Assembly: GCA_003244145.1 (NCBI GenBank)
Contig: QHBM01000084.1
Location: forward strand, 1-64,000
Source: Chthoniobacterales bacterium
GTDB lineage: Bacteria > Verrucomicrobiota > Verrucomicrobiia > Chthoniobacterales > UBA10450
Direction: 5' to 3'
DNA: 64,000 nucleotides
Shown here: positions 1 to 64,000 of the stretch, in pieces
Layout of the letters: each line of letters begins with the position of its first letter
How positions within the stretch are numbered: the first letter of the stretch is position 1
Program-made: the position numbers and the translations under genes
The notes under the pieces: generated by a model
What the model was told of the DNA's origin: nothing
The model's database searches: none
Seen by the model: the letters and a program-made list of their open reading frames with translations, nothing else

Positions 1-56
1 GCGCGGCGATCCGCGGGGAGTGCGGCGAGGTATTGGGCCACGGTGGTAGCTGTCAT
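1..56 (-). CDS. DUF1801-like protein, 5' end only (runs off window edge)
   Basis: Reverse strand from ATG at 56 reads MTATTVAQYLAALPADRR..., which resembles DUF1801/YdhG N-termini; partial. Confidence 0.45.
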   Translation of the reverse strand, partial: MTATTVAQYLAALPADRR

Positions 57-266
57 GTTGGCGACGATACCCGCTGCGGCTCGCGGGCGCGAGCTTTACG
101 GCAGCGTTGGTAGGGAGCCAACTCCACGGCTGGATGGGGATGTGCTGGGGAGGGAGGCCGGGCGGGATGATCCAGTTATCGCCCTGGCTGAGGGCAAATG
201 TGAGCAGTCGCGAAAATTCCGGGAGCGCGTAGAGTTCGTCTCCATTTATTCCATTCATCAAAATCT

Positions 267-1337
267 ATGATCAACGCCCACTCTTACGCTGCCTACGACC
301 CGAAATCGCCCCTCAAATCCTGGGACTTCCAACGCCGCGATGTCGGGGACGACGATGTCCAGATCGATATTTTGTATTGCGGCGTTTGTCATTCCGATCT
401 CCACTTCGCACGGAGCGAGTGGATGCCGGTGACTTATCCGCAGGTGGTGGGGCACGAGATCATCGGCAAGGTGGTTGCGGCCGGGAAGAATGTGAGCAAG
501 CACAAGGTAGGCGACCTGGTGGGCGTGGGATGCATCGTCGATAGCTGCCGCCATTGCGAGAGCTGCAAGGAGGATCTCGAGAACTATTGCCTCGAAGGCA
601 TGCAGGGGACCTACATGGGTGTCGAGAAACAGACCGGCCAGCGGACGCAGGGCGGTTACTCAACGGTGATCGTGGTGGACGAACATTACGTCCTGCGCAT
701 TCCGAAAGAGTTGGACCCGGCGAAGGCCGGCCCGCTCCTTTGCGCTGGGATTACGCTTTACTCACCGTTACGGCATTGGCACGCCGGCCCGGGCAAGACG
801 GTGGGTATCGTCGGCCTCGGCGGGCTGGGGCACATGGGAGTTAAGTTAGCTCACGCGATGGGCGCGAAGGTGGTCCTCTTTACCACTTCGCCCGACAAGG
901 TCGCGGACGGGAAGAAGCTGGGCGCGGACGATGTGATCATCTCGAAGAACGAAGAAGAGATGGCGCGCTACGCTGGGAAGCTCGACTTGATCGTGAATAC
1001 GGTCTCTGTGTCGCATAATCTGGATCCATTCATTAACCTACTGAAGCTTGATGGCACGATGGTGCTCGTGGGCGCGCCGGCTACGCCGCATCCTTCGCCG
1101 CAGGTTTTCCCGATGCTCATGCGGCGCCGGTCGCTCGCTGGCTCTGGGATTGGCGGAATTAAGGAGACGCAGGAGATGCTCGATTTCTGCGCGGAAAACA
1201 ATGTCATGCCCGAGGTTGAGATGACTTCCATCCAGGACATCAACCAAGCCTGGGACCGGGTGGTAAAGAGCGACGTGAAGTACCGTTTCGTCATCGACAT
1301 GGCAACGCTGAAGACGGAAAAGCCAGCGGCCTCTTAA
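267..1337 (+). CDS. NAD(P)-dependent zinc-type alcohol dehydrogenase (YahK/cinnamyl-alcohol dehydrogenase group)
   Basis: CGVCHSDLH, GHEIIGKVVAAG, Cys-rich structural zinc loop, GLGGLGHMGVKLA Rossmann motif. Confidence 0.93.
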   Translation: MINAHSYAAYDPKSPLKSWDFQRRDVGDDDVQIDILYCGVCHSDLHFARSEWMPVTYPQVVGHEIIGKVVAAGKNVSKHKVGDLVGVGCIVDSCRHCESCKEDLENYCLEGMQGTYMGVEKQTGQRTQGGYSTVIVVDEHYVLRIPKELDPAKAGPLLCAGITLYSPLRHWHAGPGKTVGIVGLGGLGHMGVKLAHAMGAKVVLFTTSPDKVADGKKLGADDVIISKNEEEMARYAGKLDLIVNTVSVSHNLDPFINLLKLDGTMVLVGAPATPHPSPQVFPMLMRRRSLAGSGIGGIKETQEMLDFCAENNVMPEVEMTSIQDINQAWDRVVKSDVKYRFVIDMATLKTEKPAAS

Positions 1338-1667
1338 TACACTGCGCGTTCAGCGGGGGTGGACATACAACGGGGAATTTGCCAAGGGCAGGGTAAGCGA
1401 CGCTCGTGGTGCACGGTTACGAGCTTCCTACTTCCCGTCCTTCCATTTCGAAATTTCGTTCGTGAAAGCGTCGTGGCGTTGGACCAGCGGACCTGTGCTG
1501 TCGATCCAACGCCTGTTTTTTTAGCGAACAGGTGAACTTGCCTGCGAAATCGCGGACTTGTGCGTCGTCTGTTCTGAAGCACAAACGCGATTCGTAAAAT
1601 CATCGCCAGGAATGATCCCAAAGGTAATCACGGGAAACGCGCAACTCACGGGCTTTGCCAGGTGAGC

Positions 1668-2150
1668 TTACAGATCGGACTGTAGGATTTTCTTGAGAGA
1701 CGAACCGTCTTCGTAGCGAATGTCAGTGATCCTCCAGCCGTCGGGCGTGTGTATGAGCGCGTAAACAATGCGCGTCGCTTTTCCCAGATTTTTGAAACGG
1801 ACGGTGACGCGTGTTTCTGTTCCAACGCGTTCTGCTTCGGAGATGGTGAAGTCGGAGATTTCGGTTAATTGCGCATTGTAAAGCGGATCGCTGTCAACGC
1901 GGCCTACTTCACCATTCGCTTCCTTGATGTCTTTTAAGTAGAGCTTCAAGAGCTCGGGCGCGAAATAGCGGCCAAGCGAGTCCGTCTTATCGAGTGGGTC
2001 GTGCTTTGACCGGTGCGCCCGATAAAACTGCGTGATGACATCTTTGGGCGACAGGTCGGCCGCGACAACAATCGTGGCAGTGCACAGCGCAACAACAAGA
2101 ATGAGGAAAGAGCGCATGAAGGTTTCTACGAGCGAACCGCCGGAAGGCAA
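1668..2150 (-). CDS. Secreted DUF3828-like hypothetical protein
   Basis: Signal peptide; SPKDVITQFYRAH... and GWRITDIRYEDGSSLKKIL pattern. Confidence 0.6.
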   Translation of the reverse strand: MPSGGSLVETFMRSFLILVVALCTATIVVAADLSPKDVITQFYRAHRSKHDPLDKTDSLGRYFAPELLKLYLKDIKEANGEVGRVDSDPLYNAQLTEISDFTISEAERVGTETRVTVRFKNLGKATRIVYALIHTPDGWRITDIRYEDGSSLKKILQSDL

Positions 2151-2214
2151 GTGTGCGTACGAGTGGGGGACGCCTACGCGTTGATAGCCTTCGCGAACTG
2201 GCGTGCAATGACGC

Positions 2215-2946
2215 CTAGAAATGCGCGCCGACGTATTCCCACATCTGGTGATGCCAGTAGGGCCATTCGTGTCCGCCCTTCGGGCCCCAGTCGTCCAGAT
2301 GATGAGCTATTCCGCGGCTATTGAGCACATCCGACATGCGGTAGGTCGGCCCGGGCACTTCCCATGGGCCACAGCCGGTTGCGAGGTGGATGTCGCAGCT
2401 CGCGAGCTGGTGGAGAAACCAGGGATCGTTCTGGTTGGCCATATAGTCGACCGGGTTATTGAAGTAGAAGTTGTCGTCATACATCCCGTCCATCGAATCG
2501 CGCAAATCGTAAACGCCGGAGAGCGCGTAGCAGCGCTTCACCCGGTCGGGGTGCTTGAAGAGGGTGTTGGCCGCGTGGTAGGCGCCGAGTGATGCGCCGT
2601 AGGTGGTGATCGGAATACCGGGCGTCTGGCACAGGGAGTCGATGAAGGAGAAGACTTCGCTGGCCACGTGGTCGTCGTATTGCGCCTGGAGCCAGCTCCG
2701 ATGGAAGGGGTGCGCTCCTTTGTTGCTGAACGAATCGCTCTGGACTCCGTTGATGGAGAAGAATCGGATGCGCCCTTGCTCGATGTAAGGGCCAAGTGTG
2801 CGAACCATGCCCTGACCTTCCTGCTCATGCTCGTCGCCCATGCTCGTCGGGAAGGCGATGATGGGCATGCCGTAATTGCCGTAAACGTTGACGCCCATGT
2901 CGCGATTGAGACGATGTGAATACCAACTGTGATGGTCGCGATCCAT
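2215..2946 (-). CDS. Esterase family (alpha/beta hydrolase) protein
   Basis: MDRDHHSWYSHRLNRDM...; TYGASLGAYHAAN nucleophile elbow (GASLG); likely start at 2946. Confidence 0.8.
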   Translation of the reverse strand: MDRDHHSWYSHRLNRDMGVNVYGNYGMPIIAFPTSMGDEHEQEGQGMVRTLGPYIEQGRIRFFSINGVQSDSFSNKGAHPFHRSWLQAQYDDHVASEVFSFIDSLCQTPGIPITTYGASLGAYHAANTLFKHPDRVKRCYALSGVYDLRDSMDGMYDDNFYFNNPVDYMANQNDPWFLHQLASCDIHLATGCGPWEVPGPTYRMSDVLNSRGIAHHLDDWGPKGGHEWPYWHHQMWEYVGAHF

Positions 2947-3067
2947 ATTTTGCGAGGATACCGGATTGACGTGTGGGCTCAAGCCCGGTTTGGCTATCGA
3001 GCGCGCGGGCGCGGGAGTGGTCAGTTCGGATTGGAGGCGCGACCGAATCCCACTCGCCTCGGGGATC

Positions 3068-3409
3068 TTACTGGTAGGCTTTCAAGAGCGACGGGATGTC
3101 GACCGGCGGAACGCCCAAGGCCTTGAGATTCTCTGCGGCATAAGCGCCGCCGTCGCTTTCGGCGACCTTCCAGTCTGGGCCCGCCCGATGCAGCACCACG
3201 GAAAGATCGTTTTCATCGGAGTAGGCGGTGCAGAGCGCCCAATCATGAGAGACCGAGGCGTGCAAGACCTTCCCGAACTTTTTCGCCACAACCTTTCGCA
3301 CCCGATGAACATCCTTCGGGTCGCCAAAGTCCCCGGCCAAGGCCGGGATAATCAAGCTGAGAAGGACGACAGCGGCAGCCAGGGTGATGTATCGGGGTAA
3401 TGTTCTCAT
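3068..3409 (-). CDS. Secreted hypothetical protein
   Basis: Signal peptide; uninterrupted ORF. Confidence 0.55.
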   Translation of the reverse strand: MRTLPRYITLAAAVVLLSLIIPALAGDFGDPKDVHRVRKVVAKKFGKVLHASVSHDWALCTAYSDENDLSVVLHRAGPDWKVAESDGGAYAAENLKALGVPPVDIPSLLKAYQ

Positions 3410-3461
3410 CGTTGCTAAGCCTGAGGCTCACCCGTTCGCCTGTCAAAGTCCTCTATGGAGA

Positions 3462-3482
3462 GGTCGGAGGTCAGAAGTCAGA
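3462..3482. repeat. Heptad array GGTCGGA GGTCAGA AGTCAGA
   Basis: 7-bp period. Confidence 0.75.
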
Positions 3483-3548
3483 AAAAAGGCTTGTTCTTGC
3501 TGCACGAAAACGATGTGATCCGCGGACAAATAAATAGGAGAAAAGAAA

Positions 3549-4133
3549 ATGAGAAAGATTATGTGCCGTGTGTTGGTAGCGTTGTTTACAGTCGGCCTGT
3601 TTTATTCTCCGGCAGTTTCAAGTGCGGGCGGCCCTCCAGATCTCACCGGAAATTGGGTTGGATATTACAACGACGGCAGTAAATCGGAATACGTTTGGGC
3701 CATCCACCAAACGGGTTCGACTCTTTCGATCGAAAACGTCGGGGGTACGCCAGCCAAGTCCAAAGGACGTCTCGAAGGCGATAAAGTTTTTGCGCAAGAC
3801 TTTGCGACCCAGAACGGAAAGCTGTCTGCCGACGGCACAAAGATCACCTGGACGGACGGCGTCGTTTGGAAAAAGTCAGCCAGTGCTGTAAATCTCACCG
3901 GAAATTGGGTTGGATATTACAACGACGGCAGTAAATCGGAATACGTTTGGGCCATCCGCCAAACGGGTTTTACTCTTTCGATCGAGAACGTCGGAGGTAC
4001 GCCAGCCAAGTCGAAAGGACGCGTTGAAGGCGATAAAGTTTTTGCGCAAGACTTTGCGACCCAGAACGGAAAGCTGTCTGCTGACGGCACCAAGATCACC
4101 TGGACGGACGGCGTCGTTTGGAAAAAGCAATAA
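3549..4133 (+). CDS. Secreted protein made of two near-identical 84-aa repeats
   Basis: Signal peptide then LTGNWVGYYNDGSKSEYVWAI...TWTDGVVWKK twice. Confidence 0.75.
   Translation: MRKIMCRVLVALFTVGLFYSPAVSSAGGPPDLTGNWVGYYNDGSKSEYVWAIHQTGSTLSIENVGGTPAKSKGRLEGDKVFAQDFATQNGKLSADGTKITWTDGVVWKKSASAVNLTGNWVGYYNDGSKSEYVWAIRQTGFTLSIENVGGTPAKSKGRVEGDKVFAQDFATQNGKLSADGTKITWTDGVVWKKQ
3641..4129 (+). repeat. Two-copy 252-bp intragenic tandem duplication
   Basis: TCTCACCGGAAATTGGGTTGG at 3641 and 3893; near-identical nucleotides through both units. Confidence 0.9.
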
Positions 4134-4242
4134 ACTGAAGTTGCAGACTGTCACGTCCCGGGAAAATCGCAGCAGGGTGATGCTCACTGCGACAGAGCGC
4201 CGTGCCTACAACGTCGAGGCGTCTTGATCTGTAATCGCCTCG

Positions 4243-5286
4243 CTATCCTTCTGCCTCAGTGCGGCGGGCCCAACGCAGTTTCGCCGAAGTCGCACGCGGG
4301 TTGGCGCGGCGTTCTTCAGTGCTGGGCCTAACGACCTCAGTCGCGATCTCCGCGTAATGGCGCTCGCGCAGGCCGGCTTCGAACGCCTTCTTCACCCGCC
4401 GATCTTCGCCGGAGTGAAAGGTAAGAATCGCGACGCGTCCTCCGGGATTCAGACACGCAGGGAGATTGCGTAGGAAAGTGTCGAGAGCGGAGAACTCGTC
4501 GTTCACGGCGATGCGCAATGCCTGGAAAACGCGCCGGACCGAAAGCTCCTGCTCCTCTTCCTTTCGCGAGAACAACGCCGCGCGAATGGCGTGAGCCAGC
4601 GCGCGCGTGGAGGCGAATGTCTTTCCCGCGAGACTTGGCGCGAGCGCCGGATTGGATTCATCGGCATTCTCCAGGAACAGGCCAGAAAGCTTCTCCGCGG
4701 AAAGTTTTTGCAGTAGCACCGACGCGGGCGCGCCGCGTTCCGGATTCATGCGGAGGTCGAGCGGCCCCTCTAGTTTCAACGAAAAACCGCGCTTGGGATC
4801 GTCGAGCTGCATCGATGAAACGCCGAGATCGGCCAGGATCAGATCGACGGCGGCGATCCCCCTGCGCGCCAGCAGTTGTGGCAACCCGGCGAAGTTGGTC
4901 CGATGCGCGGTGAAAGTGTTTTCGTCGAAGCCGAGCGCACTGAGACGCGCCTCAGTCTTCGGCAGCTCGATCGGATCGGCATCGAGACCGAGCAAGCGAC
5001 CACCCGGTTGCAGCCGCGGAAGAATTTCCTGTGCGTGACCGCCGTAACCGAGCGTGCCATCGACTGCGATCTCTCCCGGCTTTGGATCGAGCGCGGCGAG
5101 CACCTCCGCCACCATGATCGGCCGATGCGAACCAACGGGCGTTTTCCCGGAAGCGAGCACCTTCGCAATCGTGTCCGAGTAGCGAGCGGGCTCGTGCTCC
5201 TTGTATTTTTCCTCGAAGCGGCGCGGATTCTTTCCACGATAACGCGCCCGGCGGGGTGGGCGATCGGCCGGAGGATCGTTGGGCAT
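4243..5286 (-). CDS. rsmH: 16S rRNA (cytosine(1402)-N(4))-methyltransferase RsmH
   Basis: DGTLGYGGHAQEIL, DLILADLGVSSMQLDDPKRGFS, LDLRMNP, FHSGEDRRVK; start inferred at MPNDPP. Confidence 0.93.
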   Translation of the reverse strand: MPNDPPADRPPRRARYRGKNPRRFEEKYKEHEPARYSDTIAKVLASGKTPVGSHRPIMVAEVLAALDPKPGEIAVDGTLGYGGHAQEILPRLQPGGRLLGLDADPIELPKTEARLSALGFDENTFTAHRTNFAGLPQLLARRGIAAVDLILADLGVSSMQLDDPKRGFSLKLEGPLDLRMNPERGAPASVLLQKLSAEKLSGLFLENADESNPALAPSLAGKTFASTRALAHAIRAALFSRKEEEQELSVRRVFQALRIAVNDEFSALDTFLRNLPACLNPGGRVAILTFHSGEDRRVKKAFEAGLRERHYAEIATEVVRPSTEERRANPRATSAKLRWARRTEAEG

Positions 5287-5389
5287 ACTCTTGGCGGAGG
5301 TTAGTGCCGACCGCGACACCGCGCGAAGCGAAATCAAACGAGAGAACCATGCGAGTGTCGATGGGTCGGGGCGCGATTCAGCTCCGACT

Positions 5390-5938
5390 ATGCGATTGTT
5401 TATGTGCATTTCCTGTTTGAGTATGACGTTGGGTTTGTGCGGCTGCGCCAATGAGCCGACCTCGGATTCATCGCGCGCGCGAAAAGAACCGTTGCTCGAT
5501 CCTGTGGCGTTTTTCGCAGGACGAACGGCCTCCTCCGGCGTGATGGAAAACAGAGTAAATGGTTCGAAGCGCCGAGTGACGACAGAGACACGCGGTCATC
5601 GCCAAGGCGAGACTTTGGTCCTGGAGCAGAACCTTTCGTTCAGCGATGGCACCAGGCAACATCGCTCGTGGCGCATCCGAAAACTGGATGCGCACCACTA
5701 CGAAGCCACCGCGAACGACATTGTCGGAACCGCGCGCGGGGAAGCGTCCGGCAATGCGTTTCACTGGAGCTTCACCCTCGCGCTTTCGCCCGGAAACCCG
5801 CTGGCGAACGTGCGGATGACGCAATCGATGTATCTCCAACCCGACGGGAGCAGCCTGATCAATCACACCACTATCCGGAAACTAGGAATCGTCGTTGCGC
5901 AAGTAAACGAACAGTTCCGCCGCCGCGGTTCCAGGTGA
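5390..5938 (+). CDS. DUF3833-like lipoprotein
   Basis: Signal peptide with LGLCGC; DPVAFFAGRTASSGVMENR pattern. Confidence 0.65.
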   Translation: MRLFMCISCLSMTLGLCGCANEPTSDSSRARKEPLLDPVAFFAGRTASSGVMENRVNGSKRRVTTETRGHRQGETLVLEQNLSFSDGTRQHRSWRIRKLDAHHYEATANDIVGTARGEASGNAFHWSFTLALSPGNPLANVRMTQSMYLQPDGSSLINHTTIRKLGIVVAQVNEQFRRRGSR

Positions 5939-6074
5939 CAGCAACGCCAAGGAGGTGGTCTTGCACGAAGTTGCGCGTTGTCGCCGCCGGTTCTGACTCA
6001 TGGGAGCGATTCTGGTTTCCGCTCTCGCAGAAATTCAACGTGACCTTTTAGGCCGGAGATTGCAGGGTGCGATC

Positions 6075-7811
6075 ATGCGCGGTCATTACCTGTCCATGTT
6101 CGGCGCAGTGGTGGTATTCGCTGCGACGCCAGGCGCGCGGGGAGGAGTAGCGGACTCGTATCTGAGCACCTACCTCGGGATGTTCCCAACCCGTGCGACG
6201 CAGGCGGGGGATCACGCGTTCGATAGCAAGCTGGAAGATTTTTCGGCGGAACAGCTAAAGCGATGGGTTGAGTTCAACGAGGCAGAACGCGGCCGACTAA
6301 CAAGACTGCTGAGCGCGCCCGATTTGCCATTCGACGATCGGCTTGATGCCGAAGCGTTGCTGGCCCACGTCGAGCGCGAACTGCACCAACAAACCGTGCT
6401 GCGGCGGCCGCAGCGCGATCCGCTCTACTGGTCCGAAGTCATAGCCAACGCGGCGGTCTTTCTCCTGGTGCGCGACGATCTGCCCCTGGCGGAGCGACAG
6501 CAACGCGTGCGAGCACGCGCGCGTTTGTTGCCCGCTTTCTCGCGCCAGGGTAGCGAAACCCTCACGCGAGCGAAAAGCGACGAGGTCGCGCCGGAATTGT
6601 GCAAGATCGCGGTGGGACAGCTGCGCGCCACCGCCACGTTTTACCGGGACGGGTTCGCGCGCGCGGTGGGCGATCAGGCGGAAGCGCGCGACGAAGGCGA
6701 ACAGGCAGCGAAGGCAATATCGGAGCTTGCCGACAACATCGATAAGCTCTCGCAGCACGCGACCGGTTCGCCCAGGCTCGGCCAGGAATACGCCAGAACG
6801 TTTCGTCTGGGCACCGGGATTACTGAACCTGTGGCCGATGTTTTGAAACGGGCGACCTCGGACCTCGCGGCCAAGAGGACGGAAGCCGCGGATTTCGGCC
6901 GCAAGGTTTGGCGGGAATTAATGAAGGATGAAAAGCCGCCGGCGGACGATACCGCTTTGCTGCGCCGACTCTTTGAGCGCGTGGCTGAGGACCGTGACAC
7001 CAACGAGGAGACTTATGCTTCCCGCTGGAAAGCAAACGTTGGTGAGATCGAGAAGTTTGTGCGGGAAAAGCGAATCATGACGCTGCCGGATCCGCTCACC
7101 TTGATGGTGGACCGGGCGCCGGCGTATTTTGTTGGTCAGAGTGTTGGCGGGGTCTATCCGGCCGGAGCCTATTCGCCGGAAGCAAAGACAATTCTCTTTC
7201 TGCCGGTCCCGCCGCACGACGCGACGGCCGGGCAGCGCGAAGCGTTCTTCCGCGATTTTAACCGGCCGTTTAGCCGGATGATTGTGCCGCATGAACTGAT
7301 TCCAGGTCATTACGTGCAGCTCAAGTATGCCGCGCGTCATCCGCACAAGGTGCGCGCGCTATTTCCGGATCCGGTTTACATCGAAGGCTGGGGGACGTTT
7401 TGCGAGCGGCTCTTGCTGGATCAAGGCTGGGGCGGTGCGTTGCCGCGCCTGGCGCATCTCAAGAAGCAACTCGAGAACATCGCCCGCACCATCGTGGACA
7501 TTCGGGTCCACACGGAGAACATGTCGCGCGAGGAGATGACGCGGTTCGTGAAAGAGGAGGCGCTGCAAGGCGAACAGCTGGCTAGTAACATGTGGACGCG
7601 AACCCTGACCAGCTCACCACAGATCACTACCTACTACCTCGGCTATGCGAAAGTGACGGAGGTGTACGACGCTGCTCGCGCGGCCCAACGGGACAAGTTC
7701 GAGCTGCGCCGCTTCATGGATGGAATGATGCGGCTGGGACCGGTCCGGCTCGAACATTATCTAGAGCAAGTACGCACAACCGATTCGCCTGCGGATGATA
7801 GTAAACGCTAG
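6075..7811 (+). CDS. DUF885 family secreted protein
   Basis: HELIPGHYVQLKYA, EGWGTFCERLLLD motifs of DUF885. Confidence 0.85.
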   Translation: MRGHYLSMFGAVVVFAATPGARGGVADSYLSTYLGMFPTRATQAGDHAFDSKLEDFSAEQLKRWVEFNEAERGRLTRLLSAPDLPFDDRLDAEALLAHVERELHQQTVLRRPQRDPLYWSEVIANAAVFLLVRDDLPLAERQQRVRARARLLPAFSRQGSETLTRAKSDEVAPELCKIAVGQLRATATFYRDGFARAVGDQAEARDEGEQAAKAISELADNIDKLSQHATGSPRLGQEYARTFRLGTGITEPVADVLKRATSDLAAKRTEAADFGRKVWRELMKDEKPPADDTALLRRLFERVAEDRDTNEETYASRWKANVGEIEKFVREKRIMTLPDPLTLMVDRAPAYFVGQSVGGVYPAGAYSPEAKTILFLPVPPHDATAGQREAFFRDFNRPFSRMIVPHELIPGHYVQLKYAARHPHKVRALFPDPVYIEGWGTFCERLLLDQGWGGALPRLAHLKKQLENIARTIVDIRVHTENMSREEMTRFVKEEALQGEQLASNMWTRTLTSSPQITTYYLGYAKVTEVYDAARAAQRDKFELRRFMDGMMRLGPVRLEHYLEQVRTTDSPADDSKR

Positions 7812-7891
7812 GGACTACGGGATGCCAACCGCGGTCGCCGTAGCGCGAGCAAGCGGTCGAAGCTGAAGTAGCTTAGACAAAAGCCGTCGAC

Positions 7892-10522
7892 TCAGTTTTT
7901 CGGTGCGAGTGAGGCGAGAATTTTCTTGAAGCGAGCATTGCCGCGTAAGGCTTCCCACTGCGGGTAAAGTAAGAGCTCGCCGTAGGTCACACCGCAAGGG
8001 ATGGCGGCGGAGACAGCTAATTCCTGAAGCGCCAGATCGGTCTCACCGGTCCACGCGTAGATCATCGCCAGATTTGTGACGAAGCTCGGCCCGTCGAGGC
8101 TGTCCTTGTTGACCGGAAGGAGATCGCAGGCGTGACGACCTTCACGAATCGCCTCTTCCTTTCTGCCAAGGGCGGCATCGATCAACCCCAGTCTGCTCCA
8201 GGCGGCGGCGTAGTCCGGCTGTTCAGCGACGGTCTTGGCCTCGATCGACCGGGCGGCGTTAAAGGCGGCGGTCGCTTCGCTGTCGTTGCCGAAGGTTCGC
8301 GCCTCGAGACCGACGAACCACTCCCGCGCCCAGAGTGAGTTATTATAAGTGTCCCGCAATCCTTCCGGACGAACTGCTCGCAAAGCAGTCGCGGTGAGAT
8401 TGCGGTCGCGTGCGGCCAGGCCGCAGAAGAAGAGACCATTGGCGAGCTCGGGCGCGGATTTCGCGTCGGCCTTAACGATGCTGGAAAGTTGCGTTCGCCA
8501 CGGGCGGACATCGCCACGTTCAAGAAATGAGAGCTGGGCCAGTTGCGTGGCGACGAATTGATCGGTCGGGCGTACCAACAAGGCGCGTTCGTAAGTTTGG
8601 GCGGCCTCGCGATACCGGCGTGTGACCTGATAGGTAATCGCGGTTTCCAACAAGTAGCGATAATTGCGCGGGTCGAGCTCGATCCCGCGCTCCCAGTTCC
8701 GGATCGATTCCTCCCAGCGATTTTGCCGGCGATCGAGCGCTGCGGCGTAGATGGAGACGGCTGGATTGTTCGGCAAGGAAGGCCGCGCCAGCTCCAGCTC
8801 GATGCGTGCGGCGTCGTAATCGCGCTTTGCTTTATAGATATAATCCGCGCGTGCGAGGTGGACTTCGCCCGCGTCCGGATCAACCCGAGCCGCACTCTCG
8901 ATGGCCAGTCGCGCATTCCCGAGGCGCGCCGGTGTATGATCAAATCCCTGCCAGTAAAGATCGATTTGCGCGGTGAAGAGCAGAGCGTAGGCGCGGATGA
9001 AATTAGGATCTCTTACGACCGCTTGTTCCAGGAGCTTGACTGCTTCGAGGAGTGATTCTTTTGCATCGGGATTCGAGGCGCGTTCCAGGTGTTGCCATGC
9101 TTCCACGTAAAGGCGTTCCGCAATCGCATCGACGGTGCCGGGACGGCCCAAAGCGGCGCGCTCTTTCGGCGAGATCCGGACCTGGAGTTGATCGGCGATC
9201 GCTTTCGCAATTTCGGTTTGAATCGCGAAGACGTCGGCGAGATTGCGGTCGTAGACCTGCGCCCAGATATGCGCATCGGTGCGCGCATCGATCAGCTGCG
9301 CGTTGACCCGGATGTGGTCGCCGATCTGCTGGACGCTGCCCTCGAGCACATGCGCAACGCCAAGTTGCTGCCCGATCTCGCGCAGATTGCGGGCGCGCAC
9401 CGTCTTGTACTGGCTCACGCTCGTCCGGCTGATTACTTTCAGGTCCGCCACCTTGGCGAGATCCGTCAGAATCTCATCCTGCATTCCATCGGCAAAGTAA
9501 GCTGCGTCCTGGTTCGCACTCAGGTTCTCGAATGGCAGCACTGCGATGCTCTTTCTCGGCACGGCAACTCGACGCGTCGATTCAGCCGATGAGGCGCTTT
9601 GGGTCGCATCGGAAAAGGTCGAGAGTCGCGGCTGGAACAACGAGTAAGCGGCGACAAGACCGAGCGCTGCGAGGCCGAGGACAGTAACCAGCGCAGCCTT
9701 ACGAGTGCGGAAGGTGCCACGCGCAGTCCCCAGCTGAACGGCTTTCGATGGGAGCGCGGGGTTGCCCAGCTCTCCGGTATAAAGATTGACCACGGAAATG
9801 ACGGCTCCGTGTTTAACCTCACATTCGCCGATCGCATGCAGGGAGGGCTTCCAGCGCGCAAAGTGCTCCAGATCTTCCGCCACGTGGCGCGTAAGCAGAA
9901 TGTGGCCGGCGTCGCCGAAGTCCATCACGCGCTGCGCAATATTTATCCCCGCGCCGGCGAGGTTCGCCTGGTCGTTGACGTCGGTGATGTGATTGATCGG
10001 TCCACTGTGAATTCCCATTCGCAGCGGTAGCCCCGGGTGCCGCTTCAAGGCAGTGCTTATTTCCAGGGCGCAAAGCGCCGGAGCTTCGAGACTCTCGGTA
10101 AACACCAACACCATGCCGTCGCCGGTTGGGAGTCGCAGAAGTTTGCCGTGTGCTTCGGCGGTCCGGAACTGTTGCGTGCCGCGAACGATCTCTCGCAGCT
10201 CATCGAGCAGCTGCGTTTGTTCATGAATCAACAGCTTCGAATAACCGACAATGTCCACGCACAAGACGTGTCCGATCGCGATCTTTTCGCCATGGGAGGT
10301 CGATACCGAAGACTCGTCTTCCGGTCCGCAATCCGTCGTCCGAACAACAGACAGCCGCCCCGGTTCGCGGTCGGGCGTCCTTGCGGGCTGGAATGCGGGT
10401 GAATTCGACATGGGTTTCAAAGGCGCAATGCCTCTGGCTACTAGAGCAGGTGATGTTCCGTTGCCGATGCTCAATTGGGCTTCCGTCGCTCGCGAAATGC
10501 GTCGGGTTGCCCATCGTTGCAA
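7892..10522 (-). CDS. Class III adenylate/guanylate cyclase-like protein with TolB-like and TPR regions
   Basis: CVDIVGYSKLL, LPTGDGMVLVF, INIAQRVMDFGDAGHILLT; TM segment; SIAVLPFENLSANQDAAYFADGMQDEILTDLAK; TPR-like C-terminus. Confidence 0.88.
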   Translation of the reverse strand: MQRWATRRISRATEAQLSIGNGTSPALVARGIAPLKPMSNSPAFQPARTPDREPGRLSVVRTTDCGPEDESSVSTSHGEKIAIGHVLCVDIVGYSKLLIHEQTQLLDELREIVRGTQQFRTAEAHGKLLRLPTGDGMVLVFTESLEAPALCALEISTALKRHPGLPLRMGIHSGPINHITDVNDQANLAGAGINIAQRVMDFGDAGHILLTRHVAEDLEHFARWKPSLHAIGECEVKHGAVISVVNLYTGELGNPALPSKAVQLGTARGTFRTRKAALVTVLGLAALGLVAAYSLFQPRLSTFSDATQSASSAESTRRVAVPRKSIAVLPFENLSANQDAAYFADGMQDEILTDLAKVADLKVISRTSVSQYKTVRARNLREIGQQLGVAHVLEGSVQQIGDHIRVNAQLIDARTDAHIWAQVYDRNLADVFAIQTEIAKAIADQLQVRISPKERAALGRPGTVDAIAERLYVEAWQHLERASNPDAKESLLEAVKLLEQAVVRDPNFIRAYALLFTAQIDLYWQGFDHTPARLGNARLAIESAARVDPDAGEVHLARADYIYKAKRDYDAARIELELARPSLPNNPAVSIYAAALDRRQNRWEESIRNWERGIELDPRNYRYLLETAITYQVTRRYREAAQTYERALLVRPTDQFVATQLAQLSFLERGDVRPWRTQLSSIVKADAKSAPELANGLFFCGLAARDRNLTATALRAVRPEGLRDTYNNSLWAREWFVGLEARTFGNDSEATAAFNAARSIEAKTVAEQPDYAAAWSRLGLIDAALGRKEEAIREGRHACDLLPVNKDSLDGPSFVTNLAMIYAWTGETDLALQELAVSAAIPCGVTYGELLLYPQWEALRGNARFKKILASLAPKN

Positions 10523-10710
10523 TCTGGACTTCGTCGCCTCGCTCCGTCGAGGTTCGAACCGCGTCGGAACGCTTGCCCCACGTGCACTGATCTGATGCGA
10601 TGAACCAATGAGACGCCTCTTCTCCCGGTCATCGCCTGCCTGTTTTGGTAGGGCGAGACTCCGTCGAGCCGCTTGGCATCTAAGAACCTGAAAGTTGAAA
10701 CTCTGAAAAT

Positions 10711-10731
10711 CTGACCTCTGACCTCCGACGT
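10711..10731. repeat. Heptad array CTGACCT CTGACCT CCGACGT
   Basis: 7-bp period, opposite strand of GGTCAG type. Confidence 0.75.
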
Positions 10732-10737
10732 CCGCCC

Positions 10738-11379
10738 ATGAAATTCTTCTCGCTCCCGCTCATCGCCTTGTCCCTTGTCTGCCTCACTCCGCAGCCGGCC
10801 CGCTGCGCCCGCGGCCCCGCGACACTCGATGACCTGAAGAAGATCGAGATCATCTGCTTCGTTCCCACCTGGCTGCCGAAAGGTTTCAAGGTAAAGAGCG
10901 TCAGGATCACCTACGACGAGCCCGGCCCCGATGACGGCGGCGGACGTTTCCCGCTCTACAACATCGAATGGAGCAACGGTCCGAGCCGAACTGGCGGAGA
11001 GCAGACCTTCTCCATCGATTCCGCCCGCGAAGGTATCGGCGATCGCAACCTCCTGGACACCGACGACAGCGAAGACGCCGAAATCCCATCGCCCTTCGGC
11101 CGGATGTTCATCATCTACACCCCGAAAGATTCCTCGCGGGAAAAAGCGAAAGGTGACAGACCTATCCGCAATCCGGTTTCCGCGATCCGCAATTCTTCGC
11201 CCGGCCGCAAGACCGAAATCAAATCAAACTGGACCAGCGACGCCAACATGATCCGCGAAAAAGCAAAGGACTTGCTCGTTCATCCCACCCTCGGCAGATA
11301 CAACGGCTTTTCCGCAACCGGCATCACTGTGTCTGATTTCTTGAAGATAATTAATTCGCTTCGCCCAATCCGGCCTTGA
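10738..11379 (+). CDS. Secreted hypothetical protein
   Basis: Signal peptide; long ORF. Confidence 0.6.
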   Translation: MKFFSLPLIALSLVCLTPQPARCARGPATLDDLKKIEIICFVPTWLPKGFKVKSVRITYDEPGPDDGGGRFPLYNIEWSNGPSRTGGEQTFSIDSAREGIGDRNLLDTDDSEDAEIPSPFGRMFIIYTPKDSSREKAKGDRPIRNPVSAIRNSSPGRKTEIKSNWTSDANMIREKAKDLLVHPTLGRYNGFSATGITVSDFLKIINSLRPIRP

Positions 11380-11436
11380 GGCTTCCCCAATAACCAATCA
11401 TTAGTAACGGCGACCTTGGGCGCCCGAAATTGTAGG

Positions 11437-11459
11437 GCGACCCGCCTCAGGCGGGTTGC
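11437..11459. terminator. Hairpin GCGACCCGCCTCAGGCGGGTTGC between convergent genes
   Basis: Near-perfect inverted repeat. Confidence 0.5.
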
Positions 11460-11502
11460 CACCTCCGCCTTTTCCAGAAGAGAATTGGCGAGCGCCGGAT
11501 CG

Positions 11503-11865
11503 CTAAAGCAAGACGATCACGAGACAGAGAATCGCGACGCCCGCCGCCGGTATCGATTTCTTCAGCGGATCCGCAATCTTGAAGTGCATGGCGACAGCGC
11601 CAAGCATCATGAATCCCATCCCGATCGCCGCCGGTCGCACCAGTAATTGGAACCAAATTCCAACAATGAGGGTGAGCGCGAGAAGGATCTTGATCGCGCC
11701 GACCAGGTACATCATCGCGGGCGGCAGCCCGTAAGCGGAAAATTCCCCGCGCAGATCGCGCGCGTTCCCACCACGGTATGGGCTCGGTTTATCCGCGCGC
11801 AGAAGCCAGACATTAAGAACGCCGAGCGCGACGAAGAGTTGAAGGGCGATGCGCAGGTAAACCAT
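11503..11865 (-). CDS. Small DoxX-like integral membrane protein
   Basis: Four predicted TM segments; YGLPPAMMYLVGAIKILLALTLIVG. Confidence 0.55.
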   Translation of the reverse strand: MVYLRIALQLFVALGVLNVWLLRADKPSPYRGGNARDLRGEFSAYGLPPAMMYLVGAIKILLALTLIVGIWFQLLVRPAAIGMGFMMLGAVAMHFKIADPLKKSIPAAGVAILCLVIVLL

Positions 11866-11975
11866 AGGCGGAAGAGTCACGGTGGCGCGACACTTCCGCA
11901 AGATTATTGACTCCCTCCACTCCAGTCTTGCCTATCGCAGTCCGATCACCTTTGAATTCCAACTAGACCAAAAGA

Positions 11976-12061
11976 ATTGATCCCTAATTCACTGTCCGAA
12001 GAATCAGGGCAAGCCCAAATTGATCCTTAATTCACTGTCCGAAAAACCAGGGCAAGCCCAG
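11976..12061. repeat. 43-bp direct tandem repeat, two copies
   Basis: ATTGATCC[C/T]TAATTCACTGTCCGAA[G/A]AA[T/C]CAGGGCAAGCCCA at 11976 and 12019. Confidence 0.85.
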
Positions 12062-12090
12062 TCTGTGATTCTCGCTCAGTAATGTCGTGA

Positions 12091-12284
12091 TCATGTGGCG
12101 CTACGAGGGGCTTCGCTCCAAGTTAGGCAAGAGCCAGGTGAGCAGGCCTATGAGGGGAAGATAGGAACAGACCTGGAAGACGAATGCGATGCTGGTGTGA
12201 TCGGCCAAGGCGCCTAACACAGCGGAACCGATGCCTCCCAATCCGAAGGCAAGACCGAAGAAGAGCCCGGCTATCATCCGCTAA
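12091..12284 (-). pseudogene. 3' fragment of an Fsr-type MFS transporter gene, paralogous to 13195-13385
   Basis: Strong nucleotide similarity to the 3' end of the downstream MFS gene; no 5' part; 1-nt indel near the stop. Confidence 0.8.
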
Positions 12285-12428
12285 GAGTTCCGGCGTCAGT
12301 GCGGAAGGTTTCGGAAGCACGGAAAATGGCCCGGTCTGACTCGCGTGAATCACCGCGATTTTATGCGAATCGTGGGAGCAACAAAAAAATCTCGACAAAT
12401 CCTCGACTGACAATGTAGGGGTGATCTT

Positions 12429-13025
12429 ATGCAAAAATCATCCCTCAGAGTTGTCCCCATCTATGTCCTCGCTGCTCTCCTCCTCCAAGCATGTCCCCCA
12501 AACGTCGATCACAAGAAGCCATCCACGGTAGGGGGAAATGATGCCATTCCGCTAAAGTCGGTTTTGGCAGTTGTAAATGAGGCGGTAAGCAAAGCTGAAA
12601 AAGTCCAGCAAGCGAAGGGGTCGCCGCTTCGCCTGAAATCGGCAAGCTTCACGTTCAAGACCGTAAGCACCATCGAAGGAGGAGGGGAGCTCGGAGTCTT
12701 GGTAATAAATGCCAGCGTGTCGATCTCGAACCAAACCACGGATTCGGTTACATATAGCTACGAAAAACCGAAGACATCCCTGTTGGCGCTGACAACCAAT
12801 GCAGAGGCAGGCAAATTGGCGACGGCAATTGACAAAAAGCTGAATGCTGCGGTGCCGGATTTCCATAATATCCCTCTGAACGAAATAAAGGTTGGTGTTG
12901 ACTTTGGGGTAGAACGAAAGGTTGGCGCCAATGCCAAGATTCCAGTCTGGAGCATCACAATTGGGCCCAAGGTTGCCGCTAGCAAGAACGCCGTTCAGTC
13001 GATTAGTTTGGTCTTCGGAAAATAG
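12429..13025 (+). CDS. Lipoprotein with a trypco2-like domain
   Basis: ALLLQAC lipobox; IPLKSVLAVVNEAVSKAEKV..LRLKSASFTFKT...INASVSISNQ layout. Confidence 0.5.
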   Translation: MQKSSLRVVPIYVLAALLLQACPPNVDHKKPSTVGGNDAIPLKSVLAVVNEAVSKAEKVQQAKGSPLRLKSASFTFKTVSTIEGGGELGVLVINASVSISNQTTDSVTYSYEKPKTSLLALTTNAEAGKLATAIDKKLNAAVPDFHNIPLNEIKVGVDFGVERKVGANAKIPVWSITIGPKVAASKNAVQSISLVFGK

Positions 13026-13115
13026 CTTTTCATTCCGCGCGTTATCAAGAAAAACGCGGCAGTCTGTGAGTCTCGCCCGCTTTTGAAGGGCCGGAGGCAC
13101 AGATAAGGGAAAAAA

Positions 13116-13150
13116 CGTCCAACGCCGAACGTCCAATGTCGAATTCGGAC
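13116..13150. repeat. Heptad array CGTCCAA CGCCGAA CGTCCAA TGTCGAA TTCGGAC
   Basis: 7-bp period. Confidence 0.7.
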
Positions 13151-13194
13151 AAGGACGGGAAGCGTCCCTCCGAAAGCTAGAAGGCTTGAAGCGA

Positions 13195-14451
13195 TCATGC
13201 GGCTCTATGACGGGTTCGCTCCAAATTAGGTAAGAGCCATGTGAGCAGACCGATGAGAGGGAGGTAGGAGCACACTTGGAAGACGAATGCGATGCTGGTG
13301 TGATCGGCCAAGGCGCCTAAGACTGCGGAACCAATTCCTCCCAATCCGAAGGCTAGACCGAAGAAGAGCCCGGCAATCATCCCGACTCGGCCGGGAACCA
13401 GCTCCTGGGCGTAGACGAGGATAGCTGAGAAGGCCGAGGCCAGGATAAGGCCGATGATCGCGGTGAGAATACCCACCCAAAAGAGGTTCGCGTAAGGCAG
13501 CGCCAAAGCGAACGGCGCCACGCCCAGGATCGAGGCCCAGATTACGCTCTTGCGTCCAATGCGGTCGCCGACCGGGCCGCCTAACAGGGTCCCGGCTGCG
13601 ACCGCGAAAAGGAAAGTGAAGAGATGGAGCTGCGCACTCTGGACCGTGAGTCCGAACTTTCCGATCAGAAAGAAAGTGTAGTAGCTGGACATGCTGGCGA
13701 GATAAAAATATTTGGAAAACACGAGCGCGATCAGGACCGCGAGTGACATTATTACTCGACCGCGAGTCAGGGTCTGAGTCCCCCGTTGTTGAACCGCGGC
13801 AACCTTTCGTTTGTCGGTTAGGTGCGCGCGGTACCAGCGGCCGATGCCGGTGAGCACAGCTATCCCGATCAAAGCCAGGAGAGAGAACCACATCACGGAG
13901 GATTGGCCGCGGGCCACTACGATCAGGGCCGCGAGAAGAGGGCCGAGCGCGCTGCCGGCGTTGCCGCCGACTTGAAAGAGCGATTGGGCAAAGCCGAGTC
14001 GTCCGCCGGAAGCGAGATGCGCGATGCGCGAGGCTTCCGGGTGGAACACCGAAGAGCCGATGCCAACGAAGGCGACAGCGACAAGAACCAAAGCCAGGCT
14101 GCCAGCGAAGGAAAGGAGGATGAGCCCCGCCAAAGTAAATGTCATTCCCGCGGCCAGCGAGTAGGGCTGCGGCCGGCGATCTGTGTAAAGGCCGACGAAT
14201 GGTTGGAGGACTGACGCTGTGAGTTGGTTCGCGAGAGTGATAAGCCCGATGTGAACGAAATCCAGATGAAGGGCGCTCTTGAGAATGGGATAGAGCGACG
14301 GGATCAAGGACTGCATCGCGTCATTGAGCAGGTGAGAGAAGCTTAAGGCCGTCAGCACACCAAGCACCGGAGCAGTGGTCGACGAATCCGGCCTGCCCGA
14401 TTTGGTTTTAAGGTCCGGGACGGAGCCCGGAGCATCAGGCGGAGTGGGCAA
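13195..14451 (-). CDS. MFS transporter, fosmidomycin-resistance (Fsr) type
   Basis: SFSHLLNDAMQSLIPSLYPILK, GIGSSVFHPEASRIA, 12 TM pattern. Confidence 0.88.
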   Translation of the reverse strand: MPTPPDAPGSVPDLKTKSGRPDSSTTAPVLGVLTALSFSHLLNDAMQSLIPSLYPILKSALHLDFVHIGLITLANQLTASVLQPFVGLYTDRRPQPYSLAAGMTFTLAGLILLSFAGSLALVLVAVAFVGIGSSVFHPEASRIAHLASGGRLGFAQSLFQVGGNAGSALGPLLAALIVVARGQSSVMWFSLLALIGIAVLTGIGRWYRAHLTDKRKVAAVQQRGTQTLTRGRVIMSLAVLIALVFSKYFYLASMSSYYTFFLIGKFGLTVQSAQLHLFTFLFAVAAGTLLGGPVGDRIGRKSVIWASILGVAPFALALPYANLFWVGILTAIIGLILASAFSAILVYAQELVPGRVGMIAGLFFGLAFGLGGIGSAVLGALADHTSIAFVFQVCSYLPLIGLLTWLLPNLERTRHRAA

Positions 14452-14520
14452 GAGATATTGTCACACCGAGATAAAATACTGAAAAGCTGAAATTTTGAGA
14501 TGCTGAAATCGGAGAAAGGA

Positions 14521-14565
14521 AGTGACCAGTGACATGTGACGCGTGACGCGAGGTCAGAGGTCAGT
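14521..14565. repeat. Heptad array AGTGACC AGTGACA TGTGACG CGTGACG ... GGTCAGA GGTCAGT
   Basis: 7-bp period in two blocks. Confidence 0.8.
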
Positions 14566-14586
14566 GGAAGGACGCGCTGAAAATAG

Positions 14587-14606
14587 CCCAGCGCTTTAGC
14601 GCTGGG
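14587..14606. repeat. Palindromic element CCCAGCGCTTTAGCGCTGGG
   Basis: 9-bp stem; inverted copy at 15210-15229. Confidence 0.8.
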
Positions 14607-14637
14607 AATGCGGGTGTGCGCGGAATCGTTGGTCCGG

Positions 14638-15114
14638 TCAGCGGAAGTGCAGCCGAATGAGGCGGGGCTCTTTTTCCCGGAGGACGATCCAAAGATTGTC
14701 GTAGTCATTGTCGGCAATGTTGATCGGCGCAGAGATGCCGAGAGTTTTGATGAGGTCGGGAATGGTGTTGCCGTGGCCGACGACAAGGACGTTGCCCGAA
14801 GAACCTTGAAGTTTCGCGATGAGGGCCGCGCTATCTTTGGAGGAGACGATGGCCGGCTCGAGGTGAAGGGCTTTCGCCAAGGGCGCAGCGGTTTGTTGGG
14901 TGCGCTTGAACTGGGTGGTGTAGATCGCGGAAATCCCGGCGTCTTTAAGAAGAGTCGCCAGAGATTCGGCCCGAGCGCGGCCGGCTTCGGAGATATCCGT
15001 GTCGTCGCTGGCATCGGCTTTCTCGGCGTGGCGAACGAAGAAGATGGTCGACTGCGCGGCCGCCGTGGAAACAAGCAGGACAGATAGCAGCAGGAAGGTA
15101 ATTGAACGTTTCAT
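14638..15114 (-). CDS. Secreted histidine phosphatase superfamily (SixA-like) protein
   Basis: FVRHAEKAD RHG motif, VVGHGNTIPDL; signal peptide. Confidence 0.82.
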   Translation of the reverse strand: MKRSITFLLLSVLLVSTAAAQSTIFFVRHAEKADASDDTDISEAGRARAESLATLLKDAGISAIYTTQFKRTQQTAAPLAKALHLEPAIVSSKDSAALIAKLQGSSGNVLVVGHGNTIPDLIKTLGISAPINIADNDYDNLWIVLREKEPRLIRLHFR

Positions 15115-15209
15115 AGTGGTGTGCGCGCAACCTACCACAGGTACGGGACGGACAGGGAGCGTAAAGTGATGGCGAAACCGAATGGAGGTGCGCCGCCGAA
15201 CAGGTTTGT

Positions 15210-15229
15210 CCCAGCGCTAAAACGCTGGG
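15210..15229. repeat. Palindromic element CCCAGCGCTAAAACGCTGGG, inverted copy of 14587-14606 family
   Basis: Reverse complement with flanks (ATAGCCCAGCG..TTAGCGCTGGGA) matches the first copy. Confidence 0.8.
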
Positions 15230-15279
15230 CTATTGTCACCGGACAGTTGCGTCGGAGAAAGAGTGAACAACCTTCATGG

Positions 15280-15687
15280 ATGAACTCTTACATGCTCGAG
15301 CCGGTTGGCTTCATCCGATCGACAGTGAAAGGCCGTGAAGACGCGCCGCGGCAGGGGCCGGAAGGTGCGCCGGACGCGTGGCTCGAGATCGAACCGCGAT
15401 TTGCGGAGGCGTTGCTGGGAATGGAAGTCGGTCACGAGCTGATCGTGATCACGTGGTTGCACGACGCGAAGCGCGACGTGCTGAAAGGACATCCGCGCAG
15501 CGATGAGAGCCGTCCGCTCACGGGTGTCTTTTACACGCGCTCACCGGTGCGGCCGAACCCGCTCGGGCTGCATCCTGTGACGGTGCGCGAGATTGCCGGT
15601 ACCCGCGTGAAGGTCGGGCCAATCGAAGCATTCGACGGCACGCCGGTGGTCGATATCAAGTCAGCGTCGACCCGCGCCGACGAATGA
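15280..15687 (+). CDS. trmO: TsaA/TrmO-like tRNA methyltransferase
   Basis: VGFIRST, RSPVRPNPLGLHPVTV motif. Confidence 0.83.
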   Translation: MNSYMLEPVGFIRSTVKGREDAPRQGPEGAPDAWLEIEPRFAEALLGMEVGHELIVITWLHDAKRDVLKGHPRSDESRPLTGVFYTRSPVRPNPLGLHPVTVREIAGTRVKVGPIEAFDGTPVVDIKSASTRADE

Positions 15688-15700
15688 CAGGCGTCGAGAC

Positions 15701-16165
15701 ATGAAAACGATTCAAGGTTACCATCTCATCAAGCCGGAAGAGCTTTCCTGGCGGCCTTCCAATCTGATGAAAATCCCGAACGCCGATTATCTGGAGCGGA
15801 CCGGGAGTGAGAATCTTGGTGCGCGGCTGTGGCGGTTGCCGCCCAGGAGCGCGAACACATTGCACAAGCACATCCGGGCGGAGGAGTTCTATTTCGTGTT
15901 GGAAGGCGAGGGGCGCATGCGCGTGGGCGACGAGACACTCACTGTCCCAAAATACGGCGGCGTGCTGGTCGGGCCGGACCAGTTGCGCCAGGTGTTTAAC
16001 GACACCGACGCCGAGGTGCTCTGGCTCATCGTGGGCGCGCCGGAGGAGTTGGAATTTCTGTCGGGCGCACAGACCAATCCTGATATGTCACTCGTTTACC
16101 CAGTTGACCCGAAACAATTGCCGAAGGAACTCGCCGGCGTGGGATGGCCGCCGTCGGAAAAGTAG
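15701..16165 (+). CDS. Cupin domain protein
   Basis: TLHKHIRAEEFYFVLEGEGRMRVGDE. Confidence 0.85.
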   Translation: MKTIQGYHLIKPEELSWRPSNLMKIPNADYLERTGSENLGARLWRLPPRSANTLHKHIRAEEFYFVLEGEGRMRVGDETLTVPKYGGVLVGPDQLRQVFNDTDAEVLWLIVGAPEELEFLSGAQTNPDMSLVYPVDPKQLPKELAGVGWPPSEK

Positions 16166-16188
16166 AAAGTAGAAAGTAGAAGGAGGAG
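16161..16188. repeat. Heptad array AGTAGAA x3 + GGAGGAG
   Basis: 7-bp period; contains upstream gene stop codon. Confidence 0.85.
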
Positions 16189-16197
16189 AGTTCAGAG

Positions 16198-16596
16198 ATG
16201 GAAATCAAACGAAATGGCTCGCAATCGTCGAGCAAGGGACCGGTTGAATATTTTAGCGGCACAGTTCGCATCGATCCTCTGTTTGAAGCGCCGGACCCAG
16301 CGCGCGTGCGTGGCGCGAGCGTTACCTTCGAGCCCGGTGCCCGCACGGCCTGGCATACCCATCCGCTCGGTCAGACGTTGATCGTCACTTCGGGTCTTGG
16401 GTGCGCTCAGCGTTGGGGCCGACCAGTCGAGGAAATTCGGCCGGGGGATGTTGTCTTGATTCCGTCCGGTGAAAAGCATTGGCACGGCGCCACGCCAACG
16501 ACCGCGATGGCGCATATCGCTATTCAGGAAGCGCTGAACGGCAAGGCGGTCTATTGGATGGAAAAGGTCAGCGACGAACAGTACGAGCATTCCTAG
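16198..16596 (+). CDS. Cupin domain protein
   Basis: [19 protein letters not shown]...[16 protein letters not shown]. Confidence 0.87.
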
Positions 16597-16735
16597 ACAG
16601 GATTAGCCCGATTGTTACGAGACCCAAGAATCTTCACGATCGAAGTCGCAGAGGTCGCAGAGACAACTCCCAAAGTTCTCTGTGTGCGCCGTGCTCTCCG
16701 CGGTTAATCCAATTAATCCTGTAAATCCTGTCCAA
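16594..16735. mobile_element. MITE-like foldback element between convergent genes
   Basis: AGACAGGATTA at left end, TAAATCCTGTCC at right end (inverted); internal GCAGAGGTCGCAGAGAC / GTTCTCTGTGTGCGC complementarity. Confidence 0.45.
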
Positions 16736-17246
16736 GGATCTTCACGACTTTCTCGATCGTGTTCCAATTGCGCGTGGTGACCGGCACACCCAGTAGCTTC
16801 TCGATCTTACCCAGGTAGCTGATCGCTTTCATCTCCCGCCGATACAGACCCAGGACGAACCTGTCCTGGATCGCAATGACCTTCAAAAGCCAATCGTCCT
16901 CCGAAGGCAAACTAAGAGGAATAGGAGGCAGTGTGCGAAGTGGTTTGTGTAACACGTTCACGAACCGAGTTATGTTGGGGCCCGAGGGTTCCCGTGAGAA
17001 TGGATCCTTTGCCGCGAGTTTGATGATGTCGCGCGCGGGACAGATCATGATCTCGCATTTGAACGGCAACTTGCGAGCAATCGCGGCGCGCAGAACCGAT
17101 TCGCTCACCACTTCGCGCACCACGAACGTCCCGACCGCGCCAATGTTCACGAGCCCGAACTTCGACAGCTCCTTGGCTATGGCTGCCGGCCGGCACAGGT
17201 TCGCCCCACCGACGTTCACCGCACGAAGAAAGACGACTGAGGGCAC
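16713..17246 (-). CDS. DUF1697 family protein
   Basis: VVFLRAVNVGGANLCRPAAIAKELSKFGLVNIGAVGTFV; GTG start at 17246 inferred. Confidence 0.75.
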   Translation of the reverse strand: MPSVVFLRAVNVGGANLCRPAAIAKELSKFGLVNIGAVGTFVVREVVSESVLRAAIARKLPFKCEIMICPARDIIKLAAKDPFSREPSGPNITRFVNVLHKPLRTLPPIPLSLPSEDDWLLKVIAIQDRFVLGLYRREMKAISYLGKIEKLLGVPVTTRNWNTIEKVVKILGQDLQD

Positions 17247-17253
17247 GGGCAAA

Positions 17254-17295
17254 TTAGAAAGTAGAAAGTGGAAGGTGGAAGGTGGAAAGTGGAAA
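17254..17295. repeat. Heptad array TTAGAAA GTAGAAA GTGGAAG GTGGAAG GTGGAAA GTGGAAA
   Basis: Six 7-bp units. Confidence 0.9.
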
Positions 17296-17617
17296 GTATA
17301 GACCGCGTTTCGGCTGATTTGAAAATCTTTACCCGAGACTTGTCTGGATGAAACTGATTTTGGCGCGAGAACAAGAAAGTAATCTTGAGGATTTCCGCCG
17401 ACAACAAACCGAATCTCGCCGGTGGTCCCCATTGGACAGCGGAGCTGCACGCGGTCTGGAATCTCGACACCGCCAGGTTCGAGACCGTGGATTTCAAGCC
17501 GGGGAAGATCTCCGACCGTCCCTGGCTTCGGTAGAAGAGAGGGAACGGTCGCAAACCGGCGGGGATGTTTTCAACTCCGCTCTTGTTTGTCGGCGCAGCG
17601 CCGGGTAGTTAATCGCG

Positions 17618-18349
17618 ATGCTGCGTAGCTCAGGCGCGACCGAATCCCGTGATCTTCCCGGATTTCGCTTACGCGGGCGAGAGGTGGCGCGGCTGGAATC
17701 GTTTAGCGACGCGGTTTTCGGTTTCGCGCTCACGTTGCTCGTGGTCTCGCTCGACGTGCCGAAATCGTTCAACGATTTGGTGACCACGATGCGCGGCTTT
17801 CCGGCCTTCGCGCTCTGCTTCATGTTTCTGGCCCTCATCTGGAACGGCCACTACAAATTCTGTCGTCGCTACGGCCTCGACGATGGCACGACGCGGTTCC
17901 TCACCTGCGTGATGCTTTTCCTCGTTCTCTTCTACGTCTATCCGCTCAAGTTCCTTTTCAATTTCAGCATCAACGGCCTCGTCTTCGATTCCGTTCCGCC
18001 CGCATCAATGACCGGATCGCAATTCTCCAGCCTGCTGGTGATTTACGGCCTGGGCTTCGCGGCAGTTTACGGCGCCATGACGCTGCTTTATCTCCACGCC
18101 TATCGTTTGCGGGAAGCGCTCGGACTCAACGATCTCGAAAAATTCGACACCCGATACCAAATCTTTCGGCTCGTCGCGCTCACTGCCTTTGGGCTGATCG
18201 CTGCCGTGCTCGCCTGTGTCCCGATGGTGCGAAATTGGAGCAGTTTGGTTTACATGCTTCTCTTTCCCATCCTGCGGACGTCGCGCGGTATTCACCGCCG
18301 TCGCCGCGCGCCTTATATCGCGGCGATGAAGAACGGCCTTACGGAATAG
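17618..18349 (+). CDS. TMEM175-like (DUF1211) potassium channel family protein
   Basis: LESFSDAVFGFALTLLVVSLDVP; multiple TM segments. Confidence 0.75.
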   Translation: MLRSSGATESRDLPGFRLRGREVARLESFSDAVFGFALTLLVVSLDVPKSFNDLVTTMRGFPAFALCFMFLALIWNGHYKFCRRYGLDDGTTRFLTCVMLFLVLFYVYPLKFLFNFSINGLVFDSVPPASMTGSQFSSLLVIYGLGFAAVYGAMTLLYLHAYRLREALGLNDLEKFDTRYQIFRLVALTAFGLIAAVLACVPMVRNWSSLVYMLLFPILRTSRGIHRRRRAPYIAAMKNGLTE

Positions 18350-18480
18350 ATCCGCCGAAAAGGTGATCGAACACGTTAGGCATTGCCGATCATGACGATT
18401 GGGCCTTCGCGTTTCGGCACGCCGCCTTCACGCTCGAGACTTATGGCGAATGCTTTGATCTGCGCGACTTCCGTCTCCCG

Positions 18481-20760
18481 CTAGAACTGATAGCGTCGCG
18501 CAACCAGGGTGACGTCGCTGCCGTATGTGGGTATGGTCTCTGCGGGTCGTGCCGGTGATGCTCGATCGGCTGTGGGCAAGCCGGGCGAAGTATCGGCTAC
18601 CCATATCTTCACCGGCTTCTGCGCGAGAAAGCGCAACTCCAGCTGCGCGCCTTCAGCGGGAACATTCTCGAAGCGGAGCGACCAGGGCGCATTGCTTTTG
18701 GGGTCACCCTGCATCGGCTGGAAACGGCCGTTCCAACCCGCGGCAAGCAGTTTCAATTCTCCTGGCAATCGCACCAACAGCGATCGCGCGTCGCGGGCGG
18801 AGGTGAGCTGCAAAGTGAGCGAGCGAATGTTATCCGCAGTGGTGTCGTTCGTAACAGTAACCGAGGGGGCCGCCAGTGGCAGCAACGTCGCTTCGGCACT
18901 TAGGAGCGGCCGATCGGAGCCGGCGGCAAACTCAGGATCAACCTGTCGGCGCGGATTGTCTCCTAGCATATGCGCGGTCCATGCATCGGGCGCGTTATCG
19001 TAGGTTGTCCATTTCGCTTTCTTCTCATCTGCATTCACGCTGTAGATCAAACTGTCGCGGCGCGGATGCTCGGCACTGAAGTGCGAGAGATAGATGCCGG
19101 ATACGATCAGGAAGGCGGAGAGAACAAATACGACCGTGACCGTCGCAAGTGCTTTGCTAACGAGGCGATCGAAGAGCGGCACAGCGAGTGCCATTAGTGT
19201 GGTCAGAAGAAAAACATCCGCGCCGACGGAGAGGTAGTTGAAATTGAGGCTGACAAAAAACATGTAGGCAAGTGGCACCAGAGTCAGGAGCGCCGGGATG
19301 ACGAAAAGCAATTCGGATAGCGGGCGTGCCCGTTCGGGGATCCAAAAGGTGAAGAGCAGACCGGCCATCCCAAAGAGGAGCGGCCATTGCAAGACGTAGC
19401 TACCGCCAACAAGCAGAAAACAAAGGACAAGTGTAAGCAGCGCGGCGGCGAAGAGCTGGCCGGCCGCCAGGTTCGCGAGGCCAAGCTTTGCGCGGAGAAA
19501 TCGTAGCGACGCAAGCCCGCAACCGACCCCGACTCCCATGACCCCGGCAAACAAGAGCTGATTGCTTCTGGTATCGCCCTCGAGGAATTCACCGGCAATC
19601 AGCTTTGCAACAGCAAAGGCCGCAAACGTCCCACCGCCTATTACCAACAGCTGAAGGAAAAAACTCCCGAAACCGACGGCGACCTTTCCGAAGGCGATTC
19701 CGTTTCGTTTTCGCCCGCGAGCACAAATGATCGCGAAGGCGACAGGAGCGAGGAACGCGAGCGCCCACACTAGCCAGACTGGATAAACGAACAGTTGGCT
19801 GCCGAACCAATTGAAGTAAACCAGATCGGGTTCTCTACCAGGAGCGCGCGGTAAATTTCCGAAATGGCGCGCGAGCGCGAGGACATTCGCCCCCATGTGC
19901 TGCACGCTTTGTTTGTCCAGGTTCTCGATCGAGTCGAGTCGCGAATGATAATTCTGGAAGGTTTCGAGGAAGGCGAAATTAAGTCCGCTTAATCCGGCCG
20001 CTTTGAGCGGCGTGAAATCGGTGTCGTTAGGCAGGAGCTTGTAGACTGAGGCCATCAAGGACGACGCCATCGGGTATGGCGCCGCGCGCGCGAACTCGCG
20101 GATCAGCGCGCCATTGTCGTTGCTCGTCTCGAACATCAAAGCCGGCCCCGAACTGCCTCGCGCTTCGAGATTCAGCATCAGCCCGATGCGATCGGCCAGC
20201 TCCCGATGATCGGCCGCGAAGGCCTGGGCCCCGAATAGCCCGCGGGCTTCTTCTCCATCGCTGAACAAGACGACAAGATCGTTCTTGAGCGGAGGGCCCG
20301 CTTGCAGCGCGCGGATGGTCTCGAGAATCACGATCACGCCCGCGCCGTCGTCCGCTGCTCCGGGGCCTTCAGCTACGGAGTCATAATGAGCGACGAGCAT
20401 TACGGCGCGGTTGTTCGATTGGCCGCGAAAAGTAGCCACGATGTTCTGGACAATGCCGGAATTCAGAATGCGGCCGCGTTGGGCGGAGCCGATTGTCCTC
20501 TCGACTTGGACGTCGCCGCCGAGCCGCAAAAGATTTTCCACCAAATAATCGCGCACTTGATCATTGCTTCCGATCGGATGCGGCTGTTTCGCGATCTGCT
20601 GCAGGTGCGTCATCGCACGTTCGGCGGAAAAAACATCGAGCGGCGCCAGGGTGGTAAGGGCTGGCGGAGGTCGCGTCCCGTAAAGGGCAAGGCCGCTTGT
20701 GATGATCACCGCGAGCCAAAGCCCGAGCGTCGCCGACGCGGCGAATAACGGCCGTTTCAT
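18481..20760 (-). CDS. M28 family metallopeptidase with C-terminal membrane region
   Basis: VAHYDSVAEGPGAADDGAGV, LFSDGEEARGLFGAQAF. Confidence 0.9.
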   Translation of the reverse strand: MKRPLFAASATLGLWLAVIITSGLALYGTRPPPALTTLAPLDVFSAERAMTHLQQIAKQPHPIGSNDQVRDYLVENLLRLGGDVQVERTIGSAQRGRILNSGIVQNIVATFRGQSNNRAVMLVAHYDSVAEGPGAADDGAGVIVILETIRALQAGPPLKNDLVVLFSDGEEARGLFGAQAFAADHRELADRIGLMLNLEARGSSGPALMFETSNDNGALIREFARAAPYPMASSLMASVYKLLPNDTDFTPLKAAGLSGLNFAFLETFQNYHSRLDSIENLDKQSVQHMGANVLALARHFGNLPRAPGREPDLVYFNWFGSQLFVYPVWLVWALAFLAPVAFAIICARGRKRNGIAFGKVAVGFGSFFLQLLVIGGGTFAAFAVAKLIAGEFLEGDTRSNQLLFAGVMGVGVGCGLASLRFLRAKLGLANLAAGQLFAAALLTLVLCFLLVGGSYVLQWPLLFGMAGLLFTFWIPERARPLSELLFVIPALLTLVPLAYMFFVSLNFNYLSVGADVFLLTTLMALAVPLFDRLVSKALATVTVVFVLSAFLIVSGIYLSHFSAEHPRRDSLIYSVNADEKKAKWTTYDNAPDAWTAHMLGDNPRRQVDPEFAAGSDRPLLSAEATLLPLAAPSVTVTNDTTADNIRSLTLQLTSARDARSLLVRLPGELKLLAAGWNGRFQPMQGDPKSNAPWSLRFENVPAEGAQLELRFLAQKPVKIWVADTSPGLPTADRASPARPAETIPTYGSDVTLVARRYQF

Positions 20761-20775
20761 CGCGACTGAAAAGCG

Positions 20776-21108
20776 TCAGGTGAGATTCGTCTGCATGAAT
20801 CTTGAACTCGCGTGGATGTCGATTTGCCGCAGCGTGGTGTCGCCGGAGTTGATGAAGCGGTGCGGCGTGCCCGCTGGAATCACAACAATGCCGCCCGCTT
20901 TCACCTCGCGCTGTTCATCTCCGACGGTGATGGTGGCGCAGCCTTCGATGGTGAAGGCGACTTCGACGTACGGATGGGTATGCAAGGGCGGGCCTTGGCC
21001 GGGCTTCGCCGTGACGATGTAAGCCGAGAAGGGCGCGCCTTGAGTTTCGCCGACAAACTCATGCGACATTCCGATAAACGGCAGTTGATCGAGATTGATG
21101 AAGCTCAT
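20776..21108 (-). CDS. Cupin domain protein
   Basis: PPLHTHPYVEVAFTIEG..GGIVVIPAGTPHRFIN. Confidence 0.85.
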   Translation of the reverse strand: MSFINLDQLPFIGMSHEFVGETQGAPFSAYIVTAKPGQGPPLHTHPYVEVAFTIEGCATITVGDEQREVKAGGIVVIPAGTPHRFINSGDTTLRQIDIHASSRFMQTNLT

Positions 21109-21144
21109 TGCTGTGAAGAAAAGTAGAAAACGCAGACGTCAGAG

Positions 21145-21633
21145 CTATCCATTCTCCTCAAACTCGCCGCGCTCGCGATTTTTTCGGACCCGGTCCCACG
21201 GAAAACATTTGCCGTTCATAGCGAGGTAAACTCCGGCGGGCAGCACCTGCACGAATGAGAGCGCACTGCCAAGATTGAAGAGACCGTCGGAGCTGCCAAA
21301 GGCGTAAGGAATCATCGCGCCGGTGAGCACGATGGTTTTTCCCGTGACGGCGCGGGCCAGCGCGGCGGCGGTTTCCGTCATCGTGTCGGTGCCGTGAGTA
21401 ATCACGATGCGATCCTCCTCGGCCCCGAGGCAATTCTGCACGATGAGCGCGCGATCGGCATCGGTCATTTCGAGACTGTCGATCATCATCACGGTGCGGA
21501 TGGTGACCTCCACGCGCGAACGTCCCAGCCGGAGCATCTCGGCCACGTGGGTATCCTTGAAGAAGAGCTGTCCGTCGCGTTCGTTGTATTCCTTATCGAA
21601 CGTGCCGCCGGAGACGAGGATTCGGATGGACAT
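21145..21633 (-). CDS. Asparaginase-domain protein (short, N-terminal domain only)
   Basis: VSGGTFDKEYNE, VITHGTDTMTETA, VLTGAMIPYAFGSSDGLFNLGSAL. Confidence 0.8.
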   Translation of the reverse strand: MSIRILVSGGTFDKEYNERDGQLFFKDTHVAEMLRLGRSRVEVTIRTVMMIDSLEMTDADRALIVQNCLGAEEDRIVITHGTDTMTETAAALARAVTGKTIVLTGAMIPYAFGSSDGLFNLGSALSFVQVLPAGVYLAMNGKCFPWDRVRKNRERGEFEENG

Positions 21634-21635
21634 AG

Positions 21636-21663
21636 GGTCGGAAGTCAGAGATCGGAGGAGAGT
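21636..21663. repeat. Heptad array GGTCGGA AGTCAGA GATCGGA GGAGAGT
   Basis: 7-bp period. Confidence 0.8.
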
Positions 21664-21818
21664 CGGGCCCTCAACCGATCGAAACGCAGGGTCACCATGT
21701 CTGCGGGCTTTTCGATTTCGGCTTTCCCTTCGACGTAGATATACGGCTTATCGGGCAATCCGCCTTGGGCGAACAGCGACAGGGGCAGACACAGGCACGC
21801 GAGGAGAACAAGTTTCAT
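21645..21818 (-). pseudogene. Truncated SIMPL/DUF541-like secreted protein
   Basis: MKLVLLACLCLPLSLFAQGGLPDKPYIYVEGKAEIEKPADMVTLRFD... then stops inside a heptad repeat array. Confidence 0.5.
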
Positions 21819-22022
21819 ATGGCCGAAGAGTGTCCGAATCGGAGGCTGCCTGCAAGACTTGGCTCGGTCGACATTGGATTCCCTGGGCTGTGTTAATGCG
21901 CGAAACTCACTGACTACTTCAGCGTAATCTCGCGCCCCACGGTCAACAGCTGCGTGGAGAGAAGGCTGACATTTGACAAAAGACAAGACGCGCCAGCGCG
22001 CTATAATGCTCGTTTCGTCGTC

Positions 22023-23207
22023 ATGAATAAGAACCTCGATCTCCGTCTCGCCAGGCGCATGGCGCGTCTCGGCACGGAGACCGCGTTCGAGGTCCTGGTG
22101 AAAGCGCGAGCGCTCGAGGCCACGGGCCGCGACATCGTCCATCTCGAAATCGGGGAGCCTGATTTCGATACCCCGGAAAATATTATCTCTGCGGCGACGG
22201 ACGCGTTGCACAAGGGCTTCACCCACTACGGACCCTCGGCCGGTTTGCCCCAGCTGCGTGAGACCATCGCGCAGTACGTGACTGAGACGCGCCAGGTAAA
22301 AGCGACGCCGGAAGAAGTGGTCGTTGTCCCCGGCGGCAAGCCGATCATTTTTTTCGTTATTCTGGCGCTGGCCGAAGAAGGGGATGAAGTCATTTACCCG
22401 AATCCCGGATTCCCGATCTATGAGTCGATGATCAATTACGTCGGCGCGAAAGCCGTGCCGATCCGGTTGCGCGAGGAGATGGATTTCCGGCTTGACGTCG
22501 GCGAGCTCGCCCGGCTGATCAACGACCGCACGAAGCTCATCATTCTGAATTCGCCGCAGAACCCGACCGGCGGCATGCTGACGAAGGAAGACATCGACGG
22601 CATCGCGCGCGCCATCGGCGACCGCAACATCATGGTGTTGACCGACGAGATCTACAGCCGCCTCATCTTCGAAGGCGAGCATCATTCGATCATGTCAGTC
22701 GACGGAATGCAGGAGCGCTCCATTTTGCTCGACGGTTTCTCCAAGACCTACGCCATGACTGGCTGGCGGATGGGCTACGGCGTGATGCGCGCCGACCTGG
22801 CGATGCACGTCGCGCGGTTGATGACTAACTCCAACTCCTGTACCGCGAGCTTCACCCAAGTCGCCGGCATTGAAGCGCTCCGCGGACCGCAGGCCTCGGT
22901 CGAGGCGATGTGCGCCGAGTTCAAGAAGCGGCGCGACATCATGGTTGCCGGCCTGAACCAGATCAAAGGTTTCTCCTGTCGCTTGCCCAAGGGCGCGTTC
23001 TACGTTTTCCCCAATATCAAAGAAACCGGGTGGCCATCGAAGAAACTGGCCGACGCGTTGCTCGACGACGCCGGAGTCGCTGGATTGTCGGGGACGGCGT
23101 TTGGCGATTTCGGCGAAGGCTATTTGCGATTCAGCGTGGCGAACTCAATCGAGAACATCGAGAAGGCGCTCGATCGCGTCGGTGCGTGGGCGAAGAAGAA
23201 TCTTTGA
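22023..23207 (+). CDS. PLP-dependent class I aminotransferase (aspartate aminotransferase-like)
   Basis: LEIGEPDFDTP, NSPQNPTGG, DGFSKTYAMTGWRMGY. Confidence 0.92.
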   Translation: MNKNLDLRLARRMARLGTETAFEVLVKARALEATGRDIVHLEIGEPDFDTPENIISAATDALHKGFTHYGPSAGLPQLRETIAQYVTETRQVKATPEEVVVVPGGKPIIFFVILALAEEGDEVIYPNPGFPIYESMINYVGAKAVPIRLREEMDFRLDVGELARLINDRTKLIILNSPQNPTGGMLTKEDIDGIARAIGDRNIMVLTDEIYSRLIFEGEHHSIMSVDGMQERSILLDGFSKTYAMTGWRMGYGVMRADLAMHVARLMTNSNSCTASFTQVAGIEALRGPQASVEAMCAEFKKRRDIMVAGLNQIKGFSCRLPKGAFYVFPNIKETGWPSKKLADALLDDAGVAGLSGTAFGDFGEGYLRFSVANSIENIEKALDRVGAWAKKNL

Positions 23208-23231
23208 AGGGAGGAGAAATTTTTCTTAGCT

Positions 23232-24356
23232 ATGGCCGACAAGAAACGAATTTTTGCCACCTCCCGCATCGGCGATCCCGCGGAGAACCGTTTGCGCGAG
23301 CGCGGTTATGAGCTCGAGGTTTTTCAAGGCCCGGAAGCGCCGCCGAAGAAATTGATCATCGAGAAATTGAAAAGCGGCGTCGACGCGTTGATCACCACGC
23401 TCCGCGATCCGATCGACGCCGAGATCTTCGAAGCAGGGAAGGGGACACTCAGGGTCGTGGCGCAGATCGCCGTCGGTTTCGATAACATCAACCGCGCCGA
23501 CGCCAACAAATACCAGGTCCCATTCACGAACACCGCCGACGTCCTTACTGAAGCGACGGCCGAGTTTGCGTTTCTCATGCTCGGAATGCTGGCGCGCAAA
23601 ATGTATGCGAGTGAGCGTCTGGTGCGGGAGCAGAAGTGGCCGTCGTGGCATCCATTCCTGCCGTTTCTCGGCGACGAAGTGACCGGCAAAACCATCGCTG
23701 TTATCGGCACCGGACGAATCGGACTGGCGATGATCAAGAAATGCTCGGGGTTCGACATGAATATTCTGTGCTACGACCCGGCGTATCATAATGACAATTA
23801 CGTGGCCGCGATTCAGGAGTTGATGGACCTGCGCCATGCGCGGGAGATTCAGAAGGAAAAAACCTGGATCAAGTACGTGGAGTTCGAGGAGGCGCTTCGC
23901 GGCGCCGATTACGTGAGCATCCACGTGCCGTTGTTGCGCGAAGGCGAAACCGATAAGCCGACCTATCACGTCATCAACGAGAAAACGCTGAAGCTGATGA
24001 AGCCGACGGCCTACTTGGTCAATAGCTCCCGCGGCCCGGTCGTAGACGAGAAGGCGCTCGCCCAGGCGCTGAAAGACAAGGTCATCGCCGGAGCGGCGCT
24101 CGACGTCTTCGAGAAGGAGCCGCTCCCCGCCGATTCGCCGCTGCTCGATCCCGAAATCGCGGACCGCACCCGGTTGTTCCATCACTTCGCCAGTGGCGGG
24201 CAGATCACTCGGCTCTCGGTCGATCCCGACAAAGGCATGGCCGGGCGGACGGCGCAGGCGGTGATCGATGTGTTGGAAGCGAACTACGGCGGCGACCCTA
24301 CGAAGATGCCGTACGTAGTGAATAAGGAAGCGTTTACGAAGCCTGCCTCGCCGTAG
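23232..24356 (+). CDS. D-isomer-specific 2-hydroxyacid dehydrogenase
   Basis: VIGTGRIGLAMIKK, VNSSRGPVVDEKAL, GAALDVFEKEPL. Confidence 0.9.
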   Translation: MADKKRIFATSRIGDPAENRLRERGYELEVFQGPEAPPKKLIIEKLKSGVDALITTLRDPIDAEIFEAGKGTLRVVAQIAVGFDNINRADANKYQVPFTNTADVLTEATAEFAFLMLGMLARKMYASERLVREQKWPSWHPFLPFLGDEVTGKTIAVIGTGRIGLAMIKKCSGFDMNILCYDPAYHNDNYVAAIQELMDLRHAREIQKEKTWIKYVEFEEALRGADYVSIHVPLLREGETDKPTYHVINEKTLKLMKPTAYLVNSSRGPVVDEKALAQALKDKVIAGAALDVFEKEPLPADSPLLDPEIADRTRLFHHFASGGQITRLSVDPDKGMAGRTAQAVIDVLEANYGGDPTKMPYVVNKEAFTKPASP

Positions 24357-24368
24357 CCGTCGCAGCGA

Positions 24369-24839
24369 TCAGATTTCTCTGCGCATGGTCACGGTGCCTT
24401 CACTGTCGCTCACAATCTTGAAACCGAATCGCTCGTAGAGCCGTACTGCTGGGTTGGTGGCAGAGGCGCGAATCGAAATCGCTGAGTGGTGAGGATTCGC
24501 TTTGACTAATTGGGTGAGGAGCGCGGCGCCAAGGCCACGTTTGCGCTGGCCGGATTTGACCGCGAAGGCAAGTTCGGGCGCCGATTCCGTCTGCTCACTG
24601 TCTCCCTTAGCCTCGGGCACACGATACCAAACCGCGCCAAGCACTTCCTGACTCGCCTTATCGGACACGAGAAAACCGGTGTCGCCCGCGCGGCCCCAGC
24701 CCTCAACGTAGCGAGCATATTGAGGTTGTTTCAGAATGTCGCGGGACGTCGCTTTCTCGGCTGTTTGGAGGGCTTGATACAGCATGTCCCACAGAATCGA
24801 TTCATCCATTGCCGTGAGCGGGCGAATCACGTAGTCCAT
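24369..24839 (-). CDS. GNAT family N-acetyltransferase
   Basis: RKRGLGAALLTQLVKAN, AVRLYERFGFKIV. Confidence 0.83.
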   Translation of the reverse strand: MDYVIRPLTAMDESILWDMLYQALQTAEKATSRDILKQPQYARYVEGWGRAGDTGFLVSDKASQEVLGAVWYRVPEAKGDSEQTESAPELAFAVKSGQRKRGLGAALLTQLVKANPHHSAISIRASATNPAVRLYERFGFKIVSDSEGTVTMRREI

Positions 24840-24968
24840 AAGTGAGAGAATCAATAATTAAGAAGGGAAAAGCAACTCTTCTGGTAAAGGTTGACGGCTG
24901 GAATAGCGCGCTCAACAAACTGGAGAAAATTGTCAGCAAGTAATTGTCGATATAAACAAAGGAAAAAC

Positions 24969-25337
24969 ATGAATACCGAAGAAGTAGCGAAGAAAGTGGT
25001 GGAGCTGGTCCGCAAACAGGCGTGGAAAGAAGCGGTCGATACTCTCTACGCGAAGGATATTGTAAGCGTGGAAGCTACGGCAAGGGACGGCAGCTCGCCG
25101 GAGACGCACGGGATCGAAGGGGTGCACAAGAAGGTGGACTGGTGGATAACCGCCATGGAAGTGCACAGCTTCAAAGTCACCGGGCCGTTCGTCGCGCACG
25201 ACCGATTCGTGGTGCAGTACGACGTGGATGTGACGGATAGGGAATCAAAGAAGCGATTCCAAATGTCCGAGGTCGGCGTCTACACCGTGAAAGACGGTAA
25301 GATTGTCCGGGAAGAGTTTCTGCCCGCCTCAGATTAG
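24969..25337 (+). CDS. SnoaL/NTF2-like protein
   Basis: Small alpha+beta fold pattern: WKEAVDTLYAKDIVSVEA...MSEVGVYTVKDGKIVREEFL. Confidence 0.7.
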   Translation: MNTEEVAKKVVELVRKQAWKEAVDTLYAKDIVSVEATARDGSSPETHGIEGVHKKVDWWITAMEVHSFKVTGPFVAHDRFVVQYDVDVTDRESKKRFQMSEVGVYTVKDGKIVREEFLPASD

Positions 25338-25417
25338 AACGGTTTGGGGCTGCGGTGAAGATTCGCCGTAACCGATTTTGTGTGGTGGCGTCTTAATATT
25401 CTGAGGTGACGCTTATA

Positions 25418-26392
25418 ATGAAAGCCCTTTTGATTTGTGTCTTGCTGACGTGGTCGATCTTGTCGGGTGCGCTTGGGAAGGGCTATGACCCGTTAGCAAT
25501 CGCTCCGAAATTTCAAGCGCAGTCGCGCGATTTGACTGTGCACGACGCGGCGCGGAACCGCGATATTCCGGTGCGGCTTTATCTGCCGGCTAACGAGAAG
25601 GCGGAGCCGGTGGTGTTATTCAGTCATGGGCTGGGCGGATCGCGCGCCGGCAGCAAGTTTCTCGGAGAACATTGGGCGGCGCGCGGTTACTTGGCGGTCT
25701 TTGTCCAACATCCGGGGAGCGACGAGGCGGTGTGGAAGGCGGCAGCGCCCGGACAACGCCTGGCTGCGATGCGCGAGGCCGCGTCCCTGGAGAATTTTCT
25801 TTTGCGGGTGAAGGACGTAACGGCCGTGCTCGATCAACTCGAAGCCTGGAACAAGAGTGGCCCGCTCGCCGGCCGGATGGACCTAACGAAGATCGGCATG
25901 TCGGGGCATTCCTTCGGCGCAATAACGACCGAAGCGGTGAGCGGCGAAACATTCCCGGCTAGCGGAAGGACGCTAGCCGATTCTCGCATTCGCGCCGCGG
26001 TCATCTTCAGTCCGAGCATCCCAACTTCCATGAGCCCTGAACGAGCGTTCGGCGACGTACGAATTCCCTGGCTGCTAATGACCGGTACGCTCGACACCGC
26101 GCCCATCGGCCACGCCGATGTGAAATCGCGACTGGCAGTTTACCCTGCGCTGCACGGTGCGCCGAAATATGAAGTGGTCTTGGACAAAGCTGAGCACTCG
26201 GCGTTTACAGATCGCGCCTTGCCCGGCGATCAGGCACCGCGTAATCCGAATCATCATCGCGTGATTCTCGCGCTCTCGAGTGCGTTTTGGGACGCGTATC
26301 TGCGCGGCGACAAGGATGCGCTCGCGTGGCTGAATGGCGCCGGCCCACGCACTGTGCTCGAGGCGGCCGACGACTGGAAAGCATCACCTTAG
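25418..26392 (+). CDS. Secreted alpha/beta hydrolase (dienelactone/PAF-acetylhydrolase-like)
   Basis: VVLFSHGLGGSRAGSKFLGEHWAARGY, IGMSGHSFGAIT. Confidence 0.83.
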   Translation: MKALLICVLLTWSILSGALGKGYDPLAIAPKFQAQSRDLTVHDAARNRDIPVRLYLPANEKAEPVVLFSHGLGGSRAGSKFLGEHWAARGYLAVFVQHPGSDEAVWKAAAPGQRLAAMREAASLENFLLRVKDVTAVLDQLEAWNKSGPLAGRMDLTKIGMSGHSFGAITTEAVSGETFPASGRTLADSRIRAAVIFSPSIPTSMSPERAFGDVRIPWLLMTGTLDTAPIGHADVKSRLAVYPALHGAPKYEVVLDKAEHSAFTDRALPGDQAPRNPNHHRVILALSSAFWDAYLRGDKDALAWLNGAGPRTVLEAADDWKASP

Positions 26393-26453
26393 AAGATTCC
26401 GGAGGGCGAAGTTGGCTTGCCAACGGGGGACCGGATCGGAAACATTCGCTTCG

Positions 26454-27257
26454 ATGCATCGTTATGCCGGCTCATTGAGAGGCGCGCTCGCGCTGGGCTT
26501 CGTCATCGTTTTCGCAAGGCAGGCATCCGCGACCACTCTCGCCGTCACGGGTATTCTCAGTGCCGCCACAAGTTCCAACAACACTCTGTTGATAGTTCTC
26601 CTCGTAGTCGGTGCCACGGCCCTCTGCGGCCTGGTCCTTTACGCCGACTACGTGCGGTCGAACAAAATCGAGGCGTTTGCTCGTTCGCTGGGAGTTCCTT
26701 TTCGCCGGAAGCCGACCGGATCAGATAATGCGCTGCCGATCGGCTGCTCTCTCGAAAATAAGGGCCGCAACCACATTATCGCGAATGTTCTGGAGGCTCT
26801 TCACACCGACGAGCTGGTCCTGACCTTGTTCGATTATCAATACACAGTCGGGTTTGGAAGACAGAGTCAGAACTATAACCAAACCATCGCCAGGATGCAG
26901 GCGCCGCTGTTGAAGCTCCCGTACTTTAATCTCTATCCCGAGACAATCTTTGCGAAAATGGGGAAGGTGTTTGGCGCTTCCGATATCAACTTCTCGGACG
27001 CGCCGGAGTTCAGCGATAACTATATCTTGCGCGGCGGGGATGAGGCCGCTCTTCGGGCGATCTTTACTCCCGCGCTGCGGCAATTCCTCGAGCCACTTCA
27101 ACACCTTAGCATCGAAGGAGCGGACGACGTCCTGTTCCTCTATCGCTGGCAGCGCCGCACGAAGCCGCGGGATCTGGCGGCAGCGATCGAACAAAACAAA
27201 CGGCTCCTCGCCCTTCTCTTCGAGGGGCAACAATCCATGGGGCAATCCCCGGGATAG
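26454..27257 (+). CDS. Hypothetical membrane-anchored protein
   Basis: Signal-like N-terminus plus TM; long ORF. Confidence 0.55.
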   Translation: MHRYAGSLRGALALGFVIVFARQASATTLAVTGILSAATSSNNTLLIVLLVVGATALCGLVLYADYVRSNKIEAFARSLGVPFRRKPTGSDNALPIGCSLENKGRNHIIANVLEALHTDELVLTLFDYQYTVGFGRQSQNYNQTIARMQAPLLKLPYFNLYPETIFAKMGKVFGASDINFSDAPEFSDNYILRGGDEAALRAIFTPALRQFLEPLQHLSIEGADDVLFLYRWQRRTKPRDLAAAIEQNKRLLALLFEGQQSMGQSPG

Positions 27258-27337
27258 CGCGCAAGGGCCAGGAAAAAGGCGGGGGGCAGAACGAGATTGC
27301 GGACTGGAGTCGTTCCGCGCCAAGCTCGCTGACCGAA

Positions 27338-27365
27338 GGCCAGAAGTCAGAGTTCAGAAGTCAGC
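27338..27365. repeat. Heptad array GGCCAGA AGTCAGA GTTCAGA AGTCAGC
   Basis: 7-bp period. Confidence 0.8.
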
Positions 27366-27410
27366 AGATACCAGTTTCCTCTCACCACAGAAGCGTGAAG
27401 CTTGGCGATA

Positions 27411-27917
27411 ATGAAACCGGTGCGCGTGGAAGTGAACGACGAGATGCAGCAGGGCTACGTCTATTTCCGCACCAGGCCGATGGGGCGCGGGTTTCGGGCG
27501 GAATTTAAACCTGAACTAACGCCTCGGCGAATGCTGGAGCTGGGCGTCTTCGGCGGAAAATATCTGACGGATTGTCGCGAGGAATTTCCCGCGAGCTGGT
27601 TCAAGCAGGCCAAGCTCTGTCCGGATCGACATGATCCTTCACTCAATTATTTCGGCGTGAATGCTTCACAACCGCTCTCGACCTGGCACGAGAAGGGCTG
27701 GATTTATCCGGAAGATCCGCGGGGCTGGTTTCAGTGGTATTGTCGTTACTATTCCGGGCGGCGCTGCGCCGACGATTTGCGGCAGATCGGGAGATGGCGC
27801 GCGGTGAGGCGTCATATCGCGCAGTTGAAAAAGAATTGCGCGCCACGCGATCTCGATTGCCGACGGCGGCAACGCCAGGCGCTGCTACACTGGGCTTACG
27901 ATTCGCGAAAGATTTGA
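27411..27917 (+). CDS. Hypothetical protein (WFQWYCRYYSGRR-containing)
   Basis: ORF with distinctive aromatic motif GWFQWYCRYYSGRRCADDLRQIGRW. Confidence 0.7.
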   Translation: MKPVRVEVNDEMQQGYVYFRTRPMGRGFRAEFKPELTPRRMLELGVFGGKYLTDCREEFPASWFKQAKLCPDRHDPSLNYFGVNASQPLSTWHEKGWIYPEDPRGWFQWYCRYYSGRRCADDLRQIGRWRAVRRHIAQLKKNCAPRDLDCRRRQRQALLHWAYDSRKI

Positions 27918-27991
27918 ACGCGAGCAATCCGGAAGTTCGCCGGCGATTAGATATGAAGACACATAGCTTGCCCCAAAACTGGAATCAGACC

Positions 27992-28465
27992 CTATCGGGA
28001 GACTAGGAGGCAGGCCAGACCTATCGCCACCAAATCTTCGCAGAGAGCAATAAAAATGTCCTTGATCTGCAGACCAGAGACCAGCCGCTTTCTGATTTCG
28101 TAACCTCCAAACGCTCCGATCACTCCGCCGATCGCGCCTAACAACGCACCGATCACTAACGATTGACCGGCTGGCGCGAACAGGCAGGCGCCGCAAAAAC
28201 CTCCGGTGACCATGCGAGCCAGGAGAGGTCCGAGTGCCGTTCGCTTCGGAGTTGCCGACAGCTTGTCGGCGACAAACTCGCCGATCGCCAGCAGCGAAAA
28301 TATCGTGACGGCTGCGCCTGTTCCCATGAAGGCGAGGCCTCCCCCATTCAGATTCAACCACCCCAGGTGAGCAGCCCAGGCCACCGCGGCTGGCGCGGTC
28401 AGCGAACGCAAACCAGCGACCACCCCGATTCCAAGCGCCAGAACGAAAACATAATTCGCATTCAT
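27992..28465 (-). CDS. DUF4126-like membrane protein
   Basis: GVVAGLRSLTAPAAVAWAAHLGWL; KLSATPKRT; several TM segments. Confidence 0.7.
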   Translation of the reverse strand: MNANYVFVLALGIGVVAGLRSLTAPAAVAWAAHLGWLNLNGGGLAFMGTGAAVTIFSLLAIGEFVADKLSATPKRTALGPLLARMVTGGFCGACLFAPAGQSLVIGALLGAIGGVIGAFGGYEIRKRLVSGLQIKDIFIALCEDLVAIGLACLLVSR

Positions 28466-28602
28466 CGATCTGCCCAATTACACGCATTTCGACACGCAGT
28501 TGTCACGTCGCGAATCGGCTCGCTTTCGATTGGCGTTGACACCAAAACATCGTTTGGATAAAACGGCTGCGTTCGGTTTCCCCATCCAAGAAAGGATCCA
28601 TT

Positions 28603-28827
28603 ATGATCGATCTCCTGCGCGCCTTACGCACTCACGCAACTTACGGCCGGCGACTCGCCGCATTTGTTCCCGCTCTCATCCTGGCGGATCTGTTTTACGG
28701 GTTTCACAGCTTTACGCTTGAATGCATGGCGTTCCTCGCGACCTGGCTCGTCTTCGATTTCATCGCGGAATGGATGACTCGGCTTCTCGGGTCGAAAGGA
28801 CGCGATCGCCAGGTCACAATGAGTTAG
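28603..28827 (+). CDS. Small membrane protein
   Basis: 74 aa, two hydrophobic segments. Confidence 0.45.
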   Translation: MIDLLRALRTHATYGRRLAAFVPALILADLFYGFHSFTLECMAFLATWLVFDFIAEWMTRLLGSKGRDRQVTMS

Positions 28828-28842
28828 ATAGGACATCAATCA

Positions 28843-29025
28843 ATGCGCAACCCATCCGACAAGGAACCTGACGACGCGCCTCCGGGCGGCCGGGCCTTTC
28901 AACGAATTCAGCAGGATCGCAAGGCGCGGGGACTGGACCCACTTCCGACACCCGGCACCGAGGAGACACCAGAATCTGAGGAGAGTGATACCAAGCAATC
29001 CCCTAAGACAACCAAAGAGGAATAG
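28843..29025 (+). CDS. Small hydrophilic hypothetical protein
   Basis: 60 aa, starts 15 bp after the previous ORF. Confidence 0.35.
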   Translation: MRNPSDKEPDDAPPGGRAFQRIQQDRKARGLDPLPTPGTEETPESEESDTKQSPKTTKEE

Positions 29026-29119
29026 CTCAGCCTTCCTAAGATTGAATTGCGTCTACTCACACCTGATTCGCGCCCGCTCGCCTTCGCAGTCAAGCGCGCG
29101 ATCCTAACCCCTAACCGAT

Positions 29120-31387
29120 ATGAAACGCCCCATTTGGAAACGTGCAGCCGGTAAAAAGGGCAAGAGCGCCCACCGCAAGGCGGCACAATACGCGAAAAAG
29201 TATTATCCAGGTGGTAAAGCCCTGCAGAGAATTAAATACTTTGAAACCCAACGCGACTTGGCTTGCACGACATTAGTTCGCGGTTTTGTTACTTCAGAAG
29301 CCAGCGCCGCTCCGCGAATTTCCCGAAAGGCTCCGGCGCGACCGAGCGTAAAGCCGGCGGCTGAATACGCGAAGGCGAATCGAGCGAAAAGCCGGCTCAT
29401 CCCAACCAAGTTCGCCGCTAGCGTGGCGCTTCCGGTCTGGCGTCCCCTGGGACCAACCATTATCCCACACGGTCAAACCTATGGAACGGGCGGTAACAAC
29501 AAGCCGCCCGTCGCCGGCCGCTGCTCGGGGGTTTGTATTTCGCCTTCAAATCCAAACCACTTGGTCCTTTGTTCGGGAGGCGGCGGACTCTGGGAGACCT
29601 TGGATCAGGGAACGACCTGGCGCCCGCTCACGGATCAGCAGCCGACGTTATCAATGGGTGCGATCTGCGCCGCGCCCAGTTCGCCGAACATTGTCTATGC
29701 GGGGACGGGCGATGGAGATAACCAGAGCCAGCTAGGTGTAGGGCTGCTCCGGTCGTCCGATGGCGGCCAGACCTGGGAGCATCTCCCGGCCAACGAGCTT
29801 TCCGGCATTGGTGTTCATGATCTCGCGGTCGATCCTTCTAATCCGCTTCATGTCTGGGCAGGCACATCGGAGAAGCTCCTTGAAAGCACTGATGGTGGAG
29901 TGACCTGGCGCGCGGCCCAGCTCACCACTACCTGGGATATTTCCGTTAATCCAAATGATCCTCAGGAGATTTTTGCCGCTACTGTCCCCGGCTTGGTTCG
30001 TTCTGGCGATGGTGGCGCGACCTGGACACGCGTGGCTCTTCCCGGCTCGACTCCGGGCTCGCGCTTCTCGCGGATGGAAGTTTGTCACGCGCCTTCCAAT
30101 CCGGCCATCGTCTATGTCGGCGCCGTTCTAGATAAGAAGGTCATGCTCTGGCGGCGTGCTTCCAATGGCGGCGCCTTCTCCGCCGAGAAACCTCCCTCGA
30201 TGAAAGCAAACTCGGACATCGACCAGGCTTGGTATGACTGGTGTATGGCGATCTCTCCAGTTGATCCCAGCATTCTTTATTGGGGCGCGGTGGAGCTTTA
30301 CAAGGGAATGCGCGGAGCGAGCGGTTGGACCTGGCGCAACATCTCGTCTCGAGCTAGCGGCGATTCCATTCATCCCGATCAACATCATCTGGCCTTTGAT
30401 CCGTCCGATGCCAATGTGCTTTTCGCCTGTAACGATGGGGGAGTGTTTCGTTCGCCGGATGGCGGCGCGAGTTGGAAAGCGCTCAATAAGGGACTTAGCA
30501 TTACCGAGTTCGAATTCCTGATTCATCTCGAAAGCGACGACAACTGGCTCATAGGTGGAACGCAGGACAACGGGACCCTGGGTCAGCCTGACAACGGAAC
30601 CTGGAACCAGATTGCGCTCGGGGATGGCGGCGATTGTGGCGCGGACGATACTAACAAGCTTTGTTACCACTCCTTCTACGGCATCGGGATTGAGCGTGCT
30701 CCAGCTACCGGCCCGAACGCTTTTAAGTGGAAGGATGTTTCTCCGCCGGCGCCTGACGACTATGAAGCGCTCTTCTATCCTCCCATGGACGTAAGCGACA
30801 GGCTTATCGCCAAGGCCGGGGTTACAGTTTGGATTTCGGATGATAGCGGCGACAACTGGAACGAAGTTGATTACGGCGGGACGGGCGGCGAGATGGCTTC
30901 GGCCGTCAGCATTGTGGACGCGAAGACCCTCATCATCGGAACTGAAAATGGGCGATTGGCTCGCGTTGCACGAGCTACTTCCGGCTGGGCCAAAGCGACT
31001 GTCACTCAGTTAACGAGCCCGTTAGGCGGATTCCTCAGTGACATCGTCGTCCTGGGAACTACTAAACAGCTTATCTGGACAAGTAGCTCCGCCTTTGGAG
31101 GAGGCCATGTCTTCCGCTCGACTAACGGTGGCAAGACCTGGAGCAATCGCACGGGCAACCTGCCGGACATTCCAGTTAACGCGATTGTGATCGATCCGAA
31201 AAACACACAGCGCATTTTTGCTGCGACTGATCACGGAGTCTACCGGAGTCAGAACGCCGGGACCAAATGGACCGACTTTAGCAACGGACTTCCCAACGCC
31301 GTCATCGGCGACATGATTCTTCACGAACGCCGGCGAGTCCTTCGCATCGGCACCCGCAACCGCGGCGCGTGGGAAGTCGCCTTGTAG
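29120..31387 (+). CDS. VPS10/sortilin-like BNR-repeat beta-propeller protein
   Basis: Repeated SxDGGxTW / RSTNGGKTW motifs. Confidence 0.85.
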   Translation: MKRPIWKRAAGKKGKSAHRKAAQYAKKYYPGGKALQRIKYFETQRDLACTTLVRGFVTSEASAAPRISRKAPARPSVKPAAEYAKANRAKSRLIPTKFAASVALPVWRPLGPTIIPHGQTYGTGGNNKPPVAGRCSGVCISPSNPNHLVLCSGGGGLWETLDQGTTWRPLTDQQPTLSMGAICAAPSSPNIVYAGTGDGDNQSQLGVGLLRSSDGGQTWEHLPANELSGIGVHDLAVDPSNPLHVWAGTSEKLLESTDGGVTWRAAQLTTTWDISVNPNDPQEIFAATVPGLVRSGDGGATWTRVALPGSTPGSRFSRMEVCHAPSNPAIVYVGAVLDKKVMLWRRASNGGAFSAEKPPSMKANSDIDQAWYDWCMAISPVDPSILYWGAVELYKGMRGASGWTWRNISSRASGDSIHPDQHHLAFDPSDANVLFACNDGGVFRSPDGGASWKALNKGLSITEFEFLIHLESDDNWLIGGTQDNGTLGQPDNGTWNQIALGDGGDCGADDTNKLCYHSFYGIGIERAPATGPNAFKWKDVSPPAPDDYEALFYPPMDVSDRLIAKAGVTVWISDDSGDNWNEVDYGGTGGEMASAVSIVDAKTLIIGTENGRLARVARATSGWAKATVTQLTSPLGGFLSDIVVLGTTKQLIWTSSSAFGGGHVFRSTNGGKTWSNRTGNLPDIPVNAIVIDPKNTQRIFAATDHGVYRSQNAGTKWTDFSNGLPNAVIGDMILHERRRVLRIGTRNRGAWEVAL

Positions 31388-31401
31388 AACGCGAAGTCTA
31401 A

Positions 31402-31848
31402 CTAACTCTGCGGCCGGTTACGATCGTAAGGAATAATGTTGTCCCACTCCTCGGCGGAGGAGCGGGCGACGAAGGCCACCACAGGCTCAGTGTCGCTCAT
31501 ATTGAAAACTTCGTGAGGCACGCCGGGCTTTATGTAAATGAAATCGCCGGCTTCATTCTCCACCGACTGCTTAAGTCCCGGTCCGAATTCATGGCGCACC
31601 TTTCCTTCGAGGATGTAAAGAATCAGTTCGAAGCCGACGTGAATGTGAGCGTAGGCCACGCCGCCCGGCGGAATGGTGGCGATGTTGGCTGATAGTTTGG
31701 TCGTGCCCACATTCTTGGCGGACATGCCCTGCTTGTAATGAATGCCGTTCCAATCCCTGCGGGCGCCGCCGCCGCGAATGGTCAGGATCCCATCGTGATC
31801 TTCCACCGCGCTAAGTTGGATGTTGTCTTTGTCGTCCTTCATAAACAA
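31402..31848 (-). CDS. Cupin domain protein
   Basis: YAHIHVGFELILYILEGKVRHEFG...GDFIYIKPGVPHEVFN. Confidence 0.85.
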   Translation of the reverse strand: MFMKDDKDNIQLSAVEDHDGILTIRGGGARRDWNGIHYKQGMSAKNVGTTKLSANIATIPPGGVAYAHIHVGFELILYILEGKVRHEFGPGLKQSVENEAGDFIYIKPGVPHEVFNMSDTEPVVAFVARSSAEEWDNIIPYDRNRPQS

Positions 31849-31876
31849 TGGTCTTTTCTATCCGGCCAGGCTAACT

Positions 31877-32449
31877 CTAATCCATGTTAGGCTTGGGCAA
31901 CGGAGACGTGATCGTGACGTGGGTGATTTTCTCCTTGGGCGCGCGCGTGGCTTCCAAACGCACCTCGCCTTGCGCGGCATCTTGCGGGCGCAAGGTAATG
32001 ATCACGGTCTTCGTGTCGTTGATGCTGTTGTTGCTCCGGCCGAAGCTCATCCCCTCGGTCTTTGCGGCTTCCCAGGCATCGCCCAATTCCGCGGGCGTGA
32101 GCGGGGAAGTCCCGGTAACGATGATGTGAACCTGATCGTCGATGATCTTTCTCGTGGCCGGACCAGCCGCGGTGAACTGCGGGAGCTTCGGCGTCCACGC
32201 CGGCAAGGCGATCGGACCCGGCGCTTCGAGTTGTTTTTTCAAAGCAGCCTTCTCCTTCGCCTGGTCCTGCTCCATCTCGGCCAGCTGCGGCTTCACGTCG
32301 GGCACTTTCATGTTCATCTTCTTCGCTTGTTCCTCGGCGTCCTTTAGCATTTTGGCGACATCCGGGTTGGCCTCCTGGGCGCGGGTCACGGGCGCGAACG
32401 AGAGCGCAGCGGAGAGCAGGAGCGTAACCGATACGAAGTTCGATTTCAT
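31877..32449 (-). CDS. Secreted hypothetical protein
   Basis: Signal peptide MKSNFVSVTLLLSAALSFAPVTRAQ. Confidence 0.6.
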   Translation of the reverse strand: MKSNFVSVTLLLSAALSFAPVTRAQEANPDVAKMLKDAEEQAKKMNMKVPDVKPQLAEMEQDQAKEKAALKKQLEAPGPIALPAWTPKLPQFTAAGPATRKIIDDQVHIIVTGTSPLTPAELGDAWEAAKTEGMSFGRSNNSINDTKTVIITLRPQDAAQGEVRLEATRAPKEKITHVTITSPLPKPNMD

Positions 32450-32597
32450 AATGAAAGAATGAGCCATTGCGCCACCGGATTCCAGCATTCTCTCGCTCAG
32501 AATCGCCTCTTCCTTGCACCTACAAGCTATCTCACAAATACCGCTGGCGATTCTGCGCGCAGCCAAGTAGTAGCTGCGACGCCAAGCTAGATCCACG

Positions 32598-32955
32598 TCA
32601 GCCCTTGCCCGCCCTGGAAAGATTTTTTGCGAAAGTAGAGACCATCTTGACCACAGAAGGTCCACTTATCGAAACATTGTCGCGCGCCATTTGGACGGAC
32701 AGTGCCTTGCTCGAGGCGGATCGCACGTCGGCGGTGCAGGATCGCCGCATATTCGCAGATTTTTTTCGCCGGGCCCAAGCGGCTCGTTCGCTTGATCCGG
32801 CCTTGGATCCGGTTGTGGCGGCAGACGCACTCGGGGATCTTTGGACTGGGTCGATCCTGCTTTGGCTGGCTTTCGGGCGGAGTTACAGCCTGTCGAAAAC
32901 GATCCGGCCCAAGGTGCGCCTGTTGTTCAATGGTCTGAAGAAAGGGAAGAAATGA
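32598..32955 (+). pseudogene. C-terminal ligand-binding part of a TetR/AcrR-like regulator, HTH missing
   Basis: ALERFFAKVETILTTEGPLIETLSRAIWTD...ADALGDLWTGSILLWLAFGR; no HTH seen upstream in + frames. Confidence 0.5.
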
Positions 32956-34205
32956 TGAAATACATCTTGTTTGTTCTCGTGACATCGATCGTGTTCACGG
33001 CCGCGGCAGCGGGGAGCGAAGGCTGGGCCGGTCTTTATCGCAAGACCGGTGGTTCCGTGATCGGAATCGGTGAGCTACATGAGTTTGGTAAGGCCGAGGT
33101 TTTGGTCGATTACAGCACGGGAGAGGCCGGTCCTCTTTTCCAAGTTTCCGAGGGCCGAATGGGTGTAGGGCGCGCTATTGGCGATCAGTCGCCGCCGCCC
33201 ATTCATCAACTGGAGCGAAGCGGGGGACAAATCCGCTTGGATGGTAAAGTGCTCACGGAAATTCCGATCGCGCGTCAACCGTTCCAAGTGAAAAACGGCC
33301 CGATAAAAATCGCGGGCGAACTCGTCCGAACAAAAGAGAAAGCAAAGGGAGTGGTCGTCGTGGTTCATGGTTCGGGCGATGGGCCGCGGCGTGCCTATGA
33401 CATCTGGACGAATTTTTTTCTTTCGCGCGGCTGGGCGGTGGTGGTCTATGACAAGCGTGGCTCGGATAGCTCAACCGGCGATTGGCATGACGCGAATTTG
33501 ACGACGCTGGCGGGCGATCTTGATTCTGTCATTACCTGGACGCGTACTCGACCTGAATTGAAGGGTCTCAAGCTCGGAGTCTGGGGAGTTAGCCAGGCGG
33601 GATGGATCATCCCGCAAATCGCCGCCGAGGGCAGCGCAGATTTCATTATTGTTCAAGCTGGACCGGCTACGCCGGTGGACGAGTTCCTCGGCAAGACCTT
33701 GGAAAGCGAGCTGCGCGCATACGGATTTTCATCCGAGGAAATCGGGAAGGCGCAGGCTTATTATGCGCTCGACGTTGCGGTGTCTCGAGGCGAAAAGCCC
33801 TACGCGATGATCGAGGCGGCATATCGCGAAGCGATGTCAGCCGGCGCGGAATGGATTCTCAAAGCCCCGGATCCTGAAGGCGCGCCGGACCGCCGGTTTA
33901 TGGCTGCGATCGCGGGCTTCGATCCGGCGCGCTACTGGCAAAAGGTTCGCGTTCCACTCCTGGCTTTGTTCGGAGGCAAGGACCACGTCGTTCCTGCGGA
34001 AGAGAATCGAGGAAGGCTCGAAACATTTCTGGCCGAGGCTGGTAATAAGCAGGCGGAGATCGTGACTTTGGAGAATGACAACCATCTCAACATGCTGGCC
34101 AAGACAGGCGTCCGCACGGAATACGCGACGCTAAGCCGATTCGACCCAGTTTATTTCGCAACGATGACCCGATTTCTCGAGCGAATGGCGCTTCTGCATC
34201 GGTGA
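32952..34205 (+). CDS. Secreted alpha/beta hydrolase
   Basis: VVVVHGSGDGPRRAYD, GVWGVSQAGWI nucleophile elbow; signal peptide; start overlaps preceding stop (ATGATGA). Confidence 0.83.
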   Translation: MMKYILFVLVTSIVFTAAAAGSEGWAGLYRKTGGSVIGIGELHEFGKAEVLVDYSTGEAGPLFQVSEGRMGVGRAIGDQSPPPIHQLERSGGQIRLDGKVLTEIPIARQPFQVKNGPIKIAGELVRTKEKAKGVVVVVHGSGDGPRRAYDIWTNFFLSRGWAVVVYDKRGSDSSTGDWHDANLTTLAGDLDSVITWTRTRPELKGLKLGVWGVSQAGWIIPQIAAEGSADFIIVQAGPATPVDEFLGKTLESELRAYGFSSEEIGKAQAYYALDVAVSRGEKPYAMIEAAYREAMSAGAEWILKAPDPEGAPDRRFMAAIAGFDPARYWQKVRVPLLALFGGKDHVVPAEENRGRLETFLAEAGNKQAEIVTLENDNHLNMLAKTGVRTEYATLSRFDPVYFATMTRFLERMALLHR

Positions 34206-34224
34206 TTTTTCCGGCTGCTTCGCA

Positions 34225-34251
34225 GTAGCGACGGCGCTCTGTCGCCGCTAC
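34225..34251. repeat. Imperfect palindrome GTAGCGACGGCGCTCTGTCGCCGCTAC
   Basis: Inverted repeat immediately after 32952-34205. Confidence 0.55.
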
Positions 34252-34355
34252 AACGCACCTACGAGTCAAAACATGCGTGACATCAGCGCGAGCTTGGCGT
34301 TAACTCGGAATCCATCCGCTATTCGCATCGCGGTTAATCCAAAATCCTTCTGTCT

Positions 34356-34745
34356 ATGAACAAGGTCAAAAATCTCAAGAAAAAGATCCGGCGACTGAAG
34401 GCTCGGATGGAAAAAGATACAAAGAGGTTGGAGAAGCTGGCACGGAAGCTTGGAGCGGCACAGGCGACGGCCAAAACTACTGCTCCACGCGAACCACTTG
34501 TTCGGACCAACAAAAAGAGGAAGCCAGCGCCGGCTTCGGCGCCCACGGAAAAGAAGAAGGATGAGCCCAAACCCACAGTCAAACCTGTGGCGACCGAGGA
34601 AAAGAAGAGCTCTGCTCGGAAGGCCAAGAGAAAACTGAACCTCACGCCGGAACGCCGCGCGCAACTCTCGGCGGCAATGAAAGCCAGATGGGAAGCCAAA
34701 AGAGCTGCTGCTGCCGGCGAAAAGCACGGCGACGCGGCCAATTGA
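34356..34745 (+). CDS. Lys/Ala/Pro-rich basic protein (histone H1-like composition)
   Basis: Coiled basic N-terminus, PAK-rich middle, LTPERRAQLSAAMKARWEAKRAAAA tail. Confidence 0.55.
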   Translation: MNKVKNLKKKIRRLKARMEKDTKRLEKLARKLGAAQATAKTTAPREPLVRTNKKRKPAPASAPTEKKKDEPKPTVKPVATEEKKSSARKAKRKLNLTPERRAQLSAAMKARWEAKRAAAAGEKHGDAAN

Positions 34746-34838
34746 GATTTTACCCTGCGGGATGCGACTGAGCAGCAGTAGGACGACGCAAAGGCGATGA
34801 GCTCGCTTTAGCCGGAGCTTTTTCGCAGCGCCAAATCC

Positions 34839-36806
34839 TTATTGCGACTGAAGAAATGGCGGCACGGGGCAATCGAGCGCGTCGGCGATGGCGCGGAGAA
34901 GCTCGGCTTCGCGGGGTTGGATGACGCCGTCTGCGGCGACGGTTTGCGCGCAGGCACTCAGGACATTCTTTTTGATTTGCGGGGCGGCTTGGCTGAAGCG
35001 ATCGAGTGCACTGTCCAGATGAGAGAGGTCGCATTGGTCGGGCGGCAGCCACGGAATTTCGACGCGGGCGATCCGGCCTAACGACTCCGCGCCTTTGGTG
35101 AAGGCGGCTTGCGCTTGGGTGGGATCGTCCTGACCGGCATAGGCCGTCGCGGATAACAGGATGCCGCCGTCGCGGGCGAGGGGACGCAGGTCATAGAACT
35201 GGGTGACCGATCGGCCCGCGGGATAGAAGTGGGTATCGAGATGACGCATCACGATTTTCTGAAGCATGTATTCGAACAAGTCGGTTTGGTTGTCGCACTC
35301 GGCGAGAATTTTCACGGCGGCGCGGAACTGGGCATACTGCGGCCGGGAAAGACGGCGCAGCGCGGGCAGCGCCAGATCCACGAGCGGAAGTCTTACCTGC
35401 GGCGGAAGGCTTTGGACCTCCGGCCAGATTTTTTCGGTCTCGTGGCGCATCGCGTCGGAAGTAGTTCGGCCGAGTTCTTCGAGTTGTTTCTGTTGCGTCG
35501 TTGCGTCTGCGCTGAGAAGAAACGCGCAGATTAAGGCGGACGCGCCGAGCGGATCGCGGGCGGCTTCTTGCAATGAAGCCGGAAGCATTTGGTGAAGATC
35601 GATGGCGTAATCGAGATGCTGCGTCGTTGGCCGGCCGATATCGGCAACGATGCTTTGCTGCGCGACGACGGCGGTGGCAAGAAATGGAAGCGGTGGCGGA
35701 GTTGAAAGTGGTGGCGGCGGCGGTGGTTGTGAACTGGGAAGTGGCGGCGGCACGAGACGCGGAGGTGGTGGTGGTTGAGAAACTGGAAGTGGGGGAGGCG
35801 GTTCGGGCGGAGGCGGCACCACCGATGTGGGGAATTTTCCATCGAAGCTCGGATCCAGAGCGCGAATGCGTTCTTCCAGTGGCGGGTGCGTGGCGAAACC
35901 GAAGAAGGAACTCTTGAGGCCGTTCGCGAAAAATAAGTGGCTGGCTTCGCTGGCCCGCGGCGATTGCAGTGCGGAACCTTCACCAAGTCCGCCGATTTTC
36001 TTGAGCGCACCCGCGAGTCCGGAAGGGTTACGGGTGAACTGCACGGCTGCGGCGTCGGCCAGAAATTCACGCTGACGGCTGACGGCGGCCTGGATCAAGC
36101 GCCCGAACAAGACGCCGATCCAGCCGACGATGATGAGAGCGAGTCCGAGCAACGGCAGCGGATTTTTTTTGCCGCGGGTGCGGATAAGGATGCGTCCGAT
36201 AACAGTCAGGCAAAGAATTCCAAAGATGAGCCCCATCAAACGCAGATTGAGCCGCATGTCGCCGTTGAGCAGATGGCTGAACTCGTGCGCGATGACGCCT
36301 TGCAGTTCGTCGCGCGTGAGCATGGTCATGCAACCGCGCGTCACGCTCACGGCCGCATCGCTGGCGGAATGTCCGGCCGCAAATGCGTTGATCCCGTCCT
36401 CGCTATCCATGACGTAGACCTGCGGGACGGGAACGCCGGAAGCGATCGCCATTTCTTCCACGACGTTCAGGAGCTTGCGTTCGTTGGGGTCGGTCGTGTT
36501 CGAGTTGACCAGGCGGCCGTCCAATAATTCAGCGACGGCGCGCCCGCCGCGCGCGAGGGCCATGGTCTTGAAGACGGTGCCCATCGCAATGACGCCCAGC
36601 GTGGCCAGGGCCGTCTCAACGAACAGTTCAGGCTGCAAGAAACTGAAGGTGGTTTCGCCGCTGGAATCCTTGAGGGAGACGCCGCCAAAGATCAGCGCGA
36701 CAGCGGCGTAAACCGCCAGGATCAGCAGGGCGATGGCGATCGCAAAATAGAAGACCAGGAACGCGGTATGGCGTCGGGCTTTTTCCTGGCGCTCGAAGAA
36801 GTCCAC
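34839..36806 (-). CDS. M48 family metallopeptidase with polyproline linker and TerB-like tail
   Basis: VIAHEFSHLLNGDMRL (HExxH); PPPPEPPPPLPVSQPPPPP; VAADGVIQPREAELLRAIADAL. Confidence 0.88.
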   Translation of the reverse strand: MDFFERQEKARRHTAFLVFYFAIAIALLILAVYAAVALIFGGVSLKDSSGETTFSFLQPELFVETALATLGVIAMGTVFKTMALARGGRAVAELLDGRLVNSNTTDPNERKLLNVVEEMAIASGVPVPQVYVMDSEDGINAFAAGHSASDAAVSVTRGCMTMLTRDELQGVIAHEFSHLLNGDMRLNLRLMGLIFGILCLTVIGRILIRTRGKKNPLPLLGLALIIVGWIGVLFGRLIQAAVSRQREFLADAAAVQFTRNPSGLAGALKKIGGLGEGSALQSPRASEASHLFFANGLKSSFFGFATHPPLEERIRALDPSFDGKFPTSVVPPPPEPPPPLPVSQPPPPPRLVPPPLPSSQPPPPPPLSTPPPLPFLATAVVAQQSIVADIGRPTTQHLDYAIDLHQMLPASLQEAARDPLGASALICAFLLSADATTQQKQLEELGRTTSDAMRHETEKIWPEVQSLPPQVRLPLVDLALPALRRLSRPQYAQFRAAVKILAECDNQTDLFEYMLQKIVMRHLDTHFYPAGRSVTQFYDLRPLARDGGILLSATAYAGQDDPTQAQAAFTKGAESLGRIARVEIPWLPPDQCDLSHLDSALDRFSQAAPQIKKNVLSACAQTVAADGVIQPREAELLRAIADALDCPVPPFLQSQ

Positions 36807-36824
36807 CGATTCTGTGGCGAAGAT

Positions 36825-37418
36825 TTAGAACGCGACTTTGGGCGCTTCCTTTTGTTCCGGCTTCTCGACCACGAAGAGTTCAGCCGGGCCAAAACCAAAT
36901 GTGTTTGCGATCATGTTGGTGGGAAAAACCTCGCGGCGCGTGTTGTAGCCCATGACCGAATCGTTGTAGGCCTGGCGCGCGAACGAGACTTTGTTTTCGG
37001 TCGAGGTCAGCTCTTCCATCAAACTGAGCATGGTCGTGTTCGCCTTGAGATCGGGATAAGCTTCGGCCAGGGCGAACAACCGGCCCATGACGCCGGAGAG
37101 CGCGCCTTCGGCGGAAGACAATTCTTTCATGGAGGAAGCGTCGCCCGGGTTGGCGGCGGCGCGGGTATTGGCGGTGGCGGCGGCGTTGCGCGCGGCGATG
37201 ACGGCTTCAAGGGTGCCGCGCTCGTGCTGGAGATAACCCTTGGCGGTTTCGACCAGGTTCGGAATCAGGTCGTAACGTCGTTTGAGTTGCACATCGATTT
37301 GCGAGTAGGCGTTCTTGTAGCGATTGCGCAACGTGACCAGGGCGTTGTAGGCGCCGATGACGAAGATGATCAGGAAGAACCCGACCAAAAGAATGACGCC
37401 GAGAAGGATTAAGCCCAT
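36825..37418 (-). CDS. lemA: LemA family protein
   Basis: YNALVTLRNRYKNAYSQIDVQLKRRYDLIPNLVETAKGY. Confidence 0.92.
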   Translation of the reverse strand: MGLILLGVILLVGFFLIIFVIGAYNALVTLRNRYKNAYSQIDVQLKRRYDLIPNLVETAKGYLQHERGTLEAVIAARNAAATANTRAAANPGDASSMKELSSAEGALSGVMGRLFALAEAYPDLKANTTMLSLMEELTSTENKVSFARQAYNDSVMGYNTRREVFPTNMIANTFGFGPAELFVVEKPEQKEAPKVAF

Positions 37419-37515
37419 AGAATTTCCTCTGCTAAAGTTGGCCCATTGCTAGGGCAAAGCGGTTGCGCAGGCAATCACAAACTCCCGGTTCGCGAATAAT
37501 GCGATAGGTTAAATC

Positions 37516-38238
37516 ATGAGCCGGGACTTCGAGGAGCTGGATTTCCAGGAAACGCCGCTGGGCGCGCTCATTCTGCGGCGGCGGCGGATGCTCTCGTTAG
37601 GCGGCCTCGAGATTTACGAAGTGAAACTCGGCGACGCCTTCCTGATGTCGAGCCTGTTTCATGAAGTGGAGGAGGCGCTCGCTCATCGGGGCCTGGCTGA
37701 TTTGAAGGGAACGCACTGGGACGTGGTGGTCGGCGGGCTCGGACTCGGCTACACCGCGCGGGCCGCGCTCGCGAATCGCGAGGTCGCGTCGCTTCTGGTC
37801 ATCGACGCTTTGCAGCCGGTGATCGATTGGCATCAGCGCGGCCTCGCGCCGCTCGGTCCGGAACTGATGGGCGATCCGCGCACGCGAATGTTGCAGGCCG
37901 ATTTTTTCGCGCGCGCGCAATCGGTGGACGGATTCGATCCGGAGCAGCCGGGCAGGCGTTTTCACGCGGTCCTGTTGGACATCGATCATTCGCCACGCAG
38001 TTTGCTGCACGAGGGGAACGCGACGTTCTATCAGGCGGAAGGACTGCGGGCGCTCGCGGCCCATCTCTATCCGGGCGGCGTTTTCGCTCTTTGGTCGGAC
38101 GATCCGCCGGATGACGAATTCCTCAGCCTGCTCGGCGGCGCGTTCGCGAACGCGCGCGCGCATATCGTCACGTTTGCCAATCCGCTGCTGGAAGGCGAAT
38201 CGGCCAGCACGGTCTATGTGGCGGAGAAAGGAGAATGA
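37516..38238 (+). CDS. Spermidine synthase-like methyltransferase-fold protein
   Basis: VVGGLGLGYTARAAL, VIDALQPVIDWH, LDIDHSPRSLL. Confidence 0.7.
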   Translation: MSRDFEELDFQETPLGALILRRRRMLSLGGLEIYEVKLGDAFLMSSLFHEVEEALAHRGLADLKGTHWDVVVGGLGLGYTARAALANREVASLLVIDALQPVIDWHQRGLAPLGPELMGDPRTRMLQADFFARAQSVDGFDPEQPGRRFHAVLLDIDHSPRSLLHEGNATFYQAEGLRALAAHLYPGGVFALWSDDPPDDEFLSLLGGAFANARAHIVTFANPLLEGESASTVYVAEKGE

Positions 38239-38280
38239 TCGGGGCTCAGCGCGATCAACTCTAATCGTGTAGAGTGACGC

Positions 38281-38697
38281 ATGTCAGATCCTCGCAACGT
38301 TGCCCACGCCAAGAAAGTCACTCAGGAAAAAGATCACGAACAAGCCAAGTCTCCCGCGACCGCCAAACAAAAATCGAGGAAGGCAAAGCCCGCCGCTGAA
38401 TCCGCCGTGCCGGCATCGGCTGTGGAACCAGCGAAGTCAGAGTCAGCGGCTCCGGGCGAATTGGAGAGATCGCTCGCAGTCCTTTCCAAGCTCAAGGACA
38501 TGGAATTTCATTCGCGTGCGAATATCGAAGCGCTCGCGGAACTGACGTTAACCATCGAAGACGAACTGAAGCAGAAGGAGTTTGTCGAACCGATCGGCGC
38601 GCTCTATTCGGCCCAGGATGGTTTTCACACCAAGATCGCGGCGCTGATCGCGAGCTACGAAGCAAAGTGCGAAAGCCTTAAGGAAAGTCCAAAGTAG
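38281..38697 (+). CDS. Hypothetical protein with Lys/Ala-rich N-terminus
   Basis: ORF; helical C-terminal half. Confidence 0.5.
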   Translation: MSDPRNVAHAKKVTQEKDHEQAKSPATAKQKSRKAKPAAESAVPASAVEPAKSESAAPGELERSLAVLSKLKDMEFHSRANIEALAELTLTIEDELKQKEFVEPIGALYSAQDGFHTKIAALIASYEAKCESLKESPK

Positions 38698-38706
38698 AAA
38701 GTGGAA
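38686..38706. repeat. Heptad array AGTCCAA AGTAGAA AGTGGAA
   Basis: 7-bp period; contains stop codon of 38281-38697. Confidence 0.75.
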
Positions 38707-38754
38707 AGACAGGCGCCCTTGACCGAGGTCAGGCGAACGACGCAGGATCGTTGC

Positions 38755-39282
38755 ATGCGCCCACTCATTCTTTTCATTGCCCTTATCGGTGCGACCGGCT
38801 CGCTGCGCGCGGAACCGGTTTCTCTGCTCGGTGGCAAACTGAAACTCGAAACGACCGACACTTTCGTCGCGGAAAAGAAACCCACCTCATCCAAGCAATC
38901 AATCGCGGATTTCAAGGCGAGGAAGAGCGACGCCTGGGGCGCGATCCTGCGTGGGACACATGGTCTGCAGCCGGACGGTTTGAAGGGTTACATGGATAGG
39001 AAGGTGGCGGAATACACCAAAGGGATGGCGTGGCTCCCGCGCCTCGATTGGTTGAAAAAAGAGATCGTGACGATCGACGGACGCCAGTGGGCCGACATGC
39101 GATACATCGCGCCGCGAGAGAAAGCGAAAGACCCGCGCGACGGTTTGTTGTACACGCGCATCCTAGCGACGTCCTATGGCGGGCAATTACTCGAAATCAC
39201 CTTCACCAGCAACACGGACGAGAACCCGGCCTTGAAGGACAAGATCGACCAGTTGATGGCGTCGGTGAAGCTGACGGAATGA
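38755..39282 (+). CDS. Secreted hypothetical protein
   Basis: Signal peptide MRPLILFIALIGATGSLRA. Confidence 0.6.
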   Translation: MRPLILFIALIGATGSLRAEPVSLLGGKLKLETTDTFVAEKKPTSSKQSIADFKARKSDAWGAILRGTHGLQPDGLKGYMDRKVAEYTKGMAWLPRLDWLKKEIVTIDGRQWADMRYIAPREKAKDPRDGLLYTRILATSYGGQLLEITFTSNTDENPALKDKIDQLMASVKLTE

Positions 39283-39293
39283 AGGCAGAGCGC

Positions 39294-40037
39294 CTAGTCG
39301 AGAAGCTCGACGGAATCGCCTCGGCGCAAAATGCCCTCTACCTTCACGGTGCCGTAAACACCGGCCATGCCCTCGTGGGCTTGCGCGACCGTCTTTAGTA
39401 ACGCCGGCTCTTTTTCCGCTGTGTCGGGATCGAGTGTGATCATCATGCAACGGCCGTCGCGTTTCACAATGGAGACGATCGCGGTCGGTCCGATACGAAT
39501 GGAGCGGCCGACAAACGCGTCCTCGGCGAAACCATCGGCCGCGGTTAGGTCCAGGTAGACGTTGGCTCTGAAGCGCCGCTTATCCAGGGTCAGGCCGGTT
39601 TCTTCGCCGAGCGTTCGCACGGTTTGCAAACTGATGATCGAGACCGGATGGCAATCTGTCAGCGCGCGATCCGAACGCATTAGGGTGAGCTCGTGTTTAC
39701 TTTCGAGGCCGAGGCGCAGGCGGTCGATCAACGCGGGATCATCGATCGCGACCGTGTCACCCGCTGGCGTTTCCACATCGATCGTGAGCTCGTTCGCGCT
39801 GGTGCAGTCCTGGTTGGGCCGACGATAACGCGGCCGAAACCGCAGCATTTGGCGCTGGTCCCTGCCGGTGAAGTAGGGAAACTCTTTTCGGCTGGCCGAA
39901 CTGTTGAAGGCGAAAAGGCGATCGCCTTTGATTCCGGAGTAACCCGCGAAGACCTCATCCAACTCTTCGCCTCTCATGCTCTTGACCGGATAACGCCAGA
40001 GACTTTCCACGGTTCCGATCCAGCTCATCGCACGCAT
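39294..40037 (-). CDS. MOSC domain protein
   Basis: LWRYPVKSMRGEELDE, CHPVSIISLQTVRTL, DKRRFRANVYLD. Confidence 0.87.
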   Translation of the reverse strand: MRAMSWIGTVESLWRYPVKSMRGEELDEVFAGYSGIKGDRLFAFNSSASRKEFPYFTGRDQRQMLRFRPRYRRPNQDCTSANELTIDVETPAGDTVAIDDPALIDRLRLGLESKHELTLMRSDRALTDCHPVSIISLQTVRTLGEETGLTLDKRRFRANVYLDLTAADGFAEDAFVGRSIRIGPTAIVSIVKRDGRCMMITLDPDTAEKEPALLKTVAQAHEGMAGVYGTVKVEGILRRGDSVELLD

Positions 40038-40111
40038 TGTATCACAGCGGCCTTTCGAAACCAGATTGAGCAGATGCGGATTGGCCGCGCACGGACGATA
40101 GTAGCGGCCTT

Positions 40112-41416
40112 ATGTCGTTTCGCGCTCTGCAACTTTCGCCCCCGATTCTCAAAGCTATCCAGGAGGCTGGCTACACCGAACCGACTCCCATTCAACTCGC
40201 CGCCATTCCGGAAGTGCTGGCCGGGCGCGACGTGATCGGCATCGCCCAGACCGGCACCGGAAAGACGGCCGCGTTCGTTTTGCCCATCCTAACCAAACTC
40301 TCCGCCTCCCTCGCGGAGGGAAGGCGTCGCGGAACGCGCGCTCTCATCGTCGCTCCCACCCGTGAGCTGGTAGTCCAGATCGAGGAAAACGTGCGCGCCT
40401 ACGCGAGACATCTTCCTTTGCGAATGGCAACGGTTTTCGGCGGCGTGAGCGAACGGCCGCAGCTCGAAGCGCTCCGTTCCGGTGTCGATCTCGTCGTTGC
40501 TACGCCGGGCCGGTTGATCGATTTGATGGGCCAGCGTGCCGCCAACTTTTCCGGGCTCGAATTTCTTGTGCTCGATGAAGCCGATCGCATGCTCGACATG
40601 GGTTTCCTGCCTCCGATCCGGCAAATCGTGAAGGCGTTGCCGCGCCGGCGGCAAACGCTGATGTTCTCGGCTTCGCTCTCGCGCGAAATCGAAAAGCTCG
40701 CCCACGAATTCCAACAGGCGCCCAAGATTATCGAGATCGGCCGCCGCGCCAATCCGGCCGACACCGTGACCCAATTCGTTTACGACGTGCGCTCGCATCT
40801 GAAGCCGGCGCTCCTTCTCCATCTCCTGGCCGATCCGCAGTTCAATACCGTGCTGGTTTTCACGCGGACGAAGCACGGCGCCGATCGCATCGCGCGCCGC
40901 CTCGAGGGCAGCGGAATCAAGACCGGCACGATTCATTCGAACCGTTCGCAAAATCAGCGGCTGCGCGCGTTGAAGGATTTCAAATCGGGCGCGGTGCGGG
41001 TGCTGGTCGCGACCGACATCGCGGCGCGCGGCATCGACGTCGATGGAATTTCGCACGTGGTGAACTTCGATTTCCCGATGCACTCGGAGGATTACGTCCA
41101 CCGGATTGGGCGGACCGGTCGCGCGCATGCGGTGGGCGATGCGATCAGTTTCGTTACGCCGGAGGATCAGGGTCCGTTGCGTTCGCTCGAACGCTTTATT
41201 GGCCGCGGAATCGTGCGCAAGAAAGCGGAAGGGTTCGATTACAATGCGGCGGGCCCGCCACGCGAAGAGCGGGGCAGGGGAGATGGCCGCATGGCCCGGC
41301 CGAAAGCGGTCGAGCCGCGGTTGCCCGGAAATTCCCCGCGCGGCGGCGGCGACCCAATGCAACGCAATGGCGGTGGCCGGCGTTCGTTTGGACGGTCGCG
41401 CTCGCGTTCGCGGTAA
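40112..41416 (+). CDS. DEAD-box RNA helicase, RhlE type
   Basis: AQTGTGKTAAF, PTRELVVQIEENV, VLDEADRMLDMGF, HRIGRTGRA; RG-rich tail. Confidence 0.95.
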   Translation: MSFRALQLSPPILKAIQEAGYTEPTPIQLAAIPEVLAGRDVIGIAQTGTGKTAAFVLPILTKLSASLAEGRRRGTRALIVAPTRELVVQIEENVRAYARHLPLRMATVFGGVSERPQLEALRSGVDLVVATPGRLIDLMGQRAANFSGLEFLVLDEADRMLDMGFLPPIRQIVKALPRRRQTLMFSASLSREIEKLAHEFQQAPKIIEIGRRANPADTVTQFVYDVRSHLKPALLLHLLADPQFNTVLVFTRTKHGADRIARRLEGSGIKTGTIHSNRSQNQRLRALKDFKSGAVRVLVATDIAARGIDVDGISHVVNFDFPMHSEDYVHRIGRTGRAHAVGDAISFVTPEDQGPLRSLERFIGRGIVRKKAEGFDYNAAGPPREERGRGDGRMARPKAVEPRLPGNSPRGGGDPMQRNGGGRRSFGRSRSRSR

Positions 41417-41435
41417 GGTCGGTGCGCGCCGCGGC

Positions 41436-43529
41436 TTACTTCGCGTGCTGATCTGCCGTGTGGTAGGCCTTGGGAAACTTGATCAGCTTTATTTTTTTCT
41501 CGAGTTCTTTGATGGAGAGGGCATGCATCTCCCACTCGGGGGTCAAAGCGAACTCTTCTTCCACCGGCACCTTGGTCAGGTCCTGCTCGAGGACGAAGGC
41601 CCAAACCTGGAGCTTGCCGCCTTTGACCGCGCACACGACTTTCCAAAAATCGCGCGGAATCCTGACGCTCACATTTCCTGCGTTATCTTTTCCGGCGAAG
41701 AGCGGGTCGTCATCCGCCAGAACGGGTCCGGCGAAAAGGCAATAGTTCTCCGTCTTCTCCTTCGCTTTCGCCTGCCCGAGGACGAAGTTCTCCAGGTTCC
41801 CCCAGAGACCATGCAAGCGACTTTGATTGAAGTTAGCCCTTTGCGGTGAGCAGTTGGTGGTGTGAAACGTGTCGCCGTTCGCGCGTTGCACCTCCGCGAA
41901 GTCTACTCCCCAGCAGACGTCCTCGCGCCGCACGATATGTCCCTTGTCGAAAGCCGCGTTGTCCTTCGAGTAGAAGGTGTCGGGCAAAGTGACGGTGTCG
42001 TCCACGCGCGAATCGGCAACCCATCGTTCGATTTCGCCATTCTCCAAACCGGTCAGACCTTTACGGGAATAATCACGGTCCTTCTCCGGCATTCGGCTCT
42101 TGTCGCTGCCGTCCACATTTGAGGCGGTGAAGATCGCGAGCCGCCGGGTCTTATGAAGGACGACACTGAAATGGTCGTAGGGAATGATGGTGCCGCCATT
42201 CTTCATCTTGCCGATAATTTTTTTGTCGATCACGGTGGGCAGCGGTGTCGAGACCCCGAGGAATTTTGTCTGGAACCCTTTTCGCGAGCTGTAGTCCTTG
42301 TCCACGATCGGCTCCTTCATCGTCTCGAATTCCGAGGGGCCACCGACCACTGCGCCGGAAACGGGGCCGGGCCCTGCTCCAACGGTTGCGGCGGAGAGGG
42401 TGAGCGGCTGACCGAGAACGGTGAGCTGGAGGTCAACAACGAGAGAGACGCGCTGGGCGCCGCCTCCGCTGTTTGATGGGAGGGATGGAGATGAAGAGGG
42501 TGTGCTCATGATTTCTTTCGCGTTCGGATTTTGGAAGGCCAGCGCAAGGACATCGCCGCCATTCATGGCCTGTTGGAGCTCGGCGAGGTGGCCGTTCTTT
42601 TCTTTGGCTTCGGCCAGAATCGCCGCGCAGATCTTACTGATGCGCACGCCGGCATTTGCGATCCAATCCACCTCAGAATCGTCGATGCCCTCAAGGCTGG
42701 CGACCCTCCGTCCATCCTTCAGAACAAAGAGGTTGCCATCACGACGCGCTTTACCTTGATGGTGAAGAGCGGCCACCTGAAGCGAATCGTTAAAGACTGG
42801 AGCGCCCGAGGATCCTTGAGCCGTGTCGCTCCTATAGACGAGGAACTCGGGATCGCTGTCATCCACCAACTGATTCTCGCGGATGGCGAATTGACGTCGT
42901 TGTCCGCCAGGGTGCTGGATAATAGTCAACCATTCCGGCGCCTTCGCTTTCCCGGATTCGGGGATTAACCGAAGGTAACCAAAGCGCGACAATGGTTCCC
43001 CGCCATTAGTCGAAGCCGCTTCGACCGAGACCAGCGCGAAGTCGAGCGCGGCATGATTGAAAAAGAAAAGGTCCGGCCGCAACCGATAGATGAAAGAAGG
43101 TGTTGGGTCGCCGGCGATGTCGAGGCGAAAATTAAATTCCACAGTGGAGGAAGCCGCCTCTTCCGCGGTGGGGAAAACGTGTTCGTTCGTCAGGAATAAA
43201 CGCGGGGAGACCATGAACCCCGTGGCGCAGCCACGCTCATGTCCGAGCGAGCTGCGGATGCTGATTCGCGCCACTGGCTGCGCCGCGACCAGCGCGCGTT
43301 CGAGGTAGAACTGATCGACCAAATCATTTGTTCCGATGAGCCGCTCGAGCTCGGTCTCGGAAGGTCGCGCTCCGCCCTCACTCAGAAATGAGCGGCGCTT
43401 GCGTGTGTCACTGCTCGCCCGCGCGCGTTTTGCCGTCGGGAGAAAGGTCAGCGCCTGGTGCCGTGTGATTCCGGCCAGGACGCGCTGGGCGCCGTCCTTC
43501 ACGGCAGATTTTGTTTCCTCGATCTTCAT
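41436..43529 (-). CDS. Trypsin-like serine protease fused to DNA/RNA non-specific (NUC) endonuclease
   Basis: Triad-like LTNEHVF / ALDFALV / GSSGAPVFN; NUC motif DKGHIVRREDVCWG and NCSPQRANFNQSRLHGLWGNLENFV. Confidence 0.88.
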   Translation of the reverse strand: MKIEETKSAVKDGAQRVLAGITRHQALTFLPTAKRARASSDTRKRRSFLSEGGARPSETELERLIGTNDLVDQFYLERALVAAQPVARISIRSSLGHERGCATGFMVSPRLFLTNEHVFPTAEEAASSTVEFNFRLDIAGDPTPSFIYRLRPDLFFFNHAALDFALVSVEAASTNGGEPLSRFGYLRLIPESGKAKAPEWLTIIQHPGGQRRQFAIRENQLVDDSDPEFLVYRSDTAQGSSGAPVFNDSLQVAALHHQGKARRDGNLFVLKDGRRVASLEGIDDSEVDWIANAGVRISKICAAILAEAKEKNGHLAELQQAMNGGDVLALAFQNPNAKEIMSTPSSSPSLPSNSGGGAQRVSLVVDLQLTVLGQPLTLSAATVGAGPGPVSGAVVGGPSEFETMKEPIVDKDYSSRKGFQTKFLGVSTPLPTVIDKKIIGKMKNGGTIIPYDHFSVVLHKTRRLAIFTASNVDGSDKSRMPEKDRDYSRKGLTGLENGEIERWVADSRVDDTVTLPDTFYSKDNAAFDKGHIVRREDVCWGVDFAEVQRANGDTFHTTNCSPQRANFNQSRLHGLWGNLENFVLGQAKAKEKTENYCLFAGPVLADDDPLFAGKDNAGNVSVRIPRDFWKVVCAVKGGKLQVWAFVLEQDLTKVPVEEEFALTPEWEMHALSIKELEKKIKLIKFPKAYHTADQHAK

Positions 43530-45637
43530 GGGGTAGGCCCTGGCAGGCTTTGGAGTATTCCATCCATCGCTTCGCCATTTTGGACGACGTCGTCATTCCG
43601 GCGCACTTGGTCCTGCATCGTCTTCGCCGCGGCGGCGGACAACATCCAGCCTAACGGCAACGGCACCTTCAGGTCGTGAAGTCCGAAGTAGAAGATGTCG
43701 GGACTCTTTGGTTCGGCCTCGTCCGGCTCGAGCGGAGCTGCGGTGACACCCGGCTGGACTGCCTTAAAGCGACGCTGCTCGACCTTGATCGCTTTTTGCG
43801 CGTAGGTGCCGCGCGCAGTGCGTGTGTTCATGAGCGTGAAAAGCGGGGCGGTGACTTCGCCCATGAAATGTCCCGTGACCGTCTCCGATTTCGTGCGCTT
43901 GGGTCCAGGCGGTTCCGGTCCCGGTTTGGCCGGCGCAATCATGAGAGATTGCTTGCGCGGATCGTTGCTGATCATGATCACCTTCACATCCACGTTCGTG
44001 ATTTTCTTGAACGCGCACCAATCCTTGATCCGGGTCGCCAGCTCATAGGCGGTGGTGGCGGCGGAATTCTCAAAGTAACCGCCATCCACGATGCGCGAGC
44101 CATCCGGGAAATGTCCGGCCGGGCTAACGAAGGTGAAACGCGCGCTCATGTGCGCCGCGGTGCTGAGAGGAATGTGGCAGGCCGCTTCCGTCGCGCCCAG
44201 GCTGTAACCGGCGAGTTTTTCCGCCGCATCTTCCGCATCGAGAAAATTATTCGTGACGCGCAGATTGCTGGTGATGATGCGATTTCCTTTTTCGACCGAG
44301 GTGCCGTTGAGGAGAAGCGCCGGCATCCACTCGCGCGGGCCGGGTTTCCAAAGATCGACAAAGGAACCGGCAAAGCGGTCGTTCCCCATGGTCTCGCGCC
44401 ACGCTTTTTCCCATCCCATTTCGAGCGAACGGCCGCGATCGAAACTGAGGATGGGGCAAGGCAGGAAGCGTTGGACCAAATCGGGATAGAGCATGGAGGC
44501 GAGCGTCGGCGAAAGAAAATCCTGACCCAGGATGAGGTGCGCCTTCTCGTTGAACTTAAAAGAACTCGGCTCCGACAGTAACGCGTCGAAGACAGCCGCC
44601 CCGAGGCTTCCGCCAGAAACGCCGCTGATCGCGAAGAGATGCGGCGCGAAATTCGGATTCCGGTCCTGGATTTCACCGAGAACAATCGCCGTCCAATACG
44701 CGGCTCGAATTCCGCCTCCTTCCGTGGCCACGATGTAAAGAGGATGCGTCGTGCCCGCGCCGTGATTTTTTTCTACCGCGTCGTACCAAGTTTGGAACGC
44801 TTTCAAGGCGCTGACGCGTTTCACCTCCTGGCGAGGCAGTTCGCGAATGGCGTGATTGTCGTTCCAAAGACTGAAGAGGAGCGCGAGCAGAAAGAAACAG
44901 GTGAGGAATGGAAATTGAAAACGAAGACCGAGAAAAACAAAGAAGCTGCCGAGAGCAATCCAGGAAGAAGCAGAGAGCAATAGGATGGTGCCCAGGCCCA
45001 TGAATTGGGCGACCGGAACGGGCGCGATGGTGAAAGCGACGAAGAGGGCCAGCGATACCAGAGCGATAAGGCCGAGACCTGCAATGGTGCCCCAGGAGAA
45101 ATCGCCCACGCCAGTTACGTTGCGTGATGGCGTGGAACCCAGCCATTTTCGGCGGAGGATGAGCAGCAAATAAAAGACAACCGCGAGAACGGCGGAGAAA
45201 ACAGCGAAACCGATCAGCCATTGCCAGGTTTGGGTGCCTTTGTCATAGGAACGCGAAGCGACGAAAAATCCAAAGGCCACGATCAAGATCGGTGCGACTC
45301 CCAGTATCCGCGGAACATGGGTCAGGGCCCATTGTGAGGACGGACCTTTGTAGGAGCCGGGAAGATCGAATGAGAGAAGGACGCGCGCGCCGTACCAACT
45401 GCAGACCGCCCAAAGAATCAGGGCCGCGAAGAATCCGATGACACGAGGCCAGTAGGCCAGCTCACCGATCGCCATTCCTTCGCCGATGGTGCGCAGGATT
45501 TCTGTCCCTTGCGCAACGCAAAGAAAAACGGGACACGCAATGAGCGCTACCAGAACGCTGAAGCGACACGGTTTGAGCTGGTGGTAACGATCGCGAATCC
45601 CCAACCAGAGGCGCTGCAACCAGATAAAGGGTGGCAC
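43526..45637 (-). CDS. Patatin-like phospholipase with multi-TM N-terminus
   Basis: EGGGIRAAYWTA oxyanion loop, ISGVSGGSLGAAV (GxSxG), VDGGYFENSA (DGG). Confidence 0.87.
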   Translation of the reverse strand: MPPFIWLQRLWLGIRDRYHQLKPCRFSVLVALIACPVFLCVAQGTEILRTIGEGMAIGELAYWPRVIGFFAALILWAVCSWYGARVLLSFDLPGSYKGPSSQWALTHVPRILGVAPILIVAFGFFVASRSYDKGTQTWQWLIGFAVFSAVLAVVFYLLLILRRKWLGSTPSRNVTGVGDFSWGTIAGLGLIALVSLALFVAFTIAPVPVAQFMGLGTILLLSASSWIALGSFFVFLGLRFQFPFLTCFFLLALLFSLWNDNHAIRELPRQEVKRVSALKAFQTWYDAVEKNHGAGTTHPLYIVATEGGGIRAAYWTAIVLGEIQDRNPNFAPHLFAISGVSGGSLGAAVFDALLSEPSSFKFNEKAHLILGQDFLSPTLASMLYPDLVQRFLPCPILSFDRGRSLEMGWEKAWRETMGNDRFAGSFVDLWKPGPREWMPALLLNGTSVEKGNRIITSNLRVTNNFLDAEDAAEKLAGYSLGATEAACHIPLSTAAHMSARFTFVSPAGHFPDGSRIVDGGYFENSAATTAYELATRIKDWCAFKKITNVDVKVIMISNDPRKQSLMIAPAKPGPEPPGPKRTKSETVTGHFMGEVTAPLFTLMNTRTARGTYAQKAIKVEQRRFKAVQPGVTAAPLEPDEAEPKSPDIFYFGLHDLKVPLPLGWMLSAAAAKTMQDQVRRNDDVVQNGEAMDGILQSLPGPTP

Positions 45638-45640
45638 GGT

Positions 45641-45976
45641 TCAGACTTTCCCGGGGACTGCGGTCAACGCCGTGGTGATGATCACACTAAAAACCGAATC
45701 GCGGAACTGTTCGATCTGGACCGTGCCCGCACTCGCCGCCTGGAGCGCCTTCATTTCGGCCGCGGCTTTTTGCGATTCAACCAGGAAAGTAAACTCATCC
45801 TGGTCGATCTCATTATTCGCGAGCTGCTGCACCCATTGCTCCAATTTCGTTTTTGATTCCTGCAGGAATGCCTCCGCGTCTTGTTTCCCCTGCCCGGCGA
45901 ATTGTTTTAGGTCTTTCTCTGCGAGTGGCCCGAGCTGGTTTTTGATGTCGGTAAGGATTTGATTGAAGTCAGCCAT
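45641..45976 (-). CDS. Small helical hypothetical protein
   Basis: ORF 3 bp upstream of patatin start; helix-rich composition. Confidence 0.6.
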   Translation of the reverse strand: MADFNQILTDIKNQLGPLAEKDLKQFAGQGKQDAEAFLQESKTKLEQWVQQLANNEIDQDEFTFLVESQKAAAEMKALQAASAGTVQIEQFRDSVFSVIITTALTAVPGKV

Positions 45977-45991
45977 ATGGGTTTCCTCGGT

Positions 45992-46432
45992 CTAAGAATG
46001 CGGCTTGTCGTTTTCAGTTTTTATTAGGATGTCGAAGAGGCCGCTCACCTGACCCTTGGCGTCGTCGACGAAGGCGGGCGAAAGAGTGCCCTTCTTTTTC
46101 CACAAATTGAAAAGGTTGCTCAGTTGCGTCTTGATCTTTTTCCACTGCTCGACGGTAGGGATGTTTTGCGTTCGTTGCTGTTCGCTGCTGATGGCCGCGT
46201 CGATTTTCTGCATGAGTGAGTCGACATCAGCCGACACGCCGGTGTACGGCGCACTATTCTTTGCGCGACCAATCAGCGCGAGCGAGCTGGCCTTGATCGC
46301 TTTGTCGGTGTTGGAGGCGGCCTGATCGAATTTGGTCGAGGACAACAAACTCTTGGTCGTGTTACAGCCAAATTGCCCAGCGAGGAGCGAGGCGCAGGCG
46401 AGAACGACGCAGACGTTTTTAAGGGATCTCAT
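45992..46432 (-). CDS. Small lipoprotein
   Basis: MRSLKNVCVVLACASLLAGQFGCN signal with Cys. Confidence 0.6.
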   Translation of the reverse strand: MRSLKNVCVVLACASLLAGQFGCNTTKSLLSSTKFDQAASNTDKAIKASSLALIGRAKNSAPYTGVSADVDSLMQKIDAAISSEQQRTQNIPTVEQWKKIKTQLSNLFNLWKKKGTLSPAFVDDAKGQVSGLFDILIKTENDKPHS

Positions 46433-46475
46433 GGTGTGTCTTTCGGTTTTGGTTTGGTTGGCGAATGGAACTTGG

Positions 46476-47573
46476 TCACGCGCGGGGTGTCGCTAAGAGG
46501 CGGTAAACGCCGCCATCCCGACCTTTTTCCAAAGTATGGTTTTCGCGCTCGGACGTGTTTTTTCCGCGGATGAGCGCGCGAATATCTTCAAACAAGACGG
46601 GACGGTCATAGGAATGGCCGAATAGGTCGGAGCGCACGGCTGACGCGTCGATGACGTCGATTTTTTCGGCAAGGCCTCCATTAGACAATTCCCCCAAGCG
46701 CGCATGGTCGTGCAGGAATGAGGAGAGACCCAGGGCGTGATCGCGGCTGGACGCGTAGACGGTTACATGACCGCAAAGCGCGCGGGCGCGGACGATATTC
46801 TGGCGAAAGTAAAGGCGATTGACGTCGGGCTCGAGGAGGATCAGGTGAGCGAACATCGGTTGCCGTGGATTGATCTGTCCCGCGCGAATCAGAGAAATAT
46901 CGCGCAAAGCATAGGTGACGGCCCGAGCGCCAAGACTATGGCCGATGAGGACCGCGGGAGTCGTCACGTCATCGCGGTGCAGGCCAATATCATGGTGCAG
47001 GTTCGTGAGGAATCTTCGAATGTTTTCCTGGTTCAGCAGAGCCGTCTCTTCATCCTTGAGATAGGCGAGGGCCTTGCTCGCCGAGGCCCAGCTATAAATT
47101 GCGGGCCGCGCCGCCGCATCGGGCTGAAGCTCATGCGCAAAAACTGCGGCCCGGTGTACGGCCGTGGCAAACGTGTTGTTGAATCCGTGAATGTAAACAA
47201 TCAGCGGATGTGCGCTGCTGATCTGGTTTCGCACCTCGGTGTCGAATCTTCCCGGCAACAACCCGGGATTCCCGGCCAGCGGCGGATCATAAGAAGCAAT
47301 TCGCGTCTTGCCCGGTCCGATTTCGACGGTGGCCAGGCCATACCTGACTATTTGAGGGTTGCTAGCCTCGGGACCGAACGCCGCGTCGGGACTTCGAGGA
47401 TTCTCTATGACTGCCCGCGTGGTTGCGAAATAAACCGGGACCGTAGCGGCCTGGCGTGGGTTATCGGGCCCAGAGCATCCGACCGACCAAACCAGTAAGA
47501 GAAGCATCCACGGGAACGGAGACAGGTTTCGATTACGGGCAAAACGCCGCGTGGACTGGAAGGAGCGATTCAT
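46476..47573 (-). CDS. DUF900-like alpha/beta hydrolase, probably exported
   Basis: VPVYFATTRA, VYIHGFNNTFATAVHRAA, LIGHSLGARAV. Confidence 0.83.
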   Translation of the reverse strand: MNRSFQSTRRFARNRNLSPFPWMLLLLVWSVGCSGPDNPRQAATVPVYFATTRAVIENPRSPDAAFGPEASNPQIVRYGLATVEIGPGKTRIASYDPPLAGNPGLLPGRFDTEVRNQISSAHPLIVYIHGFNNTFATAVHRAAVFAHELQPDAAARPAIYSWASASKALAYLKDEETALLNQENIRRFLTNLHHDIGLHRDDVTTPAVLIGHSLGARAVTYALRDISLIRAGQINPRQPMFAHLILLEPDVNRLYFRQNIVRARALCGHVTVYASSRDHALGLSSFLHDHARLGELSNGGLAEKIDVIDASAVRSDLFGHSYDRPVLFEDIRALIRGKNTSERENHTLEKGRDGGVYRLLATPRA

Positions 47574-47752
47574 CTTAGGGAGTCTTTTGCCTCATGGCCA
47601 AACGCCCGGACTTCGTCGCAAGGCTGTGCGAAACGGCGTGGGGTTGTAAAGATCATTCTTCCCGCCTTCGCCAGGGTACGCGCGACATGTCCTTTCACTC
47701 TCCGGCGACACGTGGAGTTGATCGTTTGGAATTGAGAGCTGAGAGTGCCGCG

Positions 47753-49402
47753 ATGGCGGAACACGGTTTGGAGGCAGTCGCATTTCCGAGGCTCAGCGAA
47801 GAGCAGATTGAGCAGCTCGGGCGTTTTGCGGGCACGCGACCAAGAAAATTTCGCGCAGGGGAGGCGCTTTTTCGGGTGGGCGATCGCGACCTGAGGTTCT
47901 TCGTGATCAAGTCCGGCGAGGTCGAGATCATCGACGAAACGGGCGACAAGCCGAAGGTGGTCACGGTGCATCAACCGGGAAGTTTCACCGGCGACGTCAA
48001 TCATGTCACCGGCAACCCTGCCGTGGTCAGCGGGATCGCCCGGGTCGATTGCGAAGCTTACGAAATATCGAGCGAGGCTTTGCGTGAGATTTTGAACCAG
48101 GACCCGCGCCTGAGCGACATCATCCTGCAAGCACTCATCGCGCGGCGCCAACTCCTCCGGGAATCGAGCGACTTCACCGGCTTGCGCGTCATCGGTTCCC
48201 GCTATTCGAAGGACACATTTCGCATCCGCGATTTTCTGGCGAAGAATCGAGTGCTCTTTACCTGGCTCGATCTCGAAGGCGATCCGGCGGTGGGTCAATT
48301 GCTCGAACAGTTTGGAGTGACCGAAGCCGACACGCCGGTGGTCGCGTGCGCCCGCATGCTCCTTTTGCGCAATCCCTCTAATCGCGAGCTGGCTGAAGAG
48401 CTCGGCATCCGCCGGCCGGTGGAACATACGGTTTACGATCTCGCGATCGTTGGTTCGGGACCGGCGGGATTGGCCGCCGCGGTGTATGCCGCCTCCGAAG
48501 GGTTGAGCACGATTGTCCTGGAAACCACGGCCCCGGGCGGACAGGCCGGCAGCAGCATGCGGATCGAGAATTATCTCGGATTTCCCACCGGCATTACCGG
48601 CAGCGAACTGGCCGACCGCGCCGTCCTCCAGGCGGACAAGTTCGGCGCGCGCATTTCCATTCCCACCCCCGTAATCAAGCTCAGCTTCGACCAAGCCTAC
48701 TCCGTTCTCGGATTGGAAGGAGGCGAGACGGTTGTCGCCAAGTGCCTGCTTATTGCTACCGGGGCCGAGTATCGGCGGCTTGAAGTGGAAGGCTGCACCC
48801 GCTTCGAAGGCAACGGCGTTTATTACGCCGCGACGCCGAACGAAGCCCAGATGTGCCGGAACTCAGATGTGGTGCTTGTTGGCGGCGGAAACTCCGCCGG
48901 GCAAGCTGCAGTCTATCTTTCCCAGAATGCGAGAAAAGTATTTTTAATTATCCGGGGCGATGACCTTTGCAAAAGTATGTCGGCGTATCTGGCCCACCGA
49001 ATTCTCAATACACCCAACATCGAGTTACTTCGCGATACCACGATCACCCGCATGTCCGGCAATGACTCTCTCGACTCAATCGAAATCCTCAATAGCAAGA
49101 CCGGGGAAAAGCGGACCTTGCCGGTCAGTGCCGTCTTCAGCTTCATCGGTGCGACGCCGCGGACTGATTGGCTCCCGCCGGAGATCGAGAAGGACGCGAA
49201 GAGTTTCGTCCGCACCGGAATCACCCTGGCGGAATCGCCTCATTGGTCGCTGAAACGGCAGCCGTTCCTATTGGAGACCAGTCGGCCCGGAGTCTTCGCT
49301 GCCGGCGACGTGAGGTCTGGGTCCGTCAAACGCGTCGCTTCCGCCGTGGGCGAAGGCTCGATGTCCGTCCAGTTCGTGCATGAATATCTGAAGGAGAGGT
49401 AA
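47753..49402 (+). CDS. Cyclic-nucleotide-binding domain + glutaredoxin-like + TrxR-like FAD oxidoreductase fusion
   Basis: FRVGDRDLRFFVIKSGEVEIIDE; VGSGPAGLAAAVYAASEG; ETTAPGGQAG; VVLVGGGNSAGQAAVYLS; FAAGDVRSG; start uncertain (ORF opens at 47594). Confidence 0.88.
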   Translation: MAEHGLEAVAFPRLSEEQIEQLGRFAGTRPRKFRAGEALFRVGDRDLRFFVIKSGEVEIIDETGDKPKVVTVHQPGSFTGDVNHVTGNPAVVSGIARVDCEAYEISSEALREILNQDPRLSDIILQALIARRQLLRESSDFTGLRVIGSRYSKDTFRIRDFLAKNRVLFTWLDLEGDPAVGQLLEQFGVTEADTPVVACARMLLLRNPSNRELAEELGIRRPVEHTVYDLAIVGSGPAGLAAAVYAASEGLSTIVLETTAPGGQAGSSMRIENYLGFPTGITGSELADRAVLQADKFGARISIPTPVIKLSFDQAYSVLGLEGGETVVAKCLLIATGAEYRRLEVEGCTRFEGNGVYYAATPNEAQMCRNSDVVLVGGGNSAGQAAVYLSQNARKVFLIIRGDDLCKSMSAYLAHRILNTPNIELLRDTTITRMSGNDSLDSIEILNSKTGEKRTLPVSAVFSFIGATPRTDWLPPEIEKDAKSFVRTGITLAESPHWSLKRQPFLLETSRPGVFAAGDVRSGSVKRVASAVGEGSMSVQFVHEYLKER

Positions 49403-49406
49403 GGCG

Positions 49407-49676
49407 ATGACAGAAGGAGCCTGCGCGCATATCAGTGCGGTTACGTCGGTTAAACAACCCGCGCGCCCGGTGTGCGAGGAGTGCGTGAAGATTGGTTCGT
49501 CGTGGGTCCATTTACGGACGTGCCAGGAATGTGGAGCAACGCTTTGCTGCGACGACTCACCGAATCGTCATGCCACCAAACACGCGCACGCCAGCGGCCA
49601 TCCCGTGATCGCGTCCGCGCAGCCCGGCGAGCGCTGGCTCTACTGCTATCCGGACGACGCGATTACGGAATACTAA
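49407..49676 (+). CDS. UBP-type zinc finger protein
   Basis: CAHI...CEECVKIGSSWVHLRTCQECGATLCCDDSPNRHATKHAHASGHPVI. Confidence 0.9.
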   Translation: MTEGACAHISAVTSVKQPARPVCEECVKIGSSWVHLRTCQECGATLCCDDSPNRHATKHAHASGHPVIASAQPGERWLYCYPDDAITEY

Positions 49677-49677
49677 G

Positions 49678-50235
49678 CTAAATGCGTCTCCCTCGGCCCG
49701 AGGCCTCGATGAGCTTTGCCAGTCGGTTACTTCGCGTCTCTTCTTTCTTCGCGCTTATTATCCACCAGACCGCGGTATGCCGGTAGGACGCAGGTTGTGC
49801 TTGGAAAAACTTCCAGGCCGCGGGCGAGGAGCGGAATTCTTGCTCCGCCCGTTTACCCAACTCGGCGGTCTTTCGGTTCTCGTAGGCGTAGATGCCAGAT
49901 CTTGCCGGTGCGCGACGCGCGAAAGCTTCTACGCCCGCTGGCCGCATCCGCCCGGTGCGTGTTAGCTCTTCTACCCGGCGGATATTCACGGTGCTCCAGT
50001 TGCTCTTCGATTTGCGCGGAGTAAAGCGGATCTTGTAACTCTTCTCGTCGATGGTCTTGCGCAGGCCGTCGATCCAGCCCACGCACAGAGCTTCATCGAC
50101 CGACTCGGGCCAGGTGATGCTAGGCCGGCCGGAGTCCTTCCTGTGAAAGCCAACCCAAAGTTCCGGTGTCGTGGCGTGATTCTGCTCCAGCCATTTTCGG
50201 AATTTCGCTGGCGATCGAAAGAAGACCACCTTCAT
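49678..50235 (-). CDS. YdeI/OmpD-associated family protein
   Basis: TPELWVGFHRKDSGRPSITWPESVDEALCVGWIDGL. Confidence 0.87.
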   Translation of the reverse strand: MKVVFFRSPAKFRKWLEQNHATTPELWVGFHRKDSGRPSITWPESVDEALCVGWIDGLRKTIDEKSYKIRFTPRKSKSNWSTVNIRRVEELTRTGRMRPAGVEAFARRAPARSGIYAYENRKTAELGKRAEQEFRSSPAAWKFFQAQPASYRHTAVWWIISAKKEETRSNRLAKLIEASGRGRRI

Positions 50236-50344
50236 TGTTAAGGTAGGTGACCCGAAGCTCCATCGCCGCGCAAGGCGAAACCGGGCGCGCACAACGGGAA
50301 AAAGCTCTTTCTCCAACCTAATTTCCTGCTTTCTTAATGCATAT

Positions 50345-51008
50345 ATGATTGCCACCCTGCCGCCGATTACCGAACGAAAGCGGCTACGTTCGCCAGCGCC
50401 GACGCCGCAAGCTCTCGCCGGGGACGGTAAGAGCTTATGGATCGGTTCACGCGATCTCCGGCGCATCTATCGGATGGAACCGAAGACGTGGACGGTTTTC
50501 GAGGAGAGGGAAGCGCCCGGGATTCCGTGGGCGGCCGTTGCGAAAGGCGAGACACTTTGGTTTACGCTCGGGGAGGGACCCGAGGATGATCGTTATCTCA
50601 GGCGTTATACTCCTGGCCGAAGGATTTTCCAAGACCGAACGAATACCGTGTCCGGAGCTGACAGGGTCCTACCTCAGTTTCGATGGCGAGAATCTTTACC
50701 TAAGTCAGTGGTACAAGCATCGGATACTTAAACTCGACGAGCTAGGGAATATTATCCGCGTGATCGAAGTCGGCGCGGAGATAAGCGGTCACACTTTTGT
50801 GAATGGATCGATCTATGTCTTGTGCGGGACCGAACAGGGCGAGGGTGATTGGCGAATTGCGCGCCTCGATCTCCGGCAGGAAGCGCCCGAGATCACGGAA
50901 CTCGCTCGAGTTCCGTTCCAATGCCGCTCACTCGCCTTCGATGGCGAGCATCTTTGGACGAATCATCGCGAAGCCGACGAGGTCGTCTCGTTCGCAATCC
51001 CGGTTTAG
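50345..51008 (+). pseudogene. Beta-propeller-like protein, copy 1, frameshifted near 50618
   Basis: Reading frame shifts from the 50345 ORF to the 50349-51008 ORF; paralog at 59948-60602. Confidence 0.65.
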
Positions 51009-51205
51009 CGAAGGCCGATCGTTCTCAGAAACTGGTCGTCGATTTTGCCGATGATGGGGAGGCCGTGGTCTCTTCGATAGCGCCTGACTGCCCAGCGCGT
51101 TTCGAAACCAAACTGACCCGAGTGATCGCCGACGTAATACCCATCTTCCTCCAAGGCCAATTGCACTTTGCGGACAATAGGATCCCGACCGTGGCTTTCA
51201 TAGGT
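51005..51205 (-). pseudogene. 5'-truncated peptidoglycan-binding-like gene, copy 1
   Basis: Reverse strand reads TYESHGRDPIVRKVQLALEEDGYYVGDHSGQFGFETRWAVRRYRRDHGLPIIGKIDDQFLRTIGLR*; no start before an upstream stop. Confidence 0.65.
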
Positions 51206-51337
51206 GGCGCCATTGCCGCACGTCGGCCAGGAAGAAGGGTAAAGTCGGCTTCGAGATCAAATGATTGCCGCGATGCGTGTCTGCCTCTCACTTAGAGAAG
51301 CAGACACAACGCGGGCAAGGAGACTAACCAATAGCCA

Positions 51338-54300
51338 CTACGGGCCGCCGCGGTCGTAAATTTCCACGAGACCGACGCCTGTGGTGTTGTTCACTCCCGA
51401 GAGCAGCACCGTGTAAAGGCCCGGTGGGAGCGTCTTCGCTATGGCAGACTCTTTGGAGTTGGTCGGTGCCAGACCGGCAGCGCTGATTTCCGCTGCTTGA
51501 GCCGCATTATCCTGCCAATCGTTGTCCGACATGATCAGCGCGCCATCAGCATCCCGCAGCTCGAGGGAAGGATCAGCCAGCACGTTAGGCACACCAGAGG
51601 TTGTAAGGCTGGGCCCGAGGCCACGGACTACGACTCTGTCTTGACCGCCGTTGTTGCCGAGAATAAAGCCTGCAATCACGATATTGCCTCCGGTTCCAAC
51701 AAAGGCACGCGTGCTGAGGTTCGCGAGCTTCGAAGCAGCGGCTGTATCCAGATCATAGACTTCGAATAAGGCGACACCGGTATTGTTGCCTTTGCCACTA
51801 ACGAGAACTGTATATGCCCCGGGCGGCAGCGTTGCATCGATAGCTGATTCGAGATCATTAGTCGGCGGAAGGCCATCGGCTTTGATCTGAGCCTCCTGGG
51901 TGTCTCTCCAGTTATCGTTTGTTATTGTCCCAAACGAACCGGGACCTTTTATTTGCAGCACCGGGTCGGCCAGCGGATTGCTAACGCCGAATTGGGTCAA
52001 GGAAGGGCCAATAGCTCGGACGATCACGTGCTTGGGCTTGGTCCCTGTAATGATGAAGCCACCAATGCCAATGTTATCGCCTGTCTGCACAAACATGCGC
52101 GTAGATAGGTTGACAGCTTGCGACGCAGGAGTTGGCGTCGGGGTTGGGGTTGGGGTTGGGGTCGGTGTCGGCGTCGGTGTTGGGGTCGGCGTCGGTGTTG
52201 GCTCGGGATTTTCCGAGATTCTAACGACCGCTTCGGATGGAGAACCAAGGTTGGCGCCGATGGCATTGCTTAACGCGACACTAAAGGTCTGCGTGCCTTC
52301 ATTTGGAGCCTTGTCATCGAGCAGAGTGACCGTGATCGTCTTTACCGTTTCTCCGCTGAGGAACGTGAGTGTTCCGGCGTTGGCAACGTAATCGGTGCCC
52401 GCGGTGGCAGTGCCGTTTGTCGTAGTGTAATCGACCGTGGCGGGCGGAGTCGTAGGACCCGTGCGAGTAACCGTGAGGACAACGTTCCCGTCTTCCTCAT
52501 TGGCGCTGTACTCAAGTGACGCGAACTCAATACTCGGACTCGGGGCCGGGGTCGGCGTGGGTGTAGGGGTTGGAGTCGGTGTTGGGGTCGGTGTCGGCGC
52601 GGCCGGATCGAAGACCGTGAATTGAGTTCCGCCCTGTGTTACATCGAAAGGCTCATCGGCGTTGCTGTAGAAGTCATAGGCCTCTCCCCGGAGTCCGGTC
52701 GCGACAGTGTTGTGACCGATAACGATGTTGCCGCCAGCCAGATTAAGTTTGGAGACCTTTACCGTTACGCTGATGGTGTTATCTGCGAGGTTAACCTCGC
52801 CAGCGTCTGCCTCTCCGAATTCGTAATAATTGATGATGCCACTTTCCGCTCGAACGGCGCGACCATAGAAAAACACAAGGTTGTTAGGATATGGAACAGG
52901 TTCCGGTGCGTCGCACCCGTAACATACGCGAGAATCCCTTGCCTCAAAATAGTACTGCTCGCCTCGGTCAGACAGGCCGTAAGTGTAGCCTCCATTGGCG
53001 CTCACGACGGAGTGTGGAGCTCCGACCGAGAAGCTCATCCGCCAGACACCGGGATCTAAGTTGACGAAATCTCCCCCGCCAAGATCCGAGAGCCTCATCT
53101 TAGCACGAATCGCGAGTTGATCACCGGCGCCGATAGATTCGTATTTGATCGAAACAATATCGAAGCGATCGTCGTAATCGAGCCGCTCGTTTGTATCGGG
53201 ATCCAGCACGTCCCCAACGAAGTCGGTCACCTGCTCGCCGTTCGGCCCAGGCTGCGCCGGGGGTATTATGTCAAACGGGTCCCCGGGCACGCCCGGGGTG
53301 GGGGCGGGAGGCGACACACTAGGATCCGTTGCCACGGTATCTCCATTGCCTTTGATGCTCGGACCCGCGATTTGCCGAGCCACATAGACCATGCCGCTGT
53401 AGTCATTGTGATCGTCAGTGTAGGCGACCACAGCGGCGCCCTTCGGATCAAACGAGAGCTGGATATAGTCGAGAATATTGCTTCCCTCTTTTTCGTTCTC
53501 CAGAGAGATATGGCCGGAATGGACGAAGTGCTCCGGTTCGTTGACTTCCGAGATTTCGAACGCAGGAGTATTAGCGGTCGCCGTCAGGGTCTGAGCGAAA
53601 TAAATCTTCCAATCGGCGGGGGCCGCATTTTCCGCGCTCTTGGTCCCATACCACACGATTCCCACAGCACCGGGGGTGCTACCGGTCTCAAGCCACGGCA
53701 TGACATTAATCTTGGTCGTGACGCCATCGTTCACCCGCACCGGATTGGACCATGTCTGCCCCTGGTCCTTCGAATCGATCAGGAAGACGTCTGTCCCATT
53801 CGAGTAAACACCATACACGGTGCCATTGGGCGTCCCGTCATCAGCTACTTTGGTCACGAATAGTTTGTGAGCTACACCATTCGGATCGCTGGCGGCTAGA
53901 TAGAAATTATACGAGGTTGGCGCCGGAGGAGCAGGCGTCGGCGCCGTCGGCGCGTATGCAGGGCGCAAGTTGAGCATAGGAGGCGTTGGGACGCCGACCG
54001 CCACGTTTCCTGTGCCGCCGGCAAAATAAACTACACCATCACTCTGGTGAACATCGATCGGCCCTTGCTCGCCAATACTCAGTCCCGTGGGCAGGCGCGA
54101 CGGAAACGTAAGGCCGGCGTCATCCGAGCGAGCAACGCTGGCCTCGCCGCTAGATTCGGCGATCCGGTAAAGCAGATAGGTTACGTCGCCGCCTAAAAAC
54201 TCTTCCGACTGGAACTGCTTGGCCGGGTTGGAAAACTCGGTCCTGCTTAAGTCGAACGTGATTCCAGAATCTCTACTGTTCCCGGTCAGGATGTAGCGGC

Positions 54301-55750
54301 TGCCATCGTCATCGTACCGAACGCTCAAGGCCAGGACTGGCGGTGGAGTAGGGGTGGGTGTCGGGGCTGCAATGGTAAATGCCGTTGGAGCAGGCGTAGG
54401 ACTTGACAGAGCGAACCCAACCGCCAACGCGAGATGTCCATCGACAGAATCGTCTTCATTGCTATCGGTGTTAAATAACTTCGGCCGGTCGGCGCGATAA
54501 AGCGGCACCTTCAGGTTAGGGTCATAACCCGGATTAGGCGAACCATCGACGTTCTCGCGAAGATCGAAATACCAGAGGTCGACGTCGGGTTGGGGCATAT
54601 CGCCACGCATCGCGCCGATGTAAGTGTTGCCCTGAAAGTCCGTGCGAACGTTCGGGTTCCCATCGCGCTGCGAGGTCGGCGCCTTGAGATTAACATTCGG
54701 GCCGAATTTGATCGTGGCATTTTCCTCAGCGGTGTAGGCGGCACTCCGAGTCTGCGGATTGGGAATCGTTGTTACGGTTACGGTGCCGTCATACTCGCTG
54801 GGGCCCGCCGGAGGGCGCGCCGCGGCCGGGGAAGGCGGCTGGTTATAGAAAACGTCAACGTAGTAATAGGAGTTACCATCGAGCTCTTCCGGGAAGAACA
54901 CGACCTCTTCAGGCGTTGAGCCTTTGTGGGCCGCATAGGCTACCACAGGTCCCGAGTCGCTGCGCGACCGGACGTAAACATCAAAATCACTTACTCCATC
55001 CTTGGGCGCGATTTTCACCTTCACTTCCAGACCGTGGTAATCTTCCTTACTTCCATCCACATAGAACTGGTAGGTGTCGTGGAATGGCCCCTTGGGGGTA
55101 GTGGTAAAATTTGGTCCGAACCACAAATAACCTCCGCTAGTCCCATACGGGTTTGCGCTGCAATTACCATTGTTGCCGCTTTGGAAAGTGACTCCGAAAG
55201 CGGTCGAGACGGTGTCAGCGTTATAAACGAAGTTATCGCCTCCGTTGTAGCATGCGGTAATGCGATATGAGCCAGCTTGAAGTGTCACGGATGCAGGTAG
55301 TGCGACATAGCGAAAGCCATCGATAAGGGTGCCCGTTGTTCCCGAGGGCACATTCAGGGGGCCGGCGACGATGTTGCCGTTACTATCTAAAATGGTTACA
55401 TCATGCGCTTCGCCAAGACCATCCCCATCTTGATCCCAAATCCCCAGGTCGCTCACGACTTCCGCTCCGCTAAGGGTGAAATCCCAACCCCACCCACCAG
55501 ACTGATTGTACAGGGTCCCGCCGGTAAAACTCAACGCGGGAGTCGGTGTCGAGCTAGGGGCGGGAGTGGGCACAGCCCCACTCCACGACACCGAAGAACC
55601 CGGCGAGGGATAAACCGTGGGGCCTTGGCCGAGCGCTAGACTGGACGCGCCGATCAGCAGCGCAACGGCGATAAAAAATGATCGCCCCTCGGGTAAAAGA
55701 CGGGAAATGCTCGCGATTTTCGGCGCTCTTTCGTTACCATTCGTTTTCAT
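51338..55750 (-). CDS. Very large secreted protein with Calx-beta domain, PT-rich linkers and two C-terminal paralogous repeats
   Basis: Signal peptide; Calx-beta VDYTTTNGTATAGTDY; two NLSTR.FV.TG.NI.I.GFI.G repeats. Confidence 0.85.
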   Translation of the reverse strand: MKTNGNERAPKIASISRLLPEGRSFFIAVALLIGASSLALGQGPTVYPSPGSSVSWSGAVPTPAPSSTPTPALSFTGGTLYNQSGGWGWDFTLSGAEVVSDLGIWDQDGDGLGEAHDVTILDSNGNIVAGPLNVPSGTTGTLIDGFRYVALPASVTLQAGSYRITACYNGGDNFVYNADTVSTAFGVTFQSGNNGNCSANPYGTSGGYLWFGPNFTTTPKGPFHDTYQFYVDGSKEDYHGLEVKVKIAPKDGVSDFDVYVRSRSDSGPVVAYAAHKGSTPEEVVFFPEELDGNSYYYVDVFYNQPPSPAAARPPAGPSEYDGTVTVTTIPNPQTRSAAYTAEENATIKFGPNVNLKAPTSQRDGNPNVRTDFQGNTYIGAMRGDMPQPDVDLWYFDLRENVDGSPNPGYDPNLKVPLYRADRPKLFNTDSNEDDSVDGHLALAVGFALSSPTPAPTAFTIAAPTPTPTPPPVLALSVRYDDDGSRYILTGNSRDSGITFDLSRTEFSNPAKQFQSEEFLGGDVTYLLYRIAESSGEASVARSDDAGLTFPSRLPTGLSIGEQGPIDVHQSDGVVYFAGGTGNVAVGVPTPPMLNLRPAYAPTAPTPAPPAPTSYNFYLAASDPNGVAHKLFVTKVADDGTPNGTVYGVYSNGTDVFLIDSKDQGQTWSNPVRVNDGVTTKINVMPWLETGSTPGAVGIVWYGTKSAENAAPADWKIYFAQTLTATANTPAFEISEVNEPEHFVHSGHISLENEKEGSNILDYIQLSFDPKGAAVVAYTDDHNDYSGMVYVARQIAGPSIKGNGDTVATDPSVSPPAPTPGVPGDPFDIIPPAQPGPNGEQVTDFVGDVLDPDTNERLDYDDRFDIVSIKYESIGAGDQLAIRAKMRLSDLGGGDFVNLDPGVWRMSFSVGAPHSVVSANGGYTYGLSDRGEQYYFEARDSRVCYGCDAPEPVPYPNNLVFFYGRAVRAESGIINYYEFGEADAGEVNLADNTISVTVKVSKLNLAGGNIVIGHNTVATGLRGEAYDFYSNADEPFDVTQGGTQFTVFDPAAPTPTPTPTPTPTPTPTPAPSPSIEFASLEYSANEEDGNVVLTVTRTGPTTPPATVDYTTTNGTATAGTDYVANAGTLTFLSGETVKTITVTLLDDKAPNEGTQTFSVALSNAIGANLGSPSEAVVRISENPEPTPTPTPTPTPTPTPTPTPTPTPTPASQAVNLSTRMFVQTGDNIGIGGFIITGTKPKHVIVRAIGPSLTQFGVSNPLADPVLQIKGPGSFGTITNDNWRDTQEAQIKADGLPPTNDLESAIDATLPPGAYTVLVSGKGNNTGVALFEVYDLDTAAASKLANLSTRAFVGTGGNIVIAGFILGNNGGQDRVVVRGLGPSLTTSGVPNVLADPSLELRDADGALIMSDNDWQDNAAQAAEISAAGLAPTNSKESAIAKTLPPGLYTVLLSGVNNTTGVGLVEIYDRGGP
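52130..52205. repeat. GTYGG-type coding microsatellite (Pro-Thr linker)
   Basis: GTCGGGGTTGGGGTTGGGGTTGGGGTCGGTGTCGG... Confidence 0.8.
52536..52604. repeat. GTYGG-type coding microsatellite (Pro-Thr linker)
   Basis: GGGGTCGGCGTGGGTGTAGGGGTTGGAGTCGGTGTTGGGG... Confidence 0.8.
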
Positions 55751-56023
55751 AAAGTCTCGATTGTCATCCGGGCTAGATTTTTTTGTCAAGGCATTTATTA
55801 ATGAGGTGGACTCAGCGGTGAATATTCCCGTCCGCGGTTGACCCAAACAATAATTGAAGACCCCCGGCGCCGACGTGCTCTTGGCGCAATCCAGAGCCCG
55901 TCATTTCGAGTTTGGCACGCGGAATAGAGCGTGACTTCCCCGCGCCGAACTCTTACGTTTACAGGTATGATCACCGCCAAAGACAATCGAAATCTCTGAT
56001 ACACAAAACGCCGGCCTTAATTC

Positions 56024-59000
56024 GTGTTCTTTAATTTTCGCCTTTCCCTTGGATTTGTTATTTGCGGGCTGGGAATCTTGCTCTCACTGGTCGCCTTCGG
56101 CCTTTTTTCGGGGCCAGCTGCCCTGGGCCAGGCAGCAAAGCAGAGTGAAACTTCCGGCGATGTCCAGTTCGGTAGTTCATATCACCACGACCTCTCGCCA
56201 GCTTTTCGCGATCTTCCATCTCAAACGGCCGCAGATCTTCAACAAACGGGCGAGCACGAAGCGAACGAAAACCCTAAGGTGCCGTTCCGCCATGAAGATA
56301 GTCCCGATCCGGTGATTCAAGACAGCCATCCCTCGGCGCTGCGCGCTCTGGCGCCGGATTTGCCTGCCGCCCTCCTTAACTTTGACGGAATCGCGTTCCC
56401 CGGCGTCGCGTGCAACTGCGCGCCGCCCGATACCAACGGTGCCGTGGGGAAAACGCAGTACGTCCAAATGGTTAACGAGGGTTATCAGGTTTTCGACAAA
56501 GCTTCCGGCACTTCAGTCCTGGGGCCCAATAGCATCTCTTCTGTTTGGACTGGCTTTGGCGGCCTGTGTGAAACCGGCGGGCATGGCGATCCAGTCGTGC
56601 TCTACGATCACCTGGCCGACCGCTGGATTATCAGCCAGTTTGCCGGCGCGGGCAGCGGCCCCATCACCGACGAATGCGTGGCCGTTTCTACCACGGCCGA
56701 TGCTACCGGCACCTATAACCGCTATGCTTTTCACCTCGGCTCCAATTTTTACGACTATCCCCATCTCAGTGTCTGGCCGGATGGCTATTACATGAGCGTG
56801 AACGTTTTCAGCGGCGACACCTACCTGGGCCCGCAGGCTTTCGCTTTCGATCGGGGCAAGATGCTCGATGGCCTGCCAGCTAATTTCATCAGCCCGGTAG
56901 GACCTCTCGGCGGAACGGTCGATCCGTTTTTGCCCGCGGATCTGGATGGGCCGACCCTGCCGCCAGCCGCCGCGCCAAACACATTTGTGGGATTCCCGGG
57001 ACAGGCGACCGCTCAAAATTATACCACCTATCATTTTCACGTGGATTTCACCACGCCGGCGAATTCGACGTTTACAATTTTCGCTTCTCCGCCCGCGGCG
57101 GGCTTCACCGCGCTCTGCCCTGCTACTCGGGCCTGCGTGCCTCAAAAGGGAGTCACTTCGGCAAATAATCTGGATGGCCTGGGTGACCGCCTGATGTTCC
57201 GTCTCGCCTACCGAAATTTTGGGGACCATGAAGCCGTCGTTGGAACCTATAGCGTCAACGCCGGGGGGGTGGCCGGCCTGCGCTGGTTCGAGCTGCGCAA
57301 CGTTACGAACGGACCGGTCACAGTCTTTCAAGAGAGCACTTACCGGCCGGACACCTCCTGGCGCTGGATGGGCAGTGCTGCGATGGACGGACAAGGAAAT
57401 CTCGCCATCGGCTATAGCGCCTCCAGCTCGACTATCAACCCCCAGCTCCGTTACGCGACGCGGTTGGCGACGGATCCCCAAAACTTTCTAAGTCAGGGCG
57501 AAGTCCATCTGTTTGATGGCACTGGCAGCCAGAGCGGGACCGGCAATCGTTGGGGCGATTACGCGTCGTTGACTATTGACCCCGTCGACGACAGCACCTT
57601 TTGGTTCACCAGCGAATACTATTCTACGACGAGCACGTACAGCTGGCGCACGCGCGTCGGCAGTTTCAAAATAGTAGCGGTAAGTCCATCGCCTACTCCT
57701 ACTCCAACGGCAACTCCGACAGCGACGCCTACCCCAACGGCAACACCAACCCCGACCGCGACGCCTACTCCTACTCCAACGGCAACACCAACCCCGACCG
57801 CGACGCCTACTCCTACTCCTACTCCAACGGCAACACCAACCCCGACCGCGACGCCTACCCCGACACCAACGGCAACACCTACCCCGACTCCAACGGCAAC
57901 GCCAACACCGGCACCGCCTTCGGGCCTAACCTACTCCGTTAATCCGGCGGTTTATACCTGGGGCCAGGCGATCACAAACAACACCCCTTCCAACTTCGGC
58001 GGGACTCCGACCGCCTACTCGATTTCTCCTGCTCTCCCCGCAGGATTGACGTTTGACACAACGACGGGAGTAGTCGCCGGCACCCCGTCCGCAGTTTCCC
58101 CCACTACGAATTATACCGTCACAGCGTCCAACTTGGGTGGTTCGGGCCAGACGATACTGACAATAACAGTTAATAAGGCGAACCAAACGATTACCTTCAG
58201 CCCGCTTGCCGGCAAGACTTATGGCGACCCAGCCTCCGCTGTGAATGCGACCGGTTCGAGTGGCTTGGCGGTGACATTTTCGATCGTATCGGGGCCGGCC
58301 ACCATCAGCGGCAACATAGTGACTATTACTGGCGCAGGCGCAGTTACAGTGCGCGCAGCACAGGGAGGTGACAGTCACTACAACCCAGCTCCCGATGTCG
58401 ATCAATCGTTTGCCGTGGCAAAGGCAGCTACGTCAGTTTCGGTCATCTCAACCCTTAACCCGTCGAAATCGGGCGATAGTGTCACCTTTGGGGCGGGAGT
58501 CGGGTCCAGCGTAAGCGGGACACAGACAGGCTTCGTTCAGTTTGAGGACAACGGCGCAAGCCTCGGTCCTCCACAGCCACTCAATAGCGGAGCAGCCGCC
58601 ATTTTCTCTACATCGGCCCTCAGCGTCGGGACACATATTATCACCGCGACCTACCGGGGCGACAGTAACTTCAGCGGGTCGACAGGGACACTAGGGGGAG
58701 GACAAATTGTTAACGCCCTTGCCGCGCAGTCGCAGAACGTCTCGACCCGGCTCAGAGTGCTAACCGATGACAATGTAATGATTGGCGGCTTTATCATAAC
58801 TGGAACCGCATCGAAGAAGGTCCTGCTGCGAGCGATTGGTCCATCGCTACCGATTGCGGGCGCCTTAGCCGATCCTATCCTGGAGTTACATTTCTCGGAC
58901 GGCCGCGTCATCCCGAACGACAACTGGAAAATTAACGATCAGACGGGGCAATCGCAGGAGGCAGATATCCGTGCGACTACTATCCCGCCAACAAGCGATC

Positions 59001-59500
59001 TGGAGTCCGCGATGGTGCAGACGCTATCGCCGGGAGCCTATACGGCGATCGTACGAGGGAAGAATGGCGGCACCGGCATCGGGCTGGTGGAAGCTTATGA
59101 CCTGGATCAGGCGGCCCTGTCGAAAATGGCGAACATCAGCACACGTGGCATGGTGGACACCGGGGACAATGTCATGATCGGCGGCTTTATTTTAGGGCCA
59201 GACACGTCTGCTACGACCAAGGTAGTAGTGCGAGGAATCGGTCCTTCGTTGACGCTGACCAATGCGCTTCAGGATCCGACACTGGAATTACATGATGGTA
59301 ACGGTGCGAAAATCGCTTCGAATGATAACTGGCAGGAAGACGCCGGCGCAGCCGAGATTCAAGCCGACAAGCTCGATCCGAAAGACCCACGCGAAAGCGC
59401 GCTCTTGCGAGTGCTCGCACCGGGCGCCTACACTGCGATCCTCGCCGGCAAAGACGGCACGATTGGCCTCGCCTTGGTCGAACTTTACAATTTGCAATAA
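56024..59500 (+). CDS. Large secreted protein with Ig-like/MBG-like modules, PT linker and two C-terminal paralogous repeats
   Basis: GTG start and signal peptide; [36 protein letters not shown] and [22 protein letters not shown]. Confidence 0.85.
57690..57917. repeat. Coding minisatellite encoding [10 protein letters not shown]
   Basis: Repeated ACTCCAACGGCAACACCAACCCCGACCGCGACGCCTACTCCT units. Confidence 0.9.
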
Positions 59501-59599
59501 ACCTTTGCTCTCCAGGTTGGAGAGAATTGATGCACCGAAGTCGGTACCAAGCACCATTGTTTTTTTGGTTGCCCAAGCGTCGGTAAAGCCTTAGCAATA

Positions 59600-59857
59600 A
59601 TGATCGCCCGTCGATCGCAATTGCCATTGAAAACATTTCTAAACACGATCCTGCTCGCAGGTCTTTTAGCCGGAGGCGCCTGCTCGCGGGCGAAAAAGCC
59701 GGCAGAAAACATTGTTGAATTAACGCCGAACCCGAGGTTGCGGTCGGACAGTGAGCAGCTGCAAACCGCGGTGGCGAAAGAAGCGAAAGCCGCCGAGGAG
59801 AGGGAACAGGCGGAGCAGCTCAAGCAAAGCCCTGCTCCCTCCCCACCGCAGCCGTAA
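59600..59857 (+). CDS. Small lipoprotein
   Basis: LLAGGACSR lipobox. Confidence 0.55.
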   Translation: MIARRSQLPLKTFLNTILLAGLLAGGACSRAKKPAENIVELTPNPRLRSDSEQLQTAVAKEAKAAEEREQAEQLKQSPAPSPPQP

Positions 59858-59947
59858 ATCCTGCAAGGCACGGTTGCGAGCCAGGAGAAATGTCGAAGAG
59901 ATCACCGCGAAGTAACTTCGCGGCGGCACGACCAATCTGCGAGCGAC

Positions 59948-60602
59948 CACCGAACAAAGGCAGCTTTCTTCCCCGGCGCCGACCCCGCAAGCCCTCGCCT
60001 GGGACAGCAACACCTTATGGATGGGCTCGCGCGAGCTGCGGCGCATCATCGGATGGCCGCAAAGACATGGACGGTTTCCGAGGAGCAGAAGCGCCGTCAA
60101 TTCCGTGGGCGGCTGTGTCCACCGGTGAAGCTCTTTGGTTCACGATCGGGAAAGGGGCAAGGATGATCGTTATCTCCGGCGCTACACTCCGGGCGAAGGA
60201 TTTTCCGAGACCGAACGAATTCCTTGTCCGGAGTTAACAGGGTCTTATCTCAGTTACAAGGGCGAGGACCTCTACCTAAGTCAGTGGTATAAGTACCGTA
60301 TACTTAAGCTGGACAAGTTGGGGAAGATCACGCGCGTGATTGAAGTCGGCGCTGAAATTAGCGGTCACACTTTTGTGAATGGATCGATCTATGTCTTGCG
60401 CGGGACGGAACAGGGCGAGGGTGACTGGCGGATCGCGCGTCTCGATCCCCGGGAGGAAACGCCGGAGATCACAGAACTCGCTCGAGTTCCGTTCCAATGC
60501 CGCTCACTCGCCTTCGATGGCGAGCATCTTTGGACGAATCATCGCGAAGCGGACGAGGTCGTCTCGTTCGCAATCCCGGAACCGAGGACAAACGCAGCTT
60601 AG
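59948..60602 (+). pseudogene. Beta-propeller-like protein, copy 2, frameshifted in its 5' half
   Basis: Aligns with 50365-51008; two or more 1-nt deletions relative to copy 1; open from 60135. Confidence 0.6.
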
Positions 60603-60910
60603 CGCAGACCGATTGTTCTCAGAAACTGCTCGTCGATTTTCCCGACGATGGGCAGGCCATGGTCCCTTCGATAGCGTCTGACCGCCCAGCGCGTTTCGAA
60701 ACCAAACTGACCCGAGTGGTCTCCGACATAATACCCGTCTTCTTCGAGTGCCAATTGCACTTTGCGGACGATGGGGTCTCTGCCGTGGCTTTCATAAGTG
60801 AAGCCATCGGGAAGAGTGAGAGGCTCATCGACCTGGCGGGAAGCGCTCGCGGATTGGCCTAGCCCGAGCATTCCAATAAGCATGAAACCGAACAGAGTTA
60901 GTTTTTTCAT
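60599..60910 (-). CDS. Peptidoglycan-binding-like secreted protein
   Basis: Signal peptide; IVRKVQLALEEDGYYVGDHSGQFGFETRWAVRRYRRDHGLPIVGKID. Confidence 0.75.
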   Translation of the reverse strand: MKKLTLFGFMLIGMLGLGQSASASRQVDEPLTLPDGFTYESHGRDPIVRKVQLALEEDGYYVGDHSGQFGFETRWAVRRYRRDHGLPIVGKIDEQFLRTIGLR

Positions 60911-61081
60911 AGATAGAGACAGCTCCAGTGTTGGCTGAACCATCGCTCTGTCGTGGGGTTTTGCAACGTTGCGAAATTCTTCCCTGGCTCGCTTCTCGGA
61001 CCCGGAGTACGGGCCATCGAAATCTGGCGTAGCCTGCGCCCGGTGCTTGACGAAGAGCGTCACGGGCGCTCTGGTCGCAGG

Positions 61082-61555
61082 ATGCGCAGCCGTTTTTTCC
61101 ACGTGACCGTTCCGGTTACGATGATCGCCGTCGTCATGGTGGGCTTCGCTGGTTGCTGGAAAAAGAGCGGGGAAGCGGTGGTGCTGGAAAAGGAACATAT
61201 CGCCGCGGCAGAGCCCAGTCCTACACCAAAAGACAATCCACCTCCCGCTCCTTCGGCGAGCCCCGCTAAAGCGCCGGAAAAAGAAGAGGTCGCAGCGGCG
61301 CTTGAGTTAGCAGCGGACGAGATCGTGGTCGATTCCATTGTCATGAAGAAGGATGTGCGCGGCACCAGCCGCGACCCGCGAGCAATCGATCGCGAACAAT
61401 GGATCGTAAGGTTGGAGATGATTCAGGACCTGCGCAAGCTCACGGTGTTCACTGAGCGGGCGCGCTGGGAGAAGTTAAAGGTAGGCGATCGCGTTAAGGT
61501 CACCTATCGCCAGGGCAAGTATACGGGCTCGATCTGGAGCGTTAACATCGATTAG
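61082..61555 (+). CDS. Lipoprotein, hypothetical
   Basis: VMVGFAGCWKK lipobox. Confidence 0.6.
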   Translation: MRSRFFHVTVPVTMIAVVMVGFAGCWKKSGEAVVLEKEHIAAAEPSPTPKDNPPPAPSASPAKAPEKEEVAAALELAADEIVVDSIVMKKDVRGTSRDPRAIDREQWIVRLEMIQDLRKLTVFTERARWEKLKVGDRVKVTYRQGKYTGSIWSVNID

Positions 61556-61562
61556 CAGAGCT

Positions 61563-62714
61563 TTGACCTTGAAAAGCGGCTTTGATGTTGCGGTAGTAGG
61601 TTTGGGCGGAATAGGAAGCGCTATTCTGGCTCATTGCGCGTCGCGCGGTGCGGATGCCATTGGGTTCGAGCAATTTTGTCCTGCCCACGACCTGGGGTCT
61701 TCGCACGGCAGGACCCGCATGATTCGTAAAGCTTACTTCGAAGATCCCGCTTATGTCCCGCTCGTTCTTAGGGCGTTCGAGTTATGGCGCGAGCTGGAAC
61801 AGGCCACGGGCGAAAAACTGTTGCGCGTCACCGGCGTGCTCTCAGTAGGCAGGGAAGGCAGTGCGATAATCGAAGGAACCCAGCGTGCAGCGCGAACGCA
61901 CGATCTCTTATTAGAGTCCTTTACCCGACAAGAGATGAAGGCGCGTTATCCAAGCCTTGAGCTATCTCAGGGCGAAGTGGCACTCTTCGAACCGGACGGC
62001 GGCGTGCTCGATCCGGAGCGAGCTGTGCGAGCGCATTTGAAAACGGCGGAAGCGTCGGGAGCCGCGACCTGTTTTGGCGTGGCCATGGAGAGATGGCAGG
62101 CAACAGCTGATGGCTTTGAGCTCCACCTTTCCGACGGCACAAGTGTCTCCGCGAGAAAACTTGTTCTCGCGCTGGGTTCCTGGTTCCAGGAAATTCTTGC
62201 GGCGTTAGGGATTCGCATTCGCGTGCAGCGCAACGTCCAGGCCTGGTTCACGCCCGCGACCAGGATCTATCAAGCGCCAAACTTTCCGGCCTTCCTCCTC
62301 GATCGTCCGGAACTACCCGCGCCCCTCTACGGTTTTCCCGATTTCGGCGACGGCGTCAAAGCGGCGTTTCACGGCTTCGGCGACTTGACCGATGCGACTC
62401 ACATCGATCGCGTGGTAGATTTCTCGCGCGACGTCGAGCCGATCGTCAGAGCGATGGACCAATGGATGCCGGGGGCGACCCAAACTTTCCGCGAGGCCAA
62501 GGCATGCATGTATTCGCTTACACCTGACAGCAATTTCGTGATCGACCGTCATCCGGAGCACGCCGACCTGATCTTGTGCGGCGGGTTTTCCGGCCATGGC
62601 TTCAAATTCGCGCCGGTCATCGGCGAAATCGGAGCTGATCTGGCTTTGGAGGGCGGCTCGCGGCATCGGGTTGATTTTCTCTCCTTGCGAAGATTTATCT
62701 CCACGGCGCCTTGA
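61563..62714 (+). CDS. FAD-dependent N-methyltryptophan/sarcosine oxidase-like protein
   Basis: VAVVGLGGIGSAILAHCASRGADAIGFEQF; SHGRTRMIRKAYFEDPAYVPL; GFSGHGFKFAPVIGEI. Confidence 0.9.
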   Translation: MTLKSGFDVAVVGLGGIGSAILAHCASRGADAIGFEQFCPAHDLGSSHGRTRMIRKAYFEDPAYVPLVLRAFELWRELEQATGEKLLRVTGVLSVGREGSAIIEGTQRAARTHDLLLESFTRQEMKARYPSLELSQGEVALFEPDGGVLDPERAVRAHLKTAEASGAATCFGVAMERWQATADGFELHLSDGTSVSARKLVLALGSWFQEILAALGIRIRVQRNVQAWFTPATRIYQAPNFPAFLLDRPELPAPLYGFPDFGDGVKAAFHGFGDLTDATHIDRVVDFSRDVEPIVRAMDQWMPGATQTFREAKACMYSLTPDSNFVIDRHPEHADLILCGGFSGHGFKFAPVIGEIGADLALEGGSRHRVDFLSLRRFISTAP

Positions 62715-62751
62715 GGTGTCGCTATCCATACGGCAAAGTGCGGCCCATCAC

Positions 62752-63213
62752 GTGAGCAAGCGAACAAAAACTCTCAGCATAACTTTCTTTGTGATCGGAT
62801 CGATTGCGCTAGGGCAGACCGCAAACGCCGGATCTGTCGGCGATTTTTTTAAGGCTCTGGGCAATTCCATCGCTCATCCGGGCCAGCACCCAAAGCCCAA
62901 GCCGCATGACACTCCGGCCGCGAGCAAGCGGCCCAAAAAAGATGGGCCGGTCAGTGTCGCCGATTTGCCGCCGGCGCCCAACCAGCCGCCGCCGGTAGCC
63001 ACGACGCCGACGCCCACAGTGCGCCCTGCTTCGATCTCGTCGGAGACGAAGAACTCGAAGCGCGATATACCTTATGCCATCCCGGTCCCGAACAAGCCCG
63101 GCTTTGTCACCAGCCCGTACGCGCCGAAGCAGGGCCTGGTTGATGTTCGTGGTTTCCCGAGTGGGAGCGAAGTCAAAGATCCTTATACCGGCAAGATCTT
63201 TCTCACGCCCTAG
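62752..63213 (+). CDS. Secreted Pro-rich hypothetical protein
   Basis: GTG start; signal peptide; VTSPYAPKQGLVDVRGFPSGSEVKDPYTGKIF. Confidence 0.6.
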   Translation: MSKRTKTLSITFFVIGSIALGQTANAGSVGDFFKALGNSIAHPGQHPKPKPHDTPAASKRPKKDGPVSVADLPPAPNQPPPVATTPTPTVRPASISSETKNSKRDIPYAIPVPNKPGFVTSPYAPKQGLVDVRGFPSGSEVKDPYTGKIFLTP

Positions 63214-63233
63214 GGCAGAGTTAACTCCAGTTA

Positions 63234-63899
63234 CTAGGGGGCGATGGCGCGGACGACGAGGTTGTCGAAGCGGACATCCATGGGTTGACTCTTAGGTTGC
63301 GTCGTTACCGCAAAGCCGACCGAGCCCACCTCAAAGGCGTCATCTGTTTTCTCGAGGAGCTTCTCCCCGTTGACATAGAAGGTGAGCGTGCTGCCGGAAC
63401 AATCAGCGCGCAGACGGTTCACCGCGTTACCCGGTTTGATCGCTTTTGATTCCTTGCCATAGGCGATCGCATCCCAAAAAGTAGGACTGGTCCGTTTCAG
63501 GATCGCATAGAGGCCGTCTCCACGGATGGCAAAGACGTAGGCTTTGCTGGCGGTTTGTTCGTTGGCTTCCGCGCGGCAGAGAATCCCGAAGACGCCATTT
63601 CCCGGACCGGCGGCGAGCCGCGCGTCCACTTCCACCGAGAAATTATCGAACTTCTGTTTCGGCAGGATCGAGTAGGTATTGAAGTCGGCTTTGTTAAGGA
63701 GGATGCGATACGCGCCCTCGAGGTAAGCAAACTCACCGTAGTCAGTCTTGGAAACATTCCAGCCGTTCGCGGGCTTGGAGAAGTCATCCTGGAAAAAGAC
63801 GGTGCCGCCGGCTGCCGAGCTGGCACTACTTTGGGCGAAGCTCGCTAGCTTAAACATCGTGCCCAGAATGAAGAGCGAACCCAGGAGCTTAAGTTTCAT
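63234..63899 (-). CDS. Secreted LamG/DUF1080-like protein
   Basis: FQDDFSKPANGWNV...LRADCSGSTLTFYVNGEKLLEKTD. Confidence 0.6.
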   Translation of the reverse strand: MKLKLLGSLFILGTMFKLASFAQSSASSAAGGTVFFQDDFSKPANGWNVSKTDYGEFAYLEGAYRILLNKADFNTYSILPKQKFDNFSVEVDARLAAGPGNGVFGILCRAEANEQTASKAYVFAIRGDGLYAILKRTSPTFWDAIAYGKESKAIKPGNAVNRLRADCSGSTLTFYVNGEKLLEKTDDAFEVGSVGFAVTTQPKSQPMDVRFDNLVVRAIAP

Positions 63900-64000
63900 A
63901 ACTTAGAGTTAGTGTAACTTCACATTCCAAGCGCCGTTCGCAAGTGAGGCACGAGGCGTTTGCTGAACTCCACTGAATCGCCGGCGGAAAGGTGCGACCA

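Follow-up and report, generated by a model that had tools for sequence, protein, structure and literature searches.

In System 3 of Kaur et al. (eLife, 2020), a trypsin-like peptidase and a NucA-type endonuclease are fused or encoded in the same operon, the EAD1-fused or STAND/bDLD2 partners being optional and present in a subset, and the trypsin-NucA proteins were proposed to be conflict cores activated by proteolysis (PMC7159879). In Caulobacter, self-lysis is driven by the CARD-NLR-like system LypABC, whose LypC protein consists of an N-terminal trypsin-like peptidase, a linker and a C-terminal endonuclease; lysis depends on the serine of the protease and does not require the endonuclease residues (PMC13236601). 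The downstream lytic effector of LypABC in Caulobacter is unknown (PMC13236601).

A trypsin-nuclease fusion of this kind was found to be encoded in one operon with two predicted lipid hydrolases and two small proteins in a soil-type, Chthoniobacterales-like genome of the Verrucomicrobia. The window, meaning the whole 64,000-nucleotide stretch of DNA that was analysed, carries five tightly packed minus-strand ORFs at positions 41436 to 47573, listed here in order of transcription:

Gene 1, 46476..47573, minus strand: DUF900-type alpha/beta hydrolase, predicted lipoprotein; 365 aa, Pfam PF05990
Gene 2 (P2), 45992..46432, minus strand: small lipoprotein with the predicted fold of a four-helix bundle; 146 aa, no Pfam family
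Gene 3 (P3), 45641..45976, minus strand: small helical protein with a hydrophobic C-terminal helix; 111 aa, no Pfam family
Gene 4, 43526..45637, minus strand: multi-TM patatin phospholipase; Pfam Patatin, 703 aa from a GTG start codon
Gene 5, 41436..43529, minus strand: fusion of a trypsin-like protease and a NucA/EndoG-type endonuclease; 697 aa, Pfam Trypsin_2 and Endonuclease_NS

Genes 1 to 4 are separated by gaps of 43, 15 and 3 bp in turn and genes 4 and 5 overlap by 4 bp (ATGA); these spacings, and the five ORFs with their coordinates and strand, agree with an earlier note on this DNA. The GC content of the operon equals that of the window, and the flanking window proteins that were scanned are of metabolic, housekeeping or secreted types, with no defence island. 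No system was called by PADLOC in the operon, and no sensor (NLR/STAND, CD-NTase or TIR) was found by Pfam in the five proteins.

The enzyme labels given in the earlier note (DUF900-like hydrolase, patatin and trypsin-NUC) were borne out by Pfam matches and intact catalytic motifs. Gene 1 matched PF05990 (DUF900) at 1.6e-26; its Ser213, Asp250 and His320 are conserved with its best homologue, at locus L073 (43-44% identical), which has also kept the lipobox (WSVGC), and relatives were found in 14 of the 196 genomes searched from the order. Gene 4 matched Pfam Patatin at 6.3e-5, under the gathering score, and has the GXSXG serine, the DG(G/A) aspartate and the glycine-rich oxyanion loop by which patatin-like phospholipases are recognised, and is thus predicted to be one. 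Ser341, Asp518 and the GGGxR oxyanion loop (G307/G308/R311) are invariant across 14 homologues, and about 7-8 hydrophobic segments (residues 24-258) lie N-terminal to the patatin domain. Gene 5 matched Trypsin_2 at 1.1e-16 and Endonuclease_NS at 1.8e-29, with both the protease triad and the nuclease motifs present (TNEHV, GSSG, DKGH). As no signal peptide is apparent in gene 5, its product would be expected to be cytoplasmic. A weak PADLOC match of gene 5 to the retron RT-Protease type XI model covered the protease part alone (profile positions 348-499 of 510), with no reverse transcriptase domain.

Relatives of gene 4 were found in 23 of the 196 order genomes. The closest (62-65% identity), in two same-genus relatives, stand alone outside any such operon. 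Other TM-patatins lie beside Amidase_2 genes (L038, L041), a caspase gene (Rhizobium) or a SIR2 gene (Azospirillum). On plasmids, 13 records of TM-patatin relatives were found, fewer than the 115 records of relatives of the widespread trypsin-NUC protein; homologues with both domains are carried by plasmids of rhizobia, cyanobacteria and Paenibacillus. These plasmid trypsin-NUC homologues are mostly solitary, usually with no obvious linked partner, and in the order itself relatives of gene 5 were found in 4 of 196 genomes. Plasmid MesoLjLa2 of Mesorhizobium sp. L-2-11 has, within about 10 kb, genes for a TM-patatin relative, a pYEATS protein, a trypsin-NUC protein and another patatin, the TM-patatin relative being about 5 kb or less from the other three, and this region adjoins a helicase/phospholipase-D gene cluster.

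The five genes had been read in the earlier note as one purpose-built system. The full set was not found elsewhere in the 196 order genomes or in the further collections searched, in which gene neighbourhoods were examined, so that the operon, taken as a fixed unit, occurs once. This goes against the single-system reading, as do the stand-alone TM-patatins of same-genus relatives and the usually solitary trypsin-NUC proteins. The operon itself is real, but no second example of the set was found and its three enzymes can be separated from the rest, so that it is not conserved as five genes; it is a chimera put together from modules.

Genes 2 and 3 form such a module: P2-P3 is a conserved cassette of a lipoprotein and a helical protein that is previously undescribed, no description having been found in the open-access literature searched. 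Eleven loci were identified (the window, L103, L104, L105, L106, L107, L164, L168, L169, L170, which is also L108, and L177), spanning Verrucomicrobia, Planctomycetota and Elusimicrobia. In all 11 canonical loci P2 precedes an adjacent P3, the two being separated by about 2 bp in L177 and by -4 to +47 bp in the other ten. The distance matrices of P2 and P3 are correlated (Mantel r=0.61, p=0.003), to which shared species history contributes; when the Elusimicrobia pair was left out the value was 0.73 (p=0.0005). By query, relatives of P2 were found in 8-13 of the 196 order genomes, and relatives of P3 in 16. In a sample of 390 genomes from across the phylum the P3 profile picked out none of the 389 others, and the cassette is therefore rare; it was present in 2 of the 116 Elusimicrobia genomes and in 1 of the 115 Planctomycetota genomes that were searched. 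P2 had no match on plasmids (tblastn) or in the phage collection, through which viruses were covered, and P0005 alone, whose degenerate patterns were poor, had no match in genome contigs. A divergent P2'/P3' subfamily (L110, L111, L114, L120) lies among ordinary chromosomal and housekeeping genes.

A lipobox cysteine preceded by a hydrophobic lead is invariant in 10 of 10 aligned P2 homologues. With this conserved cysteine and its hydrophobic N-terminus, P2 has the hallmarks of a bacterial lipoprotein and would be anchored outside the inner membrane, so that the possible envelope anchoring raised in the earlier note is well supported for gene 2 at least. P3 has no signal and is therefore probably inside the inner membrane. 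The AF2 model of P2 is a confident helical bundle, with a pLDDT of 81 (helical core mostly >90) and a pTM of 0.69; in a Foldseek comparison against the PDB only helical bundles of a generic kind were returned, with no match at E<0.001. The P3 model is all-helical and of low confidence (pLDDT 63), too weak to interpret. Neither protein, nor the GAPFWF family described below, had a Pfam match at threshold. Weak PADLOC and Pfam matches of P2 and P3 (Csx23, LeoBC, Tsi6, HVO_2833_C) were at chance level and the weak Pfam matches of P2 failed to recur across its homologues; all were rejected.

The neighbours of the cassette were compared across loci. A lipase gene lies immediately upstream of P2-P3 at three loci, the DUF900 hydrolase in the window and class-3 lipases (Lipase_3) in L105 (6.1e-27) and L107 (5.4e-27). 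The slot downstream of P3 is occupied by the TM-patatin in the window, by a membrane protein with a GAPFWF motif in L103, L104 and L105, and by a decayed remnant of the latter in L106. Elsewhere the GAPFWF family is found in one operon with a TM-patatin and a GH75-like enzyme (L039) and beside cell-wall hydrolase-like genes (L142, L149). No recognised lipase neighbours the cassette in L103, L104, L106, L164 or L169. In L168 (Elusimicrobia RIFOXYB2_FULL_48_7) the gene order is patatin effector, cyclase, E2, P2, P3, forming a short type II CBASS operon (matches at 2.6e-100, 5.6e-94 and 3.7e-49 for effector, cyclase and E2) in which the cassette begins 12 bp after the E2 gene. In L177, from a second Elusimicrobia genome, P2 and P3 are followed by a ThsB_TIR gene (5.9e-18) and two more genes; a methyltransferase/restriction-like pair lies beside this locus. 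In L170 the order is nSTAND1, metallophosphoesterase, P2, P3. As a PADLOC control, 65 ORFs lying far away on these contigs were scanned and 57 families matched, among the matches listed mostly generic methyltransferase/REase models; the control is not clean, and no enrichment p-value is therefore given for the cassette neighbours.

It had been allowed in the earlier note that the two small proteins might be unrelated passengers. They are not, for the pair is conserved and its neighbours elsewhere include lipases, the genes of a CBASS operon, a TIR gene of the ThsB type and a STAND gene paired with a phosphoesterase gene. The occurrence of the cassette beside other lipases and in CBASS and TIR immune operons of other phyla points to a mix-and-match module for cell suicide or conflict. 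The operon is accordingly read, with a little less than even confidence, as a chimeric, self-directed conflict module of the abortive-infection or programmed-lysis type built from interchangeable parts. The conflict-effector role proposed in the earlier note is thus kept as the best reading, given a trypsin-NUC protein of a predicted conflict core and a cassette found beside lipases, CBASS, TIR and STAND genes, and its fixed five-gene form is given up. Counting for the module are the adjacency and correlated divergence of P2 and P3, their recurrent partners, the System 3 core/LypC architecture of gene 5 and the neighbours of TM-patatins. Counting against it are the single occurrence of the full set, the stand-alone TM-patatins, the unlinked trypsin-NUC proteins, the lack of a sensor and the non-defence flanks, and further the housekeeping P2'/P3' loci, the lack of a PADLOC call, the dispensable nuclease of LypC and the five cassette loci with no recognised lipase neighbour.

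The topology, order of activation, self-targeting, anti-phage role and P2-P3 function that we infer for such a module would be as follows. An envelope cassette, P2-P3, would have gained lipid-degrading effectors on both sides (genes 1 and 4) together with the trypsin-NUC protein (gene 5). A stress or infection cue would switch on the trypsin domain in the cytoplasm, in the manner of LypC-type proteins, and proteolysis would then free or activate the effectors. The patatin may attack inner-membrane phospholipids from within, the gene 1 lipoprotein hydrolase may work on the membrane from the periplasmic side, and the NUC domain could degrade nucleic acid. At the envelope, P2-P3 would most likely serve as an accessory by which the lipolytic effectors are held back, positioned or set off. 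Because the cassette recurs next to lipases and in a CBASS operon that has a patatin effector, an accessory role for lipid-degrading effectors is the leading guess, and from the TIR and STAND loci the cassette is not exclusive to lipases. More broadly, P2-P3 could be a portable two-gene accessory for unrelated conflict systems (lipase, patatin, CBASS, TIR and STAND) in at least three phyla, shared as an envelope-side restraint, sensor or amplifier of membrane-damaging effectors; this extension is put forward tentatively, as a possibility.

The strongest rival to the chimeric conflict module is a simple stacking of defence genes, in which P2-P3 is an autonomous envelope or defence unit that has landed repeatedly in clusters of hydrolase and defence genes. 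On this view genes 1, 4 and 5 would encode separate effectors, transcribed together because they lie close to one another, and the five proteins would share no mechanism. Each enzyme is separable, the partners of P2-P3 are non-homologous, lone P2'/P3' pairs sit among housekeeping genes and the methyltransferase/restriction-like pair is found beside L177, all of which favour stacking; the very tight spacing with its stop/start overlap, the recurrence of lipases in the upstream slot at three loci and that of a membrane protein in the downstream slot weigh against it, and we regard it as a serious but somewhat doubtful explanation.

Some type VI phospholipase effectors have lipoproteins as their immunity proteins, and patatin, lipase and Endonuclease_NS domains are known in interbacterial toxins. 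With P2 a predicted lipoprotein adjoining lipases, the lipases or the trypsin-NUC protein could then be toxins against neighbouring cells and P2 and P3 their immunity pair. Immunity proteins are normally effector-specific, however, and one P2-P3 family accompanies at least four unrelated enzyme types, CBASS and TIR among them. Gene 4 is also multi-TM, gene 5 has no export signal, and no type VI delivery or adaptor genes (VgrG, PAAR, DUF2169) or secretion genes were recognised among the window proteins scanned. An effector-immunity locus is thus improbable. The secretion-linked option of the earlier note is not supported, no link to a secretion system having been seen. An ordinary operon for envelope-lipid turnover or nutrient scavenging would suit the common occurrence of DUF900 and patatin hydrolases and the metabolic and housekeeping neighbours in the window, but it leaves unexplained the cytoplasmic trypsin-NUC fusion, the CBASS, TIR and STAND partners and the sporadic distribution (genes 4, 5 and 2 in 23, 4 and 8 of the 196 order genomes), and is considered very unlikely.

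The portable P2-P3 cassette is of greater value than any other result here. If the accessory reading is true, it provides a defined, testable module common to bacterial systems of immunity and self-lysis that are otherwise unrelated, and it suggests how cells may restrain membrane-degrading effectors.

Compared with known systems, the operon shares with type VI Tle/Tli pairs a lipase adjoining a small lipoprotein and differs in its multi-TM patatin and in a cassette that is not tied to one enzyme. Thoeris is approached in L177, where P2-P3 is followed by the ThsB_TIR gene, although ThsA was not seen in that locus and the window has no TIR. With CBASS systems that use CapV the operon shares a patatin class of effector, and the L168 CBASS operon carries P2-P3 at its 3' end; the window has no CD-NTase/SMODS cyclase (Pfam, PADLOC) or E2, and its patatin is multi-TM, with no recognisable closeness to CapV. 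Having no cyclase, the operon is not CBASS. System 4 (EACC1) of Kaur et al. was considered and rejected, there being no caspase gene here and no strong TM segment in P3. Judged by Pfam domains, gene 5 has the same domain order as LypC, whereas LypA (CARD-peptidase-ATPase) and LypB (NLR-like) are absent from the operon and no ATPase domain is present in the five genes; lacking LypA/LypB-like ATPases, the operon is not a CARD-NLR system, and it differs further in having a candidate membrane-lysing patatin. System 3 is resembled in that gene 5 fuses both defining domains, is sporadically distributed and has many alphaproteobacterial relatives. The present operon is from Verrucomicrobia and, by the absence of Pfam matches in the five proteins, is without EAD1, STAND or extra trypsin genes; what it has instead is a pair of lipid hydrolases together with P2-P3. 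If the reading given here is right, the operon brings together a LypC/System 3 trypsin-nuclease and a membrane phospholipase, so that activation of a lipase by a protease becomes an idea that can be tested directly.

In a same-genus relative, the TM-patatin (gene 4 of the window's operon) was found as two tandem paralogues, one copy intact and the other broken by a frameshift/stop:

L033:6217-11988 (G058:C28), tandem TM-patatin paralogues

Other genes of the window were annotated as follows, the first lying divergent from gene 1 (DUF900 hydrolase) with listed starts only ~20 bp apart:

47594-49402, cNMP-binding + thioredoxin-reductase-like fusion
29120-31387, Sortilin/BNR-repeat protein, 755 aa
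51338-55846, Calx-beta protein, 1502 aa

A conserved GAPFWF motif marks an unnamed family of membrane proteins that matches no Pfam family. It has members in 25 of the 196 order genomes, and its recurrent neighbours are the P2-P3 cassette (genes 2 and 3), TM-patatin or cell-wall hydrolase-like genes. Members were located at:

L039:11307-12626
L103:8724-10730
L104:572-2128
L105:6919-8154
L142:4740-6278

P2-P3 was also found in Elusimicrobia:

L168:2331-5656, short type II CBASS operon with P2-P3 (RIFOXYB2_FULL_48_7, MGVM01000007.1)
L177:2316-7620, P2-P3, ThsB-type TIR gene and two small genes (genome G648)

The CBASS operon comprises patatin effector, cyclase and E2, with P2-P3 as two additional genes at the 3' end, which are not known to be CBASS components. 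The L177 run, a likely defence island, has as neighbours a gene for a DNA methyltransferase and a restriction-like/HTH pair, both identified by reading the sequence.

TM-patatin relatives were carried by plasmids:

L129:2379-9704, SIR2-family gene, then TM-patatin relative (Azospirillum lipoferum AZO_p2)
L123:2825-28066, conflict-like island (Mesorhizobium NZ_AP023258.1)
L125:660-9539, PG-binding peptidase, TM protein, DUF1353, caspase and TM-patatin (Rhizobium ruizarguesonis pRlX4)

The SIR2-family gene is very large and directly followed by the relative. The dense Mesorhizobium run (UvrD, DUF6361, phospholipase D, helicase, TM-patatin, pYEATS, second patatin, trypsin-NUC and HEPN/Toprim-associated protein) resembles a conflict island, and the pRlX4 run possibly represents a rhizobial variant on the theme of the window operon.
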